Source of the DNA: Thermoproteota archaeon
GTDB lineage: Archaea; Korarchaeota; JAOZGF01; JAOZFZ01
Assembly (NCBI GenBank): GCA_027492035.1
Contig: JAOZFT010000004.1
Location: 602,449-666,448 of the forward strand
Reading direction: 5' to 3'
Length of the DNA stretch: 64,000 nucleotides
Part shown: positions 1-64,000 of the stretch, one piece after another
Layout of the letters: the number at the start of each line of letters is the position of its first letter
Position numbering within the stretch: position 1 is the stretch's first letter
Position numbers and translations under genes: made by a program
The notes under the pieces: model-generated
Seen by the model: only the letters and a program-made list of their open reading frames with translations
What the model was told of the DNA's origin: nothing
Database searches by the model: none

Positions 1-489
1 AACCCTAAATCAATTTATGAACCGGGTAAAAGAGGAAAAAACTGGCTTAAATTAAAGAAAACACTTACTTTAGACTTAGTTATAGTGGGAGCCCAATGGG
101 GTTACGGTAGAAGGAGGAAATGGTTAAGTGACTATTTCTTAGCTGTGTGGAACGAAAGTAAAACAGACCTACTGATTGTGGGAAAAACATTTAAGGGGTT
201 GACCGACCAAGAATTCGAATGGATAACCAAGAAACTCCTAGAAAAAAAGTTAAGGGAAAAGGGGTACGTTGTCTGGGTTAAACCTGAAATAGTGGTTGAA
301 ACGGCTTTTAATGAAATCCAGAAATCTAAACTTTACCCTTCAGGCTACGTCTTAAGGTTTGCAAGAATAAAAAATATAAGGTTTGATAAAGAATTGAAAG
401 AAGCTGACACAATAAAGGAAGTGAAGAAAATATTTGAAACGCAGAAAAAGAGAAACCTTGAAAAAATATGGAGGAGCTTCTCAGCTTAA
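1..489 (+). CDS. lig: ATP-dependent DNA ligase, C-terminal part (5' end outside window)
   Basis: The frame is open from the first base and ends at TAA. It begins with a GKRGKNWLKLK stretch, which is the conserved lysine-containing motif at the end of the nucleotidyltransferase core (motif V region) of archaeal and eukaryotic-type ATP-dependent DNA ligases. A LDLVIVGAQWGYGRR segment and WLSDYFLAV follow, typical of the start of the OB-fold domain. The protein seals nicks with ATP through a lysyl-AMP intermediate in replication and repair. Only the OB-fold half is visible; the adenylation lysine lies upstream. The C-terminus is about 160 codons past the window edge, a normal length for this part. 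An internal ATG at 85 is not the real start because homology continues upstream of it. Confidence 0.9.
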   Translation, partial: NPKSIYEPGKRGKNWLKLKKTLTLDLVIVGAQWGYGRRRKWLSDYFLAVWNESKTDLLIVGKTFKGLTDQEFEWITKKLLEKKLREKGYVVWVKPEIVVETAFNEIQKSKLYPSGYVLRFARIKNIRFDKELKEADTIKEVKKIFETQKKRNLEKIWRSFSA

Positions 490-546
490 ACCTTTAAAAC
501 CCATGAATTAAAACTTTCTCTATAGGTGTTCTCCATAGGTGGGTGG

Positions 547-1422
547 ATGTTTTCTTTCAGAAAAAAGGTAAAAACCTACTGGGATTTATTTAGGTTTGAA
601 CATGGGTTAATGATGGGTTTAGGTGTACTCATAGGTTACTTTGCTTCTTCACCTGCAAAGGTCGAGTTCCTTACTTTATCCAAAGGGTTTTTTGTGGCTC
701 TATTTCTTGAAATGGCAGGTTTCGCCTTAAACGATTATTTTGACTACTTAGTTGATTTGGAAAATAAAAGATTTGACAGGCCTCTTATTAGAGGGGAGAT
801 CAGAAAGGAACAAATAATTCCTATTTCGATTTTCCTTTTTTCCCTTGGGTTAAGCGTTTCACTTACTATCAACTTCCTAGCTTTCATTTTCTCTTTAATA
901 CTAGCTATACTGGCTATACTGTACGATTGGAAAGTTAAAAAAAGGAAATATCTAGGAAACCAATACATAGCAGTAACAATGGCTGCCCCCTTCCTTTTTG
1001 GAAGCTTAATTTCGACAGGTAGGTTTGTGTCTGTTACAATAATTTTGGCCTCTATGGCTTATTTAGTAGGTGTTGGGAGAGAAATAATGAAGGATGTTGT
1101 AGATTTAGATGGTGACGTGAAACAGGGAATAACGTCTCTGCCTTCAGTTCTAGGTGTAAAAAATTCTTTAAAGATTGCTTCTGTTTTGTTGTTCAGCAGC
1201 ACTCTCCTAAGCCCTGTCCCTTTAACACTTACCGACACTGCCTACTACATGAACCCTCTATACGCTGTTCCTGTTTCAATAACTGATTTAGGTTTAATCT
1301 ATACAAGTTTTGAGACATGGAGGTACATAGAGAAAAGGAAACTGAACGATTTAAGGAAAGAAACCTTAATTATTCTAATTATAGGCTTAATAGGTTTCTT
1401 TTTAGGAGCCTTTAGACTTTAA
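547..1422 (+). CDS. UbiA-family prenyltransferase, probable digeranylgeranylglyceryl phosphate synthase
   Basis: This is a polytopic membrane protein with about eight hydrophobic segments. It carries the two aspartate-rich motifs of UbiA enzymes: NDYFDYLVDLENKRFDRP near the N-terminus and GREIMKDVVDLDGD in the middle. The spacing and the DRPL continuation resemble archaeal (S)-2,3-di-O-geranylgeranylglyceryl phosphate synthase, which adds the second geranylgeranyl chain in ether-lipid synthesis. Other UbiA prenyltransferases cannot be excluded by eye. The start chosen is ATG with GGTGGG a few bases upstream; an in-frame GTG lies seven codons earlier at 526. It follows the ligase gene closely on the same strand and converges with cysS. 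Confidence 0.8.
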   Translation: MFSFRKKVKTYWDLFRFEHGLMMGLGVLIGYFASSPAKVEFLTLSKGFFVALFLEMAGFALNDYFDYLVDLENKRFDRPLIRGEIRKEQIIPISIFLFSLGLSVSLTINFLAFIFSLILAILAILYDWKVKKRKYLGNQYIAVTMAAPFLFGSLISTGRFVSVTIILASMAYLVGVGREIMKDVVDLDGDVKQGITSLPSVLGVKNSLKIASVLLFSSTLLSPVPLTLTDTAYYMNPLYAVPVSITDLGLIYTSFETWRYIEKRKLNDLRKETLIILIIGLIGFFLGAFRL

Positions 1423-1435
1423 AAACTTTCATTAT

Positions 1436-2851
1436 TTAATGTTGAAACCTCCAACGGGTACCCTGCTTTGTGTCTTCCACAACTACCCCTAATTCCTTCA
1501 ATTTCTTCCTTATTTCGTCTGAGAGAGCGAAAAGTTTCTGCCTCCTTAATTCATCCCTAACCACAATCACTAATTCTATCAACTCCCTAACAATTTCTTC
1601 TTTAATTTCTCTTTCCTTTTGTAGAACTCCGAAGACGCTACTGAAATCTTTGAAGAATGAATCGATTTCACGATATAATGCCTCGTTTATTTCGTTCTTG
1701 TTCTTTATGAACCTGTTGATTTCTTTTACTAAATTAAATACTGAAGCTAAGGCCTTAGGTGTGTTGAAGTCGTCATCCATTGCTTGCACAAATTCCTTTT
1801 TTGCGTTCTTGACCTTTTCTTTCAACTCGATTTCAGCTTCACTTAACACCCCTTTACTCTTTCTCAGCAGCTTCAGCAGATCCAACAAATTATAAATTCT
1901 CTCTAGACTTTCTCTTGTTTGCTCCAAATGTTCTTCACGGAAATCTATAGGACTCCTGTAATGTTTCGAAACAAAAAACAACCTTAAAACTTCAGGACCC
2001 CACTTTTTTAAGGCTTCCCGTATAGGGATTATATTACCTAAACTCTTACTCATTTTTTCCCCTTTAATGTTTAAGAAACCGGTATGTAACCAATACTTCA
2101 CCCAAGGTTTCTTCCCGGATGCAGCTTCACTTTGAGCTATTTCGTTTTCATGATGAGGAAAAATTAAATCGCTTCCGCCGCCATGTATATCAAACTGTTC
2201 ACCTAAATACTTCGAACTCATAACTGAACACTCTATATGCCATCCCGGCCTTCCATTCCCCCACGGACTAGGCCAGTTTGGCTCTCTAGGTTTTTTAAAT
2301 TTCCACAATGCAAAATCTCCTGGGTTACGTTTATTTGGGTTAGGTTCAATGCGGTGCTTAACCAACTCCTCCCTTTTCTGCTTCGAAAGTTTTCCGTAAT
2401 CCTTAAACTTGTCAACATCGAAATAAACTCCATCTTTAATCACGTAAGCGTAATCCTTTTCAACAAGTTTCTTTATAACCTCTAACATCTCTGATATGTG
2501 ACCTGTGGCAAAACAGTAAATGTCAGGATGTATGTCAAGAATATACATATCCCTAAAAAATTCTTGACTAAACCTTGTAACCAACTCTGTAGTAGTTACT
2601 CCCTCCTCCTGAGCCTTTTTTATTATTTTGTCATCTACGTCTGTAATGTTCATAACCCACTTAACTTTAAACCCTCTCTTTTCAAGCCAACGGTGAATCA
2701 CATCGAAAGCTGTGTAGGTTCTTGCATGGCCTACATGGCTGTAATCGTAGGGGGTAGGTCCACAAACATACATCCTCACCTCTCCCCTTCTTAGCGGCCT
2801 AAAAACTTCCTTTTTCCCGCTTAAAGTGTTAAACAATTTAATTTCCATCAT
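1436..2851 (-). CDS. cysS: cysteinyl-tRNA synthetase
   Basis: This class I aminoacyl-tRNA synthetase charges tRNA-Cys. The HIGH-type motif appears as SHVGHARTY near residue 40 and the KMSKS loop as GEKMSKSLGN. The zinc-site cysteine in VCGPTPYD and the HIECSV and HHENEIAQSE segments are also present. Length (about 471 residues) is normal. Three adjacent potential starts exist (TTG at 2854, then two ATGs); the first ATG is used. It converges with the prenyltransferase gene with only 13 bases between. Its presence means that tRNA-dependent cysteine synthesis through SepRS is not the only route to Cys-tRNA. Confidence 0.95.
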   Translation of the reverse strand: MMEIKLFNTLSGKKEVFRPLRRGEVRMYVCGPTPYDYSHVGHARTYTAFDVIHRWLEKRGFKVKWVMNITDVDDKIIKKAQEEGVTTTELVTRFSQEFFRDMYILDIHPDIYCFATGHISEMLEVIKKLVEKDYAYVIKDGVYFDVDKFKDYGKLSKQKREELVKHRIEPNPNKRNPGDFALWKFKKPREPNWPSPWGNGRPGWHIECSVMSSKYLGEQFDIHGGGSDLIFPHHENEIAQSEAASGKKPWVKYWLHTGFLNIKGEKMSKSLGNIIPIREALKKWGPEVLRLFFVSKHYRSPIDFREEHLEQTRESLERIYNLLDLLKLLRKSKGVLSEAEIELKEKVKNAKKEFVQAMDDDFNTPKALASVFNLVKEINRFIKNKNEINEALYREIDSFFKDFSSVFGVLQKEREIKEEIVRELIELVIVVRDELRRQKLFALSDEIRKKLKELGVVVEDTKQGTRWRFQH

Positions 2852-2956
2852 CAACCAACCTGCAACAAATACATCAGCTTAAGTTCACAAATGTTTCCCT
2901 TTCAAACCTTTAAGGGGGCTTTCGAAAAGTTAACCTTCTCTTATATTTATTTTTCA

Positions 2957-2981
2957 TGAAAGAAGAGGAGGTTTTCTTTCA
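2957..2981. repeat. 8-bp inverted repeat (hairpin) upstream of cysS
   Basis: TGAAAGAA and TTCTTTCA form a perfect 8-bp inverted repeat around a 9-base spacer. It lies between the end of the small coiled-coil gene and the cysS start, next to an AT-rich TATA-like stretch. On the minus strand it could end transcription of the small gene. A chance origin is possible at this size. Confidence 0.4.
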
Positions 2982-3006
2982 CAGAAAAAAATTTCAGAAA
3001 TAAATG

Positions 3007-3312
3007 CTACAACAGCCTCGTTAAGGGTGTAATGATTGCGAGTATCTTAAAACTTGTTCCAACCATCCATTGCAAACGCTCTAAACATTTATCTACATAA
3101 TGTACCAGCTCTTCTCTTAATTTGTTTATTTCTTCTTTTGTTTCTTTTCTCAGTTTGTTTGCATCCTCTTTGGTGGCGATACTCTCTAAAGCTGTTTTGG
3201 TCATAACTGATTGCATTTCAGGGTCCTTCGCTATTTCAACAGCTAAACTTTTTAAAGTCCATTTATCCCTCTTAATTCCTTCAACTATCTCTTCAGCAGA
3301 TAAATTAGACAA
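3007..3312 (-). CDS. small coiled-coil protein with C-terminal hydrophobic segment
   Basis: The predicted 101-residue protein begins at TTG. The first half contains TALESIATKEDANKLRKE followed by a charged heptad-like stretch (EEINKLREEL), a pattern common in small archaeal and bacterial proteins with a coiled coil and a C-terminal membrane anchor. The last 25 residues are hydrophobic (MVGTSFKILAIITPLTRLL). It probably forms an oligomer at the membrane. Function is unknown. It stands alone, between cysS and tyrA, on the same strand as both. Confidence 0.6.
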   Translation of the reverse strand: MSNLSAEEIVEGIKRDKWTLKSLAVEIAKDPEMQSVMTKTALESIATKEDANKLRKETKEEINKLREELVHYVDKCLERLQWMVGTSFKILAIITPLTRLL

Positions 3313-3685
3313 ATTAAGCCGCCGAAACTTTTAAAGAAAACATTTTCACTTAAACACCCAACTCATTTTTTAAAAATTTTTACTTATTTCTATGTTAAGA
3401 ATCAAGGGTTTAACTGGTGTCATCTGCTGAATCAGAATCGAAAATGATACTTTCTTTTATCTTGCTAAGCCTATTCGTTTACTGTCCTTGTTTCTTTCTC
3501 ACATATCTATCTCCAGCTCTTATGAAAATAAAAAACAATCAATGGCCCTGTGCAGTGTTTAGTGGAAATTAAATAAATGCTTTTTGTACAAGTTATTCCT
3601 TAAAACTTTTCTTCTCCTCTGAAGTTAAGAAAATGTGTTTTTCCTTGTTTATTTTGTCTTTTAAGTGCTCTAAAAGAGTTTGCTT
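3313..3685. other. intergenic region between small coiled-coil gene and tyrA
   Basis: No gene is clear here. A possible 42-codon plus-strand ORF (3444-3572) starts with a hydrophobic run (MILSFILLSLFVYCPCFFL), but it has no ribosome-binding site and may be fortuitous. The minus strand should hold the promoter of the coiled-coil gene near 3360-3400, where an AT-rich stretch lies. Confidence 0.4.
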
Positions 3686-4555
3686 CTATGAAATTATATT
3701 TAGGGCTTTGTACATGTTTCTATAGCTTTTCTTCAATTCTTCATTGCTCATTTTGTTTTTCACTTTATTTATTTCCTTTATTGCTTTTCCTTGGTTAAAA
3801 ACCAGTTTTTTCACCAGATTTATTTTGTTTTCTATTTCCTCAATGTACTCTGTTAAATTTTTGTTTTCTGTTTGTAAAGTTAGGATTAGTGAAGGATTTT
3901 GGCTCAGTATTGCTTTCATCCAGAGGAGTAGAACTTTGAAGGTAGGCCCTGAAACCCCCTCTATTTCTTTTAAGTTTCTGTTTTCCAACATAAATGCCAA
4001 AACAAGACTTAAAAAATAGTTTAATGAAATGGTTAAACCCATTAATTCTTCATGTTTTCTTAAATCCAAAGTAATGAATTTACATTCATTAAATATCTCT
4101 TTTGCTTTGTCAAGTTCCTTTTCCTTGTCTTTCACAGGTACTAAAACAATTTTTTCCTGGTTTATTTCCTTTACTCCTGGCCCGAAAAGCGGATGAAGAG
4201 AAATAACTTGCACGTTCCTTTTTCCAATTTTTTCCAGTGCTTGGAAAACTTTTTCCTTCAACGAAGTTATCTCTACTATTGTCTTTATTTTTCCAGTCTT
4301 TAAGGTGGTTTCGTTAAAAATTTTGTTCAGTATTTTTGGGGTTTCTGGTATTGGTAGAGAAAGGAAAACAATATCAGCGTTTTCTACTGCTTTCTTAAAT
4401 GATTCTTCAAACTCTACTCCAAGCATTGAAGCTACTTTCTTTCCTTTCTCTTTATTTATATCATTAATCAAAACTTGGAACTTTTTATTTTTGAAATATT
4501 GGGTAAAAACTTGACCCATTGACCCCGCTCCACCTATAACTGCGATCTTAACCAT
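3686..4555 (-). CDS. tyrA: prephenate dehydrogenase
   Basis: This enzyme oxidatively decarboxylates prephenate to 4-hydroxyphenylpyruvate with NAD(P), the committed step to tyrosine. The N-terminal Rossmann motif is IGGAGSMGQ, followed by the acidic INDINKEKGKK, and the TyrA motif HPLFGPG sits near residue 128. The C-terminal half is helical, as expected for the dimerisation domain. At 289 residues it is the standard monofunctional size, with no fused chorismate mutase or ACT domain. It lies downstream of the aromatic operon on the same strand but is separated from it by the pilin gene and two spacers, so it probably has its own promoter. Confidence 0.88.
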   Translation of the reverse strand: MVKIAVIGGAGSMGQVFTQYFKNKKFQVLINDINKEKGKKVASMLGVEFEESFKKAVENADIVFLSLPIPETPKILNKIFNETTLKTGKIKTIVEITSLKEKVFQALEKIGKRNVQVISLHPLFGPGVKEINQEKIVLVPVKDKEKELDKAKEIFNECKFITLDLRKHEELMGLTISLNYFLSLVLAFMLENRNLKEIEGVSGPTFKVLLLWMKAILSQNPSLILTLQTENKNLTEYIEEIENKINLVKKLVFNQGKAIKEINKVKNKMSNEELKKSYRNMYKALNIIS

Positions 4556-4906
4556 TTTTTACACATCCTTAAACTCTACCTGGCCTCCCCTCAGTTTTTA
4601 ATGCCCCCTTTCAACAACAGTTCATGAAAAACAGTTTATTTCTGTTGCATTTAATTATTAACCATTTTATAAAGAAGGAGGTCCTTTTTCAATTTTTTAA
4701 GGGTTAGAACGGTTATAACCCTTTCTTCTTCACTAAAAATTAAGTAATAAGTAAATTTGCTTAAAACCTTGAAAAAAGTGTTGAGTCCTTTGGAGTTGCA
4801 GCATTATCTCACATGCAGTTTCACTTACAGTTAAGGGCTTTAAATTGATTTTTAGGAGCCTGGGAGACTTAAAATCTTTTGAACTAAATGTAGAACCTCT
4901 TTACTT
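4556..4906. other. intergenic region between tyrA and pilin gene
   Basis: AT-rich spacer with no convincing open frame on either strand. It should contain the pilin terminator and the tyrA promoter (both genes read leftward). No strong palindrome was seen. Confidence 0.5.
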
Positions 4907-5350
4907 TTAAGGTATAACTACTGATTTAGGATAGTCTTTCCCTGAAGCAGTGTGAACAGTTACTTCATATGTTATCCCTGACTGCCAGCTTCCGGATGTA
5001 ATGCTGGAAGGAGGACCAGATATTGTTATTTGCTGCCCACCACCAACAGCAACTGTGAAAGGAAGAGTAGGAGATGACACTTTACTATTATCTGGTATAC
5101 CATTCACGAAAACATCAGTAATTGTTACATCTGTTGAACCTGTGTTATTAACAATAACCTGTACATCAGTGCCGTCATAATATATAGCAGTTATTTCTAA
5201 CTTTTCATACCTGGTAAATGTCCCAACCAAACCTGTTGCCCATAACGCCACTGCTATGGCTATAGCTATTGATACAGCGACGATTATAACTGTTGCTACA
5301 ACAGGATGAATGCCTTCCCTATCTCCTATAAATAAAAGTTTCCTTCTCAT
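4907..5350 (-). CDS. archaeal type IV pilin-like protein
   Basis: The 147-residue protein has a short charged N-terminus (MRRKLLFIGDREG) followed directly by IHPVVATVIIVAVSIAIAIA. This is the class III signal peptide and hydrophobic assembly helix of archaeal pilins and archaellins (DUF1628-like N-terminus). Prepilin peptidase would be expected to cut near the REG/IHP junction. The rest is a beta-rich, Thr/Val/Gly-rich ectodomain (residues 45-147) with a VNNTGSTDVTITDVFVNG segment. No pilus ATPase, TadC or peptidase gene is nearby, so assembly proteins must be encoded elsewhere. A near-leaderless promoter precedes it. Confidence 0.85.
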   Translation of the reverse strand: MRRKLLFIGDREGIHPVVATVIIVAVSIAIAIAVALWATGLVGTFTRYEKLEITAIYYDGTDVQVIVNNTGSTDVTITDVFVNGIPDNSKVSSPTLPFTVAVGGGQQITISGPPSSITSGSWQSGITYEVTVHTASGKDYPKSVVIP

Positions 5351-5380
5351 TTTTCAATTCTCCACTTTCCCATCTTACTC

Positions 5381-5389
5381 TTTAAATAC
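5381..5389 (-). promoter_or_regulatory. TATA box of pilin gene
   Basis: The minus strand reads CGTATTTAAAG here, about 30-38 bases upstream of the pilin ATG. The predicted start site would leave only a very short leader. Confidence 0.5.
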
Positions 5390-5590
5390 GCATTTCTTCT
5401 ATTAAAAAGGTTTTGTTTGTGTTAAGGAGCAAGGGGTTTTAAGGGGCATTTCTTTCCTCAAAAATGAAGTAGGAAAGGAATAATGAAAGTACTATATAAA
5501 GAATTTTTTGGATCTACTAAAAAAGGAAAGACATGGATTATTAACTAAGTAAAGTACTTCTTTGTCTTTATACACGGAATTTTTTCTCCT

Positions 5591-7030
5591 TTAATTGGTT
5601 ATGGAGTTCAAAGCTTCACAGAATTCTTTTAAACCTAGAAATAAATCTTCCTTTCTAGTTGAAACGTTGATTCTTATGAATTCGGTGTATTTTTGGCCGA
5701 ACGCTGTACCAGGGGCGACGGCAACTCTCTTCTTTTCAAGTAACTTTTCAGCGAAATCTAAACTATTAAACTTGTCTTTTAAAACTTTAATGAAGAAGTA
5801 AAGCCCGCCTTCAGGCTTCATGTACTTCACTGGTTGATTCTTCAATAATTTATCAGTTAATGAAACATTTCCTTTCATGAACTCCTTGTATTTCTTTTCC
5901 TTTTCTGTTTCCAAAACAGCTAAACCTGCTTTTTGGATAAATGGAGGTACACAAGTTACTGTTAAGGAAATAAGCGAAGAAATTTTGTCAATGATCTCCT
6001 TCTTTCCAATGGCGTAACCTAATCTAAAACCGGTCATTCCATAAGTTTTAGAGAAGGAGTCAACATAAATTGTGTTTTCGTAATTGTATTCCAAAACTGT
6101 TTTGAAAGGTTTAAAAGTTAATTTTGAGTATGTTTCATCAGCTAAAACCAGTAACTTTTTCTCTTCAGCTAACTGAACTATTTCCTCAAGTTCTTTTTCC
6201 CCATAAATTTTCCCTGTAGGGTTGCAAGGGTTATTAATAATTATCATTTTGGTGTTTTCATCGATTTCTTCTTTAAGTTTCTCCGAATCTATCCTCCATC
6301 CTTTCTCAAGCTCTGTATTTATTTCCCCAATTAATCCTTTTGCTTTCATTGTTAAGCTTCCATAAACAGGCCATGAAGGATTAAAGATTATTACCTTCTC
6401 CCCAGGTTTAATGTTGGTTGTTATTGATGCATAAATACCAAATTTGCCTCCAGGAGTTAAAACTATATTTTCATTTGCGAAGTCTAAACTGTTTTCCTCA
6501 TTCACTTTCTCAATTATTGCTTTCTTAACTTCTTCTAAACCCGTAGGTGAGGAATAACTCATGTTTTTTTTGGTTAATGAGTCTTTTAAGGCATTAATTG
6601 CTTCTTCAGGTGGGCCGTAACAGGGTTCACCTACTTCTAGATGCACAACTTTTTTTCCAAGTGTTTCAAGCTCTTTAGCCTTTATGAATAAATTATAAAA
6701 AGCCTTACTTCTTTCTTCTGCCTTAAACCCTTGAATTCTCCTTGATTCATTAATTACTATACCTAATACTGTTAAAATATACTCTTTCTCTTTCCTGCTC
6801 ATTTCTAACTTTTCAAGAACTCCCTTTATTAATTCATTTTCCCTTTTAACATCTAAAACAGGTAAGTTTCTTTCCTTTTTTAGTTTCCCCACTTCCTCAA
6901 CCAACTTTAGCCTCTTCAGTAAAAGAGCTGCTGTACTTAAGGTAACGTCATCTATTTCCTGTCTCCTTTTCTTTATTTCTGCATAGCTTCTGTTCAGGTT
7001 CAATTTTTCTCCTTTGGTTTTAGAGGACAT
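5591..7030 (-). CDS. chorismate mutase-aminotransferase fusion protein
   Basis: This 479-residue protein appears to join two enzymes. Residues about 13-100 form an AroQ-type helical chorismate mutase (IKKRRQEIDDVT, LLLKRLKLVEEVGKLK, then VKRENELIKGVLE), which would turn chorismate into prephenate. Residues about 105-479 form a fold-type I class I aminotransferase: LEVGEPCYGP, NNPCNPTG, ADETYSKL, and SFSKTYGMTGFRLGY with PLP lysine near K328. The partner suggests that the aminotransferase acts on prephenate or on phenylpyruvate/hydroxyphenylpyruvate. Its start overlaps the end of aroC by 11 bases, so translation is probably coupled, and it is the last gene of the aromatic operon. Substrate specificity is inferred from context. 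Confidence 0.85.
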   Translation of the reverse strand: MSSKTKGEKLNLNRSYAEIKKRRQEIDDVTLSTAALLLKRLKLVEEVGKLKKERNLPVLDVKRENELIKGVLEKLEMSRKEKEYILTVLGIVINESRRIQGFKAEERSKAFYNLFIKAKELETLGKKVVHLEVGEPCYGPPEEAINALKDSLTKKNMSYSSPTGLEEVKKAIIEKVNEENSLDFANENIVLTPGGKFGIYASITTNIKPGEKVIIFNPSWPVYGSLTMKAKGLIGEINTELEKGWRIDSEKLKEEIDENTKMIIINNPCNPTGKIYGEKELEEIVQLAEEKKLLVLADETYSKLTFKPFKTVLEYNYENTIYVDSFSKTYGMTGFRLGYAIGKKEIIDKISSLISLTVTCVPPFIQKAGLAVLETEKEKKYKEFMKGNVSLTDKLLKNQPVKYMKPEGGLYFFIKVLKDKFNSLDFAEKLLEKKRVAVAPGTAFGQKYTEFIRINVSTRKEDLFLGLKEFCEALNSITN

Positions 7031-8114
7031 TTTTTAAGACCCCTGCCTTCAAACAATTATCTACTATAACCAAGTTTGTTATGCTTTCAACTACAGGTAC
7101 AGCTCTAGGGACTATGCAAGGATCATGTCTTCCCCTCAGAACCATTATTTCCTCCTTCATCTCCTTTAAATTAACTGTATTTTGGGGTTTGCTTATTGAG
7201 GGGGTGGGTTTAAAGAATACCTTAAATGTTAAAGGCATTCCTGTACTTAAACCTCCAAGGACGCCTCCTGCATTATTTGTCAAAGTAACTATTTTTCCCT
7301 TTCTCAAAACGTATTGGTCATTATTTTCTGAACCCTTCATTTCTGAAACTTTAAATCCTGCTCCAAACTCTACAGCTTTAACTGCAGGTATGGAAAAGAA
7401 TCCCTTACTAAGTTCAGACTCTAAAGATTGGAAAACAGGTTCACCTAATCCCACAGGTAAACCGTAAACGATTCCAGCCACAACTCCTCCCAGGCTGTCT
7501 CCCTCTTTCTTTGCTTCAATAATTGCCCTTTTCATTTTTTCAGCTGTTTCGGATTCTGGGCATCTAACAGGGTTTGAGTACCTTTTTTCACTTATTTCTT
7601 CTCTGCTTAACTTCTTAACCCTTATTTTTCCTACTTGGTAAGTGTAGGTTAAGGTCTCTATTCCTAGTTCCTCCTTAAGTATTTTTTTAGCTATTGCTCC
7701 AGCCATGACGAAAGAAGCTGTAATTCTTCCTGAAAACCTTCCTCCCCCCCTGTAATCATTGTATCCTCGATATTTCACTCTTGCAGGGTAGTCTGCATGT
7801 CCAGGCCGTGGTAAATCTTTTATTTCCATGTAGGGCCTAGAGTCCATCTTTCTGTTTTTTATAATCATTGCAATAGGCGCCCCGGTTGTGTAACCTCTGA
7901 AAACGCCTGAAAGGATTTCCACTTTATCTTTTTCAAACCTTGTAGTGGTTATTTCTGGATAAAACGGCTTTCTTAAGTCTAACTCCTTCTGAATATCCTT
8001 TTCATTTAGTTTCAAACCTGCTGGGCACCCATCAATCACAACCCCAACTACTTTGCCATGGCTTTCTCCAAAACTTAAGATTTTAAATCTGTCCCCGAAA
8101 ATGTTTCCAGTCAA
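7020..8114 (-). CDS. aroC: chorismate synthase
   Basis: The enzyme makes chorismate from EPSP with reduced FMN. Characteristic segments are FGESHG near residue 16, GGGRFSGRITAS (the flavin and phosphate-binding region), and RGRHDPCIVPRAVPVVE near the C-terminus. Length (364) is typical. The start is TTG with AGGTTA upstream. It sits between aroA and the chorismate mutase fusion, matching its step in the pathway. Confidence 0.96.
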   Translation of the reverse strand: MTGNIFGDRFKILSFGESHGKVVGVVIDGCPAGLKLNEKDIQKELDLRKPFYPEITTTRFEKDKVEILSGVFRGYTTGAPIAMIIKNRKMDSRPYMEIKDLPRPGHADYPARVKYRGYNDYRGGGRFSGRITASFVMAGAIAKKILKEELGIETLTYTYQVGKIRVKKLSREEISEKRYSNPVRCPESETAEKMKRAIIEAKKEGDSLGGVVAGIVYGLPVGLGEPVFQSLESELSKGFFSIPAVKAVEFGAGFKVSEMKGSENNDQYVLRKGKIVTLTNNAGGVLGGLSTGMPLTFKVFFKPTPSISKPQNTVNLKEMKEEIMVLRGRHDPCIVPRAVPVVESITNLVIVDNCLKAGVLKNVL

Positions 8115-8136
8115 AAATTTAACCTCTCCAAACTTT

Positions 8137-9426
8137 TTAACTGTTTAAATCAATTATTTTCGCTCCTAACCTTCTCATTTCATTCAAAAAACCAGGATAT
8201 GAAACATCAACGCTTTCTTTTCCCTTAATAATGCTTCCACTCTCTAAGCCTATAGCTAATGAAGTGAAGGCCATAAACAGTCTGTGGTCGTTGTAGCTCT
8301 CAAAGACTCCTCCTTTTAATTTCTCTTTCCCCTTTATTACTAAACCATCTCTCTTCTCACTTATTTCCACACCTAACTTTGCTAACTCGGTCGCTAAGCA
8401 ATGTATCCTATCTGACTCTTTTTTTCTGGCGTGTTCAACTCCTTCAATAATTGTTTCCTTCTTGGTTTTAGTAGCTACAACCGCTAAAACAGGCAGTAAA
8501 TCCGGCGTGTCTTCTAAATTGAATTTTCCACCTTCTATTTCGCCAGCTTCAAAAAACAATTCGTTTCTTTTAACCTTTATGTTCTGCCCCATTTCTTTAA
8601 GGTACTCAATTATTTTCATGTCGCCTTGTGGCTCTGTGAAACTTAGTTTCCTCACTACTAAATTCGACTTTGAAACAGCTGCAGCCGCTAAGAAAAAAGA
8701 AATTGAACTGAAGTCTCCAGGAATTCTGAATTTTAAACCTTTTATTTCACTTTTAGGCTCCACCATAAACTCCTTAAATCCTTCATTTTCAACTTTTACA
8801 CCGTACTTTCCTAAAACATTTAAGGTCATTTCTATGTATGGTTTAGAGACTATTCTGTCCTTAACCAATATTCTCGTTTCTTCACTTGCCTTCACTGAAG
8901 AAATTAATAAAGCTGAAATAAATTGGGAAGATGTTCCTCCAGTAATTTCTGTTTCACCACCTGTAATTCCTCCTCCACTGACTATTACCGGTGGGAAACC
9001 ATTAAGTCTAGTTGACCATGCTTCCACACCTAAATCTTTGAGTGATTTAAGAAGAGGACCCATGGGTCTCTTTCTTAAACTTTCATCACCTGTTAAGACA
9101 CTGTATCCCTTTCTCACTAAACCTGAAATAGCTGTTAAGAAACGAATGGTTGTACCTGAATTTCCAGCATTTATCACATCTTCAGGGGTCTCTGGTAAAC
9201 CTATCCCCTCCACTACCAACTTCCTTCTTGTTCTTTTAACTTCAGCACCTAACTTCTCAACTCCTTCAATTGTTGCTTTAGTATCTTTTGAAAACAAAGG
9301 GTTAATTATTGTATTTCTTCCGGTAGTTAACAGCGAAACAACTACTGCTCGGTGGGTATAACTTTTACTTGGGGGGGCTTCAACTTTTCCCCTTATCTTC
9401 GTTGGGTAAACCTTGATTGAAGACAT
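8137..9426 (-). CDS. aroA: 3-phosphoshikimate 1-carboxyvinyltransferase (EPSP synthase)
   Basis: EPSP synthase joins shikimate-3-phosphate and phosphoenolpyruvate. Visible signatures are PSKSYTHRAV near residue 18, NAGNSGTTIRFL near 85, RKKESDRI near 340 and YNDHRLFMAF near 375, the classic set of the two-domain inverse alpha-beta barrel. Length (429) is typical. The start is ATG preceded by GGTGA. It lies 8 bases after the shikimate kinase gene in the operon. Confidence 0.96.
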   Translation of the reverse strand: MSSIKVYPTKIRGKVEAPPSKSYTHRAVVVSLLTTGRNTIINPLFSKDTKATIEGVEKLGAEVKRTRRKLVVEGIGLPETPEDVINAGNSGTTIRFLTAISGLVRKGYSVLTGDESLRKRPMGPLLKSLKDLGVEAWSTRLNGFPPVIVSGGGITGGETEITGGTSSQFISALLISSVKASEETRILVKDRIVSKPYIEMTLNVLGKYGVKVENEGFKEFMVEPKSEIKGLKFRIPGDFSSISFFLAAAAVSKSNLVVRKLSFTEPQGDMKIIEYLKEMGQNIKVKRNELFFEAGEIEGGKFNLEDTPDLLPVLAVVATKTKKETIIEGVEHARKKESDRIHCLATELAKLGVEISEKRDGLVIKGKEKLKGGVFESYNDHRLFMAFTSLAIGLESGSIIKGKESVDVSYPGFLNEMRRLGAKIIDLNS

Positions 9427-9434
9427 TTTTTAGT

Positions 9435-10307
9435 TCACCACTTCCCTGCTTTATTTTTTGAATTAACTTCTGTAACAATCAATTCCCCTTTGAATTCTCT
9501 CCATCTCTCAATAATCTCTCTACAGGTCTCTTTCTCACAAATAGCAAACATGGAAGGGCCTGTACCTGAAACTCCTGCTGTCAATGCACCTGTTTCTACG
9601 GCTTCAATTAAAGGAGCTGTTTCCAAGTTTAACACTGCGGAAATAAGTAATCCGTTCAAGAAAGAAGCTTCCCAATACTTTCCTTTCAAAGCTAAATTGA
9701 AAGCCTCCTCTGACAAGGAACTGAGCTTCTCCATCTTTTTCACGTTCACCTTAATTGTGTAAACCTTCTTTTTAGGTACTAATATCACAACCTTAAACTC
9801 CCTTAACTCCTCTCTCCTAATTAGTTTCTTCTTTAAGTTGTCTGTGAAAACTATTCCTCCGAAAAAGGAGGCGGATGCGTCATCTAAAGCCCCTGTAACT
9901 GAAACTTTAGCTTTTAAAGATGCCTCAACTCCTAACTTAACAGCTTCCAAGTCCTTTATTTTCCTTTTTAGGGCGTAAGCTGTAGCCAATACTGTAGCGT
10001 TAGCTGCAGCGCTTGAACTTTTCAACCCTCTTGCTATAGGTATTTCTGAAAAAGTTTTCACGCGGGCCCCATACTCGGTAGCTTTAAAATATCTCAAAGT
10101 TGCCTTTACCGCTTCCTTAACCAGTTCAGGGTTTTCTTGTGGATTGTTTAGGATTTCAACAATTACTTCCTCCTCTCCTTCAACAAGTTCCACTTCAGCC
10201 TTTGTTTCTAGTTTCACACCTATAGCCACTCCCTTCTTGGCAGGTATGGCATTCACCACTGTTACAGCTCCAAAAGCTCTGGCTCTACCTTTCAAATCCT
10301 TTTTCAA
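9435..10307 (-). CDS. aroK: archaeal shikimate kinase (GHMP family)
   Basis: This 290-residue kinase is not the bacterial P-loop AroK but the archaeal GHMP-superfamily replacement. The ATP-binding motif ARGLKSSSAAANATVLA is at about residues 90-106, and the C-terminal glycine motif GVSGTGPSMFAI is present. It phosphorylates shikimate with ATP. The TTG start lies behind GGTGA and overlaps the aroE end by 23 bases. Position between aroE and aroA supports shikimate rather than homoserine or mevalonate as substrate. Confidence 0.93.
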   Translation of the reverse strand: MKKDLKGRARAFGAVTVVNAIPAKKGVAIGVKLETKAEVELVEGEEEVIVEILNNPQENPELVKEAVKATLRYFKATEYGARVKTFSEIPIARGLKSSSAAANATVLATAYALKRKIKDLEAVKLGVEASLKAKVSVTGALDDASASFFGGIVFTDNLKKKLIRREELREFKVVILVPKKKVYTIKVNVKKMEKLSSLSEEAFNLALKGKYWEASFLNGLLISAVLNLETAPLIEAVETGALTAGVSGTGPSMFAICEKETCREIIERWREFKGELIVTEVNSKNKAGKW

Positions 10308-11175
10308 GTGTTTTCACCACGGCTTCTTTCATTTTCTTTAAAGGGGGTTTTTTTCCAGTCCATATTTTGAAAGAAGCTGCACCTTGCCCAACCAACATGT
10401 CTAATCCGTTTATTACTTCAGCCCCTTTTTCTTCAGCTAAGTGGAGAGTTTTAGTCTTTAATGGATTGTATATTACATCGAAAACTGTGTGGTATGGTTG
10501 AAAAAGATTTTTCGGGATCAATGATTCTTCAGTGTTTGGGTACATGCCTACAGGTGTAGCGTTAACAATTAAATCAGATTTAGGGATTGCTTTTTTGAGT
10601 GAGTTCATGTTTAGTTTTTCAGCTTCCAAAACAGTTTCTCCCCCTTTTAGTTTATTGAAGAACTTAATAAGTTCTTTCGCTCTTTCAACTGTTCTGTTAA
10701 GCACAATTATTTTTTCAACATTTTCTTTGATCAAGAAATAAATTACTGCTTTTGCAGCTCCTCCAGCCCCCAAAACAACAGCCCTTTTATTCTTCACTTT
10801 AATTTTACGCTTTCTAAAAGTGGCTTCCACGCCTTCAACATCTGTGTTGAAACCTATTAACTCACCATTCCTGTTCAGTACAGTGTTCACTGCTTTCATT
10901 TGTTGTGCCGATTCATCTAAGTCATCAAGGTAACGCATAATTTCTTCCTTGTAAGGTATTGTTACGTTAAATCCCCCAACTCCCAACCCCCTTAATCCCT
11001 CCACAACCTTTCTAAGCATGATCCTTTCAATATTGAACGCTAAATATACTCTGTTCATTTTCAACTCTTTGAAAGCTTCATTTTGCATTAGAGGGGAGAG
11101 GGAGTGGTTAACAGGTAACCCTATTAAACAATAAAGTGTAGGTGGCCTATTACTCTGTTCTACTGGCCAGAACAT
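10285..11175 (-). CDS. aroE: shikimate dehydrogenase
   Basis: The protein reduces 3-dehydroshikimate to shikimate with NADPH. Motifs are NHSLSPLMQN (substrate serines), GFNVTIPYKE with the catalytic lysine, NTDVEG, the nucleotide-binding GAGGAAKA near residue 137, and NATPVGM. Length (296) is normal. The start overlaps the aroD end by 26 bases; a few N-terminal residues may belong to a later start. Confidence 0.95.
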   Translation of the reverse strand: MFWPVEQSNRPPTLYCLIGLPVNHSLSPLMQNEAFKELKMNRVYLAFNIERIMLRKVVEGLRGLGVGGFNVTIPYKEEIMRYLDDLDESAQQMKAVNTVLNRNGELIGFNTDVEGVEATFRKRKIKVKNKRAVVLGAGGAAKAVIYFLIKENVEKIIVLNRTVERAKELIKFFNKLKGGETVLEAEKLNMNSLKKAIPKSDLIVNATPVGMYPNTEESLIPKNLFQPYHTVFDVIYNPLKTKTLHLAEEKGAEVINGLDMLVGQGAASFKIWTGKKPPLKKMKEAVVKTLEKGFER

Positions 11176-11857
11176 TTAGAAAACCTCTTAACTCATTGAT
11201 GGAGGGCTGTCCAGGAGCTGCTTTTTCATTCGGTAATGAGCAGTATGTGAAGGGAGCGCCTAAATAAACACCTAAAACTCTTGAAATTAAACCTAAACTG
11301 CCCATGCAGAAAGCTATTAATTTCTTCCTTTTCACCTTGTACAGGTTCAAAATTTTCAGGTTGTCGCTTGTTTCTTTGGCAAATGTAACAATTTTCGCAA
11401 TGTCCCCTTTACTTTCTGCATCTTTTAACTTTTCATTAAGTGATCCTTCTTCAGGAGTCCCTGTGAAGTCATGGTGTGAAGCAATAACCTCTACTCCTTT
11501 TTCATCCATTAAGTCTAGGAGTGAAGGATTATCTTTTATGGTTTCAATTTCTAAATCGAAGAAGTGAGGGCTAAGCTCCGTTACTTTTCTCACAATTTCT
11601 AGCCTTTCCTTTTCCTGTCCCCTAAAATAACCTCCTTCCTCCTTTCTTCTAACTGTAAAAATAAACTTTGTCTCTTCTCCAAAATCGTGCAGTGTTTCAG
11701 CTATCTCTGAAAAGTTTTTTGATTCTTTAAAATTGAAAATGTCCCACCTAACCTCAACGTATTTGACACGGTATTTTCCTGTTTTTGAAAGCAGAAACTT
11801 GAGCTGTCCAGTTTTTTCAGGCATTAATGTAACACAAATTTTATCTGTAAGGTTCAT
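11150..11857 (-). CDS. aroD: 3-dehydroquinate dehydratase, type I
   Basis: This is a class I Schiff-base dehydroquinase of 235 residues. It has VEVRWDIF at the start of the barrel, ASHHDFTGTP with the catalytic histidine, IAKIVTFAK with the Schiff-base lysine, and YCSLPNEKAAPGQP at the lid. It dehydrates 3-dehydroquinate to 3-dehydroshikimate. It stands alone rather than being fused to aroE as in some bacteria and plants, but overlaps aroE. Confidence 0.93.
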   Translation of the reverse strand: MNLTDKICVTLMPEKTGQLKFLLSKTGKYRVKYVEVRWDIFNFKESKNFSEIAETLHDFGEETKFIFTVRRKEEGGYFRGQEKERLEIVRKVTELSPHFFDLEIETIKDNPSLLDLMDEKGVEVIASHHDFTGTPEEGSLNEKLKDAESKGDIAKIVTFAKETSDNLKILNLYKVKRKKLIAFCMGSLGLISRVLGVYLGAPFTYCSLPNEKAAPGQPSINELRGFLNVLASRTE

Positions 11858-11869
11858 TCTTGACTTCCT

Positions 11870-12925
11870 TTATTTTTCAAGAATAAACTCTTCAACTTCC
11901 ACACCGAAATGTCTAGCTTTTTTCTGAGAAAAATAAACAAGTACTTTGTCTCCCTTTCTTATTTTCTTGACTGAAACTGGGTTTCCATCTTTATTGACTA
12001 AATTTACTGTTTCAGCGTTTTGAAGAAGAATAGAGCCTGTTTCTTCCCCCGTTTTAGCTTTCAGCATTATTAATGGCCTTTTCTCTATTTTCACCCTTCC
12101 GACTACCACCTTCTCTGATTCACCCTTGAAATTAACAGTTAACACTTCATCCCCGCTTTTTAACTCAGACAGGTACTTTGTCCTGTTTTCATCCACTAAA
12201 ATGTAGCTATGAATTGGTCCTGCATTAACTCTGAATGGTCTGGTTTCTACAAAGGGATTTTCAATTGTTTCGCTGTGTACAAGGAAAAGGAAATTCCCTT
12301 GGTTACCTACAAGCATTCCTTCTCCCTTGTTTAGCATTGTTACAGTGTCAACACATGCTCTGTCACCTAAACCTGTCTCTTTAACTTCAAAAACTTCTGC
12401 CTCCACTAATTTTAATTTTTTAACGCTTTTTATTTGTGAAAACAGGGTTTCAAGTTCACTTTTGTTTCTAATAGGCACAATCACCCCGTCAACCCCCTTC
12501 TCCAGTATAGTTAATAATGTACCTATCTTTTCTTTACCTTTCTCAACATAGATTTTTGTTCCTTTTTTCTGTAATTTAGCGATTAAGTTTTCAATTGGAA
12601 TTATTCTCCAGTTTAGCAGTTCCAGTATCACTGACTCAGCCCCCTCTTCTGCAGCCTCCACAACTTTTGCTTCCTCTTCCCCCTTCTCTATTTTTAAAGA
12701 AACAGAAAATTTCTTAACTTGCGGATCAACTTCTCTTTTGTTTCTGTAAACCACTACGTCTGCCTTCTTTGAAGGTGAAATTATTGTGGCTCCCTCTATC
12801 CTTCTTTCTCTGATTTCTTCAATGTAGAACTTGTCCACGCCATGTTTCATGGCCTCTTCAACTATAGGGACTGTTTCCTCAGTTAAACAAGGCAGTTTAA
12901 TAATTATCTTTCCAAGTTTATTCAT
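11870..12925 (-). CDS. aroB': 3-dehydroquinate synthase II (archaeal type)
   Basis: This is the archaeal NAD-dependent enzyme that converts 2-amino-3,7-dideoxy-D-threo-hept-6-ulosonate (ADTH) into 3-dehydroquinate, replacing bacterial AroB. Conserved segments are [19 protein letters not shown] and [14 protein letters not shown] in the middle and [15 protein letters not shown] at the C-terminus. The start chosen is the ATG preceded by GGAGG at about nine bases, giving 351 residues; an upstream ATG at 12961 would add 12 residues inside the previous gene and lacks homology. The gene overlaps the end of the ADTH synthase gene by 8 bases. Confidence 0.94.
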
Positions 12926-13706
12926 TTTTGAAAGCCTCCAAAGCCTCCTTAACCGATGCATTTTCTAAAATTATCATTCTTAAACATTTGAGAAGTAAAG
13001 TTGGATTTTCAGCTTGGAAAATGTTTCTTCCAAAAGTTATTCCTGCAGCTCCAGCATCCATGGCTCCTTTAACCATTTTGAAAACATCCTCAACTGTTTC
13101 TTGTTTAGGTCCACCTGCAATCACCACAGGAACTAAACTTGATTCAACAACCTTTTTGAAACTTGCAACAGTTCCTGTATACGTTGTTTTAACTATGTCT
13201 GCACCAAGTTCCCCAGCTATCCTTGTTATGTGTGAAACAGTTGAAGGACTGAACTTATCTTTTATCTTTTCTCCTCTTGCATACATCATAGCTATCAATG
13301 GTAAACCGAACCTGTCACATTCATCAGCAACCCTTCCTAATTTAACAAGCATTTCATGTTCATTTTTTGCACCTATGTTTACATGTACAGAAACCGCGTC
13401 AGCTCCTAACCTTATAGCTTCCTCTATAGATGAAACTTGAACCTTAAAATTCGGTTTTAAACTTAAATCCGTGCTTGCTGACAAATGCATTATCAACCCT
13501 AGATTTGGCGGTTTTTCTAAGTTTCTTAGAACTCCTTTATGAACAATTATTGACGTTGCTCCTCCTTTCTCAATTTTTTCTATGGTTCCATATATCTCCT
13601 TCAACCCTTTAATTGGTCCCATACTTACTCCGTGATCCATGGGTACACAGATCATTTTTCCGTTCTCAGTTATCCTGCCTAAACGAATTATTTTTCCTAT
13701 ACACAT
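12918..13706 (-). CDS. aroA': 2-amino-3,7-dideoxy-D-threo-hept-6-ulosonate (ADTH) synthase
   Basis: This aldolase-like TIM barrel condenses aspartate semialdehyde with a deoxy-keto-hexose phosphate to ADTH, the archaeal entry to the shikimate pathway that bypasses DAHP. Segments seen are CVPMDHGVSMGP near residue 20, ADIVKTTYTGT with the presumed Schiff-base lysine, VPVVIAGGPK and GAAGITFGRNIFQ. Length (262) is typical for the MJ0400 family. A strong AGGTGG precedes the ATG. The upstream neighbours supply its substrate. Confidence 0.94.
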   Translation of the reverse strand: MCIGKIIRLGRITENGKMICVPMDHGVSMGPIKGLKEIYGTIEKIEKGGATSIIVHKGVLRNLEKPPNLGLIMHLSASTDLSLKPNFKVQVSSIEEAIRLGADAVSVHVNIGAKNEHEMLVKLGRVADECDRFGLPLIAMMYARGEKIKDKFSPSTVSHITRIAGELGADIVKTTYTGTVASFKKVVESSLVPVVIAGGPKQETVEDVFKMVKGAMDAGAAGITFGRNIFQAENPTLLLKCLRMIILENASVKEALEAFKNE

Positions 13707-13723
13707 TTCACTGACACTTCCAC

Positions 13724-14794
13724 CTATATGAAGCCTTTAACTTTCATTAACTCAGCTAAAAGTAGAACACATCCTGCAGCCCCCCTTATTGTATTATGTA
13801 CAAGTAAAGAGAAGAGTAATGTTTTCTCGTTTTTTCCATACCTTAACCTGCCGATTGTAACTGACATTCCTGGAACAGAGCCAGCTAACTTGTCAAATCT
13901 AGGTTGAGGTCTGTCTTTTTCTTCTCTAATTATTAACGGTTTTTCCGGTGCCGTAGGTAATTTCAGTTTCTGCGGTTCACCTATGAAATTCCTTATTTCC
14001 TCCTTTACTTCATCTAAATCAACTTTTTCCGACAGTTCCAAGTAAACATTTTCTAAATGTCCATCTTTAACAGGTACTCGGTTACATGAAGCATGTATCT
14101 TTACATTGTAATCTTTGAAGGAGTTGTTTTCAAGTCTTCCAAGTATTTTCCTTGTTTCATTCCCTATCTTTTCCTCTTCTTTTTCTATGTAAGGAATTAC
14201 ATTATCTATTATATCTAGTGAAGAAACTCCTGGGTAACCTGCCCCTGAAACAGCCTGTAAAGTGTTAACTACAACTTTTTCTACTCTGTACAAGTTTGTT
14301 ATCGGCTTCAAAGCCAGAGATAAACCAACTGTTGAACAGTTAGGGTCAGTAACTATGAAGCCTTCTGTTCCCAGTTCTCTCTTTTGTGCATCAATCACTT
14401 CAAGATGTTCAGGGTTAACTTCGGGTATAACTAATGGAACCATTTCATGGAGCCTGTAGGCGCTTGCGTTGCTTAAAACAGGGAACCCTTCCTTTGCAAA
14501 CTTAATTTCTACCTCCTTGGCTGCAGAGGATGGTAAGGACGAAAAAACAATGTCTACATCTAAATCTTTAGTGTTCACAGCCGAAATGTTCTTCTCTTTT
14601 ATTTCTTCAGGCAATTCGGTTGGTAACAGCCAGTTAACAGCTTCTCCATACCTTTTGCCGGCTGAACTGTAGCCGAACAATGTTTCTAGTTCAAAATAGG
14701 AGTGCTTATTTAACATGTCAACAAATCTTTGGCCAACTGCACCTGTCGCCCCTAGCAAAGCTACCTTCATCTTTCCCATTTCATCTTTCACCAA
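13724..14794 (-). CDS. asd: aspartate-semialdehyde dehydrogenase
   Basis: The enzyme reduces aspartyl phosphate to aspartate semialdehyde. It shows the NADP motif GATGAVGQRF, the catalytic cysteine in DPNCSTVG and the histidine in KIHASCNRVPV. Length is about 350 residues. Several starts are possible (TTG at 14794, GTG at 14791, ATG at 14779); GGAG lies at good distance from the first two. It overlaps the aspartate kinase end. Here its product feeds aromatic synthesis directly, as well as lysine, threonine and homocysteine branches. Confidence 0.95.
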   Translation of the reverse strand: MVKDEMGKMKVALLGATGAVGQRFVDMLNKHSYFELETLFGYSSAGKRYGEAVNWLLPTELPEEIKEKNISAVNTKDLDVDIVFSSLPSSAAKEVEIKFAKEGFPVLSNASAYRLHEMVPLVIPEVNPEHLEVIDAQKRELGTEGFIVTDPNCSTVGLSLALKPITNLYRVEKVVVNTLQAVSGAGYPGVSSLDIIDNVIPYIEKEEEKIGNETRKILGRLENNSFKDYNVKIHASCNRVPVKDGHLENVYLELSEKVDLDEVKEEIRNFIGEPQKLKLPTAPEKPLIIREEKDRPQPRFDKLAGSVPGMSVTIGRLRYGKNEKTLLFSLLVHNTIRGAAGCVLLLAELMKVKGFI

Positions 14795-16007
14795 ACTTTC
14801 TCCTTAATAAGTTTAAAGCCTCCCTCCTTCTACTCCAAGGTACGAAAAGCCTGATTGAGGAATGGATTGTAAGTAAACCAAAAACATTTATCTTAGCCTC
14901 AGCTAAAGGCGAAACTGCTCTAGCTATAACTCCAGGTGTCGTCTCAAGTTTTTTACCTTTTAAAGTAACTAGTGCTAAATTCTCTATTGTTGAAATAGCC
15001 TTGACAGCATTTTCCCTTCCTCTGTTGTCTATTACTTCATGTAATTTATTCAAGATTTCACTGGGGTTTCCATCAACATAGAAAATAACTGCCTTCTCCT
15101 CTGTTGAAATCGCAAGTATTTTCCCTTTGCTTAACTGAACCTTTTCAGTTAAAACTTTGAGGGTTTCAGGCTTACTTGCAGCTTTCCCTACCACCGTCAC
15201 CATGCAAACCGGTTTATTATAGCTTGTTAAACTGAAACTTAAAGCATCTCCCTCAATTACAGTTCCTCCATTCGTTAAGGATCCGTTGCTGATTCCTACA
15301 ATCCTTATCTTCATTCCCTTAAGTATATACTTCAAAGCCTTGTTAGCTATAACCTTTGCTCCACTTAAAGTTAAATAAGAAGCTTCTTCCACATTTATTT
15401 TGTTAAGTAATTTAGCGTTTTTCACTTTAGCCGGATCTGCAGTATAAAAGCCTTCAACATCCTTGACTAAAACAACTTCTTTCAAACCTAAACAGCTTGC
15501 AAGAACAACAGCAGTTAAGTCACTGCCTCCTCTACCCATAGTAGTTATTTCTCCCTTTTCTGTTTTGCCTAAGAAGCCACAAATTACAATATTATATCCT
15601 TTCTCAAGTAAAGGCTTAAACTCGTTTCGAATTTTCAATTTACATTTCTTTATTAACGGGTTTGCGTTACCGAAAACATTGTCTGTTATTATTGGCCAAA
15701 GTTTAGATGAAGGAGTAATTAATTCTATTTTTACATTCATTGTTTTCAAAGTGGAGTAAAGCAGTTTAGCAGCTAACTCTTCACCAGAAGACATAACTAA
15801 ATCCATGTCTCTCTTAGAGACTTCTTTAAAAGATGCTTTTTCAGCTAATTCAATGAGGCTGTCGGTCATGTTCTTTAAAGCTGAAACAACAATTACCAGT
15901 CTCTTCCCTCCATCAACCTCCCTTTTTACTAGTTCCGCAACTTTCCTTATTGATTTCCAGTCGGTTAGCACAGAACCTCCGAACTTAACCACTGATAAGT
16001 TCTTCAC
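14781..16007 (-). CDS. lysC: aspartate kinase with C-terminal ACT region
   Basis: This amino-acid kinase phosphorylates aspartate. It begins with VVKFGGSVLTD, contains TMGRGGSDLTAV near residue 160, and ends with two ACT-like segments (about 265-408) likely to bind an effector amino acid. The GTG start is favoured because GGAGGAGGT lies five bases upstream; an in-frame TTG at 16022 would place that ribosome-binding site inside the gene. It is the first gene of the aromatic operon. Which effector (tyrosine, phenylalanine, threonine or lysine) controls it cannot be read from the sequence. Confidence 0.94.
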   Translation of the reverse strand: MKNLSVVKFGGSVLTDWKSIRKVAELVKREVDGGKRLVIVVSALKNMTDSLIELAEKASFKEVSKRDMDLVMSSGEELAAKLLYSTLKTMNVKIELITPSSKLWPIITDNVFGNANPLIKKCKLKIRNEFKPLLEKGYNIVICGFLGKTEKGEITTMGRGGSDLTAVVLASCLGLKEVVLVKDVEGFYTADPAKVKNAKLLNKINVEEASYLTLSGAKVIANKALKYILKGMKIRIVGISNGSLTNGGTVIEGDALSFSLTSYNKPVCMVTVVGKAASKPETLKVLTEKVQLSKGKILAISTEEKAVIFYVDGNPSEILNKLHEVIDNRGRENAVKAISTIENLALVTLKGKKLETTPGVIARAVSPLAEAKINVFGLLTIHSSIRLFVPWSRRREALNLLRRKFGER

Positions 16008-16102
16008 AGAAACCTCCTCCAAAACTATTTATTGTTAAGGAAAAGACTGTGTTGTAAATGAGAAGTCTAAAAAAAGAAGCAGCATAATCTTGGCCATTTA
16101 AG

Positions 16103-16115
16103 TTGTTCAGAACAA
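16103..16115. promoter_or_regulatory. perfect 13-bp dyad upstream of aromatic operon
   Basis: TTGTTCAGAACAA is a perfect palindrome about one hundred bases before the aspartate kinase start. A weak AT-rich promoter-like stretch lies next to it (16121-16134), and a better one lies farther upstream. It is a candidate operator for a repressor of the operon; the cognate regulator is not in the window. Confidence 0.4.
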
Positions 16116-16230
16116 TTCCTTTAAGTAATAAACCCTTAAGTCTAGTTCTTCCTGTTTTTCTTACCAGTAATGAATTAACTCTTTCACAAACAATACGTAT
16201 CCCCCTTCGAAAGCACTGACTTACTGGGGT

Positions 16231-16240
16231 TATAAACTTT
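16231..16240 (-). promoter_or_regulatory. probable TATA box of aspartate-to-aromatic operon
   Basis: On the minus strand AAAGTTTATAA is preceded by GGT and A residues, a good archaeal BRE/TATA fit. It would give a leader of about 200 bases before the aspartate kinase gene, which includes the 13-bp dyad. Confidence 0.4.
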
Positions 16241-16497
16241 ACCGCCTCTCATAAAAACCAAAACCCCTTTTTCCATGTCTCCTTCAAAAATAATGAGAAA
16301 GTAGTCGGAAAAATGTTTTTAATTCCTTTATAAATTTTACGTTTTTTGAAGCAATAAGCACCTTTATTATCATCTATGTACTTTTTAAAACAAAAATCCT
16401 TGGCTATACCAACTCTTATGCGAAAACGTTGCAAAGAGGATGTGATAATTAAACAACCATTAATAACCCTTAAACCATATTTTTATCAAGCTAAGAA

Positions 16498-17513
16498 CTA
16501 AGCAACGCATTTGTTGAAACATGCCTTCTCATAATTTCTTAAATCCTTCTTACATAATTTTTTATTTTTTCCATGTCTTACTCTCTCCTTCTCCATCCCA
16601 ATATTATAAGCACAAATTAAATAATACATTATCCACCCGGAGAATTTACTCCATCTTTCCGCAAATTTTCTAACAATATCACCTGATTGAAGTTTTCCAC
16701 TGAAATAGAAGTGTGAAACTGCTTTTCTAGCTCTTGGATCATCTGGGACGCAGAGATTCATTCTGCCCAATGTCGTTACCAATACCGTTTCTGCAGTCCA
16801 CCCTCCAACTCCTTTGAATTTCATCAATTCTTCAATTGCGTCTTCGCCATTCATCTTTTTAAGCTTCTCCAAATCATATCCTTCAGTAATTTTTAACGCC
16901 AATTCTTTGATATATCTTGATTTTTGAAGAGATAATTTACATTTCCTCAATTCGTTTTCGTCAACCTTTGCCAATGTTTGGGGTGAGGAGAAATTATAAT
17001 ATGACTCGCCGTTAGTTTCGTCTTCTCCCCAAATATCTTAACTAAGGCTCCAGTTATTGCATAGGCTGCCCGTAAAGAAATCTGCTGCTGAATTATTACC
17101 CTAATTGCTCCCTCGAACATGCTTGCTCCAATTCCAGGTGATCTAAGGCCATAAAGTTTATCCTTTACCTCACAAAAGCGTTTCATCTTGGCTCATGAAC
17201 CTATACTGCTCCTCAAGGTCATCCCTTAATCTGAAAATATCTGTAACCTTCCCTAATAAATGCTTTTCTCTTCCGCATCTAACTTAGAGAACACATTAAT
17301 CCTTAATTTTGGTTTTTCCACTGTGCCAATGGAAACAACTATCTCAGTTATTTTCCCTTTCAATAAATTAATTCTTTCAATTAAGCCTTGTCTCCAATTT
17401 ACTTCCCGTTCAATACCTTCTTTGTTATTTCGTCCAACTTGTTCCTTATATCCTCCTTTAAGTACCAGGCTAGCCTTGGAAAGATACTCACCTTCCACTA
17501 AAACCTCTTCCAT
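16498..17513 (-). pseudogene. AlkA-like HhH-GPD DNA glycosylase, broken by frameshifts
   Basis: Three pieces of one base-excision glycosylase lie in different frames. The N-terminal piece ends near 17253. A middle piece, reading LLGKVTDIFRLRDDLEEQY, is in another frame. The first frame then resumes with LYGLRSPG and VIIQQQISLRAAYAITG. After another shift at the G4 run (16980-16983) comes the helix-hairpin-helix LMKFKGVGGWTAETVLV and the catalytic-type aspartate region CVPDDPRARKAV. At least three indels are needed: near 17250-17267, near the A4 run at 17174-17177, and at 16980-16983. The intact ancestor would have removed alkylated purines. Sequencing error is possible, but neighbouring genes are clean, so real decay is more likely. 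Confidence 0.8.
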
Positions 17514-17988
17514 ATCAAAAACTTTTTTTCATAATAACCCCCCTTTATGAAAAGATAATTGGTTTTAAAAAGAGAAACATGGAAAAGGCAAAGCTTTTTA
17601 AGAACCATTAAGTAAGCTCTGAAAACGTTTACTGTAAAAAATAAAACGCTTCCTTATAAATAAATGGATTGGTAAGGCATTATCCTCACTTTAAAAAGGC
17701 CTCTCCAAGAAATTGCTTTGTTACAATTCTCTATTTATTTAAAAAGTTTCACGTTTTTACTTTAAACTACCCACTATAAAACTTTTTAAGAACTGGAATC
17801 ATAACTAATCATAACATTGATGCATAAAAATAAAAAAAGGCTTCGAAGGTTCATTGTTAAGTTTACCCTGGATCTTGAAGTAAAAAGGGTTACTTTCGCG
17901 GTTTTTGCTTATCTTTCCCATGGATTCAATAAACTGTTGAAGCCTGTTCCTTTTAAAATATAGTTGCTTTTTCAGAATAAAATTACCT
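17514..17988. other. intergenic region between glycosylase pseudogene and pheA
   Basis: AT-rich with several TATA-like stretches (for example around 17655-17660). A 69-codon minus-strand frame (17805-18014) overlaps the end of pheA by 26 bases, is basic and resembles no family; it is not called as a gene. Nothing else is evident. Confidence 0.45.
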
Positions 17989-18804
17989 TCACCATTTACT
18001 TTTATAGCTTCCAATTACTTTAATGAATAAAGTATTTTCACGCAAGTCCTTTAATGCTTCAGAAATTTTCCTGTCGCGTAAGTTCCCTTCTATATCAACA
18101 TAGAAAGAATAATTCCACGGCTGATCCTTTATAGGTCTTGACTCTAAATGTAACATGTTAATGTTTCTCTTGGCAAATGCCTCTAAGGCTTTGTAAAGAG
18201 CTCCAGGCTTATGTTCAGTTATAAAAATAAGTGATGTTTTATCGCTGCCATCTGAAATAAACAAATCTCTTCTTAAAATAAAGAATTGGGTGTAATTGTT
18301 TTCTGAGTCTTGGATGTTCTCCCTTAAAACTTTCATGCCGTAGAGTTCGGCAGCATATTTGCTGGCTATGGCTGCTGAATTTCTCTTGCCAGAACTTTTT
18401 ACCTCCATAACACTCCCTGCAGTGTCGAAACTAGGTATTATTTTGAAATTCATTTTTTCAAGGAAGTTTTTACATTGAGATAACGCTTCAGGATGAGAAT
18501 AAACGTATTCTATTTCATTAAGAGAAGATTCCGGGAAACCAATTAATACATGTTCAATTTTCAATGTAACTTCCCCGATTACATAAGCTTCCTCTTCAAA
18601 TAAAAGATCCATTACCTCCCTTATTCCTCCAGTTATGGAGTTACGTATGGGTAACACAGCAAAATCTATCTCCTCATTTTTTAAACCTTCAAATACATCT
18701 CGGAAAGTCTTGTATTGCTTGAACTCTATACTCTCCCTAAAAAATATTTTGGAGGCCTGTTCACTGTAGCAGCCCCTAACTCCTTGGTAACCAATCTTTT
18801 TCAT
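17989..18804 (-). CDS. pheA: prephenate dehydratase
   Basis: The enzyme converts prephenate to phenylpyruvate for phenylalanine synthesis. The N-terminal dehydratase lobes begin YQGVRGCYSEQA and include LPIRNSITGG. The C-terminal ACT domain (about 185-271) has the phenylalanine-binding signature HLESRPIKDQPWNYSFYVD and ends KVIGSY. Length (271) is normal for the monofunctional form. With tyrA and the chorismate mutase fusion, the window holds both branches from prephenate. It is 64 bases downstream of ilvE on the same strand and may be co-transcribed. Confidence 0.93.
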   Translation of the reverse strand: MKKIGYQGVRGCYSEQASKIFFRESIEFKQYKTFRDVFEGLKNEEIDFAVLPIRNSITGGIREVMDLLFEEEAYVIGEVTLKIEHVLIGFPESSLNEIEYVYSHPEALSQCKNFLEKMNFKIIPSFDTAGSVMEVKSSGKRNSAAIASKYAAELYGMKVLRENIQDSENNYTQFFILRRDLFISDGSDKTSLIFITEHKPGALYKALEAFAKRNINMLHLESRPIKDQPWNYSFYVDIEGNLRDRKISEALKDLRENTLFIKVIGSYKSKW

Positions 18805-18868
18805 TTCTGCCTCCTCGTTCTATACTGTAAAGTTTGGAAGCATTAAGGTGATGTTTAATTTTTTAAAA

Positions 18869-19786
18869 TCAAACAAAAGCAAGCCATTTCCTGTATTTTT
18901 CATCAGCTTCCCTTATCACCCTTAAAAATTCATTTCTCAATTTTTTAGTTACTTCTCCCACTTTGCCGTTCCCTACTTTCCTGTGGTCGATTTCAACTAT
19001 GGGTGTTATTTCAGCAGCTGTTCCCGTAAAGAAAACCTCATCGGCAGTGAAAAGTTCACTTCTTGTCAAATTCTTCTCCACAACATTAAAACCTAAATTC
19101 TCAGCTATTTCAATCACTGAATCCCTTGTTACACCATGTAAAATAGATGCTTCCAATGGTGGAGTATAAATAACTTCATTCGCCACTACGAATATGTTCT
19201 CTCCTGTACCTTCTGAAACCAGGCCCCTACTGTCAAGCATTATAGCTTCTGTAAACCCTCTTCTGTGAGCTTCCATTGAAGCCAAAATAGAATTAAGGTA
19301 TTGACCTGATGCTTTTGCTTCCATTGGGAGCATAGCATTACTTATCCTTACCCACGAAGAAATCGTACACGTAGCCCCTTTTTCAAAAGCTTCCTCTCCA
19401 AGGTAAGCTCCCCAAGGCCAAACAGCAACAATTACTTCAGTAGGGTTAGATGACGGGTCTAAACTCATTCCTCCTAAACCCTTAAAGGCTAAAGGCCTAA
19501 TATAGCATTCCTCTAACTCATTCACTCTCACAGTTTCTTTAATAATTTCCATAAACTCATCCAAGGAATAAGGAATCTCCATAAAATAAATTTTAGCTGA
19601 ACTAAAAAATCTCTTAACATGCTCCCTTAACCTGAAAACAGCAGGGCCCTTAACTGTTTTATAACATCTAATCCCCTCAAAAACACCCGATCCATAGTGT
19701 AAGCCATGGACAAGAACATGAACTTTTGCTTCATCCCAGTCAACAAATTTGCCGTTCATCCAGATTTTCTTTGTTTTTTCAGGCAA
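18869..19786 (-). CDS. ilvE: branched-chain amino acid aminotransferase
   Basis: This is a fold-type IV PLP enzyme that transaminates Leu, Ile and Val with 2-oxoglutarate. It shows WMNGKFVDWDEAKVHVLVHG, YGSGVFEGIRCY, the lysine region EAKASGQYLNSILA, MLDSRGLVSEGTGENIF and FFTGTAAEITPI. Length is 305 residues. The start used is a TTG preceded by GGAGGTGGT; a TTG six codons upstream would include this ribosome-binding site. It reads divergently from the radical SAM gene and toward pheA. Confidence 0.94.
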   Translation of the reverse strand: MPEKTKKIWMNGKFVDWDEAKVHVLVHGLHYGSGVFEGIRCYKTVKGPAVFRLREHVKRFFSSAKIYFMEIPYSLDEFMEIIKETVRVNELEECYIRPLAFKGLGGMSLDPSSNPTEVIVAVWPWGAYLGEEAFEKGATCTISSWVRISNAMLPMEAKASGQYLNSILASMEAHRRGFTEAIMLDSRGLVSEGTGENIFVVANEVIYTPPLEASILHGVTRDSVIEIAENLGFNVVEKNLTRSELFTADEVFFTGTAAEITPIVEIDHRKVGNGKVGEVTKKLRNEFLRVIREADEKYRKWLAFV

Positions 19787-20153
19787 GAAACCACCTCCTG
19801 TCAACCCTTATCACAAAGAAGTTAGCCTTTAAAGTGGAAGGAGCAGCTTTATAAATTTTTCCATTAAATGTTGAAAAAAGTTTTAAAAAGAGCTTCTTTG
19901 TAAATATTTGTCCATTTATTCCTAAAAAGATTAAAACACATGGTTCCTAAAGGTTTTGCAAATTGCCATTTTTCAACCTGAAAAACCCAAAAAACAAAAG
20001 AAAACTTCTACACTTTAATTTATAAAAGAAATTTCTCCTCTTCTTTTTTGAAAATTTTTATATACCAAACAAAATAAATTCTTCCTTAAAACATTTGGAA
20101 AAATTTATGGTAAAATCTTCCTTACACAGAATTCATTCAAAAGGAGCCCTAAA
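19787..20153. promoter_or_regulatory. divergent promoter region of ilvE and radical SAM gene
   Basis: Very AT-rich spacer between two divergent genes. A clear plus-strand TATA box lies at 20055-20064. The ilvE promoter should lie near 19850-19900, where TATAAATTTTTCC occurs on the plus strand. A 16-codon ORF just before the radical SAM gene is described separately. Confidence 0.5.
20055..20064 (+). promoter_or_regulatory. TATA box of radical SAM gene
   Basis: TTTTTATATA preceded by GAAAA fits an archaeal BRE/TATA element. The expected transcription start is near 20090, upstream of both the 16-codon ORF and the radical SAM start. Confidence 0.5.
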
Positions 20154-20157
20154 ATGA
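20107..20157 (+). CDS. possible 16-residue leader or precursor peptide
   Basis: A short frame, MVKSSLHRIHSKGALK, starts 17 or so bases after the predicted transcription start and ends at a TGA that overlaps the ATG of the radical SAM gene (ATGA). This arrangement couples translation of the two. It could be a RiPP-type precursor, a regulatory leader, or chance. The ribosome-binding site GGAG of the radical SAM gene lies inside it, and it has only a weak site of its own. It contains no Cys, Asp or Glu, which is unusual for a core peptide. Confidence 0.25.
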   Translation: MVKSSLHRIHSKGALK

Positions 20158-21458
20158 AGAGGAAAATCTATGATGGTGTGTTTAAAACAAACGAAGGCAG
20201 AACAATTAAACTTCATTTAATTGAAGAAGGAAAAACCGGTATTTTAGTTATTAACGCAAATAAGATACTTTACACAAATGAAACAGGAAAGGAGCATCTG
20301 AAACTTATATTAAAGGGGAAGGAAGTAGATGAAGCAGTTAAGACACTTCACAGAAAATTTAAAGCAAACTCGGAACAACTGAGAAAAAACCATGAAAACA
20401 TTCTCTTAATGCTTAACATTCTCTCGAAAACAAACAAAATAGCACCGACCTTATTTTACGGAGTAAAAAGGATAGATCCCTTATCTAAAGACCTAAACCA
20501 TCCCTTACGTATGGATCTAGCCCTAACGTACAGATGCAACAACGACTGTCTCCACTGTTATGCTGGTGGTTCTCGTCAAACAAAAGAATTAACCACTGGT
20601 GAATGGAAAAAGGTGATTAAAAAGGTTTATTCACTCGGTGTTCCACAGATAGTCTTTACGGGGGGTGAACCAACTCTAAGAAAAGATTTACCTGAACTTA
20701 TAGAGTATGCTCAGAAGAAAGGAGCAGTTACAGGTTTGATAACTAACGGTAGAAGGTTTAAGGATGAAAATTACGTAGCAGGATTAGTAGAGAAGGGTTT
20801 GGATTACACCCAAATAACTATTGAATCAAATAAGCCTGAAGTTCATGACAAAATTACGCAAGTGAAGGGAAGCTGGGAAGAAACAGTTAAAGGAATAGAA
20901 AACGCCTTGAAACAAAACTTCTATGTATCGACAAACACCACCCTATCCAAATACACAATTAACCACGTTGAGGAAATAGTGGATTTCCTCCACCAGTTGG
21001 GAATCAAAAATTTCGGATTTAATGCTTTAATTTATTCAGGTAGGGCAAAGGAGGCTGAATCGGTTTTTGCTTTAGAACCTCAAGAATTAAAAGAAGCATT
21101 GGAAAAAATTAAAATTAAAGCTGAGGAAAACAATATGCACTTTATCTGGTACACCCCCACAAAATATTGTGAGTTAAACCCTGTAGAAATGGGTCTAGAC
21201 CCAAAATTTTGTTCAGCTGTCAAAATAAACATGTTGATTGAGCCTGACGGCACAATTCTCCCATGCCAGTCCTGGTTTGAGCCCCTTGGAAACATTTTAA
21301 AAGATAAATGGAAGGAAGTGACTGAGAAGAAACTTTACCAGTATGTTAAGGAATGGGGATGGATGCCTGAGGAATGCAATAACTGCCCATTCCGAAACAT
21401 TTGCAGTTACGGGTGCCCTTTAAAAATAGGGGTATGTGAAACCTGTCTAAGAATATGA
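20154..21458 (+). CDS. radical SAM/SPASM enzyme with PqqD-like N-terminal domain
   Basis: The 434-residue protein has three parts. Residues about 10-75 resemble a PqqD-like peptide-recognition element (VINANKILYTNETGKEHLKL). The radical SAM core starts with C128-x3-C132-x2-C135 in RCNNDCLHCYAGG and has FTGGEPTLRKDL. The C-terminal SPASM domain has FCSAVKINMLIEPDGTILPC and CNNCPFRNICSYGCPLK with extra cysteines for auxiliary Fe-S clusters. Such enzymes modify ribosomal peptides or mature enzymes (PqqE, AnSME and quinohemoprotein maturase relatives). No large substrate gene is adjacent. It acts in the cytosol under anaerobic conditions. The exact substrate is unknown. Confidence 0.88.
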   Translation: MKRKIYDGVFKTNEGRTIKLHLIEEGKTGILVINANKILYTNETGKEHLKLILKGKEVDEAVKTLHRKFKANSEQLRKNHENILLMLNILSKTNKIAPTLFYGVKRIDPLSKDLNHPLRMDLALTYRCNNDCLHCYAGGSRQTKELTTGEWKKVIKKVYSLGVPQIVFTGGEPTLRKDLPELIEYAQKKGAVTGLITNGRRFKDENYVAGLVEKGLDYTQITIESNKPEVHDKITQVKGSWEETVKGIENALKQNFYVSTNTTLSKYTINHVEEIVDFLHQLGIKNFGFNALIYSGRAKEAESVFALEPQELKEALEKIKIKAEENNMHFIWYTPTKYCELNPVEMGLDPKFCSAVKINMLIEPDGTILPCQSWFEPLGNILKDKWKEVTEKKLYQYVKEWGWMPEECNNCPFRNICSYGCPLKIGVCETCLRI

Positions 21459-22019
21459 TTTAGTTTAAAATGAAGAAGTCCTTGAACCTGTATACTTCCT
21501 AGTTTAAAAAATAGAAGACGTTAAAGTTTATAATCTCCTTGAAATCAAACTTTTTAACTTAAAATATTCCTTACAGATTCTGTCCCCATTAAAAAACAAT
21601 GCCTAAGTTTTTTGTTTCAACTCTCCGCGAAACCTTTCCTCCCATTTCTCTTCAAGACTCTGTAGGGGTAAGAATAACGTAATTGATCTATGCCTGTCAC
21701 TCCACTCTGAAATAAACATGTCTCTCAACCGCTCCACTTCTCAACCTTGCCAGTATACCCTAAACTTCCCTTGCCGACTACATTTTAAAAGATGCACTGT
21801 TAGTTTCTCCTTCTTCCGTCCCAATTTTTCCCTCCCTCCCCTTAGATTTTAAACGTTTCATTTCTCTCTTTTTATTTTGGAAGGCTTTCCCTCAGCCGTA
21901 AGGGCATTGTTTTGAGAAAAACATTTACATCCTTAAACATTAATCATTTTCACTTTAACTTTTTAAGTAAAAGTATCCCGTTGATTTTCTAAAACCTTTT
22001 AAAGGGCCCCAACCTTGAA
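21459..22019. other. intergenic region with coding debris
   Basis: About 560 bases without an intact gene. The minus strand between about 21603 and 21800 contains protein-like fragments (listed separately). The plus strand has only tiny frames. The promoter of the downstream VIT-like gene is expected near 21950-21990. Confidence 0.5.
21603..21800 (-). pseudogene. possible decayed gene fragment
   Basis: A 38-44 codon minus-strand frame ends at 21603 and reads VERLRDMFISEWSDRHRSI, then LPLQSLEEKWEERF. Just upstream the same frame reads GKFRVYWQG and a stop, and an adjacent frame reads GKGSLGYTGKVEKWSG. The amino-acid composition is unlike random AT-rich translation and suggests a gene eroded by a stop and at least one indel. 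The original family was not recognised. Confidence 0.3.
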
Positions 22020-22520
22020 GTGAGAATAATGATTAAACATTCCTTGAAAATGGGTTTTAGTTTTGGTTTAACCTCTGGAGTAATAACTACCCTTGGTTTA
22101 GTGATTGGGTTAAGTTCAGGAACTCATTCAAGACTTGCGGTTATAGGGGGTGTGTTGACAATAGCTGTTGCTGATTCCTTCTCAGACGCTGTAGGAGTCC
22201 ATGTTTCTGAAGAATCTGAAGGAAAACACACCCAAAAGGAAGTTTGGGAATCCACAATATCCACTTTCATATCGAAGTTTCTCTTCACAAACACATTCGT
22301 TATTCCAACCCTCTTACTTAGCCTTCAAGCAGCCATAATTGTAAGTCTTGTTTGGGGTTTGTCACTACTAAGTTTTTTCAGCTTCCTCATTGCTAAAGAG
22401 CAAAAAGTGAACCCCTGGAAAGTGGTTCTAGAGCATTTATTCATTACTTTAATAGTTGTAACCTCAGCTAACTATATAGGCAGTTTCATTTCTTCATTCT
22501 GCAGCTTAACCGGTCCCTGA
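22020..22520 (+). CDS. VIT/CCC1-like membrane transporter, short form
   Basis: The 166-residue hydrophobic protein has FGLTSGVITTLGLVIGLS followed by a second helix and VADSFSDAVGVHVSEESEGK. This resembles the first two helices and the cytosolic E/S-rich segment of the VIT1/CCC1 iron and manganese transporter family. Two more helix pairs follow. Family members usually have five membrane segments and about 170-250 residues, so this is at the short end. It probably moves or stores a divalent metal. The start is GTG; an ATG follows three codons later. It stands upstream of thiL with about 190 bases between. Confidence 0.7.
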   Translation: MRIMIKHSLKMGFSFGLTSGVITTLGLVIGLSSGTHSRLAVIGGVLTIAVADSFSDAVGVHVSEESEGKHTQKEVWESTISTFISKFLFTNTFVIPTLLLSLQAAIIVSLVWGLSLLSFFSFLIAKEQKVNPWKVVLEHLFITLIVVTSANYIGSFISSFCSLTGP

Positions 22521-22707
22521 AGAATTCTCTCTATTAAGCCTCTAGAAACCATCTTTTTCAGGGTGTAAACAGGTTCCTTAAGCTTAAAACTAAACCTCCA
22601 ACAAGAAGATAAGCCTCCTTCATTAACTCAATTCATTTTTAAAAGTGTTGAAAGGTGTTTCCTTCACTTTTTTAGGGAGGGGGAGGTGTGTAAAGGAGGG
22701 GTTGAAA

Positions 22708-23730
22708 ATGAAAGTTTCAGAGATCGGCGAAAGAAAACTAATTGAAATCCTCCTAAATTTACTCAGTAAAGACCCTGAGGAATTATTTGGTTACGACGAC
22801 GTCTCTGGTAGAGTTTTACTTGGTGAACTTATCTTTTCGTTAAAAACAGACACTTTCGTTGCTTCAACCGACCTACTTCCAGGCACCCCTTGGAAAAGTG
22901 TAGGCCGCAAAATTGTGGTGATGAACATTAGCGACTTCGCAGCAAAGGGAATAACTCCCCTCGCGGGCTTAATTTCTCTCTGTTTAAAAGGTGACATGGA
23001 ACTTAGAGACGTGAAAGAGATTTATAAAGGGATAAATGAAACAGCTAAAGAATACAAAGTCCCCATCTGGGGTGGAGATACAAACGAGTGTTCAGACCTA
23101 GTCATTACAGGAGCATTTGCAGGAATAGGTTTAAAAAGTAAACTTGTTTTCAGGAGCGGGGCTAAACCAGGGGACCTAATTTACTCCACTGGAGAATTCG
23201 GATTAACAAGTGCAGCTTTCAAGATCCTGCTTGGAAAGAGGGAAGTTGAAGACAAAAAATTAAGGAAGAAAATTTTGAAGTCTGTGTATGAACCGAAAGC
23301 TAAACTGAAAGAAGGACTGACTTTAACAGATAAAAGACTTGTTAACGCAAGTATAGACTGCAGCGACGGGTTAGCTGCCTCTCTAAATGAATTAGCTAGG
23401 CAAAGCCGCGTAAACATACTTGTAGAAAAAATACCTGTAGCTAAAGAAGCAAAAAAATACTTTGAAACACAAAACCTAGACCCGGAAAAGGAAGCATTGT
23501 ACCAAGGTGGTGAAGAGTACGAATTAATTCTCACAATCCCCCCTGAAAAAATAGAAGAAGCGAAAAGTAACATAGAGAAAACAGGTTCAAAACTTTTCTA
23601 CATTGGAAAAGTAAAGAAGGGAAGGGGGGTTTATTTAATTAGAAACGGTGAGAAGGAAGTAATTGAAGACAGGGGTTGGCAGCACTTCCTTAAATGGAAA
23701 CGAAAATTTAATGTTCCCTCAAAAACTTAG
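22708..23730 (+). CDS. thiL: thiamine-monophosphate kinase
   Basis: ThiL phosphorylates thiamine monophosphate to the active pyrophosphate. It belongs to the AIR synthase-like superfamily: MKVSEIGERKLIEIL at the start, GYDDVS, ASTDLLPGTPW, VVMNISDFAAKG (magnesium/ATP-binding aspartates), GGDTNE, and ASIDCSDGLAASLNEL. The ATG used is preceded by AAAGGAGGGG at ideal spacing; an upstream ATG at 22645 would add 21 unrelated residues. The 340-residue length is normal. No other thiamine genes are adjacent. Confidence 0.93.
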   Translation: MKVSEIGERKLIEILLNLLSKDPEELFGYDDVSGRVLLGELIFSLKTDTFVASTDLLPGTPWKSVGRKIVVMNISDFAAKGITPLAGLISLCLKGDMELRDVKEIYKGINETAKEYKVPIWGGDTNECSDLVITGAFAGIGLKSKLVFRSGAKPGDLIYSTGEFGLTSAAFKILLGKREVEDKKLRKKILKSVYEPKAKLKEGLTLTDKRLVNASIDCSDGLAASLNELARQSRVNILVEKIPVAKEAKKYFETQNLDPEKEALYQGGEEYELILTIPPEKIEEAKSNIEKTGSKLFYIGKVKKGRGVYLIRNGEKEVIEDRGWQHFLKWKRKFNVPSKT

Positions 23731-24062
23731 GAATCGAAAAACATTATATGTTGCAAGGAAAAGTCTTGAATTATTTATGTTCTGTGTTTAAAGGGGAAGA
23801 AATTATTTAGGAGGTTTAAGGAATTCATATGTAACTTGGTAATATGTTGCTTACGTTGTTGCTTCCTGTTCCCTCCTAAACTAGAACATTTAACAAGTTC
23901 AAGAATAGTTATCTATTAGACTTTATGAAGGAAGTCGTCTTCTATTTTCTTGTCAGGAAGCCTGTTTTATAAACAAGAGTCAAGCGATAAATAATTAAGT
24001 ATGCAGTTGAAGGAAAGGGTTCCATTTTTCCATTCCTCCTTTTTTTCTTTGTGATAAAAAGT
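23731..24062. other. convergent intergenic region between thiL and TatD-like gene
   Basis: No gene is seen. It holds a long imperfect inverted repeat (23806-23880), described separately, and T-rich stretches toward both gene ends that may act as terminators. Confidence 0.5.
23806..23880. repeat. imperfect inverted repeat between convergent genes
   Basis: TTTAGGAGG-TTTA-AGGAA pairs with TTCCT-GTTC-CCTCCTAAA across a 39-base loop, giving 14 paired bases with a symmetrical 4/4 internal loop. It may form a stem in a 3' end RNA or be a remnant of a small mobile element. One arm contains GGAGG, so a fortuitous match to a ribosome-binding-like string is possible. Confidence 0.4.
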
Positions 24063-24854
24063 TTACTCTCTTATTTTTATGAAGTTTATGAAGTTTCCTC
24101 TGGAAATTTTTTCCAGGACAAGACTATCTACTTCTCTCTTTAAAAGGAAATCAACTGTTTTCTTTACAGCTAATGGGTCAGAGGGTTCTCTTCCGCAGTC
24201 ACTGTTTAAAATGATTCTGTCAATAAGTTTCGGGTAACTTTCTATTATGTGGTAAACTTTTTCTTGTGTAAGTTTACCTGGTTGAACAGTTAATCCTATA
24301 TAGTAGGTGTTGTTTTCCATTTTCTCTAATTGATTCATGGTTAAGTGGTCAATCATTACTTGCTCCTGTTTAACCCTTGTTTCTTCCAATATTTTAAGTA
24401 TTAATTCAAAAATTTCTTGTTTATTTTTTCTTGGAGTATGGATAATTACAGGTTTCCCATAATCCCTAGCTAATTTCAACTGTTTCTTTAAAATTACCTG
24501 TTCCTTAATGGAGCCTTTCTCCAGCCCTGCTTCTCCAATAACAGCTGATTCTTCAATATTTCTTTCTATTTCCTTTATTTCCCCCTCCATTTTCCCGTAA
24601 ATGTTTCTTGGATGAATTCCTAAACCAATGTAGGGTGTTAATTTTAAACTTTTAAACCTCTCTTTTTCAGACTGTGTAAGCCACGTGTAAAGGTCTTTTA
24701 ACGTGCAGCGGCAGCTTGGTTTTACAGGGAAATAGGAAAGCACAGCTGCACCTTCATAGCCTTCTTCCTTTAAAAGTTTAAGGGTTGAGTAGTTGCTGAA
24801 GTAATGGTGAGTGTGGCCGTCGATAAACCTTGATTTTCCTCTTACTTCACTCAT
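24063..24854 (-). CDS. TatD-like metal-dependent hydrolase
   Basis: The 263-residue protein starts with FIDGHTHHYFSN, the metal-binding HxH of the TatD/amidohydrolase barrel. Further motifs are GLGIHPRNI, VIGEAGLEKGS, PVIIHTPRKNK, MIDHLTM and ILNSDCGREPSDP, together giving the remaining metal ligands. Family members are often phosphoesterases or nucleases, but many archaeal ones are uncharacterised. It follows the Hdr gene group on the same strand by 25 bases, so it may be transcribed with it. Substrate is unknown. Confidence 0.83.
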   Translation of the reverse strand: MSEVRGKSRFIDGHTHHYFSNYSTLKLLKEEGYEGAAVLSYFPVKPSCRCTLKDLYTWLTQSEKERFKSLKLTPYIGLGIHPRNIYGKMEGEIKEIERNIEESAVIGEAGLEKGSIKEQVILKKQLKLARDYGKPVIIHTPRKNKQEIFELILKILEETRVKQEQVMIDHLTMNQLEKMENNTYYIGLTVQPGKLTQEKVYHIIESYPKLIDRIILNSDCGREPSDPLAVKKTVDFLLKREVDSLVLEKISRGNFINFIKIRE

Positions 24855-24879
24855 TTTCCTTTCTTTCCCTTATCTATTT

Positions 24880-26037
24880 TCATATTACCTCGTTTAAGAC
24901 TTCAGCTAAATCCTTCACTTCTATTTCTTCATCCTTCCCTATAACTTTTACTGCATCTGTTAAATTCATTAAACAGAATGGACAGGCAGTAACTATTATG
25001 TCCGGATTCAGTTTAGCCGCCTCCTTAGCTCTTGTAACTGCAGGTCTCTCCTTAGGAGGTTCTTCCATCCATATTCTTCCTCCTCCTCCCCCACAACAGT
25101 AACTGTTCTCTCTGTTCCTCCTCATTTCTACAAACTGTAAACCCGGAATTGACTTAAGGATGTTTCTGGGTTCATCATATACTCCGTTATGTCTTCCGAG
25201 AAAGCATGGGTCATGGTAAGTAACCTTTTTGTTTAATCTCCCCTTTATCTTCAATTTTCCCTCCTTTATCAGGTTCCAAATGAACTGTGTATAGTGTTGA
25301 ACCTCGATTTTGCCTCCAAATTCCTTATATTCCTTCTTAAAAACGTTAAAACTGTGGGGGGAGGTTGTAACCATCCTTTTTACGTTGTATTTTTCAAAGT
25401 TAGCAATGTTTTCTTCAGCTAACATTTCAAACAACCCCTTTTCACCAAGTTTTAAAACTCCGTCTCCACAACATTTTTCCTTGTTTCCAAGTATGAAAAA
25501 ATCAACATTTGCTTTCCTGAAAATGTTAACTATGGCTTTAGCAACTTCTTGGTTTCTGGTGTCGTAGGATGGTGTACAACCTACAAAATAAAGGACTTCC
25601 CCTGTTTCCCCTTTACTTGCATCTTTCAAACTTAAATCCTTACACCATTCTGTTCTCTTGTTTTCTAATCCTCCCCAAGGATTTCCGTTCCTGAATGTGC
25701 TTTCAAGCATGTCCTGAACAGTTTTAGGTATAAACCCTCCCTCAACCACTTTACTCCTTAACTCAGTAACTAAATCACTAATACTTATTTCACTTGGGCA
25801 TCTCACACTGCACTTGTAACATGATGTACACATCCATAAAGTGTCCTCTTCAAAGACAGGTTCAATGTATTCTTCCCTGAAAAGGGCAATTACTTTTCTT
25901 GGGGTGTTTCCCCAAACAGTTGGACATGAACCTGAACAAACTCCACATTGTAAACACTCCCTAATTTTCTGCCCCAAAGGTGAACTATAAATTTCATTCA
26001 GTAATTCCTCGACTTGAACATTAATTTTTCCAGCCAA
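24880..26037 (-). CDS. hdrD: HdrCB-like heterodisulfide reductase fusion (HdrD type)
   Basis: Residues about 20-80 carry two [4Fe-4S] motifs (CLQCGVCSGSCPTVWG and CTSCYKCSVRCPSE) as in HdrC. Residues about 150-385 carry two CCG cysteine-rich domains (EKCCGDG and ENSYCCGGGGGR) as in HdrB, which bind the non-cubane Fe-S clusters that reduce disulfides. The order matches membrane HdrD, but no HdrE is present; the soluble partner HdrA is in the same cluster. It probably reduces a CoM-CoB-type heterodisulfide or an analogous sulfur compound. The native substrate is not certain because no mcr genes are visible. Confidence 0.9.
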   Translation of the reverse strand: MAGKINVQVEELLNEIYSSPLGQKIRECLQCGVCSGSCPTVWGNTPRKVIALFREEYIEPVFEEDTLWMCTSCYKCSVRCPSEISISDLVTELRSKVVEGGFIPKTVQDMLESTFRNGNPWGGLENKRTEWCKDLSLKDASKGETGEVLYFVGCTPSYDTRNQEVAKAIVNIFRKANVDFFILGNKEKCCGDGVLKLGEKGLFEMLAEENIANFEKYNVKRMVTTSPHSFNVFKKEYKEFGGKIEVQHYTQFIWNLIKEGKLKIKGRLNKKVTYHDPCFLGRHNGVYDEPRNILKSIPGLQFVEMRRNRENSYCCGGGGGRIWMEEPPKERPAVTRAKEAAKLNPDIIVTACPFCLMNLTDAVKVIGKDEEIEVKDLAEVLNEVI

Positions 26038-26073
26038 TTTTCACCTTTCCTCCTTTCATCTTTTTAAAAACTT

Positions 26074-27195
26074 TTATGGGCTCTTTAAGAATTCTTCAAG
26101 CTCTTCTTCTTCTGCATAAATTAAAGGTACAGGTTCATCAATTTTTCTCCCCGGTTGATAATTAAATTCTTTCCTTGCTTCATTAGTGATGACTGTGAAA
26201 ACCTTTGACAGTTCAATGTCTTCAGGGCAGGCTTGTTCACATAAGCCGCAGTCTATGCATGAAACTCCCATATGAAGCATTCTTCCTAGGTGGAACTGGA
26301 TCTTAGCTTTTATTGAAGGAGTCGTTCCCTCTTCTACGGTCCACTTCAAGTACTTGTTGAAAACGAAGTCGTAGTCTTGTGAATCAAAGAAGCATTCTTT
26401 ACAGAAACAAATGGGGCATGCTTCCATACAGTTTTGACATTTGATGCAGTCTTTAAATATCTCCCTTAATCCCTCAACTCCTTTCACTTCCTCTCTAGAT
26501 TTCAAAACAAATTCATTATACTTCCCCCCTCTTTCTTTGATTATTTCAGTTATTGCTTCTTCCCTCTCTTTATCCCTGTTCGCTGTTAAACCTATCTTTG
26601 CCAGTATTATTTTCCCCTTCTCACTTTTTGCTTCAATGTATAACTTACTACTCTTCCCTATGTAGCCAAGGTTTATGTCTGTGTTTTCAGGTGTAGGTGA
26701 AGCACATATTTTGCAGTATGTTCTGAAGTCTCGGTTCTCCTCTCTTCTAAGGAATGAATCATAAAATTTCTGGTTAGGGTTTTCTCCCTTCTCAACCATT
26801 TCTTTAAATTTTAACACGTGAAATGTGCCGTAGCAGTCAGTACCTATTAAAACTACGTTTTCAAGTTTTATTTGTTCGAGTTTCGTTAACTCAATTACTG
26901 CCTTGACTTCGCAGGGTTTAGCTGTAACTCCTAAAGGTTTGGGTAAAGGGTTGTCCTTTGTTAGTTCAGATAAGTAAGTTGCAACGCTGAACCCTGGAAT
27001 AACTGGTGTGAAAAGATCTATGTTTTCAATTTCTGATTCTTTAGTGACTAATACCCTTCTAATCATTCCCTTCTCTTCCTTTACTTGCGTCAGTAAAGCT
27101 GTAACAACCCTTTTACTGAGCATTTCTTTGAGTACCTTTTTCGCCTCCTCATTTATTTTATCTATTGATTTATTTATTGAAGGTTCCTTACTCAT
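26074..27195 (-). CDS. F420-reducing hydrogenase/formate dehydrogenase beta subunit-like Fe-S flavoprotein
   Basis: The protein belongs to the FrhB/FdhB family: residues about 90-140 contain GVTAKPCEVKAV and VVLIGTDCYGTFH, typical of the F420 and FAD binding domain. A C-terminal ferredoxin part follows, with CIKCQNCMEACPICFCKEC and CIDCGLCEQACPEDIELS. It would pass electrons from reduced F420 (or another donor) to HdrA through MvhD. The ATG used has AGAGGAAG upstream and overlaps mvhD by 8 bases; an in-frame codon at 27222 would give a longer, less likely form. The extra C-terminal cluster-binding region makes it longer than minimal FrhB. Confidence 0.85.
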   Translation of the reverse strand: MSKEPSINKSIDKINEEAKKVLKEMLSKRVVTALLTQVKEEKGMIRRVLVTKESEIENIDLFTPVIPGFSVATYLSELTKDNPLPKPLGVTAKPCEVKAVIELTKLEQIKLENVVLIGTDCYGTFHVLKFKEMVEKGENPNQKFYDSFLRREENRDFRTYCKICASPTPENTDINLGYIGKSSKLYIEAKSEKGKIILAKIGLTANRDKEREEAITEIIKERGGKYNEFVLKSREEVKGVEGLREIFKDCIKCQNCMEACPICFCKECFFDSQDYDFVFNKYLKWTVEEGTTPSIKAKIQFHLGRMLHMGVSCIDCGLCEQACPEDIELSKVFTVITNEARKEFNYQPGRKIDEPVPLIYAEEEELEEFLKSP

Positions 27196-27661
27196 TTCTA
27201 TCTTCCTCTGAAATTGTCCCAAGTTTCTTTAAAGGGTTTTCACCTAGTTCCTTTATTTCTTCAGAAAACTTCTTCACTATCTCAGCATATTTCCCGCCTT
27301 CTGAAGCAGAAATCCATTCCAATTTAACCCTGTCTTCTTCTAGGTTTAAAGCCCTTAACATTGCTTTCAAAAGCCTGTATCTTTGATAAGCAAAGAAGTT
27401 TCCTCTCCTGTAATGGCAGTCACCTGGATGGCAGCCTGCAATCAAAACTCCGTCAGCTCCATCCAGCAAAGCCCTTAAAACATAAACAGGATCAACCTTA
27501 CCTGAACACGGAACCCTTATGGTGGCTATTGTGGGGGGATACTTTATCCTGCTTGTACCTGCTAAATCTGCACCTACATAGGCACACCATCTACAAAGAA
27601 AACCAACAATTGAAGGATTAAAATCATCCTCTCCACAACTTTCCTTCTTTTTTTTACTCAT
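27188..27661 (-). CDS. mvhD: MvhD-like iron-sulfur electron transfer subunit
   Basis: The 157-residue protein has the MvhD/VhuD pattern: FLCRWCAYVGADLAG near residue 22, RVPCSGKVDP near 50 and AGCHPGDCHYRRGN near 75. The five or six cysteines bind a [2Fe-2S] cluster that links hydrogenase or formate dehydrogenase to HdrA. No hydrogenase MvhA/G gene is nearby, so the FrhB-like protein is the likely electron donor. The ribosome-binding site is weak and the gene lies 17 bases after hdrA. Confidence 0.92.
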   Translation of the reverse strand: MSKKKKESCGEDDFNPSIVGFLCRWCAYVGADLAGTSRIKYPPTIATIRVPCSGKVDPVYVLRALLDGADGVLIAGCHPGDCHYRRGNFFAYQRYRLLKAMLRALNLEEDRVKLEWISASEGGKYAEIVKKFSEEIKELGENPLKKLGTISEEDRNE

Positions 27662-27678
27662 TTTTCTCCATCTCTTTT

Positions 27679-29646
27679 TTAGGGATAAGAGGTTAAACCT
27701 TCCAACTCCAAAAAAACCTGTTTGTGAGTGTATCCTTTATGCTGGATAGCTCCTGACCTGCAAGCGGCTGAACATGCTCCACAACCTTTGCAAAGTTCTT
27801 CCTGAACCACAGCAGTCTTTTTCTCTTCATCGAAAGTTATTGCTTCAAATGGACAAACTGAAATGCATGCTTTACATCCCGAACAAATTTCTTCGTTCAC
27901 TTCAGCTGTGAAAGCTTCAATTTCATATTCTCCTCTATCTATAAGTGACAATGCTTGAGCTGCAGCAGCTGATGCCTGTGCAACTGTGTCAGGAATATCT
28001 TTAGGTCCTTGACATGTCCCTGCTATAAAAATTCCGTCATTTGCTGTTGAAACAGGAGCTAATTTTGGGTGCTTCTCTAAAAAAAATCCGTCATTGCTTA
28101 AATTAAGTGAAAACAATTTAGCAACTTCTTTACTGTCTTTTCTAGGTTCTAAAGCAACAGCTAAAACAACCATGTCAACAGGTATGCGTTTCACGGTTCC
28201 AAGTAAGGTGTCTTCAAACTGAACTATCAACTTTCCTTCTTCTTCAGGTTTTTCAGCTACATCTGTTACCTCGGCAACCTTACCCCTTATGAAAGTCACT
28301 CCTTCACTTAAAACCCTCCTGTAAAATTCTTCATACCCTTTACCAAAGGCCCTTATGTCAATGTAGAACTCATAAATTTTTGCGTCAGGTATTTCCTCTT
28401 TAATAAGGTGGGCGATTTTCATTGAGTACATACAGCAAACCCTTGAACAATACTCGTGGAAATTCTTATCTCTACTTCCTACACAGTGAATTATGGCTAC
28501 GGTTTCAGGTTCCTTACCGTTTTTCAAAAGTATCTTTCCGACCGTAGGGCCTGAGGGACTGCAAAGTCTCTCAAACTCCAAACTTGTGATTACATTATCT
28601 AAAACTCCGTAACCATATTGGGGCATAACAGAAGGGTCAAAAACATCATAACCTGTGGCTACAATTATTGCTCCAACCTTAACCTCAACTATTTCATTCT
28701 TCTGTTCAAAATTAATGGCTTTAGCTGGGCAAAGTTTTTCACATGCTTTACATATTCCTTTAGTGAAGAAGAGGCAGTGTTCAGTATCTATAACTGGCAC
28801 ATTAGGCACAGCTTGAGGAAATGGTGTGTAAATAGCTTTCCTCATCCCTAACTTCATATCAAACTCGTTAGGAACCTTCACTGGACATTTAGCCTGGCAA
28901 GTACCACACCCTGTACATTTGTCAACATCCACAAACCTAGCTTTCTTCTTTATTTTCACGATGTAATTGCCTACAAACCCTGAAACATCCACAACTTCGC
29001 TGTAAGTTAAAAGTTCAATGTTTTCATGCTGCCCCACAGCAGACATTTTAGGTGTTAAAATACAGGATGAACAATCCAGTGTAGGGAATGTTTTATCTAA
29101 TTGGGCCATGTGTCCTCCTATACTTGGTTCTTTTTCCACTAAATACACTTTCCTTCCTGCATCTGCCACTGTCAAAGCTGCTTCAATTCCAGCTATCCCT
29201 CCACCCACCACCAAAACAGCAGGTGTAACCGGAACCTTCCTTGTTTTTAATGGAACATGTTGCTTTACTCTATTTATTCCGGCGACAACAAGCTTTATCG
29301 CTTTCTCAGTCGCTTTTTCGCGGTTATCATGAACCCATGAACACTGCTCCCTAATGTTAACGTGTTGGTAAAGGAAAGGACTTAATCCAGCACTTTCACA
29401 AACTTTTTTAAAAGTTTTTTCATGCAGTAAAGGGGAGCATGAGGCAACAACTACCGAGTTTAAACCGTATCTCTTTATGTCCTCCCTAATTAAGTCCTGG
29501 CCCGGGTCTGAACACATATATAAGTAATGTTTAGCTACAACCACTCCTTCAATAGAAGAAACGGTTTCAGTAACTTTTTCAACATCAACAGTTGCTGCGA
29601 TGTTGTTTCCACAATGACAAATATAGACCCCGATCCTTCTATTCAT
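27679..29646 (-). CDS. hdrA: heterodisulfide reductase subunit A, flavin-based bifurcating
   Basis: The 655-residue flavoprotein starts with VYICHCGNNIAATVDV. It has the FAD motif VVGGGIAGIEAALTVADAG near 150, the CSSCILTPKM cysteine group, a ferredoxin insert CTGCGTCQAKCP near 240, and two C-terminal [4Fe-4S] motifs (CSGCKACISVCP and CKGCGACSAACR). HdrA splits electron pairs between a disulfide (through HdrB) and ferredoxin. It is first in a four-gene leftward operon with MvhD, the FrhB-like protein and HdrCB. A palindrome overlaps its predicted transcription start. Confidence 0.95.
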   Translation of the reverse strand: MNRRIGVYICHCGNNIAATVDVEKVTETVSSIEGVVVAKHYLYMCSDPGQDLIREDIKRYGLNSVVVASCSPLLHEKTFKKVCESAGLSPFLYQHVNIREQCSWVHDNREKATEKAIKLVVAGINRVKQHVPLKTRKVPVTPAVLVVGGGIAGIEAALTVADAGRKVYLVEKEPSIGGHMAQLDKTFPTLDCSSCILTPKMSAVGQHENIELLTYSEVVDVSGFVGNYIVKIKKKARFVDVDKCTGCGTCQAKCPVKVPNEFDMKLGMRKAIYTPFPQAVPNVPVIDTEHCLFFTKGICKACEKLCPAKAINFEQKNEIVEVKVGAIIVATGYDVFDPSVMPQYGYGVLDNVITSLEFERLCSPSGPTVGKILLKNGKEPETVAIIHCVGSRDKNFHEYCSRVCCMYSMKIAHLIKEEIPDAKIYEFYIDIRAFGKGYEEFYRRVLSEGVTFIRGKVAEVTDVAEKPEEEGKLIVQFEDTLLGTVKRIPVDMVVLAVALEPRKDSKEVAKLFSLNLSNDGFFLEKHPKLAPVSTANDGIFIAGTCQGPKDIPDTVAQASAAAAQALSLIDRGEYEIEAFTAEVNEEICSGCKACISVCPFEAITFDEEKKTAVVQEELCKGCGACSAACRSGAIQHKGYTHKQVFLELEGLTSYP

Positions 29647-29692
29647 ACCTGAACCCCTTTCTCCTCAATTGAAAAAAGAAGTTTTAAAAGGA

Positions 29693-29709
29693 AACTCTTT
29701 TAAAGAGTT
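29693..29709. promoter_or_regulatory. 17-bp palindrome at predicted hdrA transcription start
   Basis: AACTCTTT-T-AAAGAGTT has perfect 8-bp arms. It lies about 26 bases downstream of the predicted minus-strand TATA box and 47 bases before the hdrA start, the usual site of an archaeal repressor operator. No regulator gene is adjacent. Confidence 0.45.
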
Positions 29710-29730
29710 ATTGAACAAAAACCCTTTCCA

Positions 29731-29738
29731 ATATAAAC
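29731..29738 (-). promoter_or_regulatory. TATA box of hdrA operon
   Basis: The minus strand reads AAAAGGTTTATATTGG, a good archaeal TATA with purine-rich BRE. Predicted start falls at about 29708, on the palindrome. Confidence 0.45.
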
Positions 29739-29821
29739 CTTTTATATTTAAAAATACTTCCCCCTGATTCTCTTCACTTTAAGAATTTAAAAGGTAGGAG
29801 CTTCTTTAGTAGGGGGTAACT

Positions 29822-30940
29822 TTGGCTTTCTTTGATGAATTGTTGAAAGAGTTCCCTGTTAAAAAGAAACTGGTTTACTTAAACAACGCTTCTGTTTCAC
29901 CTCTCCCAGTAAGGGTTTTTAATGCAATGAAGAAATTTTATTTGGAAAGAATAGTTTCAGGTGACTTAGCTTGGGAGGAATGGATAGAGAAAGTTGAGGA
30001 AACACGTAAACTTGCTGCGAAACTAATAGACTCCAAACCTGAGGAAATAGCTTTCATTAAAAACACAACAGAAGGAATAAATATAGTGGCTAATGGTTTA
30101 AATTGGAAAAGAGGAGATAAAGTAATTACTAGCGACTTAGAATTCACAAGTAACTTTTATCCCTGGATCAAACTTAGATCTAAAGGGGTTAGGGTAACTG
30201 TTGTTTCTCACAAACCTAACGGAGAAATTTCTTTAGATGAAATAGAAAGAAGAATTGACAACTACACAAAAATTGTTGCTTTAAGCCATGTACAATATGG
30301 TAACGGTTTCAGAGTTAATTTAAGAAGGTTAAGAGAAATAACTCAGGGGAAATGTTATCTCTTCCTTGACGCTATCCAATCACTTGGGGCAGTAAAAGTT
30401 TATTCTGACCTTTGTGACTTCCTTTCAGCTGGAAGCTACAAATGGTTGTTAGCTCCTTTCGGAACAGGTATACTTTACGTGAACAAAGAAGTTGAATTAA
30501 ATCCTTCATACATTGGATGGGCCAGTGTAGAAGATCCTTTCTCGCTTTCACCTGAACTTAAACTTGCTAAATCAGCTAGGAAATTTGAGATAGGGAACCA
30601 GGATTATTCAGCAATTTATGGTTTAAACGAAGCTTTGAAATTTATTTTAACGTTGGATCCTGTAAAAATTGAGAGAAGAATCCTTGATTTAACGGACATT
30701 CTGGTAACTGAGGCGGAAGAATCAGGGTTAACTCTACAAACTCCTAAAGAAAGATACAAAAGAGCAGGCATAGTGAATATAAAAGTGAAGAACCCTGAAA
30801 AAATCGTTGAGTGGTTAAAAAAGAAAGGAGTAATAATATCTGCAAGAATGAACGGTTTAAGAATTTCTCCTCACTTCTATAATGACGAAAATGAACTGTA
30901 TAAGCTAATAACACTACTGAGAAAAATAATCTTAACTTAA
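29822..30940 (+). CDS. class V aminotransferase (cysteine desulfurase-like fold)
   Basis: The 372-residue PLP enzyme has LVYLNNASVSPLP at the N-terminus, FIKNTTEGINIVANGL near 80, FLDAIQSLGA with the PLP-contacting aspartate near D183, and SAGSYKWLLAPFGTG with lysine near K207. It resembles the SufS/isopenicillin epimerase group, but the usual cysteine of the desulfurase active-site loop was not seen, so sulfur mobilisation is doubtful. It could be a lyase or racemase. The start is TTG after a GGGGG site. It diverges from hdrA. Confidence 0.8.
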   Translation: MAFFDELLKEFPVKKKLVYLNNASVSPLPVRVFNAMKKFYLERIVSGDLAWEEWIEKVEETRKLAAKLIDSKPEEIAFIKNTTEGINIVANGLNWKRGDKVITSDLEFTSNFYPWIKLRSKGVRVTVVSHKPNGEISLDEIERRIDNYTKIVALSHVQYGNGFRVNLRRLREITQGKCYLFLDAIQSLGAVKVYSDLCDFLSAGSYKWLLAPFGTGILYVNKEVELNPSYIGWASVEDPFSLSPELKLAKSARKFEIGNQDYSAIYGLNEALKFILTLDPVKIERRILDLTDILVTEAEESGLTLQTPKERYKRAGIVNIKVKNPEKIVEWLKKKGVIISARMNGLRISPHFYNDENELYKLITLLRKIILT

Positions 30941-30965
30941 AATTAAAAAAGGAAATTAAACCATT

Positions 30966-31883
30966 TTATCCTATCAGTCTGACTTTTTTTGTCCTTCCTG
31001 AACTGTATCTCTCAATCAGTTTTCTTCTCTCTAAATTTTTCAATATCATAGACATTTTAGCTTTTGAAAAACCTAATCTCTCCCTTAATTCCTGCTGAGT
31101 CACCTCCCCATTAACTCGGATAAGTTCCTCAATAGTTTTTCTTTCATCCTCCTTAAGGACAGTAATAACCTTACTCTTCTGTTTTTTCACAGTAATAAAA
31201 GCAGCTGCACCTATTAAAAGCAATCCAAGAGGTATTAACAACAAATTAATATTAAAAAGTTTCTTTTTAATTTCCACGTGAGGTTCTCCTCCACCGAAGT
31301 CTCTAGGTCCTTTCCATATCACCTTACCTTCCTCAGCGAAATCAGGTGGAGGAATAACTGAGTACATGTTCCATTCTTCTGGAATAACTACTTCAAGTTC
31401 CTCATTTGTAGAAAGGTAATATCCTCCATTAAATACATCTCCCATAACCAGTTTATCATCCACCCTCTTTTGGAAATTGCTCCAAACAAACTTTATTATC
31501 AGCATCCCTACCTTGCCAACTCTGCCCATTGAAACATCAAACTCTTCAATATGCATAGGCCTTTTCGAAACAAGCTCTGCCTTTTTAACAATTTCTTTAA
31601 ATCTTTCTTTCTCTTGGTTTAAAATCAATGATTTGCTTTCGTTGAAGACTTGAAGGTATTTATTAAATGCCTGAACTGTTTCGTTGTTTTCTAAGTAAAA
31701 CCTTGTTTCAATGAACCATTCTGCGCTTCCGTCTTCTTTTAAAGTTATTATCGTCGTCGTTCTCTCTCCCCTTATTTGTGAAAAACCAGGAATTGTAAAT
31801 AGCAAATAATGTAAAGTGAGAAAAAAGGTTAAAAGGATTAGAGTTTCTTTTTTCAAAAGGTTCCCTCGTTCATCTTTAAGCAA
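30966..31883 (-). CDS. membrane-anchored winged-helix regulator
   Basis: The protein has an N-terminal membrane or signal segment (residues about 14-33, LILLTFFLTLHYLLFTIPG), an extracellular beta-rich domain of about 175 residues, and a second membrane helix (about 213-230, NLLLIPLGLLLIGAAAF). A cytosolic winged helix-turn-helix follows at the C-terminus (EDERKTIEELIRVNGEVTQ, LGFSKAKMSMILKNLERR). This layout suggests a one-protein signal receptor that senses outside and binds DNA inside, perhaps after proteolysis. It follows the sequon-rich secreted protein gene by 38 bases on the same strand, so the two may work together. Confidence 0.78.
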   Translation of the reverse strand: MLKDERGNLLKKETLILLTFFLTLHYLLFTIPGFSQIRGERTTTIITLKEDGSAEWFIETRFYLENNETVQAFNKYLQVFNESKSLILNQEKERFKEIVKKAELVSKRPMHIEEFDVSMGRVGKVGMLIIKFVWSNFQKRVDDKLVMGDVFNGGYYLSTNEELEVVIPEEWNMYSVIPPPDFAEEGKVIWKGPRDFGGGEPHVEIKKKLFNINLLLIPLGLLLIGAAAFITVKKQKSKVITVLKEDERKTIEELIRVNGEVTQQELRERLGFSKAKMSMILKNLERRKLIERYSSGRTKKVRLIG

Positions 31884-31921
31884 GCATACTTCAAAGAAAG
31901 ATAAAAAATTATTTTCTTTCT

Positions 31922-32965
31922 CTAGCTGAATTCATTCCACTTCGAACCACCGGCTGTCTCATTTTCTTCACTAGATTGGTTATTTGTTTTCACCCCTTGC
32001 CCTCTTTTGTTCCCTGAATTTTTATTTTTCCATTTTCCATTCATTTTTTGTTTTGAAGTTTTATTCTTAAAAGCTTTATTACAGGTTTGATTAATGAAAT
32101 TGTTTTCGGATTTATTTCCCTTATTTGATGCTGCTGATTTTTTGAAAGGTGTCTTAGATCTGTTTTGACTTAAGTTTTGGTTTAAGCCAGGGCAAGGCCT
32201 CTTTGAATTGTTTAAAATCGGTAAAGTCATATTCTTCACAGTCTCCATCCATTCCTTGTGCAGTTCCTTCATTTCGTTTCTAAAGTTGAAATTGTTTCTT
32301 AGCAAGATTTCGCAAAGTTTTTTCTGGTTACTGGTTAAATTCTCAGTAAGGTTATGCAGTATCCAACCCAGTTTTTCCGTGTTGTTCAGTAAATTGTGTA
32401 GTCTCCATTTCAGAGCCTCCATCTCTACTACAAACGTTTCTTTAGTTATGTTACCCTCTTGCAAAAGATGTACCAAAGCTAATTTGGATTCTCTTATATC
32501 CTTCAATTCTTCCGCAATTTCTTTATTCCATTCCTTTATGGCGTTAAATTTAGACTGGAAACTCTTGTTAACCAGCAATCTATGCATTCTAATGTATTGT
32601 TTCATGTTCTCAATATGTGCCATCACCACTAAATGGATAAGTAAAGAAAAGCTTTTGCCAAGTGACATATTAGTTAAGTTAGGAAGAGTTACATTTAGAA
32701 TTGACGTATTGAAGAAGGCCTCTGAAAAGTTGAGAAGTGTCAAGTTCAGGGCCCCTGTCAAGTTCCCAGTTAACCCTTCAGAAGTTGAGTTGTCAGAGGA
32801 AGGGGCAGTTTCATTGTCTAAAACAAAACTACCTATATTTTCATCATTAAACAGCGTGTCCAGAGGCACTTTTTGAGAAGTTAAGGAGTATGCAGCTTGG
32901 AAAAGTAATAGGGAACTCATTGCAAAAATTAAGAATTCGGTCCAACCCTTAAATTTTCCATTCAT
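31922..32965 (-). CDS. secreted asparagine-rich protein with many N-glycosylation sequons
   Basis: The 347-residue protein starts with an N-terminal hydrophobic export segment (LIFAMSSLLLFQAAY), then an Asn/Thr/Ser/Leu-rich region, a helical middle (residues about 130-270), and a Lys/Asn/Ser-rich tail. By eye I count 23 N-x-S/T sequons, several in tight succession (NLTGALNLTLLNFS). It is likely exported and heavily glycosylated. No known family was recognised. AT-rich codons favour Asn, so part of the bias may be compositional. It is the first gene of a two-gene unit with the membrane winged-helix protein. Confidence 0.7.
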   Translation of the reverse strand: MNGKFKGWTEFLIFAMSSLLLFQAAYSLTSQKVPLDTLFNDENIGSFVLDNETAPSSDNSTSEGLTGNLTGALNLTLLNFSEAFFNTSILNVTLPNLTNMSLGKSFSLLIHLVVMAHIENMKQYIRMHRLLVNKSFQSKFNAIKEWNKEIAEELKDIRESKLALVHLLQEGNITKETFVVEMEALKWRLHNLLNNTEKLGWILHNLTENLTSNQKKLCEILLRNNFNFRNEMKELHKEWMETVKNMTLPILNNSKRPCPGLNQNLSQNRSKTPFKKSAASNKGNKSENNFINQTCNKAFKNKTSKQKMNGKWKNKNSGNKRGQGVKTNNQSSEENETAGGSKWNEFS

Positions 32966-33572
32966 TCACTTCACCGTGCCCAAATTACTTCTATAAATTC
33001 CTTTTTAGCTTATTTTACTTATGAAATATTTCTTAAATAACTTTTACGGGTGAATGGTTTAATTTTTTGGAGCAAATTTTTTTTTCAAAGGAACCTCATC
33101 CTCCTCTCTTAATCTAAGGGTTTACAATGGTTTAAAAACAGGTTAAAACAGAAAAAAACAGCAACAAAATTTTGAGAATGAAGGGTAAGTAATAACGGCT
33201 CCACCTGCAGTATTTTATAAAGACATTTATAACGAGGGAATACCTTAGAAAAATCGGACTGAATGATAGGCAAGGTAAAATCAATTCTCTTTGTGAAAGA
33301 AAAAGGAAAAAATAAAGAATGTCAGGAAATCACAAGTGTAAAAAAGGGACATAGACAGGTAAGTGAGGACTCAAAGTAACTTGAGAAAGCTGGCATCTTG
33401 AAACGGATAGGAACAACTGGTAAAAGTGTTTTACTATGCACCTAAAAGGTATCAAAAGAGTTTTCAGGGGAGACTGTTATCATGTGATACTACTGTGAGG
33501 ATGTGAAGCCGGAAGTTAAAGGATGCTGACAATGAATAGATGCTTTTAGAGGGGGAGGAATATGAGATGCAG
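32966..33572. other. intergenic region with gene debris
   Basis: About 600 bases. The first third is AT-rich and probably holds the promoter of the secreted protein gene. The plus strand from 33263 carries a decayed MOSC-like gene (listed separately). No other feature is seen. Confidence 0.5.
33263..33529 (+). pseudogene. decayed MOSC-domain-like gene
   Basis: One frame runs from an ATG to a final TGA with three internal stops (TAA at 33377, TAA at 33443, TGA at 33485). It begins MIGKVKSILFVKEKGK and continues to GHRQVSEDSK, stop, LEKAGILKRIGTTGKSVLL. GKV-x-SI at the start and the HRQVS box are hallmarks of MOSC sulfur-carrier domains, as in small archaeal MOSC proteins linked to molybdenum cofactor. 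The absence of frameshifts but presence of nonsense codons indicates recent decay. Recoding of stops is possible in principle, but two different stop codons make this unlikely. Confidence 0.5.
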
Positions 33573-33827
33573 TCATTTTTCAAACTCACATTTTTTTACT
33601 CTCTTAACAGACATGAACCCTAATGAATCCTTTCCTGCATATCTTGGAGAAAGTCTGGACAGTAGGGTAGGAACTAAGCTTTTTTCAACAATATTTCGTG
33701 TGGTGCTTGCTGCTTGAATAGCTATGGCCTTACCGTGCATGTTAAAATCCACCTCTTTTATCTTCATTCTTAAATTTTCCTCTAAACTGTAAGTTTCTGT
33801 CTTTAAAAGGTTAAAAACATTTCTCAC
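33573..33827 (-). CDS. hypothetical 84-residue protein
   Basis: A GTG-initiated frame reads KIKEVDFNMHGKAIAIQAA, then STTRNIVEKSLVPTLLSRL, and ends basic. An ATG near residue 21 is an alternative start. The upstream ribosome-binding site is weak. The family was not recognised. It lies beside the decayed MOSC gene and may itself be a remnant. Confidence 0.35.
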   Translation of the reverse strand: MRNVFNLLKTETYSLEENLRMKIKEVDFNMHGKAIAIQAASTTRNIVEKSLVPTLLSRLSPRYAGKDSLGFMSVKRVKKCEFEK

Positions 33828-33905
33828 GTCGATTCTTTACTAGTTCGCTTCTTTTCTACCAGAAAAACCTAAAGAATTTGTAATGTTAAAATAAAATCTG
33901 AAATC

Positions 33906-34436
33906 CTAAACATACCCCATATATCTTCCTTCTTTCCTCATAATGTTTTTAAGGCTTTTATTAAGTTTTTCCTCAAGTCTTTTTTGTCTTCTTGAAATAT
34001 ATAATGGCTCCTTTAAGTAAATCACTGGTCCTTCCAGTAAAGCCGAGTGTTTAATTGGTAAAGAAAGTGAAATAACTGGTTTATTCAATACATTTCTTAT
34101 TATTGAATCTATAGGTTTCTTTTCATGTATGCTTTCAATTATTTTCCTTAGTGTTTTTATGTCTAAGGGCCTGAAACCATAAAAAGGTTTTCCACCTATC
34201 CTTTTCAAAGCTTCTTCACGGCTTCCAACTTTCACTCCCAAACCTAAGGGCTTAGGAATATGGAGACTTTCAACACGGATTTGCCACAAACCTCCTGGGG
34301 ATAAAATGTAAATGTTAGCGAAACCTGTTTCTTCAACATTAACCATTATCTTCCAGCCTTTAGGGTTCCTCATGAACATCGACATTAATCTTTTAAGGAT
34401 TTCTTCCACTGGATACATTTCCATTTCTCCCAACAT
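33906..34436 (-). CDS. conserved-looking hypothetical protein, 176 residues
   Basis: The protein has the segments GFANIYILSPGGLWQIRVES, LGLGVKVGSREEALKRIG and FYGFRPLDIKTLRKIIESI, and a basic C-terminus (RRQKRLEEKLNKSLKNIMRK). It has no membrane segments, looks soluble with mixed alpha/beta content, and might bind nucleic acid through the basic tail. No family was recognised. It lies 9 bases downstream of the DUF167 gene and is probably translated from the same message. Confidence 0.6.
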   Translation of the reverse strand: MLGEMEMYPVEEILKRLMSMFMRNPKGWKIMVNVEETGFANIYILSPGGLWQIRVESLHIPKPLGLGVKVGSREEALKRIGGKPFYGFRPLDIKTLRKIIESIHEKKPIDSIIRNVLNKPVISLSLPIKHSALLEGPVIYLKEPLYISRRQKRLEEKLNKSLKNIMRKEGRYMGYV

Positions 34437-34445
34437 CTCCTTCCC

Positions 34446-34700
34446 TTAAAGTTCAATCACTCCTGCCTCATCAAACTTTATTTTCACAATTTTTTTGCGA
34501 GAAGCCCTTCCTTTCAATATCATTATGTCACTTAGTGGCACTTTAAATTTTTCAGATAATAATTTAAGTAATTCCAAGTTTGCACGTCCCCTTTCAGCTG
34601 GTGATTTCACCTTTGCTACGTACATGTCTCCTTCCTTCCTGATTTCTCTTTTTCTTGAGTTAGGTATAACTGAAACCTCAAAAATCCTTTCTTTGCTCAT
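34446..34700 (-). CDS. DUF167/YggU family protein
   Basis: The 84-residue protein shows the family pattern: VSVIPNSRKREIRKEGD, VKSPAERGRANLELLKLLSE and DIMILKGRASRKKIVKI. Members (UPF0235) are small alpha/beta proteins of unknown function found in all domains. Length is typical. It is translated from ATG and shares a transcript with the next hypothetical gene. Confidence 0.9.
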   Translation of the reverse strand: MSKERIFEVSVIPNSRKREIRKEGDMYVAKVKSPAERGRANLELLKLLSEKFKVPLSDIMILKGRASRKKIVKIKFDEAGVIEL

Positions 34701-34864
34701 GTCTTTCCCTTAATTCCGTTCTTATTTTAAATTAAAAATTTTAATGGGCTACATAGAACTTCAACATTTTTTCCCCTGCAAGGGTTCCTGATAAACTTTT
34801 AAGTTATATGGTTTATTTCCTCTTTCTAAAAAATTTAAAAAGAGAATTTGTTTAAAAAGTCTTT

Positions 34865-34874
34865 GGGGGGGGGG
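34865..34874 (+). repeat. G10 homopolymer at the ribosome-binding site
   Basis: Ten consecutive G residues lie 8 bases before the GTG start of the chromate-resistance gene, in an otherwise AT-rich genome. The run doubles as the ribosome-binding site. Slippage here would change spacing. Confidence 0.8.
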
Positions 34875-34881
34875 AGTTAAT

Positions 34882-35403
34882 GTGAGATGGGTTACCAGAT
34901 CTTTTCCCCATATAGACAGAACAGCTAGTGCTTGGTTAATTAAAAAATTCATTGACCCAGAAGCTGAATTCTATTTCATTAATTGGCCAGAGGAAAGCCT
35001 GAAAGAATGTTACGGCACCCCCTTTGACATCAAAGGCGTGGAACTGGGCCATCACCTTAACAAATGTACTTTCGAAACAATAATGGAAAAATTCGGTGTT
35101 AAGGACCCAATTGTTCAAAAAATAGCTTCACTTGTGCATAAAGCAGACCTTGAAGGTTCCAAGAAAGAAATTCCTGAAGCAAAAGGTATTAAATTGCTGT
35201 TTTCAGGTTTGAGATTGGTTACATCAAGTAATTACGAAACCATTGAAATTGGTTTTAAATTATGGGACGCAGTATATGCTTATTTTCTAAGTAAAGAAGT
35301 TGAAGAGGGACATAAGGAAGAAGTGAGTAGAATGAGTAGAGCTGAAAAACTAAATTTCCTCAGAAGAAAAGTTAAGGAAGTTTTAGAAGGGAAACTTATT
35401 TGA
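34882..35403 (+). CDS. ChrB C-terminal domain-like chromate resistance protein
   Basis: The 173-residue protein begins RWVTRSFPHIDRTASAWLIKKF and continues DPEAEFYFI and ELGHHLNKCTFETI, the pattern of the Chrome_Resist (ChrB C-terminal) domain. The histidines, aspartate and cysteine probably bind metal or oxyanion. Only this domain is present, without the N-terminal ChrB regulator part. GTG start behind the G10 tract. Its stop overlaps the TTG start of the following MFS transporter, so the two are translationally coupled and may act as a detoxification pair. Confidence 0.82.
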   Translation: MRWVTRSFPHIDRTASAWLIKKFIDPEAEFYFINWPEESLKECYGTPFDIKGVELGHHLNKCTFETIMEKFGVKDPIVQKIASLVHKADLEGSKKEIPEAKGIKLLFSGLRLVTSSNYETIEIGFKLWDAVYAYFLSKEVEEGHKEEVSRMSRAEKLNFLRRKVKEVLEGKLI

Positions 35404-36596
35404 GAAAATCTGTTTTCTCTTTGTTATGTTCAGCAGGGTTCTTTGCGATAGCCAGTTCAACAATGTCCAAATCCCCAACCTTGCCTCTTTTCGCTGAAAG
35501 TTTAGGCTTACATAGCAGCGAGATAGGTTTGGTGGCTGCAGCTTCTACAATCACTGGAATCATTGTAAACCTTGTAACTGGCACATTTTCTGATTTATAC
35601 GGCAGAAAAAAATTGCTTGTAGCTTCTGGTGTGTTTTTCGCTACAGCTCCTTTCATGTACCTCTTTGTAAATGACAGTTTAGGTTTAACTTTCGTTAGAG
35701 TGTATCATGGAATAGCAACTGCAACTTTTATGCCTGTATCACTGGCAACAGTGGCAGATATGTATGTTGAAGACAGGGGAGAAAAAATAGGGCTTTTCTC
35801 TTCAGCAACACTCCTAGGTAGACTTTTAGCTCCCACAGCAGCTGGTTTATTGATAGCATTCAAAGGATTTTCTGAAGCGTATTTTATTTGTGGAATAATT
35901 GGAGTGTTTACATTGATTTTACTAACAATTATGCCGCAGCCGAAAAGAAAGGTTTCAAACAAGGAAACAACCTTAAAAGGGAAGAGGGAGAAGAAGTTAA
36001 ATTTTAGAGATGTAATCCTAAACACGCAACTTTTGCTTCTGGGGCTAATTAATGCAACTATCTATTTTTCAATGCAAGGTTTAGAAACGTTTCTTCCTCT
36101 TTACTTAGAAAAATTCTCTGTTGAAACTTGGAAAATAGGGGTTTTGTTTACTGTTCAATTATTAGTTATCACTGTGTCAAAGCCCTATATGGGGAAGCTT
36201 TCAGATGAACTTGGAAGAACGAAGTTAATAATTGCAGGAATGATACTTATGTCAATGGTTCTCCCTTTTTTCAGCATCTCAACAAATTATTACTCAGTAC
36301 TTATTGTTATTTCAATTTTTGCTTTGACTGTTTCTTTAACTACTGCCTCTCTTACACCTCTAGCTTCTGAAATAGTCCCTACTGGATCTTACGGCACAGC
36401 TATTGGCGTGTTAGAAACAATAAAAGATTTTGGACAGGCTTTAGGGCCCATAGCTACAGGTGTAATATTGGCTACATCCAGTTTCACAAAAGTTTTCTTG
36501 GCAATGGCTGTATTAACTATTTTAATAACCTTACTCTTCACTCTTTACACTTATAAGAAATTAAGAGCCAATAATTCATTTTATTTAGTCATTTAA
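35400..36596 (+). CDS. major facilitator superfamily transporter
   Basis: The 398-residue protein has about 12 hydrophobic helices. The conserved MFS loop between helices 2 and 3 appears as GTFSDLYGRKKLLVASG, repeated in weaker form as GKLSDELGRTKLIIAG in the second half. A central cytosolic loop (KRKVSNKETTLKGKREKK) separates the halves. It probably exports a toxic compound by proton antiport; association with the ChrB-like gene suggests chromate or a related anion. The TTG start overlaps the upstream stop. Confidence 0.9.
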   Translation: MRKSVFSLLCSAGFFAIASSTMSKSPTLPLFAESLGLHSSEIGLVAAASTITGIIVNLVTGTFSDLYGRKKLLVASGVFFATAPFMYLFVNDSLGLTFVRVYHGIATATFMPVSLATVADMYVEDRGEKIGLFSSATLLGRLLAPTAAGLLIAFKGFSEAYFICGIIGVFTLILLTIMPQPKRKVSNKETTLKGKREKKLNFRDVILNTQLLLLGLINATIYFSMQGLETFLPLYLEKFSVETWKIGVLFTVQLLVITVSKPYMGKLSDELGRTKLIIAGMILMSMVLPFFSISTNYYSVLIVISIFALTVSLTTASLTPLASEIVPTGSYGTAIGVLETIKDFGQALGPIATGVILATSSFTKVFLAMAVLTILITLLFTLYTYKKLRANNSFYLVI

Positions 36597-36634
36597 ACTT
36601 GTAACTATAATCTAAAGGGGTCTTTTTTCTACTT

Positions 36635-37774
36635 TTATTTTGAGTGAAATAAGTAAATGATTAAATAGAGCTTGGATATTTTTCCGTTTGCAGGGATTTC
36701 TGAATACGTTTTCAAGTTACTAATTTCACTTGTTTCGTCTCCCCTAGAAATTAAAATAAAAAAGCTCCTTTTCCCTGTTTCCCTCGATATTGTTCCGTTA
36801 AAGAAACTTACCACCTCCCTTAGGGGTTCCTGGTCAATTCTGCTAAAGCTTTCGTTTGTTATCTCCTCTTTTAAAACATTCCCTAAAAAGGATTTCAATG
36901 AAGAAAAATTACGGAACTCATTTAGTTCCAAAATTTCCTGTTTCTTTGTTAAGTTCATTAATGGAATAAAAGAGACTATCCCCTTTTCTATTTTTACTAA
37001 ATATAAAGGCTGCCCTGCAAAAAAATTTTCATTAATTACCAACTTCCCCTGATCAAAAGAAATTTTTGGCATGGAAACTGTTTTAATTAATGCCTCGTAC
37101 TTTAAACTAGTAAAGAGTTCACCTTTGTACTTAATTCCTCCCTCGTTTACTTTTAAATGCTGCCACATAAAAGTATTGGTTTTTGTTTGTAAGAAATGGC
37201 AAGATAAAGGAGTCGCTTCCGGAACTGACCCGCTTAAGTAACCATTAGGAAGCGAAACCTTCACTTTAATTTCAGCTTCTTTCTCTGAAGAAATCAAAAT
37301 TTCACCTATCAACTTATCTAAGCTGGAATTCCCTACTCCCTTTTCCCCACCCGTACCCCTAATTATCAAGCATGCTTCAACAATTTTTATAGTTAATTTC
37401 GGGTTAGAAACTTTATTCACTTCTTTCCATTGTTCTAAACCAAACAGTTCAAGTAAGGGTTGGAAAGAGGTTTCACAGGAGTTAGTAACTAACCCATATG
37501 CGCCGTTTACTGCAAAAAGTAAACTGATAAAGAATAAAAGGATGAATAATCCACTAAACACTTCATAATATTTTCTCCAAACCTTAGCTAAAACAGGAAA
37601 CCTTAAAAGTTTAAATGAAACTTTTGCTCTCATTCTTTCCTCAAAGTTTGCTTCACATTTCCTGAAAGTAACCTTTCTAAAGGTGCATTTAAATGCTTCT
37701 TTCAGCCACCACCGGTATTTAGCCGAAAAAACACTTAAAATAGAAAACACTATTAAAGAAGCAAAACACAGCAA
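36635..37774 (-). CDS. membrane protein of unknown function with basic cytosolic loop
   Basis: The 379-residue protein has a first membrane segment at residues 1-17 and a second at about 74-94. Between them is a basic loop with two cysteines (FKCTFRKVTFRKCEANFEERM). A large, probably extracellular, beta-rich region (95-365) carries paired cysteines and a few N-x-S/T sites. The N-terminal loop plus helix resembles a module I have seen attached to various extracellular domains in archaeal membrane proteins; this is from memory and not tested. Function is unknown. The gene converges with the MFS gene, with a short T-rich spacer. Confidence 0.65.
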   Translation of the reverse strand: MLCFASLIVFSILSVFSAKYRWWLKEAFKCTFRKVTFRKCEANFEERMRAKVSFKLLRFPVLAKVWRKYYEVFSGLFILLFFISLLFAVNGAYGLVTNSCETSFQPLLELFGLEQWKEVNKVSNPKLTIKIVEACLIIRGTGGEKGVGNSSLDKLIGEILISSEKEAEIKVKVSLPNGYLSGSVPEATPLSCHFLQTKTNTFMWQHLKVNEGGIKYKGELFTSLKYEALIKTVSMPKISFDQGKLVINENFFAGQPLYLVKIEKGIVSFIPLMNLTKKQEILELNEFRNFSSLKSFLGNVLKEEITNESFSRIDQEPLREVVSFFNGTISRETGKRSFFILISRGDETSEISNLKTYSEIPANGKISKLYLIIYLFHSK

Positions 37775-37834
37775 GGTTTTTACCTCCTTAATAAAATGGT
37801 TTCCTCTTTAAAAAAGGGTGGAGGATTTTTAAAT

Positions 37835-39046
37835 TTAGTAAACCCTTATTTTTCCTCCTGAGAGGTCTTTAATAAATTTCTTCATCCTATTTGTTTCAAG
37901 ACTTTGCATGACTCTTTCCTCTGCCTCTTTTTTGGCTTCATTGAAGTTAACCCCCTTATTCACTGAAAGGTAAACATCAGCAAGCTTAGGTTCGTTAATG
38001 GGTCTACCGATTTCACTCACTAACCAAACGTAAACCTCCTTTACTCCATTCACTGACCTATAAACTTCACTGGCTAGTTTATGGGTTAAAACGTTGTAAA
38101 TCTTGCCGACATGGCTTACAGGGTTCTTACCTGCAGCTGCTTCGTTACTCACAGGCCTTTGTAAAGGAATCAATCCATTAACTCTATTTCCCCTTCCCAC
38201 CTCTCCAGAGTCAGCGTCTTCAGCTGAAGTACCTAAAAGGGTTAAATAGGTTCCAGCTTCTCCCCTACCTTCTAAATCCAAAGTATTAAAACTTATTTCA
38301 AATTCTAAACCAGAGTTACCCTCTAAATAATTATTTATTTCTCCCAAAACTTCCCTTTTTCTTCTGAAATACTCCTTCTCACTTTCAATGTAGGAAGCAA
38401 CCAAAGGCATGGCTATAGTTAAATTAACTCTGTTTCCTCTCCTAACAGCCATTATCTTCACATCTTCACCTGTTTCGGGAAAAGCTAACTTGAAAGGTTT
38501 AGAATTAAGGTACTGCTCAAGGCTCAAAACCAATTTTTCTGTTTCAGTTAAGGGGGCGTAACCTACTGCTGCTGATGTGTCATTAGCTCCCAGTAATTGA
38601 GACTTCCTTGAAAAAATATCAACTAAGGCTTGAGACCCTTGCTTTATCTCTACTTGATACTTTAAATGCTTATCTGGGTCAATGAATCTAAAGTTTTCTT
38701 TTAACCACTGCTTAGCTGAATTTACCGCTATTTCCTCCACAGGTATGGTTTCGTTTTCTGTTTTTGAGATTGCTCTGTCACCGAAAACTAAAAGCATAGG
38801 CTCCAACACCTTTCCTCCCCCAAAATGTTTTTTTACATGCCCTGCGGAAAGAAGGCCTTTGTCGATGTTGTGGTGGAGAATTGTTCCGAATCTTTTCAAG
38901 TATTCTTTGCATAACTCAATGGAAACCCTCTCCATTATTGCGTCACAAATATAGTCAGGGTGACCTAATCCCTTCCTTTCAACTATTTCAAATGGCATTT
39001 CAGCAACAGGTAAATTTCTTGATTCAAAAACGTCAACTTTAACCAT
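37835..39046 (-). CDS. mat: archaeal S-adenosylmethionine synthetase
   Basis: This is the archaeal-type methionine adenosyltransferase, which is very divergent from bacterial MetK. Characteristic segments are FEIVERKGLGHPDYICD near residue 20, HHNIDKGLLSAGH near 60, NDTSAAVGYAPLTETE near 160, and GRGEAGTYLTLLGTSAEDADSGEVGRG, broken here as GRGEAGTYLTLLG and EDADSGEVGRGN. Length is 403 residues. The ATG is preceded by GGTGA; an in-frame TTG at 39058 is less likely. It makes SAM for methylation and for the radical SAM enzyme. Confidence 0.95.
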   Translation of the reverse strand: MVKVDVFESRNLPVAEMPFEIVERKGLGHPDYICDAIMERVSIELCKEYLKRFGTILHHNIDKGLLSAGHVKKHFGGGKVLEPMLLVFGDRAISKTENETIPVEEIAVNSAKQWLKENFRFIDPDKHLKYQVEIKQGSQALVDIFSRKSQLLGANDTSAAVGYAPLTETEKLVLSLEQYLNSKPFKLAFPETGEDVKIMAVRRGNRVNLTIAMPLVASYIESEKEYFRRKREVLGEINNYLEGNSGLEFEISFNTLDLEGRGEAGTYLTLLGTSAEDADSGEVGRGNRVNGLIPLQRPVSNEAAAGKNPVSHVGKIYNVLTHKLASEVYRSVNGVKEVYVWLVSEIGRPINEPKLADVYLSVNKGVNFNEAKKEAEERVMQSLETNRMKKFIKDLSGGKIRVY

Positions 39047-40177
39047 TATAATCACCAAAACAGGTTTCTTTATCGATAAACTATGTTCTTTCCTGTTTGA
39101 GAACGGTTTAGATTGGGAAATTTAAAAACATTACTGACTGAAATATTCCAGAAAGAATATCTTTAAAACATTTGAAAGCAGTTGCCTAAAATCTTCATCA
39201 GGTTATTGTTGGTATAAACAGATGTAGGATAAAAGAGTTGTTGCATAAACAACAATTCGGTATAAGTAGCGCCAGCATTCACGAGCCTCGTTTACCCCCT
39301 ATTATGCCTCCTACGAAGGCAAAATTACGAAGTAATTTGAGCTGCAAGCTGTTTTTATTATATTACCCATTTTATTTTCCTTCATATCAAGCGAATTGGT
39401 TTTGATTGTCTCAATTGTTCTAATCGTAAATTTGTATTTATTCAACATTCCGGTAGGAAGCATTAATAAATTCTGAAGCAACAGTGTTCTTACGCTTCTA
39501 GGGAAAACTCAGAGCATATTTAATAAAGAAAATAGTTTTCCTGGCCAACCACAACTATATCATAAAATTCCTTGGTTAATCTCCAGGATAAATTCAAATC
39601 TTCTTTATCTCTGCAGTGACTCGCCCTAGTAATACATAAAAAGCTGGATACCCGGCAAATATGGCTTAATAAATCTTTATGGCTTCCAGCACTGAGACCA
39701 CTTGCTTCCTGGTTGAGGTCTTTTGTAAAACATTTGTTTGACAGCCGAGATAAATACTCTTTGACCCAAGTTTGGTTTAAAAATACTTTTTATGGAAAAC
39801 GCACTTAATGAAAAATTCGATGAGGAATCGCCATTAACTAAAAAGGATCTGATTGATTATAGTGTAAAAAGTGTAAAAACCATTTAGCTTGTTTCTTCTC
39901 TACTGAAGTAACTATAAAACACAAGCTGGTTTTTAATGTTTCTTTGCTATCTACTGAAGAGGAGCTGTTCGTTTCACACATCCTTTTTCCAACAGTCATC
40001 TATTCCCTGTTTTAAGTTTTTAAAGAACTCTTTAAATTGAAAAAATTTAAAATTTTCCGGTGAAAAGTATCATGCAAGAGCGATTTAATTACCCAAAATT
40101 TTTCTCAGCTTGCCCTTGCCTTTTTTTTATACAACTTTTAAAAAAGGGGATTGAACCTGGTTTTTGGAGGGTTTATT
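39047..40177. other. long intergenic region with coding debris
   Basis: About 1.1 kb without an intact gene. The minus strand holds two adjacent stop-free stretches with protein-like content (39311-39786, listed separately). A 31-codon plus-strand frame (39792-39887, MENALNEKFDEESPLTKKDL) directly follows a TATA-like stretch but has no ribosome-binding site. Short hairpins occur at 39322-39338 (AAATTAC-GAA-GTAATTT) and near 39239 (GTTGTT-GCATA-AACAAC). A plus-strand TATA-like T8-ATA lies near 40123-40132, ahead of the next gene. Confidence 0.5.
39311..39786 (-). pseudogene. possible decayed gene, two remnant frames
   Basis: The minus-strand frame 39786-39520 has 88 codons, no stop and no initiator, and reads SGLSAGSHKDLLSHICRVS and later LTKEFYDIVVVGQENY. 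Immediately after it, in another frame, 39508-39311 reads SVRTLLLQNLLMLPTGML and continues for 65 codons. The composition looks like real protein. The first piece faintly resembles the glycine-rich C-terminal half of universal-stress-type domains, but this is weak. It is most likely an eroded gene with loss of the start and at least one frameshift. Confidence 0.3.
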
Positions 40178-41491
40178 TTGAACGGAGTGAACATACCTTT
40201 TGACTTCCTGGGTTTCATCCAGCCTTTCCTACCTTTGATACTGACGGCTTTCGTAGTGGCTTTGCTTGTGCAAATAATTAATGCTTTCACCAAAGACAGA
40301 GTAATTAAACTTTTTGACAGTAACTGGGTTGTTCTTCTTTTTTCTAGTTCAGAGGGTCAGGAAGAAACTTTCTTTGGTAGGCTGCGCACCCCTGCTAGAG
40401 GGAAAGGGTTTGAAATATTCTTTCCTCCTGAAGGGATAAGAAACCCTGAAAGGTTAATTTCCTTCCTTGTCAACATGCATAAAGAAACAGGTGATATTAA
40501 ATACCGTGAATCAGCTGAAAAAATCTTTAACAATTTAAAAGAGAAAGGTAAATTTGAAAATTACCGGAATGTGGATGAAGTTAAAGAAAACCCGTTCTTA
40601 AACCCTTCTCAGGCTTCAAGGAAAATATGGGAAAACGAATTAAAGAATGTTTATTCGCTGATAAGGTTCAAGGACAGTTTAGATGAGAAAGAAATCCTCG
40701 AAAGAAAAGAAGAATTGAACAGAATTTATCATCCTTCATGGTTAAGAAAAACAAAAAGGAAAATATACAACGCCTTAAGTTTCGTCAAAAACAAGTTCAG
40801 TCAAGCCCTATCCAGTGCCTTAACTCCTCTCTCCCCCTACTTACCGACCGACTTAAAGAAAACAATTGAAAAATACGAAAAAGAAGCTGTTTCAAAAATA
40901 GGTTCAGATTATGAACCCTTACTGGAAAACAGCATCGGTAACCTAGTCATAGTGTCAGTTAAAAACCCTAAAGGAGGAACTGAACTTTACCAAGGTATCC
41001 TCCGAGAATACTCAAAAGATTACTTGGCAATTTATGACATATATTACAAAGTAAGTGGAGGAACAAGTTTATTGATTGAGAAACAGGAAGAAATTATTCA
41101 CCAAAGCAAAACACAGTTCCTAAACACTAAGCTGCGAAGAAACAGGAACAATATAATCTTAGAAGTGCGAAAGGATGGTTTAAACCTCAAAATTAAAAAT
41201 GTTTCAAATGAAGCTATCCGTTTGAACAAAGTCGAAATTGAAGGAACGAAAGAGGTCCCTCTCCAAGAGAAAGTACTTCAACCAGGTGAAGAAATACAGG
41301 TAAGTTTCGACTCTCCCATGGAAAATAAAAAATTCTCTATCAGTTATGAAATGGTGAAGAAAGCAGACGTGATCTGGCCCAGGGATAAAGCTACAGTGAT
41401 AGGTTTAGGGGAACCTGTCGCAAACTTAATCGATAAACTTCTTTTGTTTAGAAACCTTAAAAATCTAGGAAATCGTAAAGAAAAAATTTAA
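40178..41491 (+). CDS. single-pass membrane protein of unknown function
   Basis: The protein (about 437 residues) starts with a hydrophobic helix (residues about 9-33, GFIQPFLPLILTAFVVALL), followed by a long cytosolic region rich in Lys/Glu. Recognisable segments are FFGRLRTPARGKGFEIFFPP and, later, GNLVIVSVKNPKGGTELYQG, which reads like a PRC-barrel or SH3-like fold. The C-terminal part resembles an immunoglobulin-like beta domain (KIKNVSNEAIRLNKVEIEG). The TTG start with GGAGGG seven bases upstream is chosen over a TTG at 40151. Its 3' end overlaps the convergent isomerase gene by 27 bases. Confidence 0.65.
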   Translation: MNGVNIPFDFLGFIQPFLPLILTAFVVALLVQIINAFTKDRVIKLFDSNWVVLLFSSSEGQEETFFGRLRTPARGKGFEIFFPPEGIRNPERLISFLVNMHKETGDIKYRESAEKIFNNLKEKGKFENYRNVDEVKENPFLNPSQASRKIWENELKNVYSLIRFKDSLDEKEILERKEELNRIYHPSWLRKTKRKIYNALSFVKNKFSQALSSALTPLSPYLPTDLKKTIEKYEKEAVSKIGSDYEPLLENSIGNLVIVSVKNPKGGTELYQGILREYSKDYLAIYDIYYKVSGGTSLLIEKQEEIIHQSKTQFLNTKLRRNRNNIILEVRKDGLNLKIKNVSNEAIRLNKVEIEGTKEVPLQEKVLQPGEEIQVSFDSPMENKKFSISYEMVKKADVIWPRDKATVIGLGEPVANLIDKLLLFRNLKNLGNRKEKI

Positions 41492-42259
41492 CAGTTTCTT
41501 ACACTTCACTATATCCCCCAACTTATGTAGTTCAACAATCAAGGGACCTGAGTAACTGCATTCCTTGATTTCTTTAAACAAAGATTTGAAGTCTATGTTT
41601 CCTTCACCTATTAATAAGTGTTCATCGTTTTCCCCGTTGTTGTCATGGACATGGATGTTTACGATTTCACTTTTGAAAGTTCTGAAGTAGGTAAGTGGGT
41701 TGCCGAAAGTGTTAGCATGGCCAACGTCCAAAGTAAATTTACACCCTGTACCCCTAATTACCTCCCTTATTTCTTCAGGATAACCTGTAAATGTGTAATC
41801 TGATGTTTTGTGACTGTTTTCTACCGATAACTGCACCCCCAATTCTTGAGCAAACAAATTAAGTCTTCTAACTCTTCTAATTGCTTCTTTTTCGGCTTTT
41901 TCTTTCCATTCCAATGGATAATCACGTGAATACTCGCCAAAGTGGAAAGTAACTAAATTAATGTTCAAAGTGTTAGCTGCTTCAATTGTTTCACGAATAA
42001 TTTTCTCAGAAGCTTCAGCTATGTCTCTATTCAATGAAGCAATGTTTAAATCAATATAAGGGGCATGGATAAAATACTTTAGCTTAAATGACTCAAGCAA
42101 AGGGGCTATTTTTCTTACTTCGCCTTGGTTTAAAAGCCTTAAAAGGTTCAATTCATCAAGTTTAAGTTCGAAAGAGCTATATCCAAGCTTTTCAGCGAAA
42201 TCCAATAAGTAACTAAGAGATTTACCCATTTTAACATACATAGATACTCCTATCAACAT
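41465..42259 (-). CDS. sugar phosphate isomerase/epimerase-like TIM barrel
   Basis: The 264-residue protein matches the xylose isomerase-like/AP endonuclease 2 barrel: YFIHAPYIDLNIAS near residue 70, LVTFHFGEY, LSVENSHKTSDYTFTG with the metal glutamate, FTLDVGHANTFG, IVNIHVHDNNGENDEHLLIG and GPLIVELH at the end. These glutamate, aspartate and histidine residues bind a divalent metal. Members include sugar epimerases and endonuclease IV; the lack of the full nine-ligand endonuclease set suggests an isomerase role. The ATG used has GGAG upstream. Confidence 0.85.
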   Translation of the reverse strand: MLIGVSMYVKMGKSLSYLLDFAEKLGYSSFELKLDELNLLRLLNQGEVRKIAPLLESFKLKYFIHAPYIDLNIASLNRDIAEASEKIIRETIEAANTLNINLVTFHFGEYSRDYPLEWKEKAEKEAIRRVRRLNLFAQELGVQLSVENSHKTSDYTFTGYPEEIREVIRGTGCKFTLDVGHANTFGNPLTYFRTFKSEIVNIHVHDNNGENDEHLLIGEGNIDFKSLFKEIKECSYSGPLIVELHKLGDIVKCKKLLNFFFTIS

Positions 42260-42405
42260 GTTTGTAACACTCCACAACCTTAACACTTTTAAAGGAAAAA
42301 AAAGGAAAAGAAACTCTTCTTCCTACTCCCTTAAAATTCCTCTTAAAGATAAATTTAAATTCCTTCTATATCATTTTGTAAAATTAAATTTTCTAGGTGG
42401 AAAAA

Positions 42406-43371
42406 TTGTGCAGTAGCTTTGTTTTAGAGCCCTCCTACTACTTAACCATAAAAAAGGTTGAAGTCGGTAAGAGAGGTGAAAAACATCTTCTCCCCTTTTA
42501 TGAAGGTTACAAAATTAAAAAAACCCCTAAAACTTATTACCTAGGTTATTGTGCCTTTGAAAAAAAATATGTTGAAGATTCCACCCAAAAAACTATAAAA
42601 TTTTTTTATCCATTAATCATCACTTTAAAAAATGGTGGATTTGTTCCGTGTTTCCCCAACTACTCTTTCCGCTTACCTTATCTCAAAGAGGAACTAGTTA
42701 AGGAAATAATTGAGAAAATAAGGGAGAAAATTCTTTATGCACCAAACGCCTTAAAAAACTCGGTTTATCCCCTTCAACAAAACAGACTTTCTCCGCAGCA
42801 AATGGAAATAATAAATTTGCTGAATCAAGAGGTTTTTTACGGTTTCAAAGAAAAAATTGGGGTAATGAACAATGAAGCTTACATAGCAGAAATTGAGAAA
42901 AGGTTGAGGTCGAAAGGGAGATACGTGGCTGACTGGTATGAATTTAAACGTTCATTTTATGTTGAAGACCAGAAAATTAACCTTTTAGCGCGTGGAAACA
43001 TGGGAAAAATGAAGACAGGGTTCCTAGCTAAATTTTTCGCTAAAATGATTATTCCCCAATGGGAGACAATGGCTGTTGTTTTGTTTTCGGATGAAGAAAT
43101 AAATGTGAAAAAATTTATTTCTTTTAAAGAAAAAATTAAAAGTTACATGGATTCAGAAGACATAAAATGGGCATGGGTTAACATAACTTCTAAGAAAATA
43201 GGTTTAGACACTGTTGCGTATGTTGAAAATTATTTGAAGCCAGAGATAGGGGTATTTCTTACTGACTTAACGAGGAAAGAAATGAAATATAATCCTGTAC
43301 CTATCATGAACTGGGGAAAGAGAATTTTCAAGGTTAAATTGGAGTCCGTATTCTTTAAAAGCCTTAATTAA
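42406..43371 (+). CDS. hypothetical protein upstream of XPD-like helicase
   Basis: The protein (about 321 residues) has no membrane segments and was not recognised. It contains GYCAFEKKYVED, a central Gln/Leu-rich stretch (LQQNRLSPQQMEIINLL), a basic helix (EIEKRLRSKGRYVADWYEF) and a C-terminal alpha/beta portion with AVVLFSDEEINVKKF and VENYLKPEIGVFLTDLTR. A TTG start with GGTGG five bases upstream is preferred; a GTG at 42397 lies within that site. It lies 45 to about 100 bases upstream of the helicase gene on the same strand, which suggests a common role, perhaps in DNA processing. Confidence 0.6.
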   Translation: MCSSFVLEPSYYLTIKKVEVGKRGEKHLLPFYEGYKIKKTPKTYYLGYCAFEKKYVEDSTQKTIKFFYPLIITLKNGGFVPCFPNYSFRLPYLKEELVKEIIEKIREKILYAPNALKNSVYPLQQNRLSPQQMEIINLLNQEVFYGFKEKIGVMNNEAYIAEIEKRLRSKGRYVADWYEFKRSFYVEDQKINLLARGNMGKMKTGFLAKFFAKMIIPQWETMAVVLFSDEEINVKKFISFKEKIKSYMDSEDIKWAWVNITSKKIGLDTVAYVENYLKPEIGVFLTDLTRKEMKYNPVPIMNWGKRIFKVKLESVFFKSLN

Positions 43372-43473
43372 ACAAAAAAAATTGAAAGGAAAAATTTAAT
43401 ATTTCCAAGTGGATTCTTGGTAAAGAGGATTTTCAGAGTAAGGGCAGTAGATTCTAAAAGCCATGGTGGTTCC

Positions 43474-45315
43474 TTGGATCCTTTCATGAAATTGTTCCCC
43501 TACAAACCAAGGGAGTATCAAGTTGAAACTATGCGTTTCATTACGTCAATAATTAGGAGAAAAAATATTTGTCTTCATGCCCCCACAGGTTTCGGTAAAA
43601 CCCCTTTGATACTGGCCTCCCTCCTCTCAATTATCGAAAATGGAGGAGGAAAAATTATTTGGGCTGTAAGAACAGGTAACGAAACAGACAGACCAATAGA
43701 AGAACTGAAAAAAATCAATGAACATACAAGGAAAAAATTTTTCGGTTTATCCTTTAGAGGAAAAAGAGACATGTGCTTACTGGCTAGGGAACTTGGGATA
43801 AGGGGATATGAAGAAGTTACTTTCCTATGCCAAAAAGAAAGGTATAACTGCCCCTTTTACCGTGAAATAAGAGTAAACAAACCAAATAACCCTTTACTTT
43901 ATTCAGAAATCCTTAATTTAGGGAAGGAAAAGGAAACTTGTCCATATTTTCTCCAAAGGAAACTTCTTAAATTCGCTGACGTGATTTCTCTCAGTTACAA
44001 CTACATAGTCTCCCCCCTCTCCTGGTCCCTCAGGAAATCGGTACCTTTCCATTCCTCATTCCTTGTTGTTGATGAGGCCCATAATTTACAGTTCGCTGCA
44101 GGAAACGCTAATTCCTCAAAAATAAGTTTAAGGTCCATCGAAAGAAGTTTGAAAGAACTGGATCTTTTTGAGAAAAATGAAGTTAAGGGGCTCAGAAAAC
44201 TTCTAACCAGGATAAAAGAGGGAATTCTATCTTTATCTGAAGAAATAATAAAGGATGATATTTCATTCAACCCTGCTGAATTTCTTGAAAAAAACAGGGT
44301 CTTTGAAGCCGACTTAGAACTTTTACTTAACCTCGGAAGAAAAATTAAGCTGAAAAAACTTGATGAAGGTAAAGCTCCGGTTTCTTCCATTCACAGAGTA
44401 GCTTCTTTCTGGTTATCTGCCCTCCAAAACTCACACACAGAAGGAATTTCCTTCCTGGTGTTTAAGAAAAAGGGAACTGTTTATGTTGAAATGTGGGATA
44501 TGAGGGCCTCAGAAATTCTTAAAGATATATGGAGTAACTTCCGCAAATGTATTTTCTGTTCAGGTTCTTTAAAACCGATTTCTGCATTTTCAGAAATAAT
44601 TGGTTTAAAAAGTTATGAAAGTAAAGTGATCCCCTCCTTTTTCACCCTTTCCAAAATAAAAACTTACATAATCAAGGGATTAACAACTAAAGGTGAGGAA
44701 TTACCAGCTGAAATGAGGTACCTTTACAGTAAAGCTTTAAAAAAGTTTTTGAGCAGAGCTGAAACAAATGCCGCCGTTTTCACAGCAAGTTATAGGATAC
44801 AGAATGAATTACTTGACTCAATAAATGATGCATCATCCTTTCTTCAAAGAAAAGTCTTTATTGAACGTGAAGATATGAGTGGTGACGAAGGCAGGGAAAT
44901 ACTGAATGAATTTAAAAAATCAGTTCATAAAGGGGAACCATGTGTGTTAGTTGCTCCAATGGGTGGAAGATTTGCAGAGGGTGCAGATTTCCCTGGAGAA
45001 GAACTTGAAAACATTTTCCTTGTAGGGATCCCCTTTGACAAATTGACGAACAGGACTGAACTTTATATCCAGTATTACCAAAAAACTTTCGGTGAAGATA
45101 AGGGAAAGTTCTATGCTTACTTTGTTCCTGCTTTAAGGAGGGCTTCTCAAGCTTTAGGCAGAGCCTTAAGGTCTAAGGAAGATAAAGCCACTTTTGTTTG
45201 TGGCGATGAAAGGTACGGTTTCCGAAATTTTTTCTCCCTTCTTCCTGACTATGTTCAAAGAACTGCGATTCAGGTTTCAGTTCATGAATTCATTGAAAAA
45301 ACAAGCATTCCCTAA
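43474..45315 (+). CDS. XPD/DinG-like Fe-S DNA helicase
   Basis: This superfamily 2 helicase has KPREYQVETM (Q-like motif), Walker A APTGFGKTPL, and four cysteines spaced as in XPD (RDMCLL, FLCQKERYNC, ETCPYF) for a [4Fe-4S] cluster. Walker B is LVVDEAHNL and motif VI is QALGRALRS. XPD-family enzymes unwind DNA 5' to 3' in repair. It is somewhat longer and more divergent than canonical archaeal XPD, so it may be a paralogue. The TTG behind GGTGGT is chosen; an upstream TTG at 43417 would add 19 residues and sits close to the likely TATA. Confidence 0.88.
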   Translation: MDPFMKLFPYKPREYQVETMRFITSIIRRKNICLHAPTGFGKTPLILASLLSIIENGGGKIIWAVRTGNETDRPIEELKKINEHTRKKFFGLSFRGKRDMCLLARELGIRGYEEVTFLCQKERYNCPFYREIRVNKPNNPLLYSEILNLGKEKETCPYFLQRKLLKFADVISLSYNYIVSPLSWSLRKSVPFHSSFLVVDEAHNLQFAAGNANSSKISLRSIERSLKELDLFEKNEVKGLRKLLTRIKEGILSLSEEIIKDDISFNPAEFLEKNRVFEADLELLLNLGRKIKLKKLDEGKAPVSSIHRVASFWLSALQNSHTEGISFLVFKKKGTVYVEMWDMRASEILKDIWSNFRKCIFCSGSLKPISAFSEIIGLKSYESKVIPSFFTLSKIKTYIIKGLTTKGEELPAEMRYLYSKALKKFLSRAETNAAVFTASYRIQNELLDSINDASSFLQRKVFIEREDMSGDEGREILNEFKKSVHKGEPCVLVAPMGGRFAEGADFPGEELENIFLVGIPFDKLTNRTELYIQYYQKTFGEDKGKFYAYFVPALRRASQALGRALRSKEDKATFVCGDERYGFRNFFSLLPDYVQRTAIQVSVHEFIEKTSIP

Positions 45316-45670
45316 TTAACTTGCCCACTTTTGTTCCTCGATAAAGGATTGTTTTCTGTGATCATGGAGGTTGGACGAAGTAAAGTCATAAAGGAAAAAA
45401 ATTCAAATAAAGGGAGGATGAAGTTAAAATAAAATTCCCAAAGAAACATTAACATCCACTACGCGACTTCTCTCCTTACCCAAACACTTTTCACAGGATG
45501 CTGGCAAAGGAAAATAGCTTCTTTATGTGAACTAACGAAAAAAAGGGAAAGTTACGTAAAAAAAGGATGAGGCCATTGACAAATTTTTTGATGAACTTTA
45601 AAGGGGAACTGAGACTTCTAAACCCTAGGAGGTACATGGATCTAACTATAATTTCCAGGTATAAATCCCT
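45316..45670. other. convergent intergenic region
   Basis: No convincing gene. A 35-codon plus-strand frame (45567-45674, MRPLTNFLMNFKGELRLLN) and a 22-codon frame near 45364 exist but lack support. Some AT-rich runs may serve as terminators for the helicase and the convergent AAA-vWA gene. Confidence 0.45.
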
Positions 45671-48106
45671 TTAAGAGGAATAAGACTTAGAGAAGTTTTT
45701 TGCTTCTTCAAAAACCATGTTAATTGCTTTTGCTGCTGTCTTTTCATTAACTGCTAATAAACAACTTCCCTCTGTCAAGAAAGCAATCAAACTTGTTAAG
45801 AATGAACCTAACGTTGGCGGGTCATATTTCCTCTTCACTTCTTTGAGGAAGGTTTCACCTCTAAAAACCCCTTCTTGCTTCAACACTTCCTTGTATAAGT
45901 TTCCAGCCTCATTCGGACTTATCTGATACGAATAAGCCGAAAAATCAGGGTTAATAATGAATGTTTTCACCTTTTCCTGATTAATTAATTTAGAAACGTA
46001 AACTAAGTCTTCAACAGCTTTAGCTCTTTGTTTTTCGGTTGTAGTTATTTTTAATTTTCTTTCTTTATGTGTTAAAACATCTTCAGGTAAAGGCATGTTA
46101 GCAAAACCGTCAGAAAAAACTATCAAGGCTGGAAAAGCCTCTTCGTCCTTTATTTTTTCTGTTTTAATGAGTTTTAGGGCTTGAAGTAAACCTGAAGCTA
46201 AGGGGGTTAACCCTCCTGTTTCAAGTTTTTCAAGTTTAGATTTCAGTAAGTTCATGTTTCTTGTAGGGGACTGGACAAGGAAAGATTTCTTTCCACGCAC
46301 ACCAACAACTCCCACTTTGTCTCTGTACATCCGAAAATTGATATATAAACTTTTTAAGGCTTCAGTTATTTTCGTCCTTATCAAATTCATTGAATCACTT
46401 AAATCTAAAACCAGTAAGATAAGGGAGGAGGCCTTGTTTTCGTAAATTTTCTCTTTGATGTCGCTTGCATACACCTTCACTGCTAACTCCCCCTTCCTCC
46501 TTTTTTGATGCTTGGAAGCTTCCCTCAAGGTGGCAGGTAAATATATACTCCTTGGTTTACCTTTAGGTTCTTTCCATCCTCTAATTTTTCCTTTATCCTT
46601 TGAGGCAATGAAGGGGATCCTTCTGCCTCCTCTGTTTTTTCTTTTGTTCCCCTTTTCAAGTTTGAAAGCTACAAATTTGGAGAAACTGTTTCTTTCAGCC
46701 TTATATATGAGAGGGTCGGTTATCTCTTTTTCAGGGGTTGTTGGAACGAAGAAATCTGAAGCCATTAACCTGTATCCCCTTAAGAAATCTTTTAAAAAGG
46801 TTTTTACAGCTAACAATGAGCCATGCCTTGTTTTGGAAACCAAGTAAAGGATACAAATTGTTACTAGAAGAAGGGAGAAAGGGGAAACTACCTCAACCAA
46901 TTTCTTTAGAAAAGGTAGACTGGTGAAGTAGAAGAGTGACATAAAGAATAGGGAGGTTGAAGCAGTTAAAATAAAAATTTTAACAACGGGGTGAAACCTC
47001 CCTTTCTTTCCACTCTCCCCTTTACCTACCTCCCCTTTTTTCCTCCCTTTCCTCCCTGCAACTGAAACCTGTTTTGGTTCTTGCAGAAAATTAAACGTTT
47101 TTTCTATTTCATCTTCTGTAGCAGGCTCTAGAAACCCTCCTTTCCTTGTTCTATGAGTCAAAGCTAACTTAGCGGCTATTTTCACATCTTCAAAACTAAC
47201 TTTCTTCCTTAAATCCAGCGCTGCAATAGCTGCAGCTGTCTCATAAATAATTATGTCAGGTCTAACCCCATCAACCTTTAAAGCGTTACATAGCTCCGCT
47301 GTTAACTTCAATAATTCCTCGGGAAAATAAACATCTTTCAAAATTTTTCTTGCTTCAATTATCCTTTCTCTTACTTCCTCTTGCCTTTTTTCAAATTTTT
47401 TGTAGAAACTAATGGGGTTATTTTTGAATTCAGAGTTTCTTTTAACTATTTTCACCCTATCTTCTAAGCTATAGTTTGTTTTCACTGTTACTGATAAAGG
47501 GAACCTGTCTAAAAGTTGAGGACGAAGTTCACCTTCCTCAGGGTTCATGGTTCCTATCAAAATAAAGTTTGAAGGGTGTTCAAATGAAACTCCCTCTCTT
47601 TCCACTATATTTACACCAGAAACAGCTACATCTAACAAATCATCAACTAAATAATCTGGGAGAAGATTTACTTCATCAATGTAAAGTATGTTTTGGTTTG
47701 CTTCAGCTAAAATTCCAGGTTTAAATGATTCAACTCCTTTTTTAACTGCTTCTTCTATGCTTAAACTCCCAATAACTCTATCCTCAGTCGCACTTAAAGG
47801 CAAAGTAATAATTTTCATCTGTCTTTCAACAATTTCTAATTCTCCTCTCTCTAACTTCTCCCTACATTCATTACAAAGAATTCCTGAGTCAGGGTTACAA
47901 TTAAATCGGCACCCTTTCACAGTTTTCATTCTTGGTAAAATATCTTCTAGACTCCTTACCACTGTACTTTTACCGCTTCCTTTCGGTCCTTTAATCAGTA
48001 AACCCCCTATTTTTGGGTTCACTAAATTAGCTAAAAGTGCAGTTTTCACTTCGAACAGATTAATTATAGCTGTAAAAGGGAACCTTAACCACTTTCTTTC
48101 TTTCAC
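45671..48106 (-). CDS. MoxR/BchI-type AAA+ ATPase fused to membrane helices and a vWA domain
   Basis: The 811-residue protein has an N-terminal magnesium-chelatase-like AAA+ module (about 1-330): Walker A KGPKGSGKS at 40-47, a cysteine cluster CRFNCNPDSGILCNEC at 67-81, Walker B LYIDEVNLLPD near 141-151, and GTMNPEEGELRPQLLDRF. Two hydrophobic segments follow (about 374-399 and 406-424). A basic linker leads to a von Willebrand A domain (about 561-750) with MIDAS residues DLSDS and GGLTPLASG. BchI-BchD fusions act in metal chelation or protein remodelling, but internal membrane helices are unusual. GTG start. It follows the 220-residue membrane protein gene. Confidence 0.85.
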   Translation of the reverse strand: MKERKWLRFPFTAIINLFEVKTALLANLVNPKIGGLLIKGPKGSGKSTVVRSLEDILPRMKTVKGCRFNCNPDSGILCNECREKLERGELEIVERQMKIITLPLSATEDRVIGSLSIEEAVKKGVESFKPGILAEANQNILYIDEVNLLPDYLVDDLLDVAVSGVNIVEREGVSFEHPSNFILIGTMNPEEGELRPQLLDRFPLSVTVKTNYSLEDRVKIVKRNSEFKNNPISFYKKFEKRQEEVRERIIEARKILKDVYFPEELLKLTAELCNALKVDGVRPDIIIYETAAAIAALDLRKKVSFEDVKIAAKLALTHRTRKGGFLEPATEDEIEKTFNFLQEPKQVSVAGRKGRKKGEVGKGESGKKGRFHPVVKIFILTASTSLFFMSLFYFTSLPFLKKLVEVVSPFSLLLVTICILYLVSKTRHGSLLAVKTFLKDFLRGYRLMASDFFVPTTPEKEITDPLIYKAERNSFSKFVAFKLEKGNKRKNRGGRRIPFIASKDKGKIRGWKEPKGKPRSIYLPATLREASKHQKRRKGELAVKVYASDIKEKIYENKASSLILLVLDLSDSMNLIRTKITEALKSLYINFRMYRDKVGVVGVRGKKSFLVQSPTRNMNLLKSKLEKLETGGLTPLASGLLQALKLIKTEKIKDEEAFPALIVFSDGFANMPLPEDVLTHKERKLKITTTEKQRAKAVEDLVYVSKLINQEKVKTFIINPDFSAYSYQISPNEAGNLYKEVLKQEGVFRGETFLKEVKRKYDPPTLGSFLTSLIAFLTEGSCLLAVNEKTAAKAINMVFEEAKNFSKSYSS

Positions 48107-48230
48107 TTTCCTTCCATCTCTAAAATTCCCTTAACGGAATAAGGAAGTTTTAAACAAATAATTTTCTAAGAAGGAGTTAAGCACTTCCTAGGGAATTACA
48201 AGTAAAAACTTTAAGGCTTAAAAGGCTCTC

Positions 48231-48893
48231 CTATTTACGGTCTAGTTTGGGCACCACTAAGTAATATTGCCTTAAGAAGCGGGGTTTTTTTAAGATTTCA
48301 ATGTTATTGTAATCTTTAAAGAAAAGCCTTAACCTTATTCTTTTAAGATTTAAACCTTTAGTCTTTTCTCTTTCTTTAGCTATTATGTCGATGAAATCTT
48401 GAATTATTTGCTTAATTCTTCTAGTTTCCCCCTTATCTAAGTTAATTATGTCCTCTTTTATTCTCTGACGTGTGAAATAATCAATTATCATGAAAGCGTT
48501 AGGGATCAAAATAATGAACACAGCTATACTTAAAGGGTGTCTAAGTATTTCAATTGCACCAATCCATTTTTTTGGTTGAAGATAAGCTAAAAGAAAGAAA
48601 ATACCGTAAAGACCCAATGAAACAATGGCTCCCGTCCTTAAAATAGCACTATAAATAATGGACTTCCTGGTTTTCTCCCTTCTTTTTGTTTTTAAAGTTA
48701 TGTTTTGAATTTCCTTCCTAACAATTTTCCATTTAGCCCAGACATTACCTATTTTCACTTTTGAAAGTTGCATGCTGATTTTCTTTTGTGCAACCATTCT
48801 TCCAGCTCTTATATTGTCAAGTTCGGTCACAACCTCGGCTAAATGAGCTAATTGGTTTTCTTTATCTTTCACGACTGATTTTTTACTAGACAA
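48231..48893 (-). CDS. two-helix membrane protein of unknown function
   Basis: The 220-residue protein has a basic cytosolic N-terminus, membrane helices at about 85-104 and 121-138, and a basic amphipathic C-terminal region (REKTKGLNLKRIRLRLFF). No family was recognised. It precedes the AAA-vWA fusion by about 120 bases in the same direction; with the membrane helices in that protein this suggests a membrane complex. Ribosome-binding site is GGAGGTG just upstream. Confidence 0.6.
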   Translation of the reverse strand: MSSKKSVVKDKENQLAHLAEVVTELDNIRAGRMVAQKKISMQLSKVKIGNVWAKWKIVRKEIQNITLKTKRREKTRKSIIYSAILRTGAIVSLGLYGIFFLLAYLQPKKWIGAIEILRHPLSIAVFIILIPNAFMIIDYFTRQRIKEDIINLDKGETRRIKQIIQDFIDIIAKEREKTKGLNLKRIRLRLFFKDYNNIEILKKPRFLRQYYLVVPKLDRK

Positions 48894-49283
48894 CGCAACA
48901 CCTCCGGTCCTCGATCACCTACAAAGATTTTTCCATTTGTTTTTCACCAAATTTTTCACAATAGTGAAAAATCCCTAATAAATTTTCATGATTCTGAGTC
49001 AAAATTTTCAAGTTTAGAAGGGTTGACTTTAAAAGATATTATTCTGTAAAGAGGTTTTCAGTTCCCTCCTCAAAGATATCTGGTGCGAAAACCTTGTTCC
49101 TTCTGTGGAAAACTGTGAAAGTTAGGAAAATTTTTTCTTTGTCTAAAAAAAGAAGAATGAATCAAATGTACTTTTTAAATATTTTTCGGCAAAAAACGAA
49201 CACAGCTACGCGAAATCAAAAAATTTAAAAAGTAAACAAGTAGTTACCCAAAATAAAAATTCTCCAAAACTCCCTTCATTTAG
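48894..49283. promoter_or_regulatory. divergent promoter region of the membrane protein and permease genes
   Basis: AT-rich spacer between divergent genes. Plus-strand TATA-like stretches occur at about 49172-49182 (TTTTTAAATATT) and 49219-49229 (AATTTAAAAAG), upstream of the permease. No open frame of interest was seen. Confidence 0.5.
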
Positions 49284-49313
49284 ATGAGGGGAAGAAAAGT
49301 AAGAGGTTACCCT

Positions 49314-50912
49314 ATGGCTGAAGAAGAAGTAATATTTGTTAGAAGAGCTTCAGGCCTAGTTAGAGAAGTAGGGGCATTCACTGCTTTAAGCTTCGTCTTA
49401 GGCCACGTAATAGGTGGAGGAATAAACTTTCACAGCACAATGGATGCGATAAAATACCCAGGAGCAAGCATGCCGATGGCTTTTGTTATAGCAGGCATAC
49501 CAAGCGTCCTTTTAGGTGTAAGCTTTGCTTTAATGGCAGTAATGATGCCTAGGGCAGGGGGGGACTACATATTCATAACAAGGGCGATGGATCCCATTGT
49601 TGGTTTCATGTCATCATGGGCTTTCTGGTTCACTGAAGCAATAAGCTTCGGCATAATTGGTGCATTTGACAGCTGGTTCTTTGGTTTAAGCCTTTGGATT
49701 TACGGAATGATGACTCACAACCAAGGCTTAATGAACACAGGTACTTGGATGCAGTCAGCTATGGGCCAAATTATTGTTGGCTGTATCTTAGTGATAATAT
49801 TTTCAGTATTGGCATTAGTTGGTATGAGACTCTTCGGGGCAATAATGAACGTAATAGTGGGTATACCGCTAATTACTGGCATAATAACAATAGGTTACTT
49901 CGCCATGGGCACTGCAACACCTGGATTAGCCCAGGCACAGTTTAATGCAATTTTCGGCTCAGGTGCCTGGGGTAAAGTTTTCAAGGCGGCTACAGATGCA
50001 GGTTTCAGTTTGCAACAGTACGCAATGGGCAGCAACTTCGCTTCCACAATGGGTGCAGCTACCCCCGCTACTTGGGCTTACATAGGTTTCACCATGAGCT
50101 CCTTTATAGGGAGCGAAGTTAAAGACCCAAGTAGAAGCCTAATGATTTCAATGGCCCTTGGAACAGTTGTTATAATGGCATACTACGTTATACTAAGTGG
50201 CACTTGTTGGGGTGCTTTCGGGGACTTCATAACAGCCTACACTTATGCGGCTGATAAAGCTCCACAAGCTTTAGCTGCAGCCTTGGGTGTAGCTAATGCT
50301 CCACCAGGAATACTTCCGTTCTTCGGTGCTGTTTTAGCATATCCTAACACCGCTATCATGGAAATAATTGCTATAACCGGTGCAATTTGGTTAATGAACG
50401 ACATTCCTTCCTTCCTGTTGGTGACAAGTAGACAAATATTTGCTTGGAGCTTTGACAGATTCTTCCCTGAATTCCTAGCTGCAGTTAATGATAGATTCCA
50501 CACACCTCACTGGTCAATAATTGTGACAATGATAGTTGGGTTCATAGGTGTATTCGCAAATGCTTACAGCTGGTTTATAGCCTTAGTAGGCACCACTGTG
50601 CTCTGTATCTACAGGTACCTTTTTGATGCAATGTGTGCAGCAATAATTCCTTACAGCAGACCTGAAATTTATGACAAAGGACTTAAAGTAATGGTTGCAG
50701 GAGTGCCTTTGATCACGATACTTGGCATCATTGCCTTTGCTTGGTGGACATACATCTTCTATTTTGCATGTCTAGCTTTAGATCCATTAACAATAGCAAC
50801 CTACATGGTATGGATGGGTTTCGGCTTATTTATTTTCGTAGCCTACTGGGCATACAACAAATCAAAAGGAATAGACCCCACAACAATCTACAAAGAAATA
50901 CCGCCTGCCTAA
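49314..50912 (+). CDS. APC-family amino acid permease
   Basis: The 532-residue protein has about 12 to 14 hydrophobic helices and starts the first one with GAFTALSFVLGHVIGGGINF, the unwound glycine-rich helix 1 of APC transporters. It continues MPRAGGDYIFITRAMDP in helix 2-3, GSEVKDPSRSLMISMALG after helix 6, and later SRQIFAWSFDRFFPEF. It probably imports an amino acid or related compound. The ATG chosen has AGAGGT upstream; an ATG ten codons earlier is possible. Codon use is somewhat richer in G and C than in the neighbours, consistent with high expression of a membrane protein or with transfer. Confidence 0.9.
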   Translation: MAEEEVIFVRRASGLVREVGAFTALSFVLGHVIGGGINFHSTMDAIKYPGASMPMAFVIAGIPSVLLGVSFALMAVMMPRAGGDYIFITRAMDPIVGFMSSWAFWFTEAISFGIIGAFDSWFFGLSLWIYGMMTHNQGLMNTGTWMQSAMGQIIVGCILVIIFSVLALVGMRLFGAIMNVIVGIPLITGIITIGYFAMGTATPGLAQAQFNAIFGSGAWGKVFKAATDAGFSLQQYAMGSNFASTMGAATPATWAYIGFTMSSFIGSEVKDPSRSLMISMALGTVVIMAYYVILSGTCWGAFGDFITAYTYAADKAPQALAAALGVANAPPGILPFFGAVLAYPNTAIMEIIAITGAIWLMNDIPSFLLVTSRQIFAWSFDRFFPEFLAAVNDRFHTPHWSIIVTMIVGFIGVFANAYSWFIALVGTTVLCIYRYLFDAMCAAIIPYSRPEIYDKGLKVMVAGVPLITILGIIAFAWWTYIFYFACLALDPLTIATYMVWMGFGLFIFVAYWAYNKSKGIDPTTIYKEIPPA

Positions 50913-50934
50913 GCTCCCTAAATTTTCCATCCCT

Positions 50935-50948
50935 TCTTTCTTTTTTTT
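50935..50948 (+). terminator. T-rich terminator after permease gene
   Basis: CTTTCTTTTTTTT follows the permease stop by about 25 bases. Archaeal RNA polymerase stops at such T-tracts. Confidence 0.5.
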
Positions 50949-51118
50949 ATAGCAAAGTTAAAGAAAAATGCGTTATTTATTCTCTAAATTTAATTTCGGC
51001 TTCTTCTTTACTTTTTGATATAAATTTTTAAATAGAGGTTTATTTCCTTCCTTTTCAAGTTTTTAACTCTTTAAAACTTTTTCCTTGTGAAAATGTTTGT
51101 TGCGGGGATGGATTCGAA

Positions 51119-52087
51119 GTGGTTAGGTTATTCTTTTCAGCAGATGTGCATGGAAGCGAACTGGTTTGGAGGAAATGGTTGAACACACCTAAAATGAGAG
51201 GGGCGAATGTTGTTCTTTTCTGCGGTGATTTGACAGGTAAAAGTGTTGTTCCTTTGACAAAAAGAGGGGATAATCTATGGACTTGTAAATTATTCGGTAG
51301 GAAATGGACTATGCATAACGAAAAAGAAAAGGAGGACATGGCTAGAAGAATAAGGGAATCTGGGTATTACCCTGTAGAAATGACACCTGAAGAAATAACT
51401 GAACTTCAAAAAGATAAAAGAAAAGTTGAAAAATTGTTTGAGGAAGTGATGACCGCAAGGTTGAGGGAATGGCTTCAAATGGCTGTTGACACGTTGCCAA
51501 AAGACATAACCATTTATTGTATGCCGGGTAACGATGACGAATTTTATATAGATGAAGTGATTAAGGAATTCGATAAAAACTATGAAAACGTTATTTATCC
51601 ATTGGGGCGAGCTGTCGAAATACCAGGCTTGCCAGGTTATGAAATGATAAGTTTTGAATACGTTAACCCTACTCCTTGGAATACTCCAAGAGAAGATAGT
51701 GAAAAAGGACTTTGGAAAAGACTTGAAAAACTAAGTAAATTAGTTACTGTAGACTGGGACCATGTTCTACTTAACTTCCATTGTCCACCCTACAATACAC
51801 AGTTAGACTTAGCCCCAAAACTTGATAAACATTTAAAACCTGTAACTGTGCTGGGTCAAGTTCAAATGGAACATGTTGGAAGTAAATCAGTAAGGAAGTT
51901 TGAAGAAAAATACCAGGCTTTAATGGGTTTACACGGCCACATACATGAAAGCTACGCCTCAGATAAAATAGGAAAAACTGTTATCGTGAACCCTGGAAGC
52001 GAATACGGTTCAGGTATTCTTAGGGGGTTCATAATTGATTTATCTCCGGAAAAGGGGTTGGAAACTTATTGGAAAGTGGAGGGTTAG
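51119..52087 (+). CDS. calcineurin-like metallophosphoesterase
   Basis: The 322-residue protein has the two-metal phosphoesterase motifs: LFFSADVHGSE at the N-terminus, VLFCGDLTGK near 35, MPGNDDEF near 140, LNFHCPPYNTQ near 220, and GLHGHIHES near 275. There is an insertion with a helical region between the second and third motifs. It could act on phosphodiesters of nucleic acid or nucleotides. It starts at GTG and is followed three bases later by a nucleotidyltransferase-like gene, making an operon of related function. Confidence 0.88.
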   Translation: MVRLFFSADVHGSELVWRKWLNTPKMRGANVVLFCGDLTGKSVVPLTKRGDNLWTCKLFGRKWTMHNEKEKEDMARRIRESGYYPVEMTPEEITELQKDKRKVEKLFEEVMTARLREWLQMAVDTLPKDITIYCMPGNDDEFYIDEVIKEFDKNYENVIYPLGRAVEIPGLPGYEMISFEYVNPTPWNTPREDSEKGLWKRLEKLSKLVTVDWDHVLLNFHCPPYNTQLDLAPKLDKHLKPVTVLGQVQMEHVGSKSVRKFEEKYQALMGLHGHIHESYASDKIGKTVIVNPGSEYGSGILRGFIIDLSPEKGLETYWKVEG

Positions 52088-52090
52088 GAA

Positions 52091-52933
52091 TTGTCAGTTC
52101 CAGTTAAGAAGAAAGTATCCTTAACTGAAGAAGAGTTTGTTCAGGAAGCTAAAAACCTGATTGAGAAAGCTCAAAACGAAAACGTGATACTGCGAATTTT
52201 AGGAGCTTTAGCGATATACATCCACAGTGAACATTCTCCAAGGTGCATAGAACTTCATAAAGGGTTAGAAAGGCTGGGTAAAGGCAAACCTATGTTCACA
52301 GACTTGGATTTAATGGGTTACAAGAAGCAGAGAAAGGAGATCAAGAAATTCTTCATTGAAAAAATGAAGTATATCCCTGATAGATACATCAATGCCTTGT
52401 TTGGGGGTAAAAGAAACATTTACTATCATCCACAAGGAGCATTCTACGTTGACGTCTTCTTCAGCAAACTAATGTTCAGTCACGACGTTGAATTCGGTGA
52501 GAAACCGGGAAAGGGAAGACTGGAACTTGACTTCCCAACAATTACATTAACTGATTTGGTCTTGGAAAAAACTCAAATACACCAAATAAACCTTAAAGAC
52601 ATAGTTGACTTAATAGTTTTATTCCTGGGCCATGATGTCTTTGACAAAGACGAGAAAGAGTTAATTAATGGAAAATACATTGCCCAGATCCTTGCTGACG
52701 ACTGGGGTTTCTGGTATGATGCAACAAACAACTTAGAAAAAGTTAAATCTTTCACTCAACAATTTGTTGAACAAAAGAAACTAGAAGAAGAAGAGGGTAA
52801 AATAATTGCTTCAAGGGTTGATAAACTGCTTCAAATGATTGAGAATGAACCTAAAACAAAGAAATGGCAGAAAAGGGCAAAGAAAGGAACAAAGAAAATC
52901 TGGTATAGACAGGTTGAAGAAGTAGAAAGATGA
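52091..52933 (+). CDS. nucleotidyltransferase-like protein
   Basis: The 280-residue protein has LRILGALAIYIHSEHSP and FTDLDLMGYKKQRKEIKKFF, then GAFYVDVFFSKLMFSH, which resemble the aspartate motifs (DLD, VDVFF) of the minimal nucleotidyltransferase/AbiEii fold. A Lys-rich C-terminus follows. Substrate is unknown. The TTG start lies 3 bases after the metallophosphoesterase stop, and its own stop overlaps the next start (ATGA), so the operon is translationally coupled. Confidence 0.7.
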   Translation: MSVPVKKKVSLTEEEFVQEAKNLIEKAQNENVILRILGALAIYIHSEHSPRCIELHKGLERLGKGKPMFTDLDLMGYKKQRKEIKKFFIEKMKYIPDRYINALFGGKRNIYYHPQGAFYVDVFFSKLMFSHDVEFGEKPGKGRLELDFPTITLTDLVLEKTQIHQINLKDIVDLIVLFLGHDVFDKDEKELINGKYIAQILADDWGFWYDATNNLEKVKSFTQQFVEQKKLEEEEGKIIASRVDKLLQMIENEPKTKKWQKRAKKGTKKIWYRQVEEVER

Positions 52934-53166
52934 GAGAAGAAGTTATTGAGGCAATAAAACTGGTTAAAGGCAGGTTAAGAGATTCCTGCCACGGACAAGT
53001 TAAAGTCAAGGTTTTAGAGGAAACAGAGGAAGGAGTTAAACTATTGGTTGTTTACCCGAAAAAATATGATGCCATAGCTAGGGCTGTAGCTGGTTATGCT
53101 GCATTCGATGCCCTTTACCATCTTAAAGTGAGAGTGGACCTAGATTTTGCCTTATCCGAAATTTAA
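52930..53166 (+). CDS. small conserved-looking protein in metallophosphoesterase operon
   Basis: A 78-residue protein that reads EEVIEAIKLVKGRLRDSCHG, then KLLVVYPKKYDAIARAVAGY, then HLKVRVDLDFALSEI. It looks like a compact alpha/beta fold. No family was recognised. It overlaps the nucleotidyltransferase-like gene by four bases, so the two proteins are probably made in similar amounts and may interact. Confidence 0.65.
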   Translation: MREEVIEAIKLVKGRLRDSCHGQVKVKVLEETEEGVKLLVVYPKKYDAIARAVAGYAAFDALYHLKVRVDLDFALSEI

Positions 53167-53206
53167 CTCTCTCCTCAGGAGTCGCTATTGTTAAACGGGG
53201 TTACTC

Positions 53207-53878
53207 TTGTTTGAAGCTGTAGCTTTCGATTTAGATGGTACATTAACTAAAGAACCGTCAAGTTGGGTTAAACTTCATAAAACATTTAAGTCAGACCCTG
53301 AAGTCATAACTAGAAACATGAAACTTTATGAGGAATCAAGAATTTCATGTCAAGAATGGATGAAAATGGATATTTTGGCTTGGAAACAGAAACTTAGCCG
53401 TTTGCCTACAAAAAAGGAAATTGAAAAAATCCTGCTGAACTATGAACTTCAAGAAAAAACTGAAGAAGCTATTCAGAAACTTAAAGAAGAAAACTTTTTT
53501 CTATGCATTATTTCAAGTGGTTTAAAAATTATAGTTGAGGACATAGCTTCAAAACTTGGTTTCGACAGGTATTTAGCCAACGAATTATTTTTTGATGAGG
53601 AAGGAAACCTGAAATGTGAAGGGAAATGTGTTGTCGACCCTAAAAGGAAGGGAGAAATTTTAGAGGCAGTAGCTGAGGAAGAAGGTTTTCCCCTAAAAAA
53701 TTTTGTAGCGGTGGGGGATAGTAAATATGATGCTTTAATGTTTGAGAAAGCAGGTTTAGGAATAGCTTATAAACCAATTGATGAAATAGTTAAGGAGAAA
53801 GCTGATTTAGTTATTGAGGGAACCCTACTGGAAGTAGCAGAAAAGATAATATCACTAAACAAACAAAGTAACCAGTAA
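53207..53878 (+). CDS. HAD-superfamily phosphatase, SerB-like
   Basis: The 223-residue protein has the HAD motifs: FDLDGTLTKEPSSW at the N-terminus (nucleophile and acid/base aspartates), IISSGLKIIVEDIA in motif II, and VAVGDSKYDALMFEKAG in motif IV. A helical cap lies between motifs I and II. This is the phosphoserine phosphatase-like branch. It would hydrolyse a small phosphate ester such as phosphoserine. TTG start. It follows the small operon by 40 bases and may belong to it. Confidence 0.88.
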   Translation: MFEAVAFDLDGTLTKEPSSWVKLHKTFKSDPEVITRNMKLYEESRISCQEWMKMDILAWKQKLSRLPTKKEIEKILLNYELQEKTEEAIQKLKEENFFLCIISSGLKIIVEDIASKLGFDRYLANELFFDEEGNLKCEGKCVVDPKRKGEILEAVAEEEGFPLKNFVAVGDSKYDALMFEKAGLGIAYKPIDEIVKEKADLVIEGTLLEVAEKIISLNKQSNQ

Positions 53879-53905
53879 CTTATCCCTTTGAAAAGGTGAA
53901 TCTTT

Positions 53906-55414
53906 TTGAATGGTGACTTAAAAAAATTCTTTAACCCTAGATCAGTAGCTGTAATCGGGGCTTCAAGGTCGAAAGGATCACCTGGTTACACTATACTGGA
54001 AAACTTGCTTTTTAACAAAAGAAAAGGAGTTTTCAAAGGAGAAATATATCCAGTAAACCCTAAAGCACAAGAAATACAAGGTGTAAAATGTTACTCCTCT
54101 GTTTTAGATATCCCTTCAAAAATAGATTTAGCTGTAATCTCTACACCGGCCAAAATTATTCCCAAATTGATTGGCGAATGTGGAACCAAAAAAATAAAGC
54201 ATGTGATTGTTGTCAGCGGCGGCTTCAATGAAGTAGGGAATCAAGAATTAACCGACAAACTTAAGGAATCAATTGAGAGGAACAAGGTGCGTTTGATAGG
54301 GCCCAACTGTTTAGGGGTAATCAACTTACATAAAGGACTAGATACATCCTTCATACCTGTTTTCAAAAAGACTTTGAAAGGTGAAAAAGTAACTTCTGCA
54401 CCTAGGCCAAAAAAGGGATATATGACTCTGCTTTCCCAAAGTGGAGCTTTTGGAACAGCTGCCCTAGATTATCTATACTCGGAAAAAATAGGAATAAATG
54501 TCTTTGTTAGTTACGGGAACAAATTAGATGTTGACGAACCAACTCTTCTAAACTACTTCCTTGAAGACGAAGATACACACGTTATTTTAATGTATGTTGA
54601 AAGCTTAGAGAGGGGGAGAGATTTCGTTGAAACAGCGAAGAAAGTCACTTTAACCAAACCAGTAGTTGTTTTAAAAGCTGGTAAGTCACCCGGTGGATCG
54701 AAAGCGGCTTCATCCCACACAGGAGCACTTGCAGGTATGCCTGAAATCTACGCTGCAGTTTTCAAACAAACAGGTGTAATTTCTGCAACAGGAATGGAGG
54801 ATTTATTTGACAAGGGTAAAGCACTTCTTTACCAGCCTCCAGCTGAAAAAGACTCTGTAGCTATTTTAACCAATGCAGGAGGCCCTGGCGTACTTGCTGC
54901 AGATGCTGTTGAGCTACAAAACCTAAAACTTACAGTGTTCGCAGAAGAAACAATGAATAAACTTTATTCCCTTGTAGGGGAAGGAGTAATTGTTCCTTAT
55001 GCTTCATTACATAACCCTGTTGATTTGTCAGGTTCCGCTACAATTGAATCCTATATAGAGGCAATGAAGGTTTTGCTTGAAGCTGAGGAAGTAGGGGCAA
55101 TAATTCTTTTCCCTCTGCATCATCCTCCCTCCATAGAACAACCTGAAACACTTGCCCTGGAACTTTCTGAGTTAATCAACAAATACAGAAAAACAGTTGT
55201 AGCCTGTAAAATAGGTGGAAGCCGAATGAGTGCAATAGTGGAAGAACTCTTGGAGAAAAGGGAAATACCTGTGTATCCCTCACCTGAAAGAGGAGTTAAA
55301 TCTTTAAAAGGCTTAGTATTTTATGGTGAATGGTTAAGGAAACATAATTTACTGAGTACCTACTTGAAAAAGTTCTGGAAGTTGAAAGAGGAAAGACAGA
55401 AAGTTGATGGGTGA
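53906..55414 (+). CDS. ADP-forming acetyl-CoA synthetase (acyl-CoA ligase), alpha subunit
   Basis: The 502-residue protein has the CoA-binding domain (FFNPRSVAVIGASRSKGSPG, EIYPVNPKAQEIQGVKCY), the succinyl-CoA ligase-like domain (LIGPNCLGVIN, LLSQSGAFGTAALDYL) and the phosphohistidine loop SSHTGALAG near residue 270. It converts acyl-CoA, ADP and phosphate to acid, CoA and ATP, a main energy step in peptide and pyruvate fermentation in archaea. The ATP-grasp beta subunit is not next to it and must be elsewhere. TTG start with AGGTGAA upstream. Confidence 0.92.
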   Translation: MNGDLKKFFNPRSVAVIGASRSKGSPGYTILENLLFNKRKGVFKGEIYPVNPKAQEIQGVKCYSSVLDIPSKIDLAVISTPAKIIPKLIGECGTKKIKHVIVVSGGFNEVGNQELTDKLKESIERNKVRLIGPNCLGVINLHKGLDTSFIPVFKKTLKGEKVTSAPRPKKGYMTLLSQSGAFGTAALDYLYSEKIGINVFVSYGNKLDVDEPTLLNYFLEDEDTHVILMYVESLERGRDFVETAKKVTLTKPVVVLKAGKSPGGSKAASSHTGALAGMPEIYAAVFKQTGVISATGMEDLFDKGKALLYQPPAEKDSVAILTNAGGPGVLAADAVELQNLKLTVFAEETMNKLYSLVGEGVIVPYASLHNPVDLSGSATIESYIEAMKVLLEAEEVGAIILFPLHHPPSIEQPETLALELSELINKYRKTVVACKIGGSRMSAIVEELLEKREIPVYPSPERGVKSLKGLVFYGEWLRKHNLLSTYLKKFWKLKEERQKVDG

Positions 55415-55550
55415 ACATTCCTATTAATACCTTTCTCCTCATCTACTCTCTTCAATAAGTAAAGTTAAACAGGTTTGGAAAGAATAGATTTAAAATATGT
55501 GTTTCTTCCTCCTTAGACTTAAACCATTAAAGAAGAAGTTGGTGGTTACT

Positions 55551-56762
55551 TTGCAAACTAAACAAATCAGTTTTAATGTGGCTGAGCGTGTCTCTAAATT
55601 AACATATGCAATTAGGGAATTTGTCCCTCTTGCTAAAAAACTTGAGAGGGAAGGGAGAAAAATTATTTACTTAAACATTGGAGACCCTTTAAAATATGAT
55701 TTCCAAGTCCCTAAACGCTTGATTAATGCTTTAACGAAGGCTTCAGAAGAAGGATACAACTACTACAGTTTATCTGAAGGGATACCTGAACTTAGGGAAG
55801 CTATCGCTGAAAAAGAAAAGGGAGTGAATGGAGTTGATATAGAAGCTGAAGACGTAATAATTACTCACGGTGTCTCAGAAGCCATAAATTTTGTAATAGC
55901 TTCCCTTATTCAGAAAGGAAATGAAGCGTTAATCCCAAACCCAACATACCCTCTCTACATGAACTACGTTGAATACTACGACGGTAAACCAGTCTATTAC
56001 GACTGCAAAGAAGAAAAGGGTTGGCAACCTGACCTTGACGACTTAAAAAAGAAAATAAGTGAAAAGACAAAATTTATTTTAATTATAAACCCAAACAACC
56101 CAACAGGAGCCCTATATGACGAAAAAACAATTAAAGAAGTGTTAGAAATAGCTGCCGAAAACAATTTACCAGTTATATCAGACGAAATTTATGACAGATT
56201 AGTCTTAGACGGTAAATTCAAAAGCACAGCCTCTTTAACAAACGAAGTGCCAGTCATAGGCTTAAACGGTTTCTCAAAAACCTTCCTAATGACCGGTTGG
56301 AGACTGGGGTATATTTACGTAAGAGATCCTCAAAACACGATTAAGGAAGAATTAATGAAAGCCTTTGTTTCCTTAAGCAGAAACCGGTTATGTGCCTCTA
56401 CCCCCATCCAGAAAGCAGCTGTAGCAGGTTTGAAAGGTCCTCAAAACCACATTAAAGAAATGGTTAATAAACTTAAGGAAAGAAGAAACTATGTTTACGA
56501 GAGAATAAACGAAATAGAGGGATTGTCTTCAACAGAACCTAAAGCAGCATTCTACATTTTCCCGAAAATAGATAAAATAAAGAAATGGGGAAGTGACAAG
56601 GAATTTGTGAAACAATTACTGCTGGAAAAGAATGTTTTAGTTGTTCATGGTTCAGGTTTCGGAAGTAAAGGAAATAACCATTTCAGGGCTGTTTTTCTTC
56701 CACCGATCGAGATACTAAAGGAGGGGTTAGATAAAATAGAGGAATTCCTCAAATCACCCTGA
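55551..56762 (+). CDS. class I aminotransferase, alanine aminotransferase-like
   Basis: The protein (about 403 residues) has the fold-type I features: YLNIGDPLKYDFQ, NYYSLSEGIPELREAIA, THGVSEAINFVI, NPNNPTGALYDE, VISDEIYDRLVLDG and NGFSKTFLMTGWRLGY with the PLP lysine, and FRAVFLPP near the C-terminus. It resembles archaeal alanine aminotransferases. With the acyl-CoA synthetase upstream it could link amino acid breakdown to ATP formation. The TTG with GGTGGT four bases upstream is chosen; an ATG at 55497 would add 18 unrelated residues. Confidence 0.9.
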   Translation: MQTKQISFNVAERVSKLTYAIREFVPLAKKLEREGRKIIYLNIGDPLKYDFQVPKRLINALTKASEEGYNYYSLSEGIPELREAIAEKEKGVNGVDIEAEDVIITHGVSEAINFVIASLIQKGNEALIPNPTYPLYMNYVEYYDGKPVYYDCKEEKGWQPDLDDLKKKISEKTKFILIINPNNPTGALYDEKTIKEVLEIAAENNLPVISDEIYDRLVLDGKFKSTASLTNEVPVIGLNGFSKTFLMTGWRLGYIYVRDPQNTIKEELMKAFVSLSRNRLCASTPIQKAAVAGLKGPQNHIKEMVNKLKERRNYVYERINEIEGLSSTEPKAAFYIFPKIDKIKKWGSDKEFVKQLLLEKNVLVVHGSGFGSKGNNHFRAVFLPPIEILKEGLDKIEEFLKSP

Positions 56763-56814
56763 AACCTTTAAATTTTTCTCCAAATTCCTTTTTCAGTCTG
56801 AAAATAGCATTTAA

Positions 56815-56838
56815 AAGGGACAAATTACTTTGTCCCTT
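56815..56838 (+). terminator. 10-bp perfect hairpin after aminotransferase gene
   Basis: AAGGGACAAA and TTTGTCCCTT form a perfect 10-bp stem with a TTAC loop, followed by a pyrimidine-rich CCTCCTCTCTTTT. It lies about 50 bases after the stop. It looks like an intrinsic terminator or a 3' stabilising stem. Confidence 0.6.
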
Positions 56839-56882
56839 CCTCCTCTCTTTTAAAGTGTTTTCCCTTCCTATTATCTCTAAAA

Positions 56883-56900
56883 ACCTAAAAGCTTTTAGGT
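56883..56900. promoter_or_regulatory. 18-bp perfect palindrome upstream of homocysteine operon
   Basis: ACCTAAAAGCTTTTAGGT is a perfect dyad about 160 bases before the predicted TATA box. It could bind a regulator, or form a hairpin at the end of the preceding transcript. Confidence 0.4.
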
Positions 56901-57057
56901 GGGAATATTAATAGAGCCCAATTACTGAAGAAATAACTTCTTTTTCTTAAAATCTTTTACTTTTATACGTAATCCCTAAAGTAGGGGAGTGATTTTCCTC
57001 TCTGTTGTAGGGGGCAACGTCTCCTTCTATTCCTTTAAGAATCTTTCTTTCAAAAAA

Positions 57058-57067
57058 TTATTTATAA
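57058..57067 (+). promoter_or_regulatory. TATA box of homocysteine operon
   Basis: TTATTTATAA preceded by CAAAAAA lies about 70 bases before the start codon. Predicted transcription start is near 57090. Confidence 0.4.
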
Positions 57068-57129
57068 TCAGAATCCGCTTCTCATTCCCACAGCAACTCT
57101 GAAAGTATCAGCGGAAGAGAGGGGAGGGA

Positions 57130-58263
57130 ATGTTTAAAAAAAACAGGAAAGTGGACGAAATAAATAAAAAAATCAAAAATGGAGATGTTTACGTTTTAAC
57201 AGTTGAGGAAATGAAAAAATTGATAGATGAAAGCGGTGAAGAAGTGGCTTTTAAAGAAATAGACGTTGTCACCACCGCCACCTTCGGCCCGATGTGCTCT
57301 TCAGGTGCTTTCCTAAATTTCGGTCATTCAGATCCACCGATTAAACTGGCTAAAGCATGGCTTAACGACGTTGAAGTTTACACAGGAAACGCTGCTGTAG
57401 ATTGTTATCTAGGAGCAACTAAGCCAAGTGTAAAGCAAGGAATAAAATATGGCGGTGGACATGTAATAGAGGAACTGGTTTCAGGTAAAGAAATAGAATT
57501 AAAAGCTATAGGGCAAGGAACAGACTGTTACCCCAGAAAAACTTTAACTTATCACTTCACCATCCACGACTTGAATCAAGCATTCCTGGTTAACCCAAGG
57601 AACAGTTACCAAAAATATTTAGCGGCCACTAATAGCAGCGACAAAACCATTTACACTTACTTGGGCCCCCTGCTCCCAAATTTTGGAAACGTTAATTACG
57701 CAGGCTGCGGTTGCATAAACCCCTTAATTAACGACCCAAACTATGAAACAATAGGTTTAGGAACCAGAATATTCTTGGGAGGAGGAACAGGATACGTTAT
57801 AGGTGAAGGAACACAGCATAATCCGAAACAGCAGCAAGGAACGTTGTTCGTCAAAGGGAACTTGAAAAAAATGGCTCCAGAGTATTTGAAAGGAGTAAGT
57901 TTTTATAGATACGCTCCTTCATTAGCTGTAGGTATAGGAATACCTATCCCAATCCTCCATAAAGGTATTGTTAAAAATCTTGCTATAAAGGATGAAGAAA
58001 TCTGGATTAACCTAGTTGATTACAGCGTCCCAAGCAGAGTTAGGCCTATCCTAAAAAAAGTTAATTATAAAGAACTAAAGAAGGGAGTAATTGAAGTAAA
58101 AGGGGAAAAAGTAAGGACAGGGTCTACATCAAGCTTGTTTAAGGCAAGAAAAATAATGGTCACCCTAAAGAAATGGGTAGAAGAAGGATTATTTACTTTA
58201 ACAAAACCAGTAAACCCCTTGCCAAAGGAAACAAAATATGCTGCCATGAAAAGAAGGGTGTGA
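57130..58263 (+). CDS. DUF39 protein, L-aspartate semialdehyde sulfurtransferase-like (homocysteine synthesis)
   Basis: The 377-residue protein matches the DUF39/COG1900 family: FKEIDVVTTATFGPMCSSGA near residue 40, NFGHSDPPIK, NAAVDCYLGATKPS, GQGTDCYPRK, NYAGCGCINPLINDP and LGTRIFLGGGTGYVIGEGTQ. In Methanosarcina the homologue MA1821 turns aspartate semialdehyde and sulfide-derived sulfur into homocysteine with a ferredoxin partner. The conserved cysteines probably carry the persulfide. The start is ATG after GAGGGGAGGG. It is first in a three-gene operon, with the ferredoxin and UPF0280 genes following by 2 bases and an overlap. Confidence 0.9.
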   Translation: MFKKNRKVDEINKKIKNGDVYVLTVEEMKKLIDESGEEVAFKEIDVVTTATFGPMCSSGAFLNFGHSDPPIKLAKAWLNDVEVYTGNAAVDCYLGATKPSVKQGIKYGGGHVIEELVSGKEIELKAIGQGTDCYPRKTLTYHFTIHDLNQAFLVNPRNSYQKYLAATNSSDKTIYTYLGPLLPNFGNVNYAGCGCINPLINDPNYETIGLGTRIFLGGGTGYVIGEGTQHNPKQQQGTLFVKGNLKKMAPEYLKGVSFYRYAPSLAVGIGIPIPILHKGIVKNLAIKDEEIWINLVDYSVPSRVRPILKKVNYKELKKGVIEVKGEKVRTGSTSSLFKARKIMVTLKKWVEEGLFTLTKPVNPLPKETKYAAMKRRV

Positions 58264-58265
58264 AA

Positions 58266-58445
58266 ATGAAAAGCTGGAACCCGCGGAAATGTTTACATTG
58301 TGGCTTATGTGTTCCTCTTTGCCAAAACAACGCCTTCCAAAGAAAGGAAGACTCAACCATAAAATTCTTTTCTTTAAGGTGCATAGATTGCGATAACTGC
58401 TTAGTAACATTCACATGTCCAGCAGGGGCTTTCAATGATCATTGA
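58266..58445 (+). CDS. small 2[4Fe-4S] ferredoxin of homocysteine operon
   Basis: A 59-residue ferredoxin with CLHCGLCVPLCQ and CIDCDNCLVTFTCP. The MA1822 partner of the DUF39 enzyme is a ferredoxin with an N-terminal NIL domain; here only the ferredoxin part is present. The second motif has one residue more than usual before its last cysteine (CLVTFTCP). It starts at ATG two bases after the DUF39 stop; a longer frame upstream overlaps DUF39 in another phase and is not coding. It would supply electrons for homocysteine formation. Confidence 0.85.
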   Translation: MKSWNPRKCLHCGLCVPLCQNNAFQRKEDSTIKFFSLRCIDCDNCLVTFTCPAGAFNDH

Positions 58446-59184
58446 TTCTGTGAAAATTAAACCTGAGAAAAGGTTTTTTTCATGTTTAGAAATAAAAGAA
58501 ACAAGATGTTTGTTGATTTCAGATAAGGAAAAGGCTTTAAAAAAAGCTGCGGGGAGCATTAAAAAAACAAGGAAAGAAATAGAAGAATATACCAAATTGA
58601 ATCCCTTATTTCTACACTCATTAACCCCCCTAAGCCTATCTCTGGATGAAATAAAAACTTTACCCAAAATAATTGGGTATATGGTTTCAGAATCAAGAAA
58701 GGCAAATGTAGGACCTATGGCTTCAGTAGCCGGTGCAATAGCAGACTTTGCAGTTAATGCTATGCTGAAGGAAGAAGCTAAACTTGCCCTGGTTGAAAAC
58801 GGGGGTGAGGTTTCAATATACACTGAAAGACCTGTAAACATACTTTTAGGTGTTGGGAATCATTTGCTGTCGAAAAAAATAGTTTTTCAGGTGGATAAAG
58901 GAAAACTGGGAATAGCCACCTCCTCTGGAGTGTACGGTCATGCATTAAGTTTCGGAGAAGCAGAGGCCGTAACTATCTTTGCCAAAAACTCTTGTTTAGC
59001 AGATGCTGCAGCTACAGCTGCAGCAAACAAAGTTTCGGGTTTAAATGTGCATAAAGCAATAATTAGAGGTATTACTACTGCCAAAAAAATAAAAGGGGTG
59101 CAAGGCTGCATAATAATTTACAGAAACAAGGTAGGCCTATGGGGAAACCTACCAAAAATATTGAAAGCTGTAGGATTCTCCTAA
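58435..59184 (+). CDS. UPF0280/COG2122 family protein (ApbE-like fold)
   Basis: The 249-residue protein fits the UPF0280 family (MJ1526/MA1715 type): YMVSESRKANVGPMASVAGA near residue 80, LVENGGEVSIYTERPVNILL, IATSSGVYGHALSFGEAEAV and CLADAAATAAANKV. This family is related to flavin transferases of the ApbE type and has been linked to homocysteine and persulfide metabolism in methanogens. Its ATG overlaps the end of the ferredoxin gene by 11 bases, so it belongs to the operon. Exact activity is not settled. Confidence 0.88.
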   Translation: MIIDSVKIKPEKRFFSCLEIKETRCLLISDKEKALKKAAGSIKKTRKEIEEYTKLNPLFLHSLTPLSLSLDEIKTLPKIIGYMVSESRKANVGPMASVAGAIADFAVNAMLKEEAKLALVENGGEVSIYTERPVNILLGVGNHLLSKKIVFQVDKGKLGIATSSGVYGHALSFGEAEAVTIFAKNSCLADAAATAAANKVSGLNVHKAIIRGITTAKKIKGVQGCIIIYRNKVGLWGNLPKILKAVGFS

Positions 59185-59223
59185 ACTAGCTAAGCAGTAC
59201 ATTAAGAAAAACAGGGAAAAATA

Positions 59224-59291
59224 TGAAATAACGATTTTACAAAATGTCCATGGGAATTGTTTCATGTTTTCCGTTTTGTAAAGTTATTTCA
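59224..59291. terminator. large bulged hairpin between convergent genes
   Basis: TGAAATAAC-GAT-TTTACAAAA pairs with TTTTGTAAA-GTTATTTCA: 18 base pairs with a single three-base bulge and a 29-base loop. The right arm overlaps the 3' end of the QueG-like gene. It may act as a terminator for both strands or protect the 3' end of one message. Confidence 0.55.
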
Positions 59292-60045
59292 CGGGGTTGG
59301 TGAATGAACAGGGAACACCGCAAGCGCATTTTCCACATACGTCAGCGAACCCCACTTCAGAATGAAAATCAGCATTTAACAAACAAACCCTGTAACATTT
59401 ATGCCGGTCATATAAATCTTCCTTTAATGCTCCAAATGTGCACTTTTTTACGCATTCCATACAGCTTCCGTTGTGCATGTACAAACAAAACTCTTTATTT
59501 GGTCTCTTCGTGGGTTCAATTTTGGCACTGGTTATTAAACTACCTAATCTTCCACAACATCCCTTCTCCGTTATTAACATCCTGTGAAAGCCTAACCTGC
59601 CTAACCCCGCAATAAAGGCAACATGTTTATGGGACCAATCACTAATCAATTTCTCAGTGTTAAAATTATGAGTTGGGGGAAGGACCCGGGATTCAAAACC
59701 TATCTTGCTTAGTTCCTGCGCTAAAAAATTGTTAAGGTCCATAATCAATCGGTTCGTTTCAATGTAAGCAATAGCCCACTCCTTTGAACAGTATTTGCCT
59801 CCTACGTTACTCATGACTGTTTCTTCTTGGAAGGGGAGGAAGTAGGAAATAACCGTTTCAGCCTTTCTTAGAAATTCAGTGGGTAACTTATGGGTTTTGC
59901 TTACTGCCTCCTTTAATTTCAGAAATAAAGGGTCATGAGCATCTGCGAATGCGACGAGAGGGGATTCCCAGTCAGTAAAAGTATCCTTTTCAGATTTGTA
60001 TTCTTTAACAAATTCATTGATTAAGCCGATAATTCTTTCTTTCAT
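59284..60045 (-). CDS. QueG-like Fe-S oxidoreductase (COG1600)
   Basis: The protein (about 253 residues) resembles the N-terminal part and ferredoxin region of epoxyqueuosine reductase relatives: PLVAFADAHDP, AETVISYFLPFQEE, AIAYIETNRLIMDL, FIAGLGRLGFHRMLITEKGC and SAKIEPTKRPNKE. A cysteine-rich end has GSCMECVKKCTFGAL and DVCGKCACGVPC. The cysteine spacing differs from QueG (CxxCxxxC), and the usual C-terminal HEAT domain is absent, so a different reductive role is likely. An ATG with GGAG upstream is chosen over a GTG five codons earlier. Confidence 0.82.
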   Translation of the reverse strand: MKERIIGLINEFVKEYKSEKDTFTDWESPLVAFADAHDPLFLKLKEAVSKTHKLPTEFLRKAETVISYFLPFQEETVMSNVGGKYCSKEWAIAYIETNRLIMDLNNFLAQELSKIGFESRVLPPTHNFNTEKLISDWSHKHVAFIAGLGRLGFHRMLITEKGCCGRLGSLITSAKIEPTKRPNKEFCLYMHNGSCMECVKKCTFGALKEDLYDRHKCYRVCLLNADFHSEVGFADVCGKCACGVPCSFTNPVK

Positions 60046-60060
60046 GAGTAGACTCCGCAC

Positions 60061-60494
60061 TTGCAGGAATTTTATAAACCTTACACTTCTTTATCCTCTA
60101 TTAAAATCTACCTTTAAAACAAAAGTAAAAAGTTGTGAAGTATCATGTAAAGTTAGCTTTCTACCAAGTTTTATAGAGGAGAGAAACTAAAAAAAAGTAC
60201 GTTAAAAGAAGATTTTTCTGTGAAAAATTAATGGAGTAATTTATGGGAAGGCGTCAAAGAAATAAAGGATAAATTGAAGGAATTGAAGTTGTCATTAAAA
60301 AATTAAAGAAGGTTTTTCCAAGTTAAAGCCCTACTAGAGGTAATATCAAGGAACTTTGAGAAGTTTCCCTTCTCTTTCTTTAAGGTATATACGTAACTTT
60401 TTTAAAGTGTTTAAGAAAACATCTCTTTGTCTCTCTTTAAAACAAAGTTTTGGGTTTCCTCAAGAGAACCCTCATTCCCAGGTGTTAACTCAAG
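60061..60494. other. divergent intergenic region
   Basis: Promoters for the QueG-like gene and the ABC operon should lie here. A plus-strand fragment near 60230-60303 reads WEGVKEIKDKLKELKLSLKN with no start and may be gene debris. No other feature is seen. Confidence 0.4.
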
Positions 60495-61649
60495 GTGTCT
60501 GCAAAAAAAATTAAGGGACATAGGCTGTTTCCTAAGCGAGGCTACCTCCTATTCTTCATGGGCACTATGTTAGGTTTCTTCCTTTTCTCAACTGTATCCT
60601 ACCTTTACCTACCGACTCAACAATCTACTTTTGCAGGCGTTCCGAAACAAATAGAGTTCGAATTCCTCTATACTAGCGAGAAACAAGGTTGGGTTGAGGA
60701 GGTGACACCTCAGTTCGAAAAATGGTTCAGTAATAAATTCAATATAAAAGTAAAAGTTAGATTGACAGTTATGGGGACGCATCAGACTATTAACGAAATT
60801 TTACATGGAGCGCAGCCAACAGCATGGAGTCCTGCTTCAAGTCTATGGATCCCTTACTTGAACAAAATGTGGAAGAAGCAGGGACATGGTTCCGATATAG
60901 CTACTAAATGGGTTCCATTAGTTGTTACCCCTACAGTTATTGCCTGTTGGGGTTCTTTTCAGAAAAAGTATAATGTCACAGGTTTTAAAAAACTTTTTCA
61001 GTTGGTAAACGAGGGAGTCAATTTCAAATATGGACACACTGACCCTCTCCTAAGTAACAGCGGCGTTACAGCTGTGATTCATGAATTTTCTTCAGCCTTA
61101 AACAAGACACCTGACAAAATTAAAGTTTCAGATTTAACCCTGAAGGCAATTATTGACGGCGTTAAGGCTCTTGAATCAAAATCTGTTTATTATGGTTCAA
61201 GCACAGGTTTTTTCGGTAAATGGGCTGCCGAAAGCGGGCCCTCCTCTATTAACGTGTTTGTTGTATATGAAAACGTAGTGTTGGAGAATTCTCTAAAAGC
61301 ATATAAAATGTACCATGATAAACTTGTTGCTGTGTATCCTGAGGAGGGGTTGATTCTTAATGATCACCCCTTTGTTATTTTGAATGCTTCATGGGTTAAT
61401 ATTTGGCAAAGATTTGCAGCTACCCAGTACTTGCTTTACTTGTTAAGCTATGATGTTCAAGAAAAGGCTCAGAAACACGGCTTCAGACCTGTAAACCCTA
61501 GTGTTCCGTTAAATAAAGAAATTTTTAATGAAAAAAATGGGGTACAGTATAGATTACCTTCAAAGGCGTTGAATCCTCCATCAGGTGAAGTCTTAGACTC
61601 CATTTTTACTGTTTGGGCGAAAGTGAGGAATCCTGGTGTGCAGGGTTGA
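60495..61649 (+). CDS. ABC transporter substrate-binding protein, oxyanion type
   Basis: The 384-residue protein has an N-terminal membrane anchor or signal segment (residues about 18-38, YLLFFMGTMLGFFLFSTVSY). A periplasmic-binding fold follows, with FEFLYTSEKQGWVEEVTPQF, a GAQPTAWSPASSLWIPYL ligand loop and KYGHTDPLLSNSGVTAV. The latter two are typical of the bacterial extracellular solute-binding group related to sulfate, molybdate and tungstate proteins. GTG start with AGGTG upstream. It heads an operon with a fused permease and an ATPase. The transported anion is not certain. Confidence 0.85.
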   Translation: MSAKKIKGHRLFPKRGYLLFFMGTMLGFFLFSTVSYLYLPTQQSTFAGVPKQIEFEFLYTSEKQGWVEEVTPQFEKWFSNKFNIKVKVRLTVMGTHQTINEILHGAQPTAWSPASSLWIPYLNKMWKKQGHGSDIATKWVPLVVTPTVIACWGSFQKKYNVTGFKKLFQLVNEGVNFKYGHTDPLLSNSGVTAVIHEFSSALNKTPDKIKVSDLTLKAIIDGVKALESKSVYYGSSTGFFGKWAAESGPSSINVFVVYENVVLENSLKAYKMYHDKLVAVYPEEGLILNDHPFVILNASWVNIWQRFAATQYLLYLLSYDVQEKAQKHGFRPVNPSVPLNKEIFNEKNGVQYRLPSKALNPPSGEVLDSIFTVWAKVRNPGVQG

Positions 61650-61655
61650 TGCTTC

Positions 61656-63350
61656 ATGTTTCCTGAAAAGAAAACCCTCAAAATTCTCTTTTTGACAGTT
61701 ACAACCTCATGCCTAATAGTATTTGTTTTCCTTCCAACATTTTATTTAATGTCTTTCATGGTGGTTAACTGGGGAGAAGTTTACACTGAAGTTTTCGCTA
61801 ACCCTTTAATAGGAAATGAACATTGGAACCAAATCAAAGGGATTTTACTTTTCTCTTTTAGAATAGCCGCTGTAACAGTTTTGGTTGACGTTATCTTCGG
61901 CATTCCTCTCAGCTATATTTTGGCGAGGAAAGAATTCCCGGGCAAAGGGTTGCTTGAGAACTTGGTCATGCTGCCCCTGGTTATTCCTACTTCAGCCTTC
62001 GGCTTTGCAACTTTAATAACTTGGACAACCTCAACTTTCATAACTAAATTTTTTCATTTAAATGGAGGTTTCTTTGAACAAGGTTTTGTTTTACCTTTCT
62101 TAAACATCCCTTTACTTATCCTCATCGTCCATGTGACTTTAACTTTTCCTTATGTTGTAAGGGTTCTTCAATCGAAACTTGAAGATTTAAACCCTGAACT
62201 TGAAGTTGTTTCTGAAACACTTGGTGCAACGGATTTAACTACTTTCCGCAAAGTAATTTTTCCTCTTAGTTTACCAGGTTTGTTCTCAGGTTCTGTCTTA
62301 GCCTTCGCTAGATCTTTAGGCGAAACAGGGGCCACAATGGTTGTTGCAGGTGTAAGCATAACAGCCCCCATAGCTATTGTGAAGTGGGAGCAAGAGTTCA
62401 AAATAGCGCCAGCTTCCTTTTTAGGTTTCCTCTTAATTCTGGTAGCAACTATCATAATCCTACCCATTGAATATTTTGTTTCAACCAAGACCAACATATT
62501 CTCCTTCAAACTCCCTAAATTTTTCCAGTTAAGTAAGAAAGTGCTTGGCTTTGAAAGAACTGTTTCAAAAAGGTTTTATTGGGCAAAAGAAGTTGCAGCG
62601 TCTCTTTTCCTAATCTTAACGATACTTCTGCCTTTATTGCTTGTTTTGGGTTCAGTTATTAATTACTGGAACTATGACCCCTACACTGGAAAAAGGGAGG
62701 GAAGTGTACTTTATCAACTATTTGGTCCATCAAATTATTTCTCAGCCTTGATGAGGGCTACTTCAACTTCTTTCCTGGCTGCTTTTCTTTCAACTTATGT
62801 TTCCACCTGTTTATCTCTTCCTACTGTCATGTTGATTGAAAGGTTCAAGGGAGGGAGGGTTTTAAGGTCGCTTCTGAAAATACCTTTAGTTGTTCCCACC
62901 TCAACTTTAGGTTTATCTATGCTCCTTTTATGGGGTCCTAACGGTTTAAACCTTGTTAACCCAGGTATTTGGCTCATTATTTTAACCCACATTGTTTTCT
63001 CAGTTCCTGTAATTACTGAATCTATTCTTTCCTCCTATGAAGGGTCAAATATTCAGGGCTTCGAAGAAGTAGCTAGAACTTTAGGCGCTTCCCCCTATGA
63101 CGCTGTCGAAACCGTTACTGTGCCAACTTTGAAGAGGGGTATTTTAACCGGTGCAGTTCTTTCATTTACTCATTCTTTGGGGGAGACAGGTGCAACTTTT
63201 ATGGTTATGGGAAGAGACTTAACAGTTTCAACTCTTGTTGTAAACATGGTTGAAGCCTTAGCTATCCCTGCAGCACTTTTCTCTTCAACGTATTTAATTG
63301 CTTTGTCACTGATTCTCCTCCTACTTTTTAAATTTATTTCTTCAAAATAG
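61656..63350 (+). CDS. fused ABC permease with two transmembrane domains
   Basis: The 564-residue protein contains two complete inner-membrane permease units. The first half has PLVIPTSAFGFATLITW and an EAA loop EVVSETLGATDLTTFRKV ending in SLGETGATMVV. The second half has PLVVPTSTLGLSMLLLW and EVARTLGASPYDAVETVTV ending in SLGETGATFMV. The SLGETGAT box is characteristic of CysT/CysW and ModB-type permeases for sulfate, molybdate, tungstate or thiamine. Twelve or so membrane helices are expected. The fusion fixes the two halves in one chain. It starts 6 bases after the binding protein gene. Confidence 0.9.
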   Translation: MFPEKKTLKILFLTVTTSCLIVFVFLPTFYLMSFMVVNWGEVYTEVFANPLIGNEHWNQIKGILLFSFRIAAVTVLVDVIFGIPLSYILARKEFPGKGLLENLVMLPLVIPTSAFGFATLITWTTSTFITKFFHLNGGFFEQGFVLPFLNIPLLILIVHVTLTFPYVVRVLQSKLEDLNPELEVVSETLGATDLTTFRKVIFPLSLPGLFSGSVLAFARSLGETGATMVVAGVSITAPIAIVKWEQEFKIAPASFLGFLLILVATIIILPIEYFVSTKTNIFSFKLPKFFQLSKKVLGFERTVSKRFYWAKEVAASLFLILTILLPLLLVLGSVINYWNYDPYTGKREGSVLYQLFGPSNYFSALMRATSTSFLAAFLSTYVSTCLSLPTVMLIERFKGGRVLRSLLKIPLVVPTSTLGLSMLLLWGPNGLNLVNPGIWLIILTHIVFSVPVITESILSSYEGSNIQGFEEVARTLGASPYDAVETVTVPTLKRGILTGAVLSFTHSLGETGATFMVMGRDLTVSTLVVNMVEALAIPAALFSSTYLIALSLILLLLFKFISSK

Positions 63351-63371
63351 AATTAACTGGTGCATCATGCC

Positions 63372-64000
63372 TTGAAAAGTGTCAAATTGGTTAATGTCAC
63401 TAAAATGTTTGGTAAAATAAAGGCAGTTAAGAACTTAAACTTTGAAGTGAATGAAGGAGAGTATGTAGTTATTTTAGGACCTACAGGTGCAGGTAAAACA
63501 ACAACTTTAAAACTTATAGCTGGTTTGCTTCAACCCGATCGGGGAGAAATATTATTCGATAACGTACCAGCTTCAGCGTTGCCCCCCGAAGAAAGGAAGG
63601 TGGGTTTTGTTTTTCAGGGATACTCTCTCTTTCCATTCATGACTGTTTGGGAAAATGTGGCCTATGGGCCTTCAATGCGTGGATTAAGTGAAAGAGATAT
63701 AGAAGAAGTTTGTGTAAAGGTTCTTAAAGCCGTCCACCTCCTTGAAAGAGCTGATTCTTACCCTAAGGAATTAAGTGGAGGTATGAAGCAACGTATCGCC
63801 TTGGCAAGAGCTTTAGCTGCTCAACCTGAACTTCTTCTTTTGGATGAGCCTTTAAGTGCCTTAGATGCAATATTAAGGGTTGAGTTGCGTTACGAGTTGC
63901 GTAGAATGGTTAAGGATTTAGGTTTAACAGCTATCCACGTCACTCACGACCAAGAAGAAGCAATGTCAATAGCTGACAAAGTAGTTGTTTTAAGGAAGGG
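63372..64000 (+). CDS. ABC transporter ATP-binding protein (3' end beyond window)
   Basis: The frame runs to the window edge without a stop (about 209 codons). It has Walker A GPTGAGKTTTLKLIAGL, Q-loop FVFQGYSLFPFMTVWENVAYG, signature LSGGMKQRIALARAL, Walker B LLLLDEPLSALDAILR and the H-switch IHVTHDQEEA. It powers the fused permease. The TTG start has GGTG nine bases upstream; a GTG at 63360 is possible. A regulatory C-terminal domain, if any, is outside the window. Confidence 0.93.
   Translation, partial: MKSVKLVNVTKMFGKIKAVKNLNFEVNEGEYVVILGPTGAGKTTTLKLIAGLLQPDRGEILFDNVPASALPPEERKVGFVFQGYSLFPFMTVWENVAYGPSMRGLSERDIEEVCVKVLKAVHLLERADSYPKELSGGMKQRIALARALAAQPELLLLDEPLSALDAILRVELRYELRRMVKDLGLTAIHVTHDQEEAMSIADKVVVLRK

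Follow-up and report, generated by a model that had tools for sequence, protein, structure and literature searches.

A ten-gene archaeal operon in reaction order from aspartate to prephenate, headed by a short aspartate kinase paralogue

In a 64,000-nucleotide stretch of a korarchaeal genome (hereafter “the window”), ten genes lie head to tail in the order of the reactions that lead from aspartate to prephenate. We consider it likely that they form a supply operon for aromatic amino acids via the archaeal ADTH (2-amino-3,7-dideoxy-D-threo-hept-6-ulosonate) route, led by a pathway-specific aspartate kinase paralogue. At the level of sequence, this reading rests on the enzymes encoded and their order, on a kinase clade of its own, on the recurrence of the arrangement in several archaeal groups, and on a second kinase in the same genome, of the classical type, found with homoserine dehydrogenase. 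The gene run is real and conserved, and a supply operon dedicated to aromatics explains it well; we infer dedication for the kinase, while dedication fails for asd, the gene for aspartate-semialdehyde dehydrogenase.

All ten reading frames are on the minus strand between positions 5591 and 16007, as the first-pass annotation of this DNA had placed them, and profile searches against protein families (TIGR/NCBIfam and Pfam) bore out the families, strand, coordinates and exact pathway order that it gave. The first gene encodes a short aspartate kinase paralogue of 408 aa with a GTG start (14781–16007; TIGR00657, 271.3 bits, cut-off 208.7; AA_kinase and one recognized ACT domain). It is followed without exception in reaction order by asd (13724–14779; TIGR00978, 446.8 bits; own-genome search), the ADTH synthase gene (12918–13706; TIGR01949, 319.9 bits, cut-off 299.45), the gene for 3-dehydroquinate (DHQ) synthase II (11870–12925; PF01959, 358.8 bits, with NCBIfam sub-models matching below their own cut-offs), aroD, encoding type I 3-dehydroquinate dehydratase (11150–11857; TIGR01093, 170.6 bits, cut-off 139.3), aroE, encoding shikimate dehydrogenase (10285–11175; TIGR00507, 287.7 bits, cut-off 200.2), aroK, encoding an archaeal (GHMP) shikimate kinase with a TTG start (9435–10307; TIGR01920, 281.8 bits, cut-off 126.85), aroA, encoding EPSP synthase (8137–9426; TIGR01356, 419.4 bits), aroC, encoding chorismate synthase (7020–8114; TIGR00033, 441.9 bits), and a gene for a chorismate mutase-class I/II aminotransferase fusion (5591–7030; CM_2 at 23–100, Aminotran_1_2 at 127–461). 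Transamination of prephenate, which was named as the final step, is one reading of the fusion protein; its aminotransferase could instead use 2-oxo acids. For a cluster of ten genes that share a strand, this exact order would arise by chance with a probability of 1/10!, or 2.8e-7.

The nine junctions, in order, are +1, +17, −8, +12, −26, about −23, +8, +22 and −11 bases, with a 26-base overlap and a 22-base gap as the extremes. The −26 overlap holds if aroE starts at ATG 11175, with aroK taken from TTG 10307; if so, the description of all overlaps or gaps as under 25 bases is correct for every junction but this one. A shared strand and short junctions are the features expected of a single operon, and we infer that the ten genes are carried on one transcript from a promoter near 16233–16251. 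The run lacks a gene for a DKFP-forming enzyme. Two related genes on the minus strand lie outside it: tyrA, encoding prephenate/arogenate dehydrogenase (3686–4555), lies past a pilin-like gene on the downstream side; pheA, encoding prephenate dehydratase with an ACT domain (17989–18804), is an upstream neighbor.

The start codon of the kinase gene, GTG at 16007, is preceded by GGAGGAGG. Further upstream, on the minus strand, is a conserved 19-base block, TGAGAGGCGGTAAAGTTTA (16233–16251), with counterparts TGAGAGGCGATAGTGTTTA in a genome of the same family (G001) and TGAGAGGCGGTCGAGTTTA in a genome of another family of the same phylum (G017). The distance from the block to the kinase start is about 225 bases in the window, 145 in G001 and 35 in G017. 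The common block pattern has exactly one exact match in each of these three genomes (the host being G000), always before the operon kinase; three Korarchaeum-type genomes contain none. The block is predicted to be a promoter with an adjoining regulator (operator) site. A scan for sigma-70 promoters, which does not cover archaeal ones, yielded 35 matches versus 35.2 expected. The leader RNA has no Rfam match, and no shared leader structure is claimed because the leaders of the window and G001 fold no better than shuffled sequences (z −1.2 and −0.7, respectively), with stronger folding only in G017 (z −3.35). A palindrome in the leader, TTGTTCTGAACAA (16103–16115), was set aside; it has one match versus 0.42 expected with up to one mismatch, and is absent from the other leaders.

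The proposal that these genes serve the archaeal ADTH route was upheld: the ADTH synthase scores above the curated cut-off, DHQ synthase II is present, and DAHP synthase was not found. The search for DAHP synthase (PF00793) was negative for the host genome and for nine other genomes with the arrangement, while the control was found in 11 of 14 genomes. A second DhnA-type aldolase in the host genome (G000:C24:25361–26110), a candidate for the DKFP-forming enzyme, scores 202 bits to TIGR01949, below the 299.45 cut-off. The host genome, whose contig C9 ends with the window, comprises 1.87 Mb and is 93% complete, and absences from it are therefore provisional.

Aspartate kinase is the gatekeeper of the branch leading to lysine, threonine and methionine. 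A check for a second aspartate kinase in the host genome was positive: a classical kinase of 469–473 aa directly adjoins homoserine dehydrogenase, a linkage from which it appears to serve threonine and methionine. Since this second kinase lies beside homoserine dehydrogenase, the operon kinase is plausibly dedicated to aromatics, as the first-pass annotation had suggested for both the kinase and asd. The suggestion does not extend to asd. A search of the host genome identified one recognizable asd, and the other PF02774 match is ArgC, beside the LysW-dependent kinase LysZ and LysW. As the sole copy found, asd must also feed homoserine dehydrogenase, and hence threonine and methionine; a dedicated asd was rejected on these grounds. 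With regard to lysine, a convincing DapB was not found in the host genome (best match 45 bits, versus 95 in a true DapB operon). One of the two DapA-family proteins of the host is fused to formaldehyde-activating enzyme (Fae), and the other is encoded beside 2-oxoacid:ferredoxin oxidoreductase-like genes; both look like other aldolases. Given the LysW-type genes, the gene content suggests that lysine in this genome is not made from aspartate. Because neither a DAHP synthase nor a convincing DapB was found, and the DapA homologues look otherwise employed, aspartate semialdehyde should have two uses in the host, homoserine and aromatics, served by two kinases and a single asd.

Comparison with related archaea, which had been put forward as a check, showed that the gene order recurs, also in other phyla. 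G001 carries the same ten genes in the same order, and tyrA directly follows its fusion gene; G017 has the kinase, asd and the start of the ADTH synthase gene, at which point its contig ends. All ten genes and tyrA are present, in order, in a Nitrososphaerota metagenome genome (L104). The order is kept as far as the loci show in two Thaumarchaeota of the Nitrososphaerales (L082 and L092, the latter with an insertion before aroA) and in a member of the Bathyarchaeota (L108); the first four genes are present in a member of the Jordarchaeia (L093). These shorter versions belong to further Thaumarchaeota, to Bathyarchaeia and to Asgard archaea. The recurrence of the exact order across distant archaea, together with the tight junctions, might be taken to reflect the assembly of the enzymes in one physical complex, with channelling of intermediates. 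However, order by itself is no proof of contact, and it varies elsewhere, with asd lying inside the cluster between aroD and aroE in Odinarchaeia; we regard such a complex as quite improbable.

The supply-operon reading, with its pathway-specific kinase, can be set against the positions of kinase genes in other genomes. Sufficient upstream sequence was available for 87 ADTH-synthase loci, a set weighted towards those that match the window best; kinase and asd are found upstream in five, a short kinase alone in three, a classical kinase in one, and neither in 78. In three Bathyarchaeia loci (L121, L156 and L157) and in Borrarchaeum (L103), the kinase gene lies immediately before the ADTH synthase gene, with no asd between. 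In the Bathyarchaeote L157, a DapA-DapB-kinase-asd-LysA-DapF operon is divergent from a neighboring kinase-ADTH synthase-...-tyrA operon; each has its own short kinase, and a classical kinase elsewhere in the genome is the third. L157 is the most telling case for a separate aromatic kinase line. These arrangements bear on an alternative model, in which the short kinase-asd pair provides a general supply of aspartate semialdehyde and stands before the aro genes through chance or convenience, without being dedicated to aromatics. While this model could accommodate the single asd of the host genome, and also the Korarchaeum-type genomes, where a short kinase and asd are paired away from ADTH synthase, it is at odds with kinases that adjoin ADTH synthase without asd, with the separate lysine and aromatic kinases of L157, and with the second, full-length kinase that adjoins homoserine dehydrogenase in the host. 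We consider it unlikely.

Phylogenetic evidence is also consistent with a kinase of separate descent. A maximum-likelihood tree places the short kinases (~410 aa) on a single branch (100/100), distinct from the classical kinases of ~470 aa, and groups the window kinase with other aro-linked ones. The aro-linked kinases share 37–57% identity with the window kinase and about 26–31% with the classical kinase, and a classical kinase is also present in most searched genomes with an aro-linked one. The catalytic residues of the window kinase (K8, E76, GRGGSD at 158–163, and D183) are conserved. One clean clade of aro-linked kinases was not obtained: besides a main group (86/92), there is a branch of three Bathyarchaeia members (100/99) that stands apart. 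The nearest non-aro relatives of the short kinase lie beside DapA/LysA in methanogen-like and other genomes, raising the idea that it is a lysine-pathway kinase whose aro linkage is incidental. The presence of two DapA-family proteins in the host genome would fit this idea, but the contexts of those proteins, the lack of a convincing DapB, and the presence of LysW and LysZ argue against it, and led us to reject lysine as the destination of the operon kinase in the host. Moreover, the DapA-linked kinases are on a branch of their own (99/96). A lysine-pathway kinase is, in our judgment, highly improbable.

Pfam recognizes one ACT domain in each of three scanned aro-linked kinases (the second ACT in the window kinase) and two in one DapA-linked kinase, and the predicted fold of the window kinase contains two ACT-like units. 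This predicted fold aligns with solved aspartokinases over nearly the whole length, with Z of about 25–33 and a high rmsd that probably stems from domain movement. Of 17 classical kinases, 15 have the Pro-Gly motif in the first ACT, as do 10 of 11 DAP-linked ones, but it occurs in none of 12 aro-linked kinases; the second-ACT glycine is kept in all kinases compared. Loss of Pro-Gly was rejected as a unique mark of aro-linked kinases because one lysine-operon kinase (L157, 5134–6315) and the Korarchaeum-type kinases also lack the motif. The altered first ACT may mean altered effector control.

We propose that the dedicated kinase and the co-expressed asd would boost the supply of aspartate semialdehyde in response to demand for aromatics, with asd common to aromatics and threonine/methionine. 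The altered first ACT would free the operon kinase from feedback by lysine or threonine, and the enzyme would probably answer to an aromatic product. By extension, we tentatively suggest that a third type of aspartate kinase may have evolved in archaea, one reserved for aromatics and controlled by an aromatic product rather than by lysine, threonine or methionine. Points against dedication are that 78 of the 87 ADTH-synthase loci lack a kinase or asd directly upstream, that the aro-linked kinases are not one clade, and that asd is shared. If the proposal is true, a separate line of aspartate kinase for aromatics in several archaeal groups would be the ADTH route's own entry valve. The effector of the short kinase is directly measurable on purified enzyme.

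The ADTH/DKFP aromatic route was reportedly established in Methanocaldococcus by White in 2004. As in the Methanocaldococcus and Halobacterium pathway, ADTH synthase and DHQ synthase II are the first committed enzymes here, acting on aspartate semialdehyde. Among aspartokinases, the threonine-sensitive enzyme of M. jannaschii (PDB 3c1n, 2hmf) shares its overall fold with the window kinase (Z 29.7 over about 390 residues), but it is a different paralogue, 25–26% identical, and the first-ACT effector motif is altered in the window kinase. In DapA and short-kinase lysine operons (methanogen-like genomes and Bathyarchaeia L157), a short-kinase paralogue likewise adjoins the pathway that it feeds; in contrast, the product is lysine and the scanned DapA-linked kinase keeps two recognizable ACT domains. 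Colinear clusters in ammonia-oxidizing Thaumarchaeota have ADTH synthase, DHQ synthase II, aroD, aroE, aroK, aroA, aroC, chorismate mutase-aminotransferase and tyrA in equal order, but without the kinase and asd at the head. In Halobacterium, where the ADTH route has been studied, the ADTH synthase gene is in a trpCBA operon, whereas here it is in one run with the kinase, asd and all the shikimate genes (PMC4162585). The aro supraoperon of Desulfovibrio vulgaris, which is adjacent to the trp operon, starts with aroA' and aroB', and thus also has two alternative-route enzymes first; it is bacterial, and its description does not mention a kinase or asd at the head (PMC1173090). Chorismate-pathway fusions are listed in a survey of fused archaeal proteins, and the word aminotransferase is absent from its main text (PMC11237513). 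A search of open-access papers turned up no description of an aromatic operon headed by an aspartate kinase. The arrangement is not confined to the host genome, and it appears to be a new form of the known colinear archaeal aro cluster, with the kinase and asd at its head.

One short aspartate kinase per pathway is found in a Bathyarchaeote, where a lysine operon and an aromatic operon stand divergently (L157:1927-9970), each with its own copy; the lysine operon reads DapA-DapB-kinase-asd-LysA-DapF. At the loci examined in the Korarchaeum-like genome G004 (L044:8855-10250 and L191:1306-3509), there is only ADTH synthase-aroD, plus a separate pair of short kinase and asd, an apparent remnant of the pathway. 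In a further genome (G048, L077:1563-10436), the kinase, which is divergent, and asd follow aroC at the distal end of an ADTH synthase-aro cluster. On a Nitrospirota contig (L118:1756-3954), ADTH synthase is immediately preceded by an aspartate kinase of the classical type, and because of this the linkage of kinase and ADTH synthase may be of separate origin in bacteria.

Elsewhere in the genome that holds the window, a 496 aa fusion (L226:2896-4386, G000:C21) consists of a DapA-family aldolase and a formaldehyde-activating enzyme domain, which score 243.8 bits (dapA) and 203.1 bits respectively. The DapA model matches open frames of similar length in G001, of the same family, and G017, of another family in the phylum. 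The fusion suggests an aldolase that hands formaldehyde on to tetrahydromethanopterin.

Within the window, a conserved, operon-specific block lies 5' of the kinase (16233-16251), a place that it occupies in three genomes of the phylum. An HhH-GPD DNA glycosylase-like gene (16498-17186), with a Pfam match in its second part only, seems to be split into two overlapping frames. At the other end of the operon, a pilin-like gene (4907-5350) separates it from tyrA; the operon of G001 has tyrA as its immediate downstream neighbour.

Follow-up and report, generated by a model that had tools for sequence, protein, structure and literature searches.

The 64-kb window analysed here, i.e., the whole stretch of 64,000 nucleotides from a korarchaeotal genome, encodes a protein (CM-AT) that joins an AroQ chorismate mutase (CM) to a class I/II aminotransferase (AT). 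Judged by its residues, CM-AT is a real and catalytically complete fusion; it is a variant of the known AroQ fusions with a new partner. The CM-AT fusion is widespread, old and not unusual in Archaea. For the source organism we lean, by a little, towards a CM combined with a 4-hydroxyphenylpyruvate/phenylpyruvate aminotransferase; for ammonia-oxidising archaea, a CM combined with a prephenate aminotransferase is the favoured reading of the sequences. We infer both CM-AT activities as well as the AT substrate.

The CM-AT reading frame starts with ATG, contains no internal stop and lies on the minus strand, which an earlier note on this DNA had not given. Its start (ATG 7030-7028) overlaps the end of aroC (stop 7022-7020) by 11 bp. 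The features referred to below are the following.

3686..4555, minus strand: TyrA, prephenate/arogenate dehydrogenase, with Gln219 at the specificity position (soybean PDH1 residue 222)
5591..7030, minus strand: CM-AT, fused AroQ chorismate mutase and class I/II aminotransferase, 479 aa
5648..6652, minus strand: aminotransferase class I/II domain of CM-AT (residues 127-461, Pfam), PLP lysine K328
6731..6964, minus strand: AroQ chorismate mutase domain of CM-AT (residues 23-100; Pfam, 1ECM alignment)
7020..8114, minus strand: AroC chorismate synthase (Pfam)
8137..9426, minus strand: AroA EPSP synthase (reading of the ORF; ortholog in the same operon of relatives)
9435..10307, minus strand: archaeal GHMP-type shikimate kinase (GHMP domains, synteny)
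10285..11175, minus strand: AroE shikimate dehydrogenase (reading of the ORF, synteny)
11150..11857, minus strand: AroD 3-dehydroquinate dehydratase (reading of the ORF, synteny)
11870..12961, minus strand: 3-dehydroquinate synthase II (PF01959)
12918..13706, minus strand: ADH (2-amino-3,7-dideoxy-heptulosonate) synthase, DeoC/LacD aldolase family (PF01791, synteny)
13724..14794, minus strand: aspartate semialdehyde dehydrogenase (reading of the ORF, synteny)
14781..16022, minus strand: aspartate kinase (reading of the ORF)
17989..18804, minus strand: PheA, prephenate dehydratase with ACT domain, upstream of the operon (PF00800, PF01842)

The earlier note had read an AroQ domain and a complete aminotransferase in one polypeptide, and both domains indeed score above the Pfam curated cut-offs: CM_2 (PF01817) matches residues 23-100 with 49.9 bits (cut-off 27) and Aminotran_1_2 (PF00155) residues 127-461 with 209.3 bits (cut-off 19.7). 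An assembly chimera is ruled out as the source of CM-AT, given the same full-length architecture in dozens of independent genomes. A single-sequence AlphaFold2 model of CM-AT reached a pLDDT of 36.7 and was left out of the fold searches.

The window holds a complete archaeal-type gene set from aspartate to chorismate, transcribed in one direction and followed by CM-AT and then TyrA; the separate TyrA and PheA that the earlier note mentioned for the same region are both present. The order ADHS-DHQS II-AroD-AroE-AroK-AroA-AroC-CMAT-TyrA is common to relatives in several families. TyrA lies immediately downstream of CM-AT in nearly all relatives, and this order is conserved across phyla even where the remaining operon is lost; in five loci of family f158 no TyrA was found beside CM-AT. 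Between CM-AT and TyrA, the window carries a 147-aa ORF (4907-5350) with a pilin-like hydrophobic N-terminus and without a Pfam match. In archaeal genome G191 (locus L054), the module stands in an operon with what by eye seem to be bacterial-type DAHP synthase, DHQ synthase and shikimate kinase genes, not the archaeal ADH route. Elsewhere in the window (24880-29646), genes read as heterodisulfide reductase subunits, an MvhD/FrhB-like pair and an HdrA-like flavoprotein, possibly an electron-transfer cluster.

We compared the CM part with E. coli CM (EcCM, 1ECM), to which it aligns gap-free over 75 residues (query 23-97, chain 11-85). R23, R40, K51, D60, R63, E64, S96 and Q100 of CM-AT correspond to R11, R28, K39, D48, R51, E52, S84 and Q88 of EcCM, i.e., 8/8 active-site residues match, the first seven by alignment and Q100, just past the aligned 1ECM segment, by the same offset. 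Loss of these residues on alignment was what the earlier note had named as counting against its reading, which the intact set leaves standing. Nearly all fused relatives conserve the equivalents of R11, R28, K39, E52 and Q88. CM-AT is the sole PF01817 match in the source genome (~93% complete), in which no second CM was detected. Since the catalytic residues are complete and CM-AT is the only CM found, we infer that the AroQ domain converts chorismate to prephenate. Clear sequence relatives of this domain are the monofunctional archaeal AroQ CMs of Pyrococcus (1YBZ) and Methanocaldococcus (2GTV), which, unlike CM-AT, are stand-alone proteins.

A search for the same domain pair in other genomes, as the earlier note had proposed, found it across many archaeal families. 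Among 61 relatives, the full-length fusion occurs in the source's own family (G001, 50% identity), in another family of the phylum (G017) and in most members of genus g4. Among 394 archaeal genomes, it is present in G191 and in 11/11 genomes of family f8 that have a CM. We take f8 as an ammonia-oxidising family because archaeal AmoA was found in all six f8 genomes tested (6/6). Within the phylum of G031, 122 of 398 genomes match at 1e-72, nearly all with full-length fusions or split homologues, distributed over families f8, f173, f146, f158, f143, f170, f188 and f137. Family f42 likewise carries the fusion.

The AT part has a complete catalytic set, i.e., Y159, W220, N270, D298, Y301, K328 (the PLP lysine), R336 and R453 (reference set: Tyr70, Trp140, Asn194, Asp222, Tyr225, Lys258, Arg266 and Arg386). 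The same residues are found in nearly all relatives, with the exception of f42, which has Tyr for Trp140. A scan of the genome contigs found just distant stand-alone aminotransferases. The other ATs of the source genome resemble AspAT, AlaAT and HisC, and thus look as if they include no further dedicated aromatic AT in view.

To judge which substrate the AT would use, we turned to the adjacent TyrA. Schenck et al. 2017 describe that an acidic residue at TyrA position 222 confers arogenate activity, that Gln or Asn at this position accompanies prephenate activity, and that a Gln to Glu exchange at this position in an archaeal TyrA introduces arogenate activity (PMC5681985). In an HMM alignment, soybean residue 222 (N222 in 5T9E, D222 in 5T9F) falls on Gln219 of the TyrA next to CM-AT; N222 is the residue of the soybean prephenate dehydrogenase, and the acidic, arogenate-type residue is missing here. 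All Korarchaeota loci read (13/13) have Gln, f188 has Gln, and f42 Gln or His. Acidic residues prevail in f8 (Glu, 41/41), f173 (Asp, 5/6), f146 (Glu/Asp, 5/5), f143 (Glu, 4/4), f170 (Asp, 4/4) and f137 (Glu, 6/6); these genome counts are not independent, and counted by family an acid is found in 6/11 carriers. For comparison, 30 TyrAs from archaeal families in which the module was not seen have Gln in 21/30 and an acid in 7/30 cases.

With TyrA specificity judged from this one residue, the prephenate-type Gln is the reason for our 4-hydroxyphenylpyruvate/phenylpyruvate reading in the source organism. That is, the AroQ domain would convert chorismate to prephenate, TyrA and PheA would most likely both act on prephenate, and the 4-hydroxyphenylpyruvate and phenylpyruvate that they form would most likely be aminated by the AT, a PLP enzyme for which glutamate or aspartate is the likely amino donor. 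One polypeptide would then supply the first and the last step, with TyrA or PheA acting between them. In relatives with Glu or Asp in the adjacent TyrA, the same AT would aminate prephenate to arogenate; prephenate transamination is suggested for six other families because of the acidic TyrA residue there. Points against our reading for the source organism include that a 4-hydroxyphenylpyruvate AT, unlike a prephenate AT, would not catalyse the step that directly follows CM, and that an AspAT-like paralog (L002) may instead serve as the aromatic AT.

The first of these points favours the main rival, which we consider possible but distinctly short of an even chance for the source organism, i.e., a chorismate-to-arogenate enzyme whose fused AT transaminates prephenate to arogenate, which is then used by TyrA and perhaps PheA. 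Here, the fusion would join consecutive steps, CM-AT lies directly upstream of TyrA, and TyrA residue 222 is acidic in the six families named above, compared to 7/30 elsewhere. On the other hand, Gln occupies this position in the source and in all Korarchaeota examined, and f42 has Gln or His.

The AT itself provides mixed evidence. Lys, Arg or Gln at Thermus AAT position 12 is said to mark the 1-beta AAT-type prephenate ATs (reportedly described by Giustini in 2019), and Arabidopsis Thr84 and Lys169 are reportedly the prephenate-AT residues according to Dornfeld in 2014. CM-AT has a Lys at or near the Thermus K12 position, which speaks for the arogenate reading, but the alignment there crosses a loop of variable length; at the same, unsafely aligned position the relatives from ammonia-oxidising archaea mostly have Asn or Gly. 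The equivalent of Lys169 is present (K196). The second contact, Thr84 or Thermus T16, is Phe in CM-AT and His in most relatives, such that the Thr84/Lys169 pair is incomplete, which counts against prephenate as substrate. At the Thermus K101 position, Korarchaeota and f137 have Lys, most others Arg and f143 a hydrophobic residue or Thr, and this residue does not track TyrA residue 222 across carriers. Altogether, the signature positions do not cleanly separate the carriers. Since the signature residues are mixed and partly lie in an unalignable loop, we do not claim membership of CM-AT in the prephenate-AT group. Arabidopsis PPA-AT (5WMH) and Thermus thermophilus AAT (1BKG) share fold family and catalytic residues with the AT of CM-AT, and the Lys at their K101/K169 position is also found in Korarchaeota; in contrast to both, CM-AT falls in a different clade, has Thr16/Thr84 replaced and is fused to a CM.

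The earlier note had suggested direct conversion of chorismate to arogenate. Given Gln219 of TyrA, this is not the favoured reading for the source organism; it may hold in relatives with Glu or Asp, i.e., ammonia-oxidising archaea and Caldiarchaeum-like genomes. Prephenate AT activity may even be ancestral because the arogenate-type TyrA residue is found in most module-carrying families. We tentatively consider, at not quite an even chance, that ammonia-oxidising and related archaea make tyrosine by a dedicated arogenate route, formed by CM-AT as a chorismate-to-arogenate enzyme and an adjacent arogenate-type TyrA; the TyrA of the source lineage would then have reverted to prephenate or would use arogenate despite its Gln.

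We consider it improbable that the AT serves as a housekeeping aspartate aminotransferase and that its fusion and operon place are incidental. The best PDB matches are named aspartate ATs and the best NCBIfam model is the archaeal aspartate AT, although its 278 bits are far below the cut-off of 550. Against this, the same genome carries a second AspAT-like gene, the CM-AT-TyrA order is held across phyla, and the fused ATs are separated from AspAT-like ATs as a clade of their own.

This clade also bears on the origin of the fusion. In six loci of f137 (L126-L131), three unfused genes for CM, AT and TyrA lie one after the other. A maximum-likelihood tree of the AT domain groups the fused ATs with those of f137 in one clade (100/98), separate from every stand-alone AT; within it f137 splits first and the fused ATs follow (98/94), i.e., f137 is sister to all fused forms. 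Two f143 genomes (L120:613-2028, L121:2289-3788) keep the AT behind an N-terminal segment without a Pfam CM match, in which the catalytic Arg/Lys/Glu/Gln are mostly gone. The pattern shows a single origin, in that a single gathering of the genes, a single fusion and a single CM loss would explain it. Although these two genomes illustrate that the CM part can decay while the AT is kept, a degenerate or merely dimerising or regulatory CM part is rejected as highly improbable for the source organism, given all eight active-site residues and the lack of a second CM match in its genome.

Fusions of AroQ to other enzymes of aromatic amino acid synthesis are known (PMC1173090, PMC11237513): a 2005 TyrA review lists fusions with TyrA, PheA and DAHP synthase, and a 2024 survey of archaeal fusions discusses CM-PheA and CM-PheA-TyrA. 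In the main text of that survey, the word aminotransferase is absent and the CM-AT pair unmentioned. Within the openly licensed literature, we found no paper linking CM to Nitrosopumilus, to Korarchaeum or to an aminotransferase domain. CM-AT resembles the E. coli P-protein (AroQ-PheA) and T-protein (AroQ-TyrA), Archaeoglobus TyrA-AroQ-PheA-ACT and AroQ-DAHP synthase in linking AroQ to an aromatic-pathway enzyme, and differs from all of them in that its partner is a PLP aminotransferase.

Little is known about which aminotransferase archaea use to make tyrosine and phenylalanine, or about the sequence of reactions involved. Having arisen once and occurring in all sampled ammonia-oxidising archaea, the CM-AT-TyrA module would assign an aminotransferase to the pathway. 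It also leads to the prediction that, within a single enzyme family, tyrosine synthesis switches between a prephenate and an arogenate route, and that a single TyrA residue reveals which of them is used. The module varies in length as well: in f170 and one f173 genus (L122-L125 and L101-L103), the linker between the two CM-AT domains is ~30-45 residues longer than usual.
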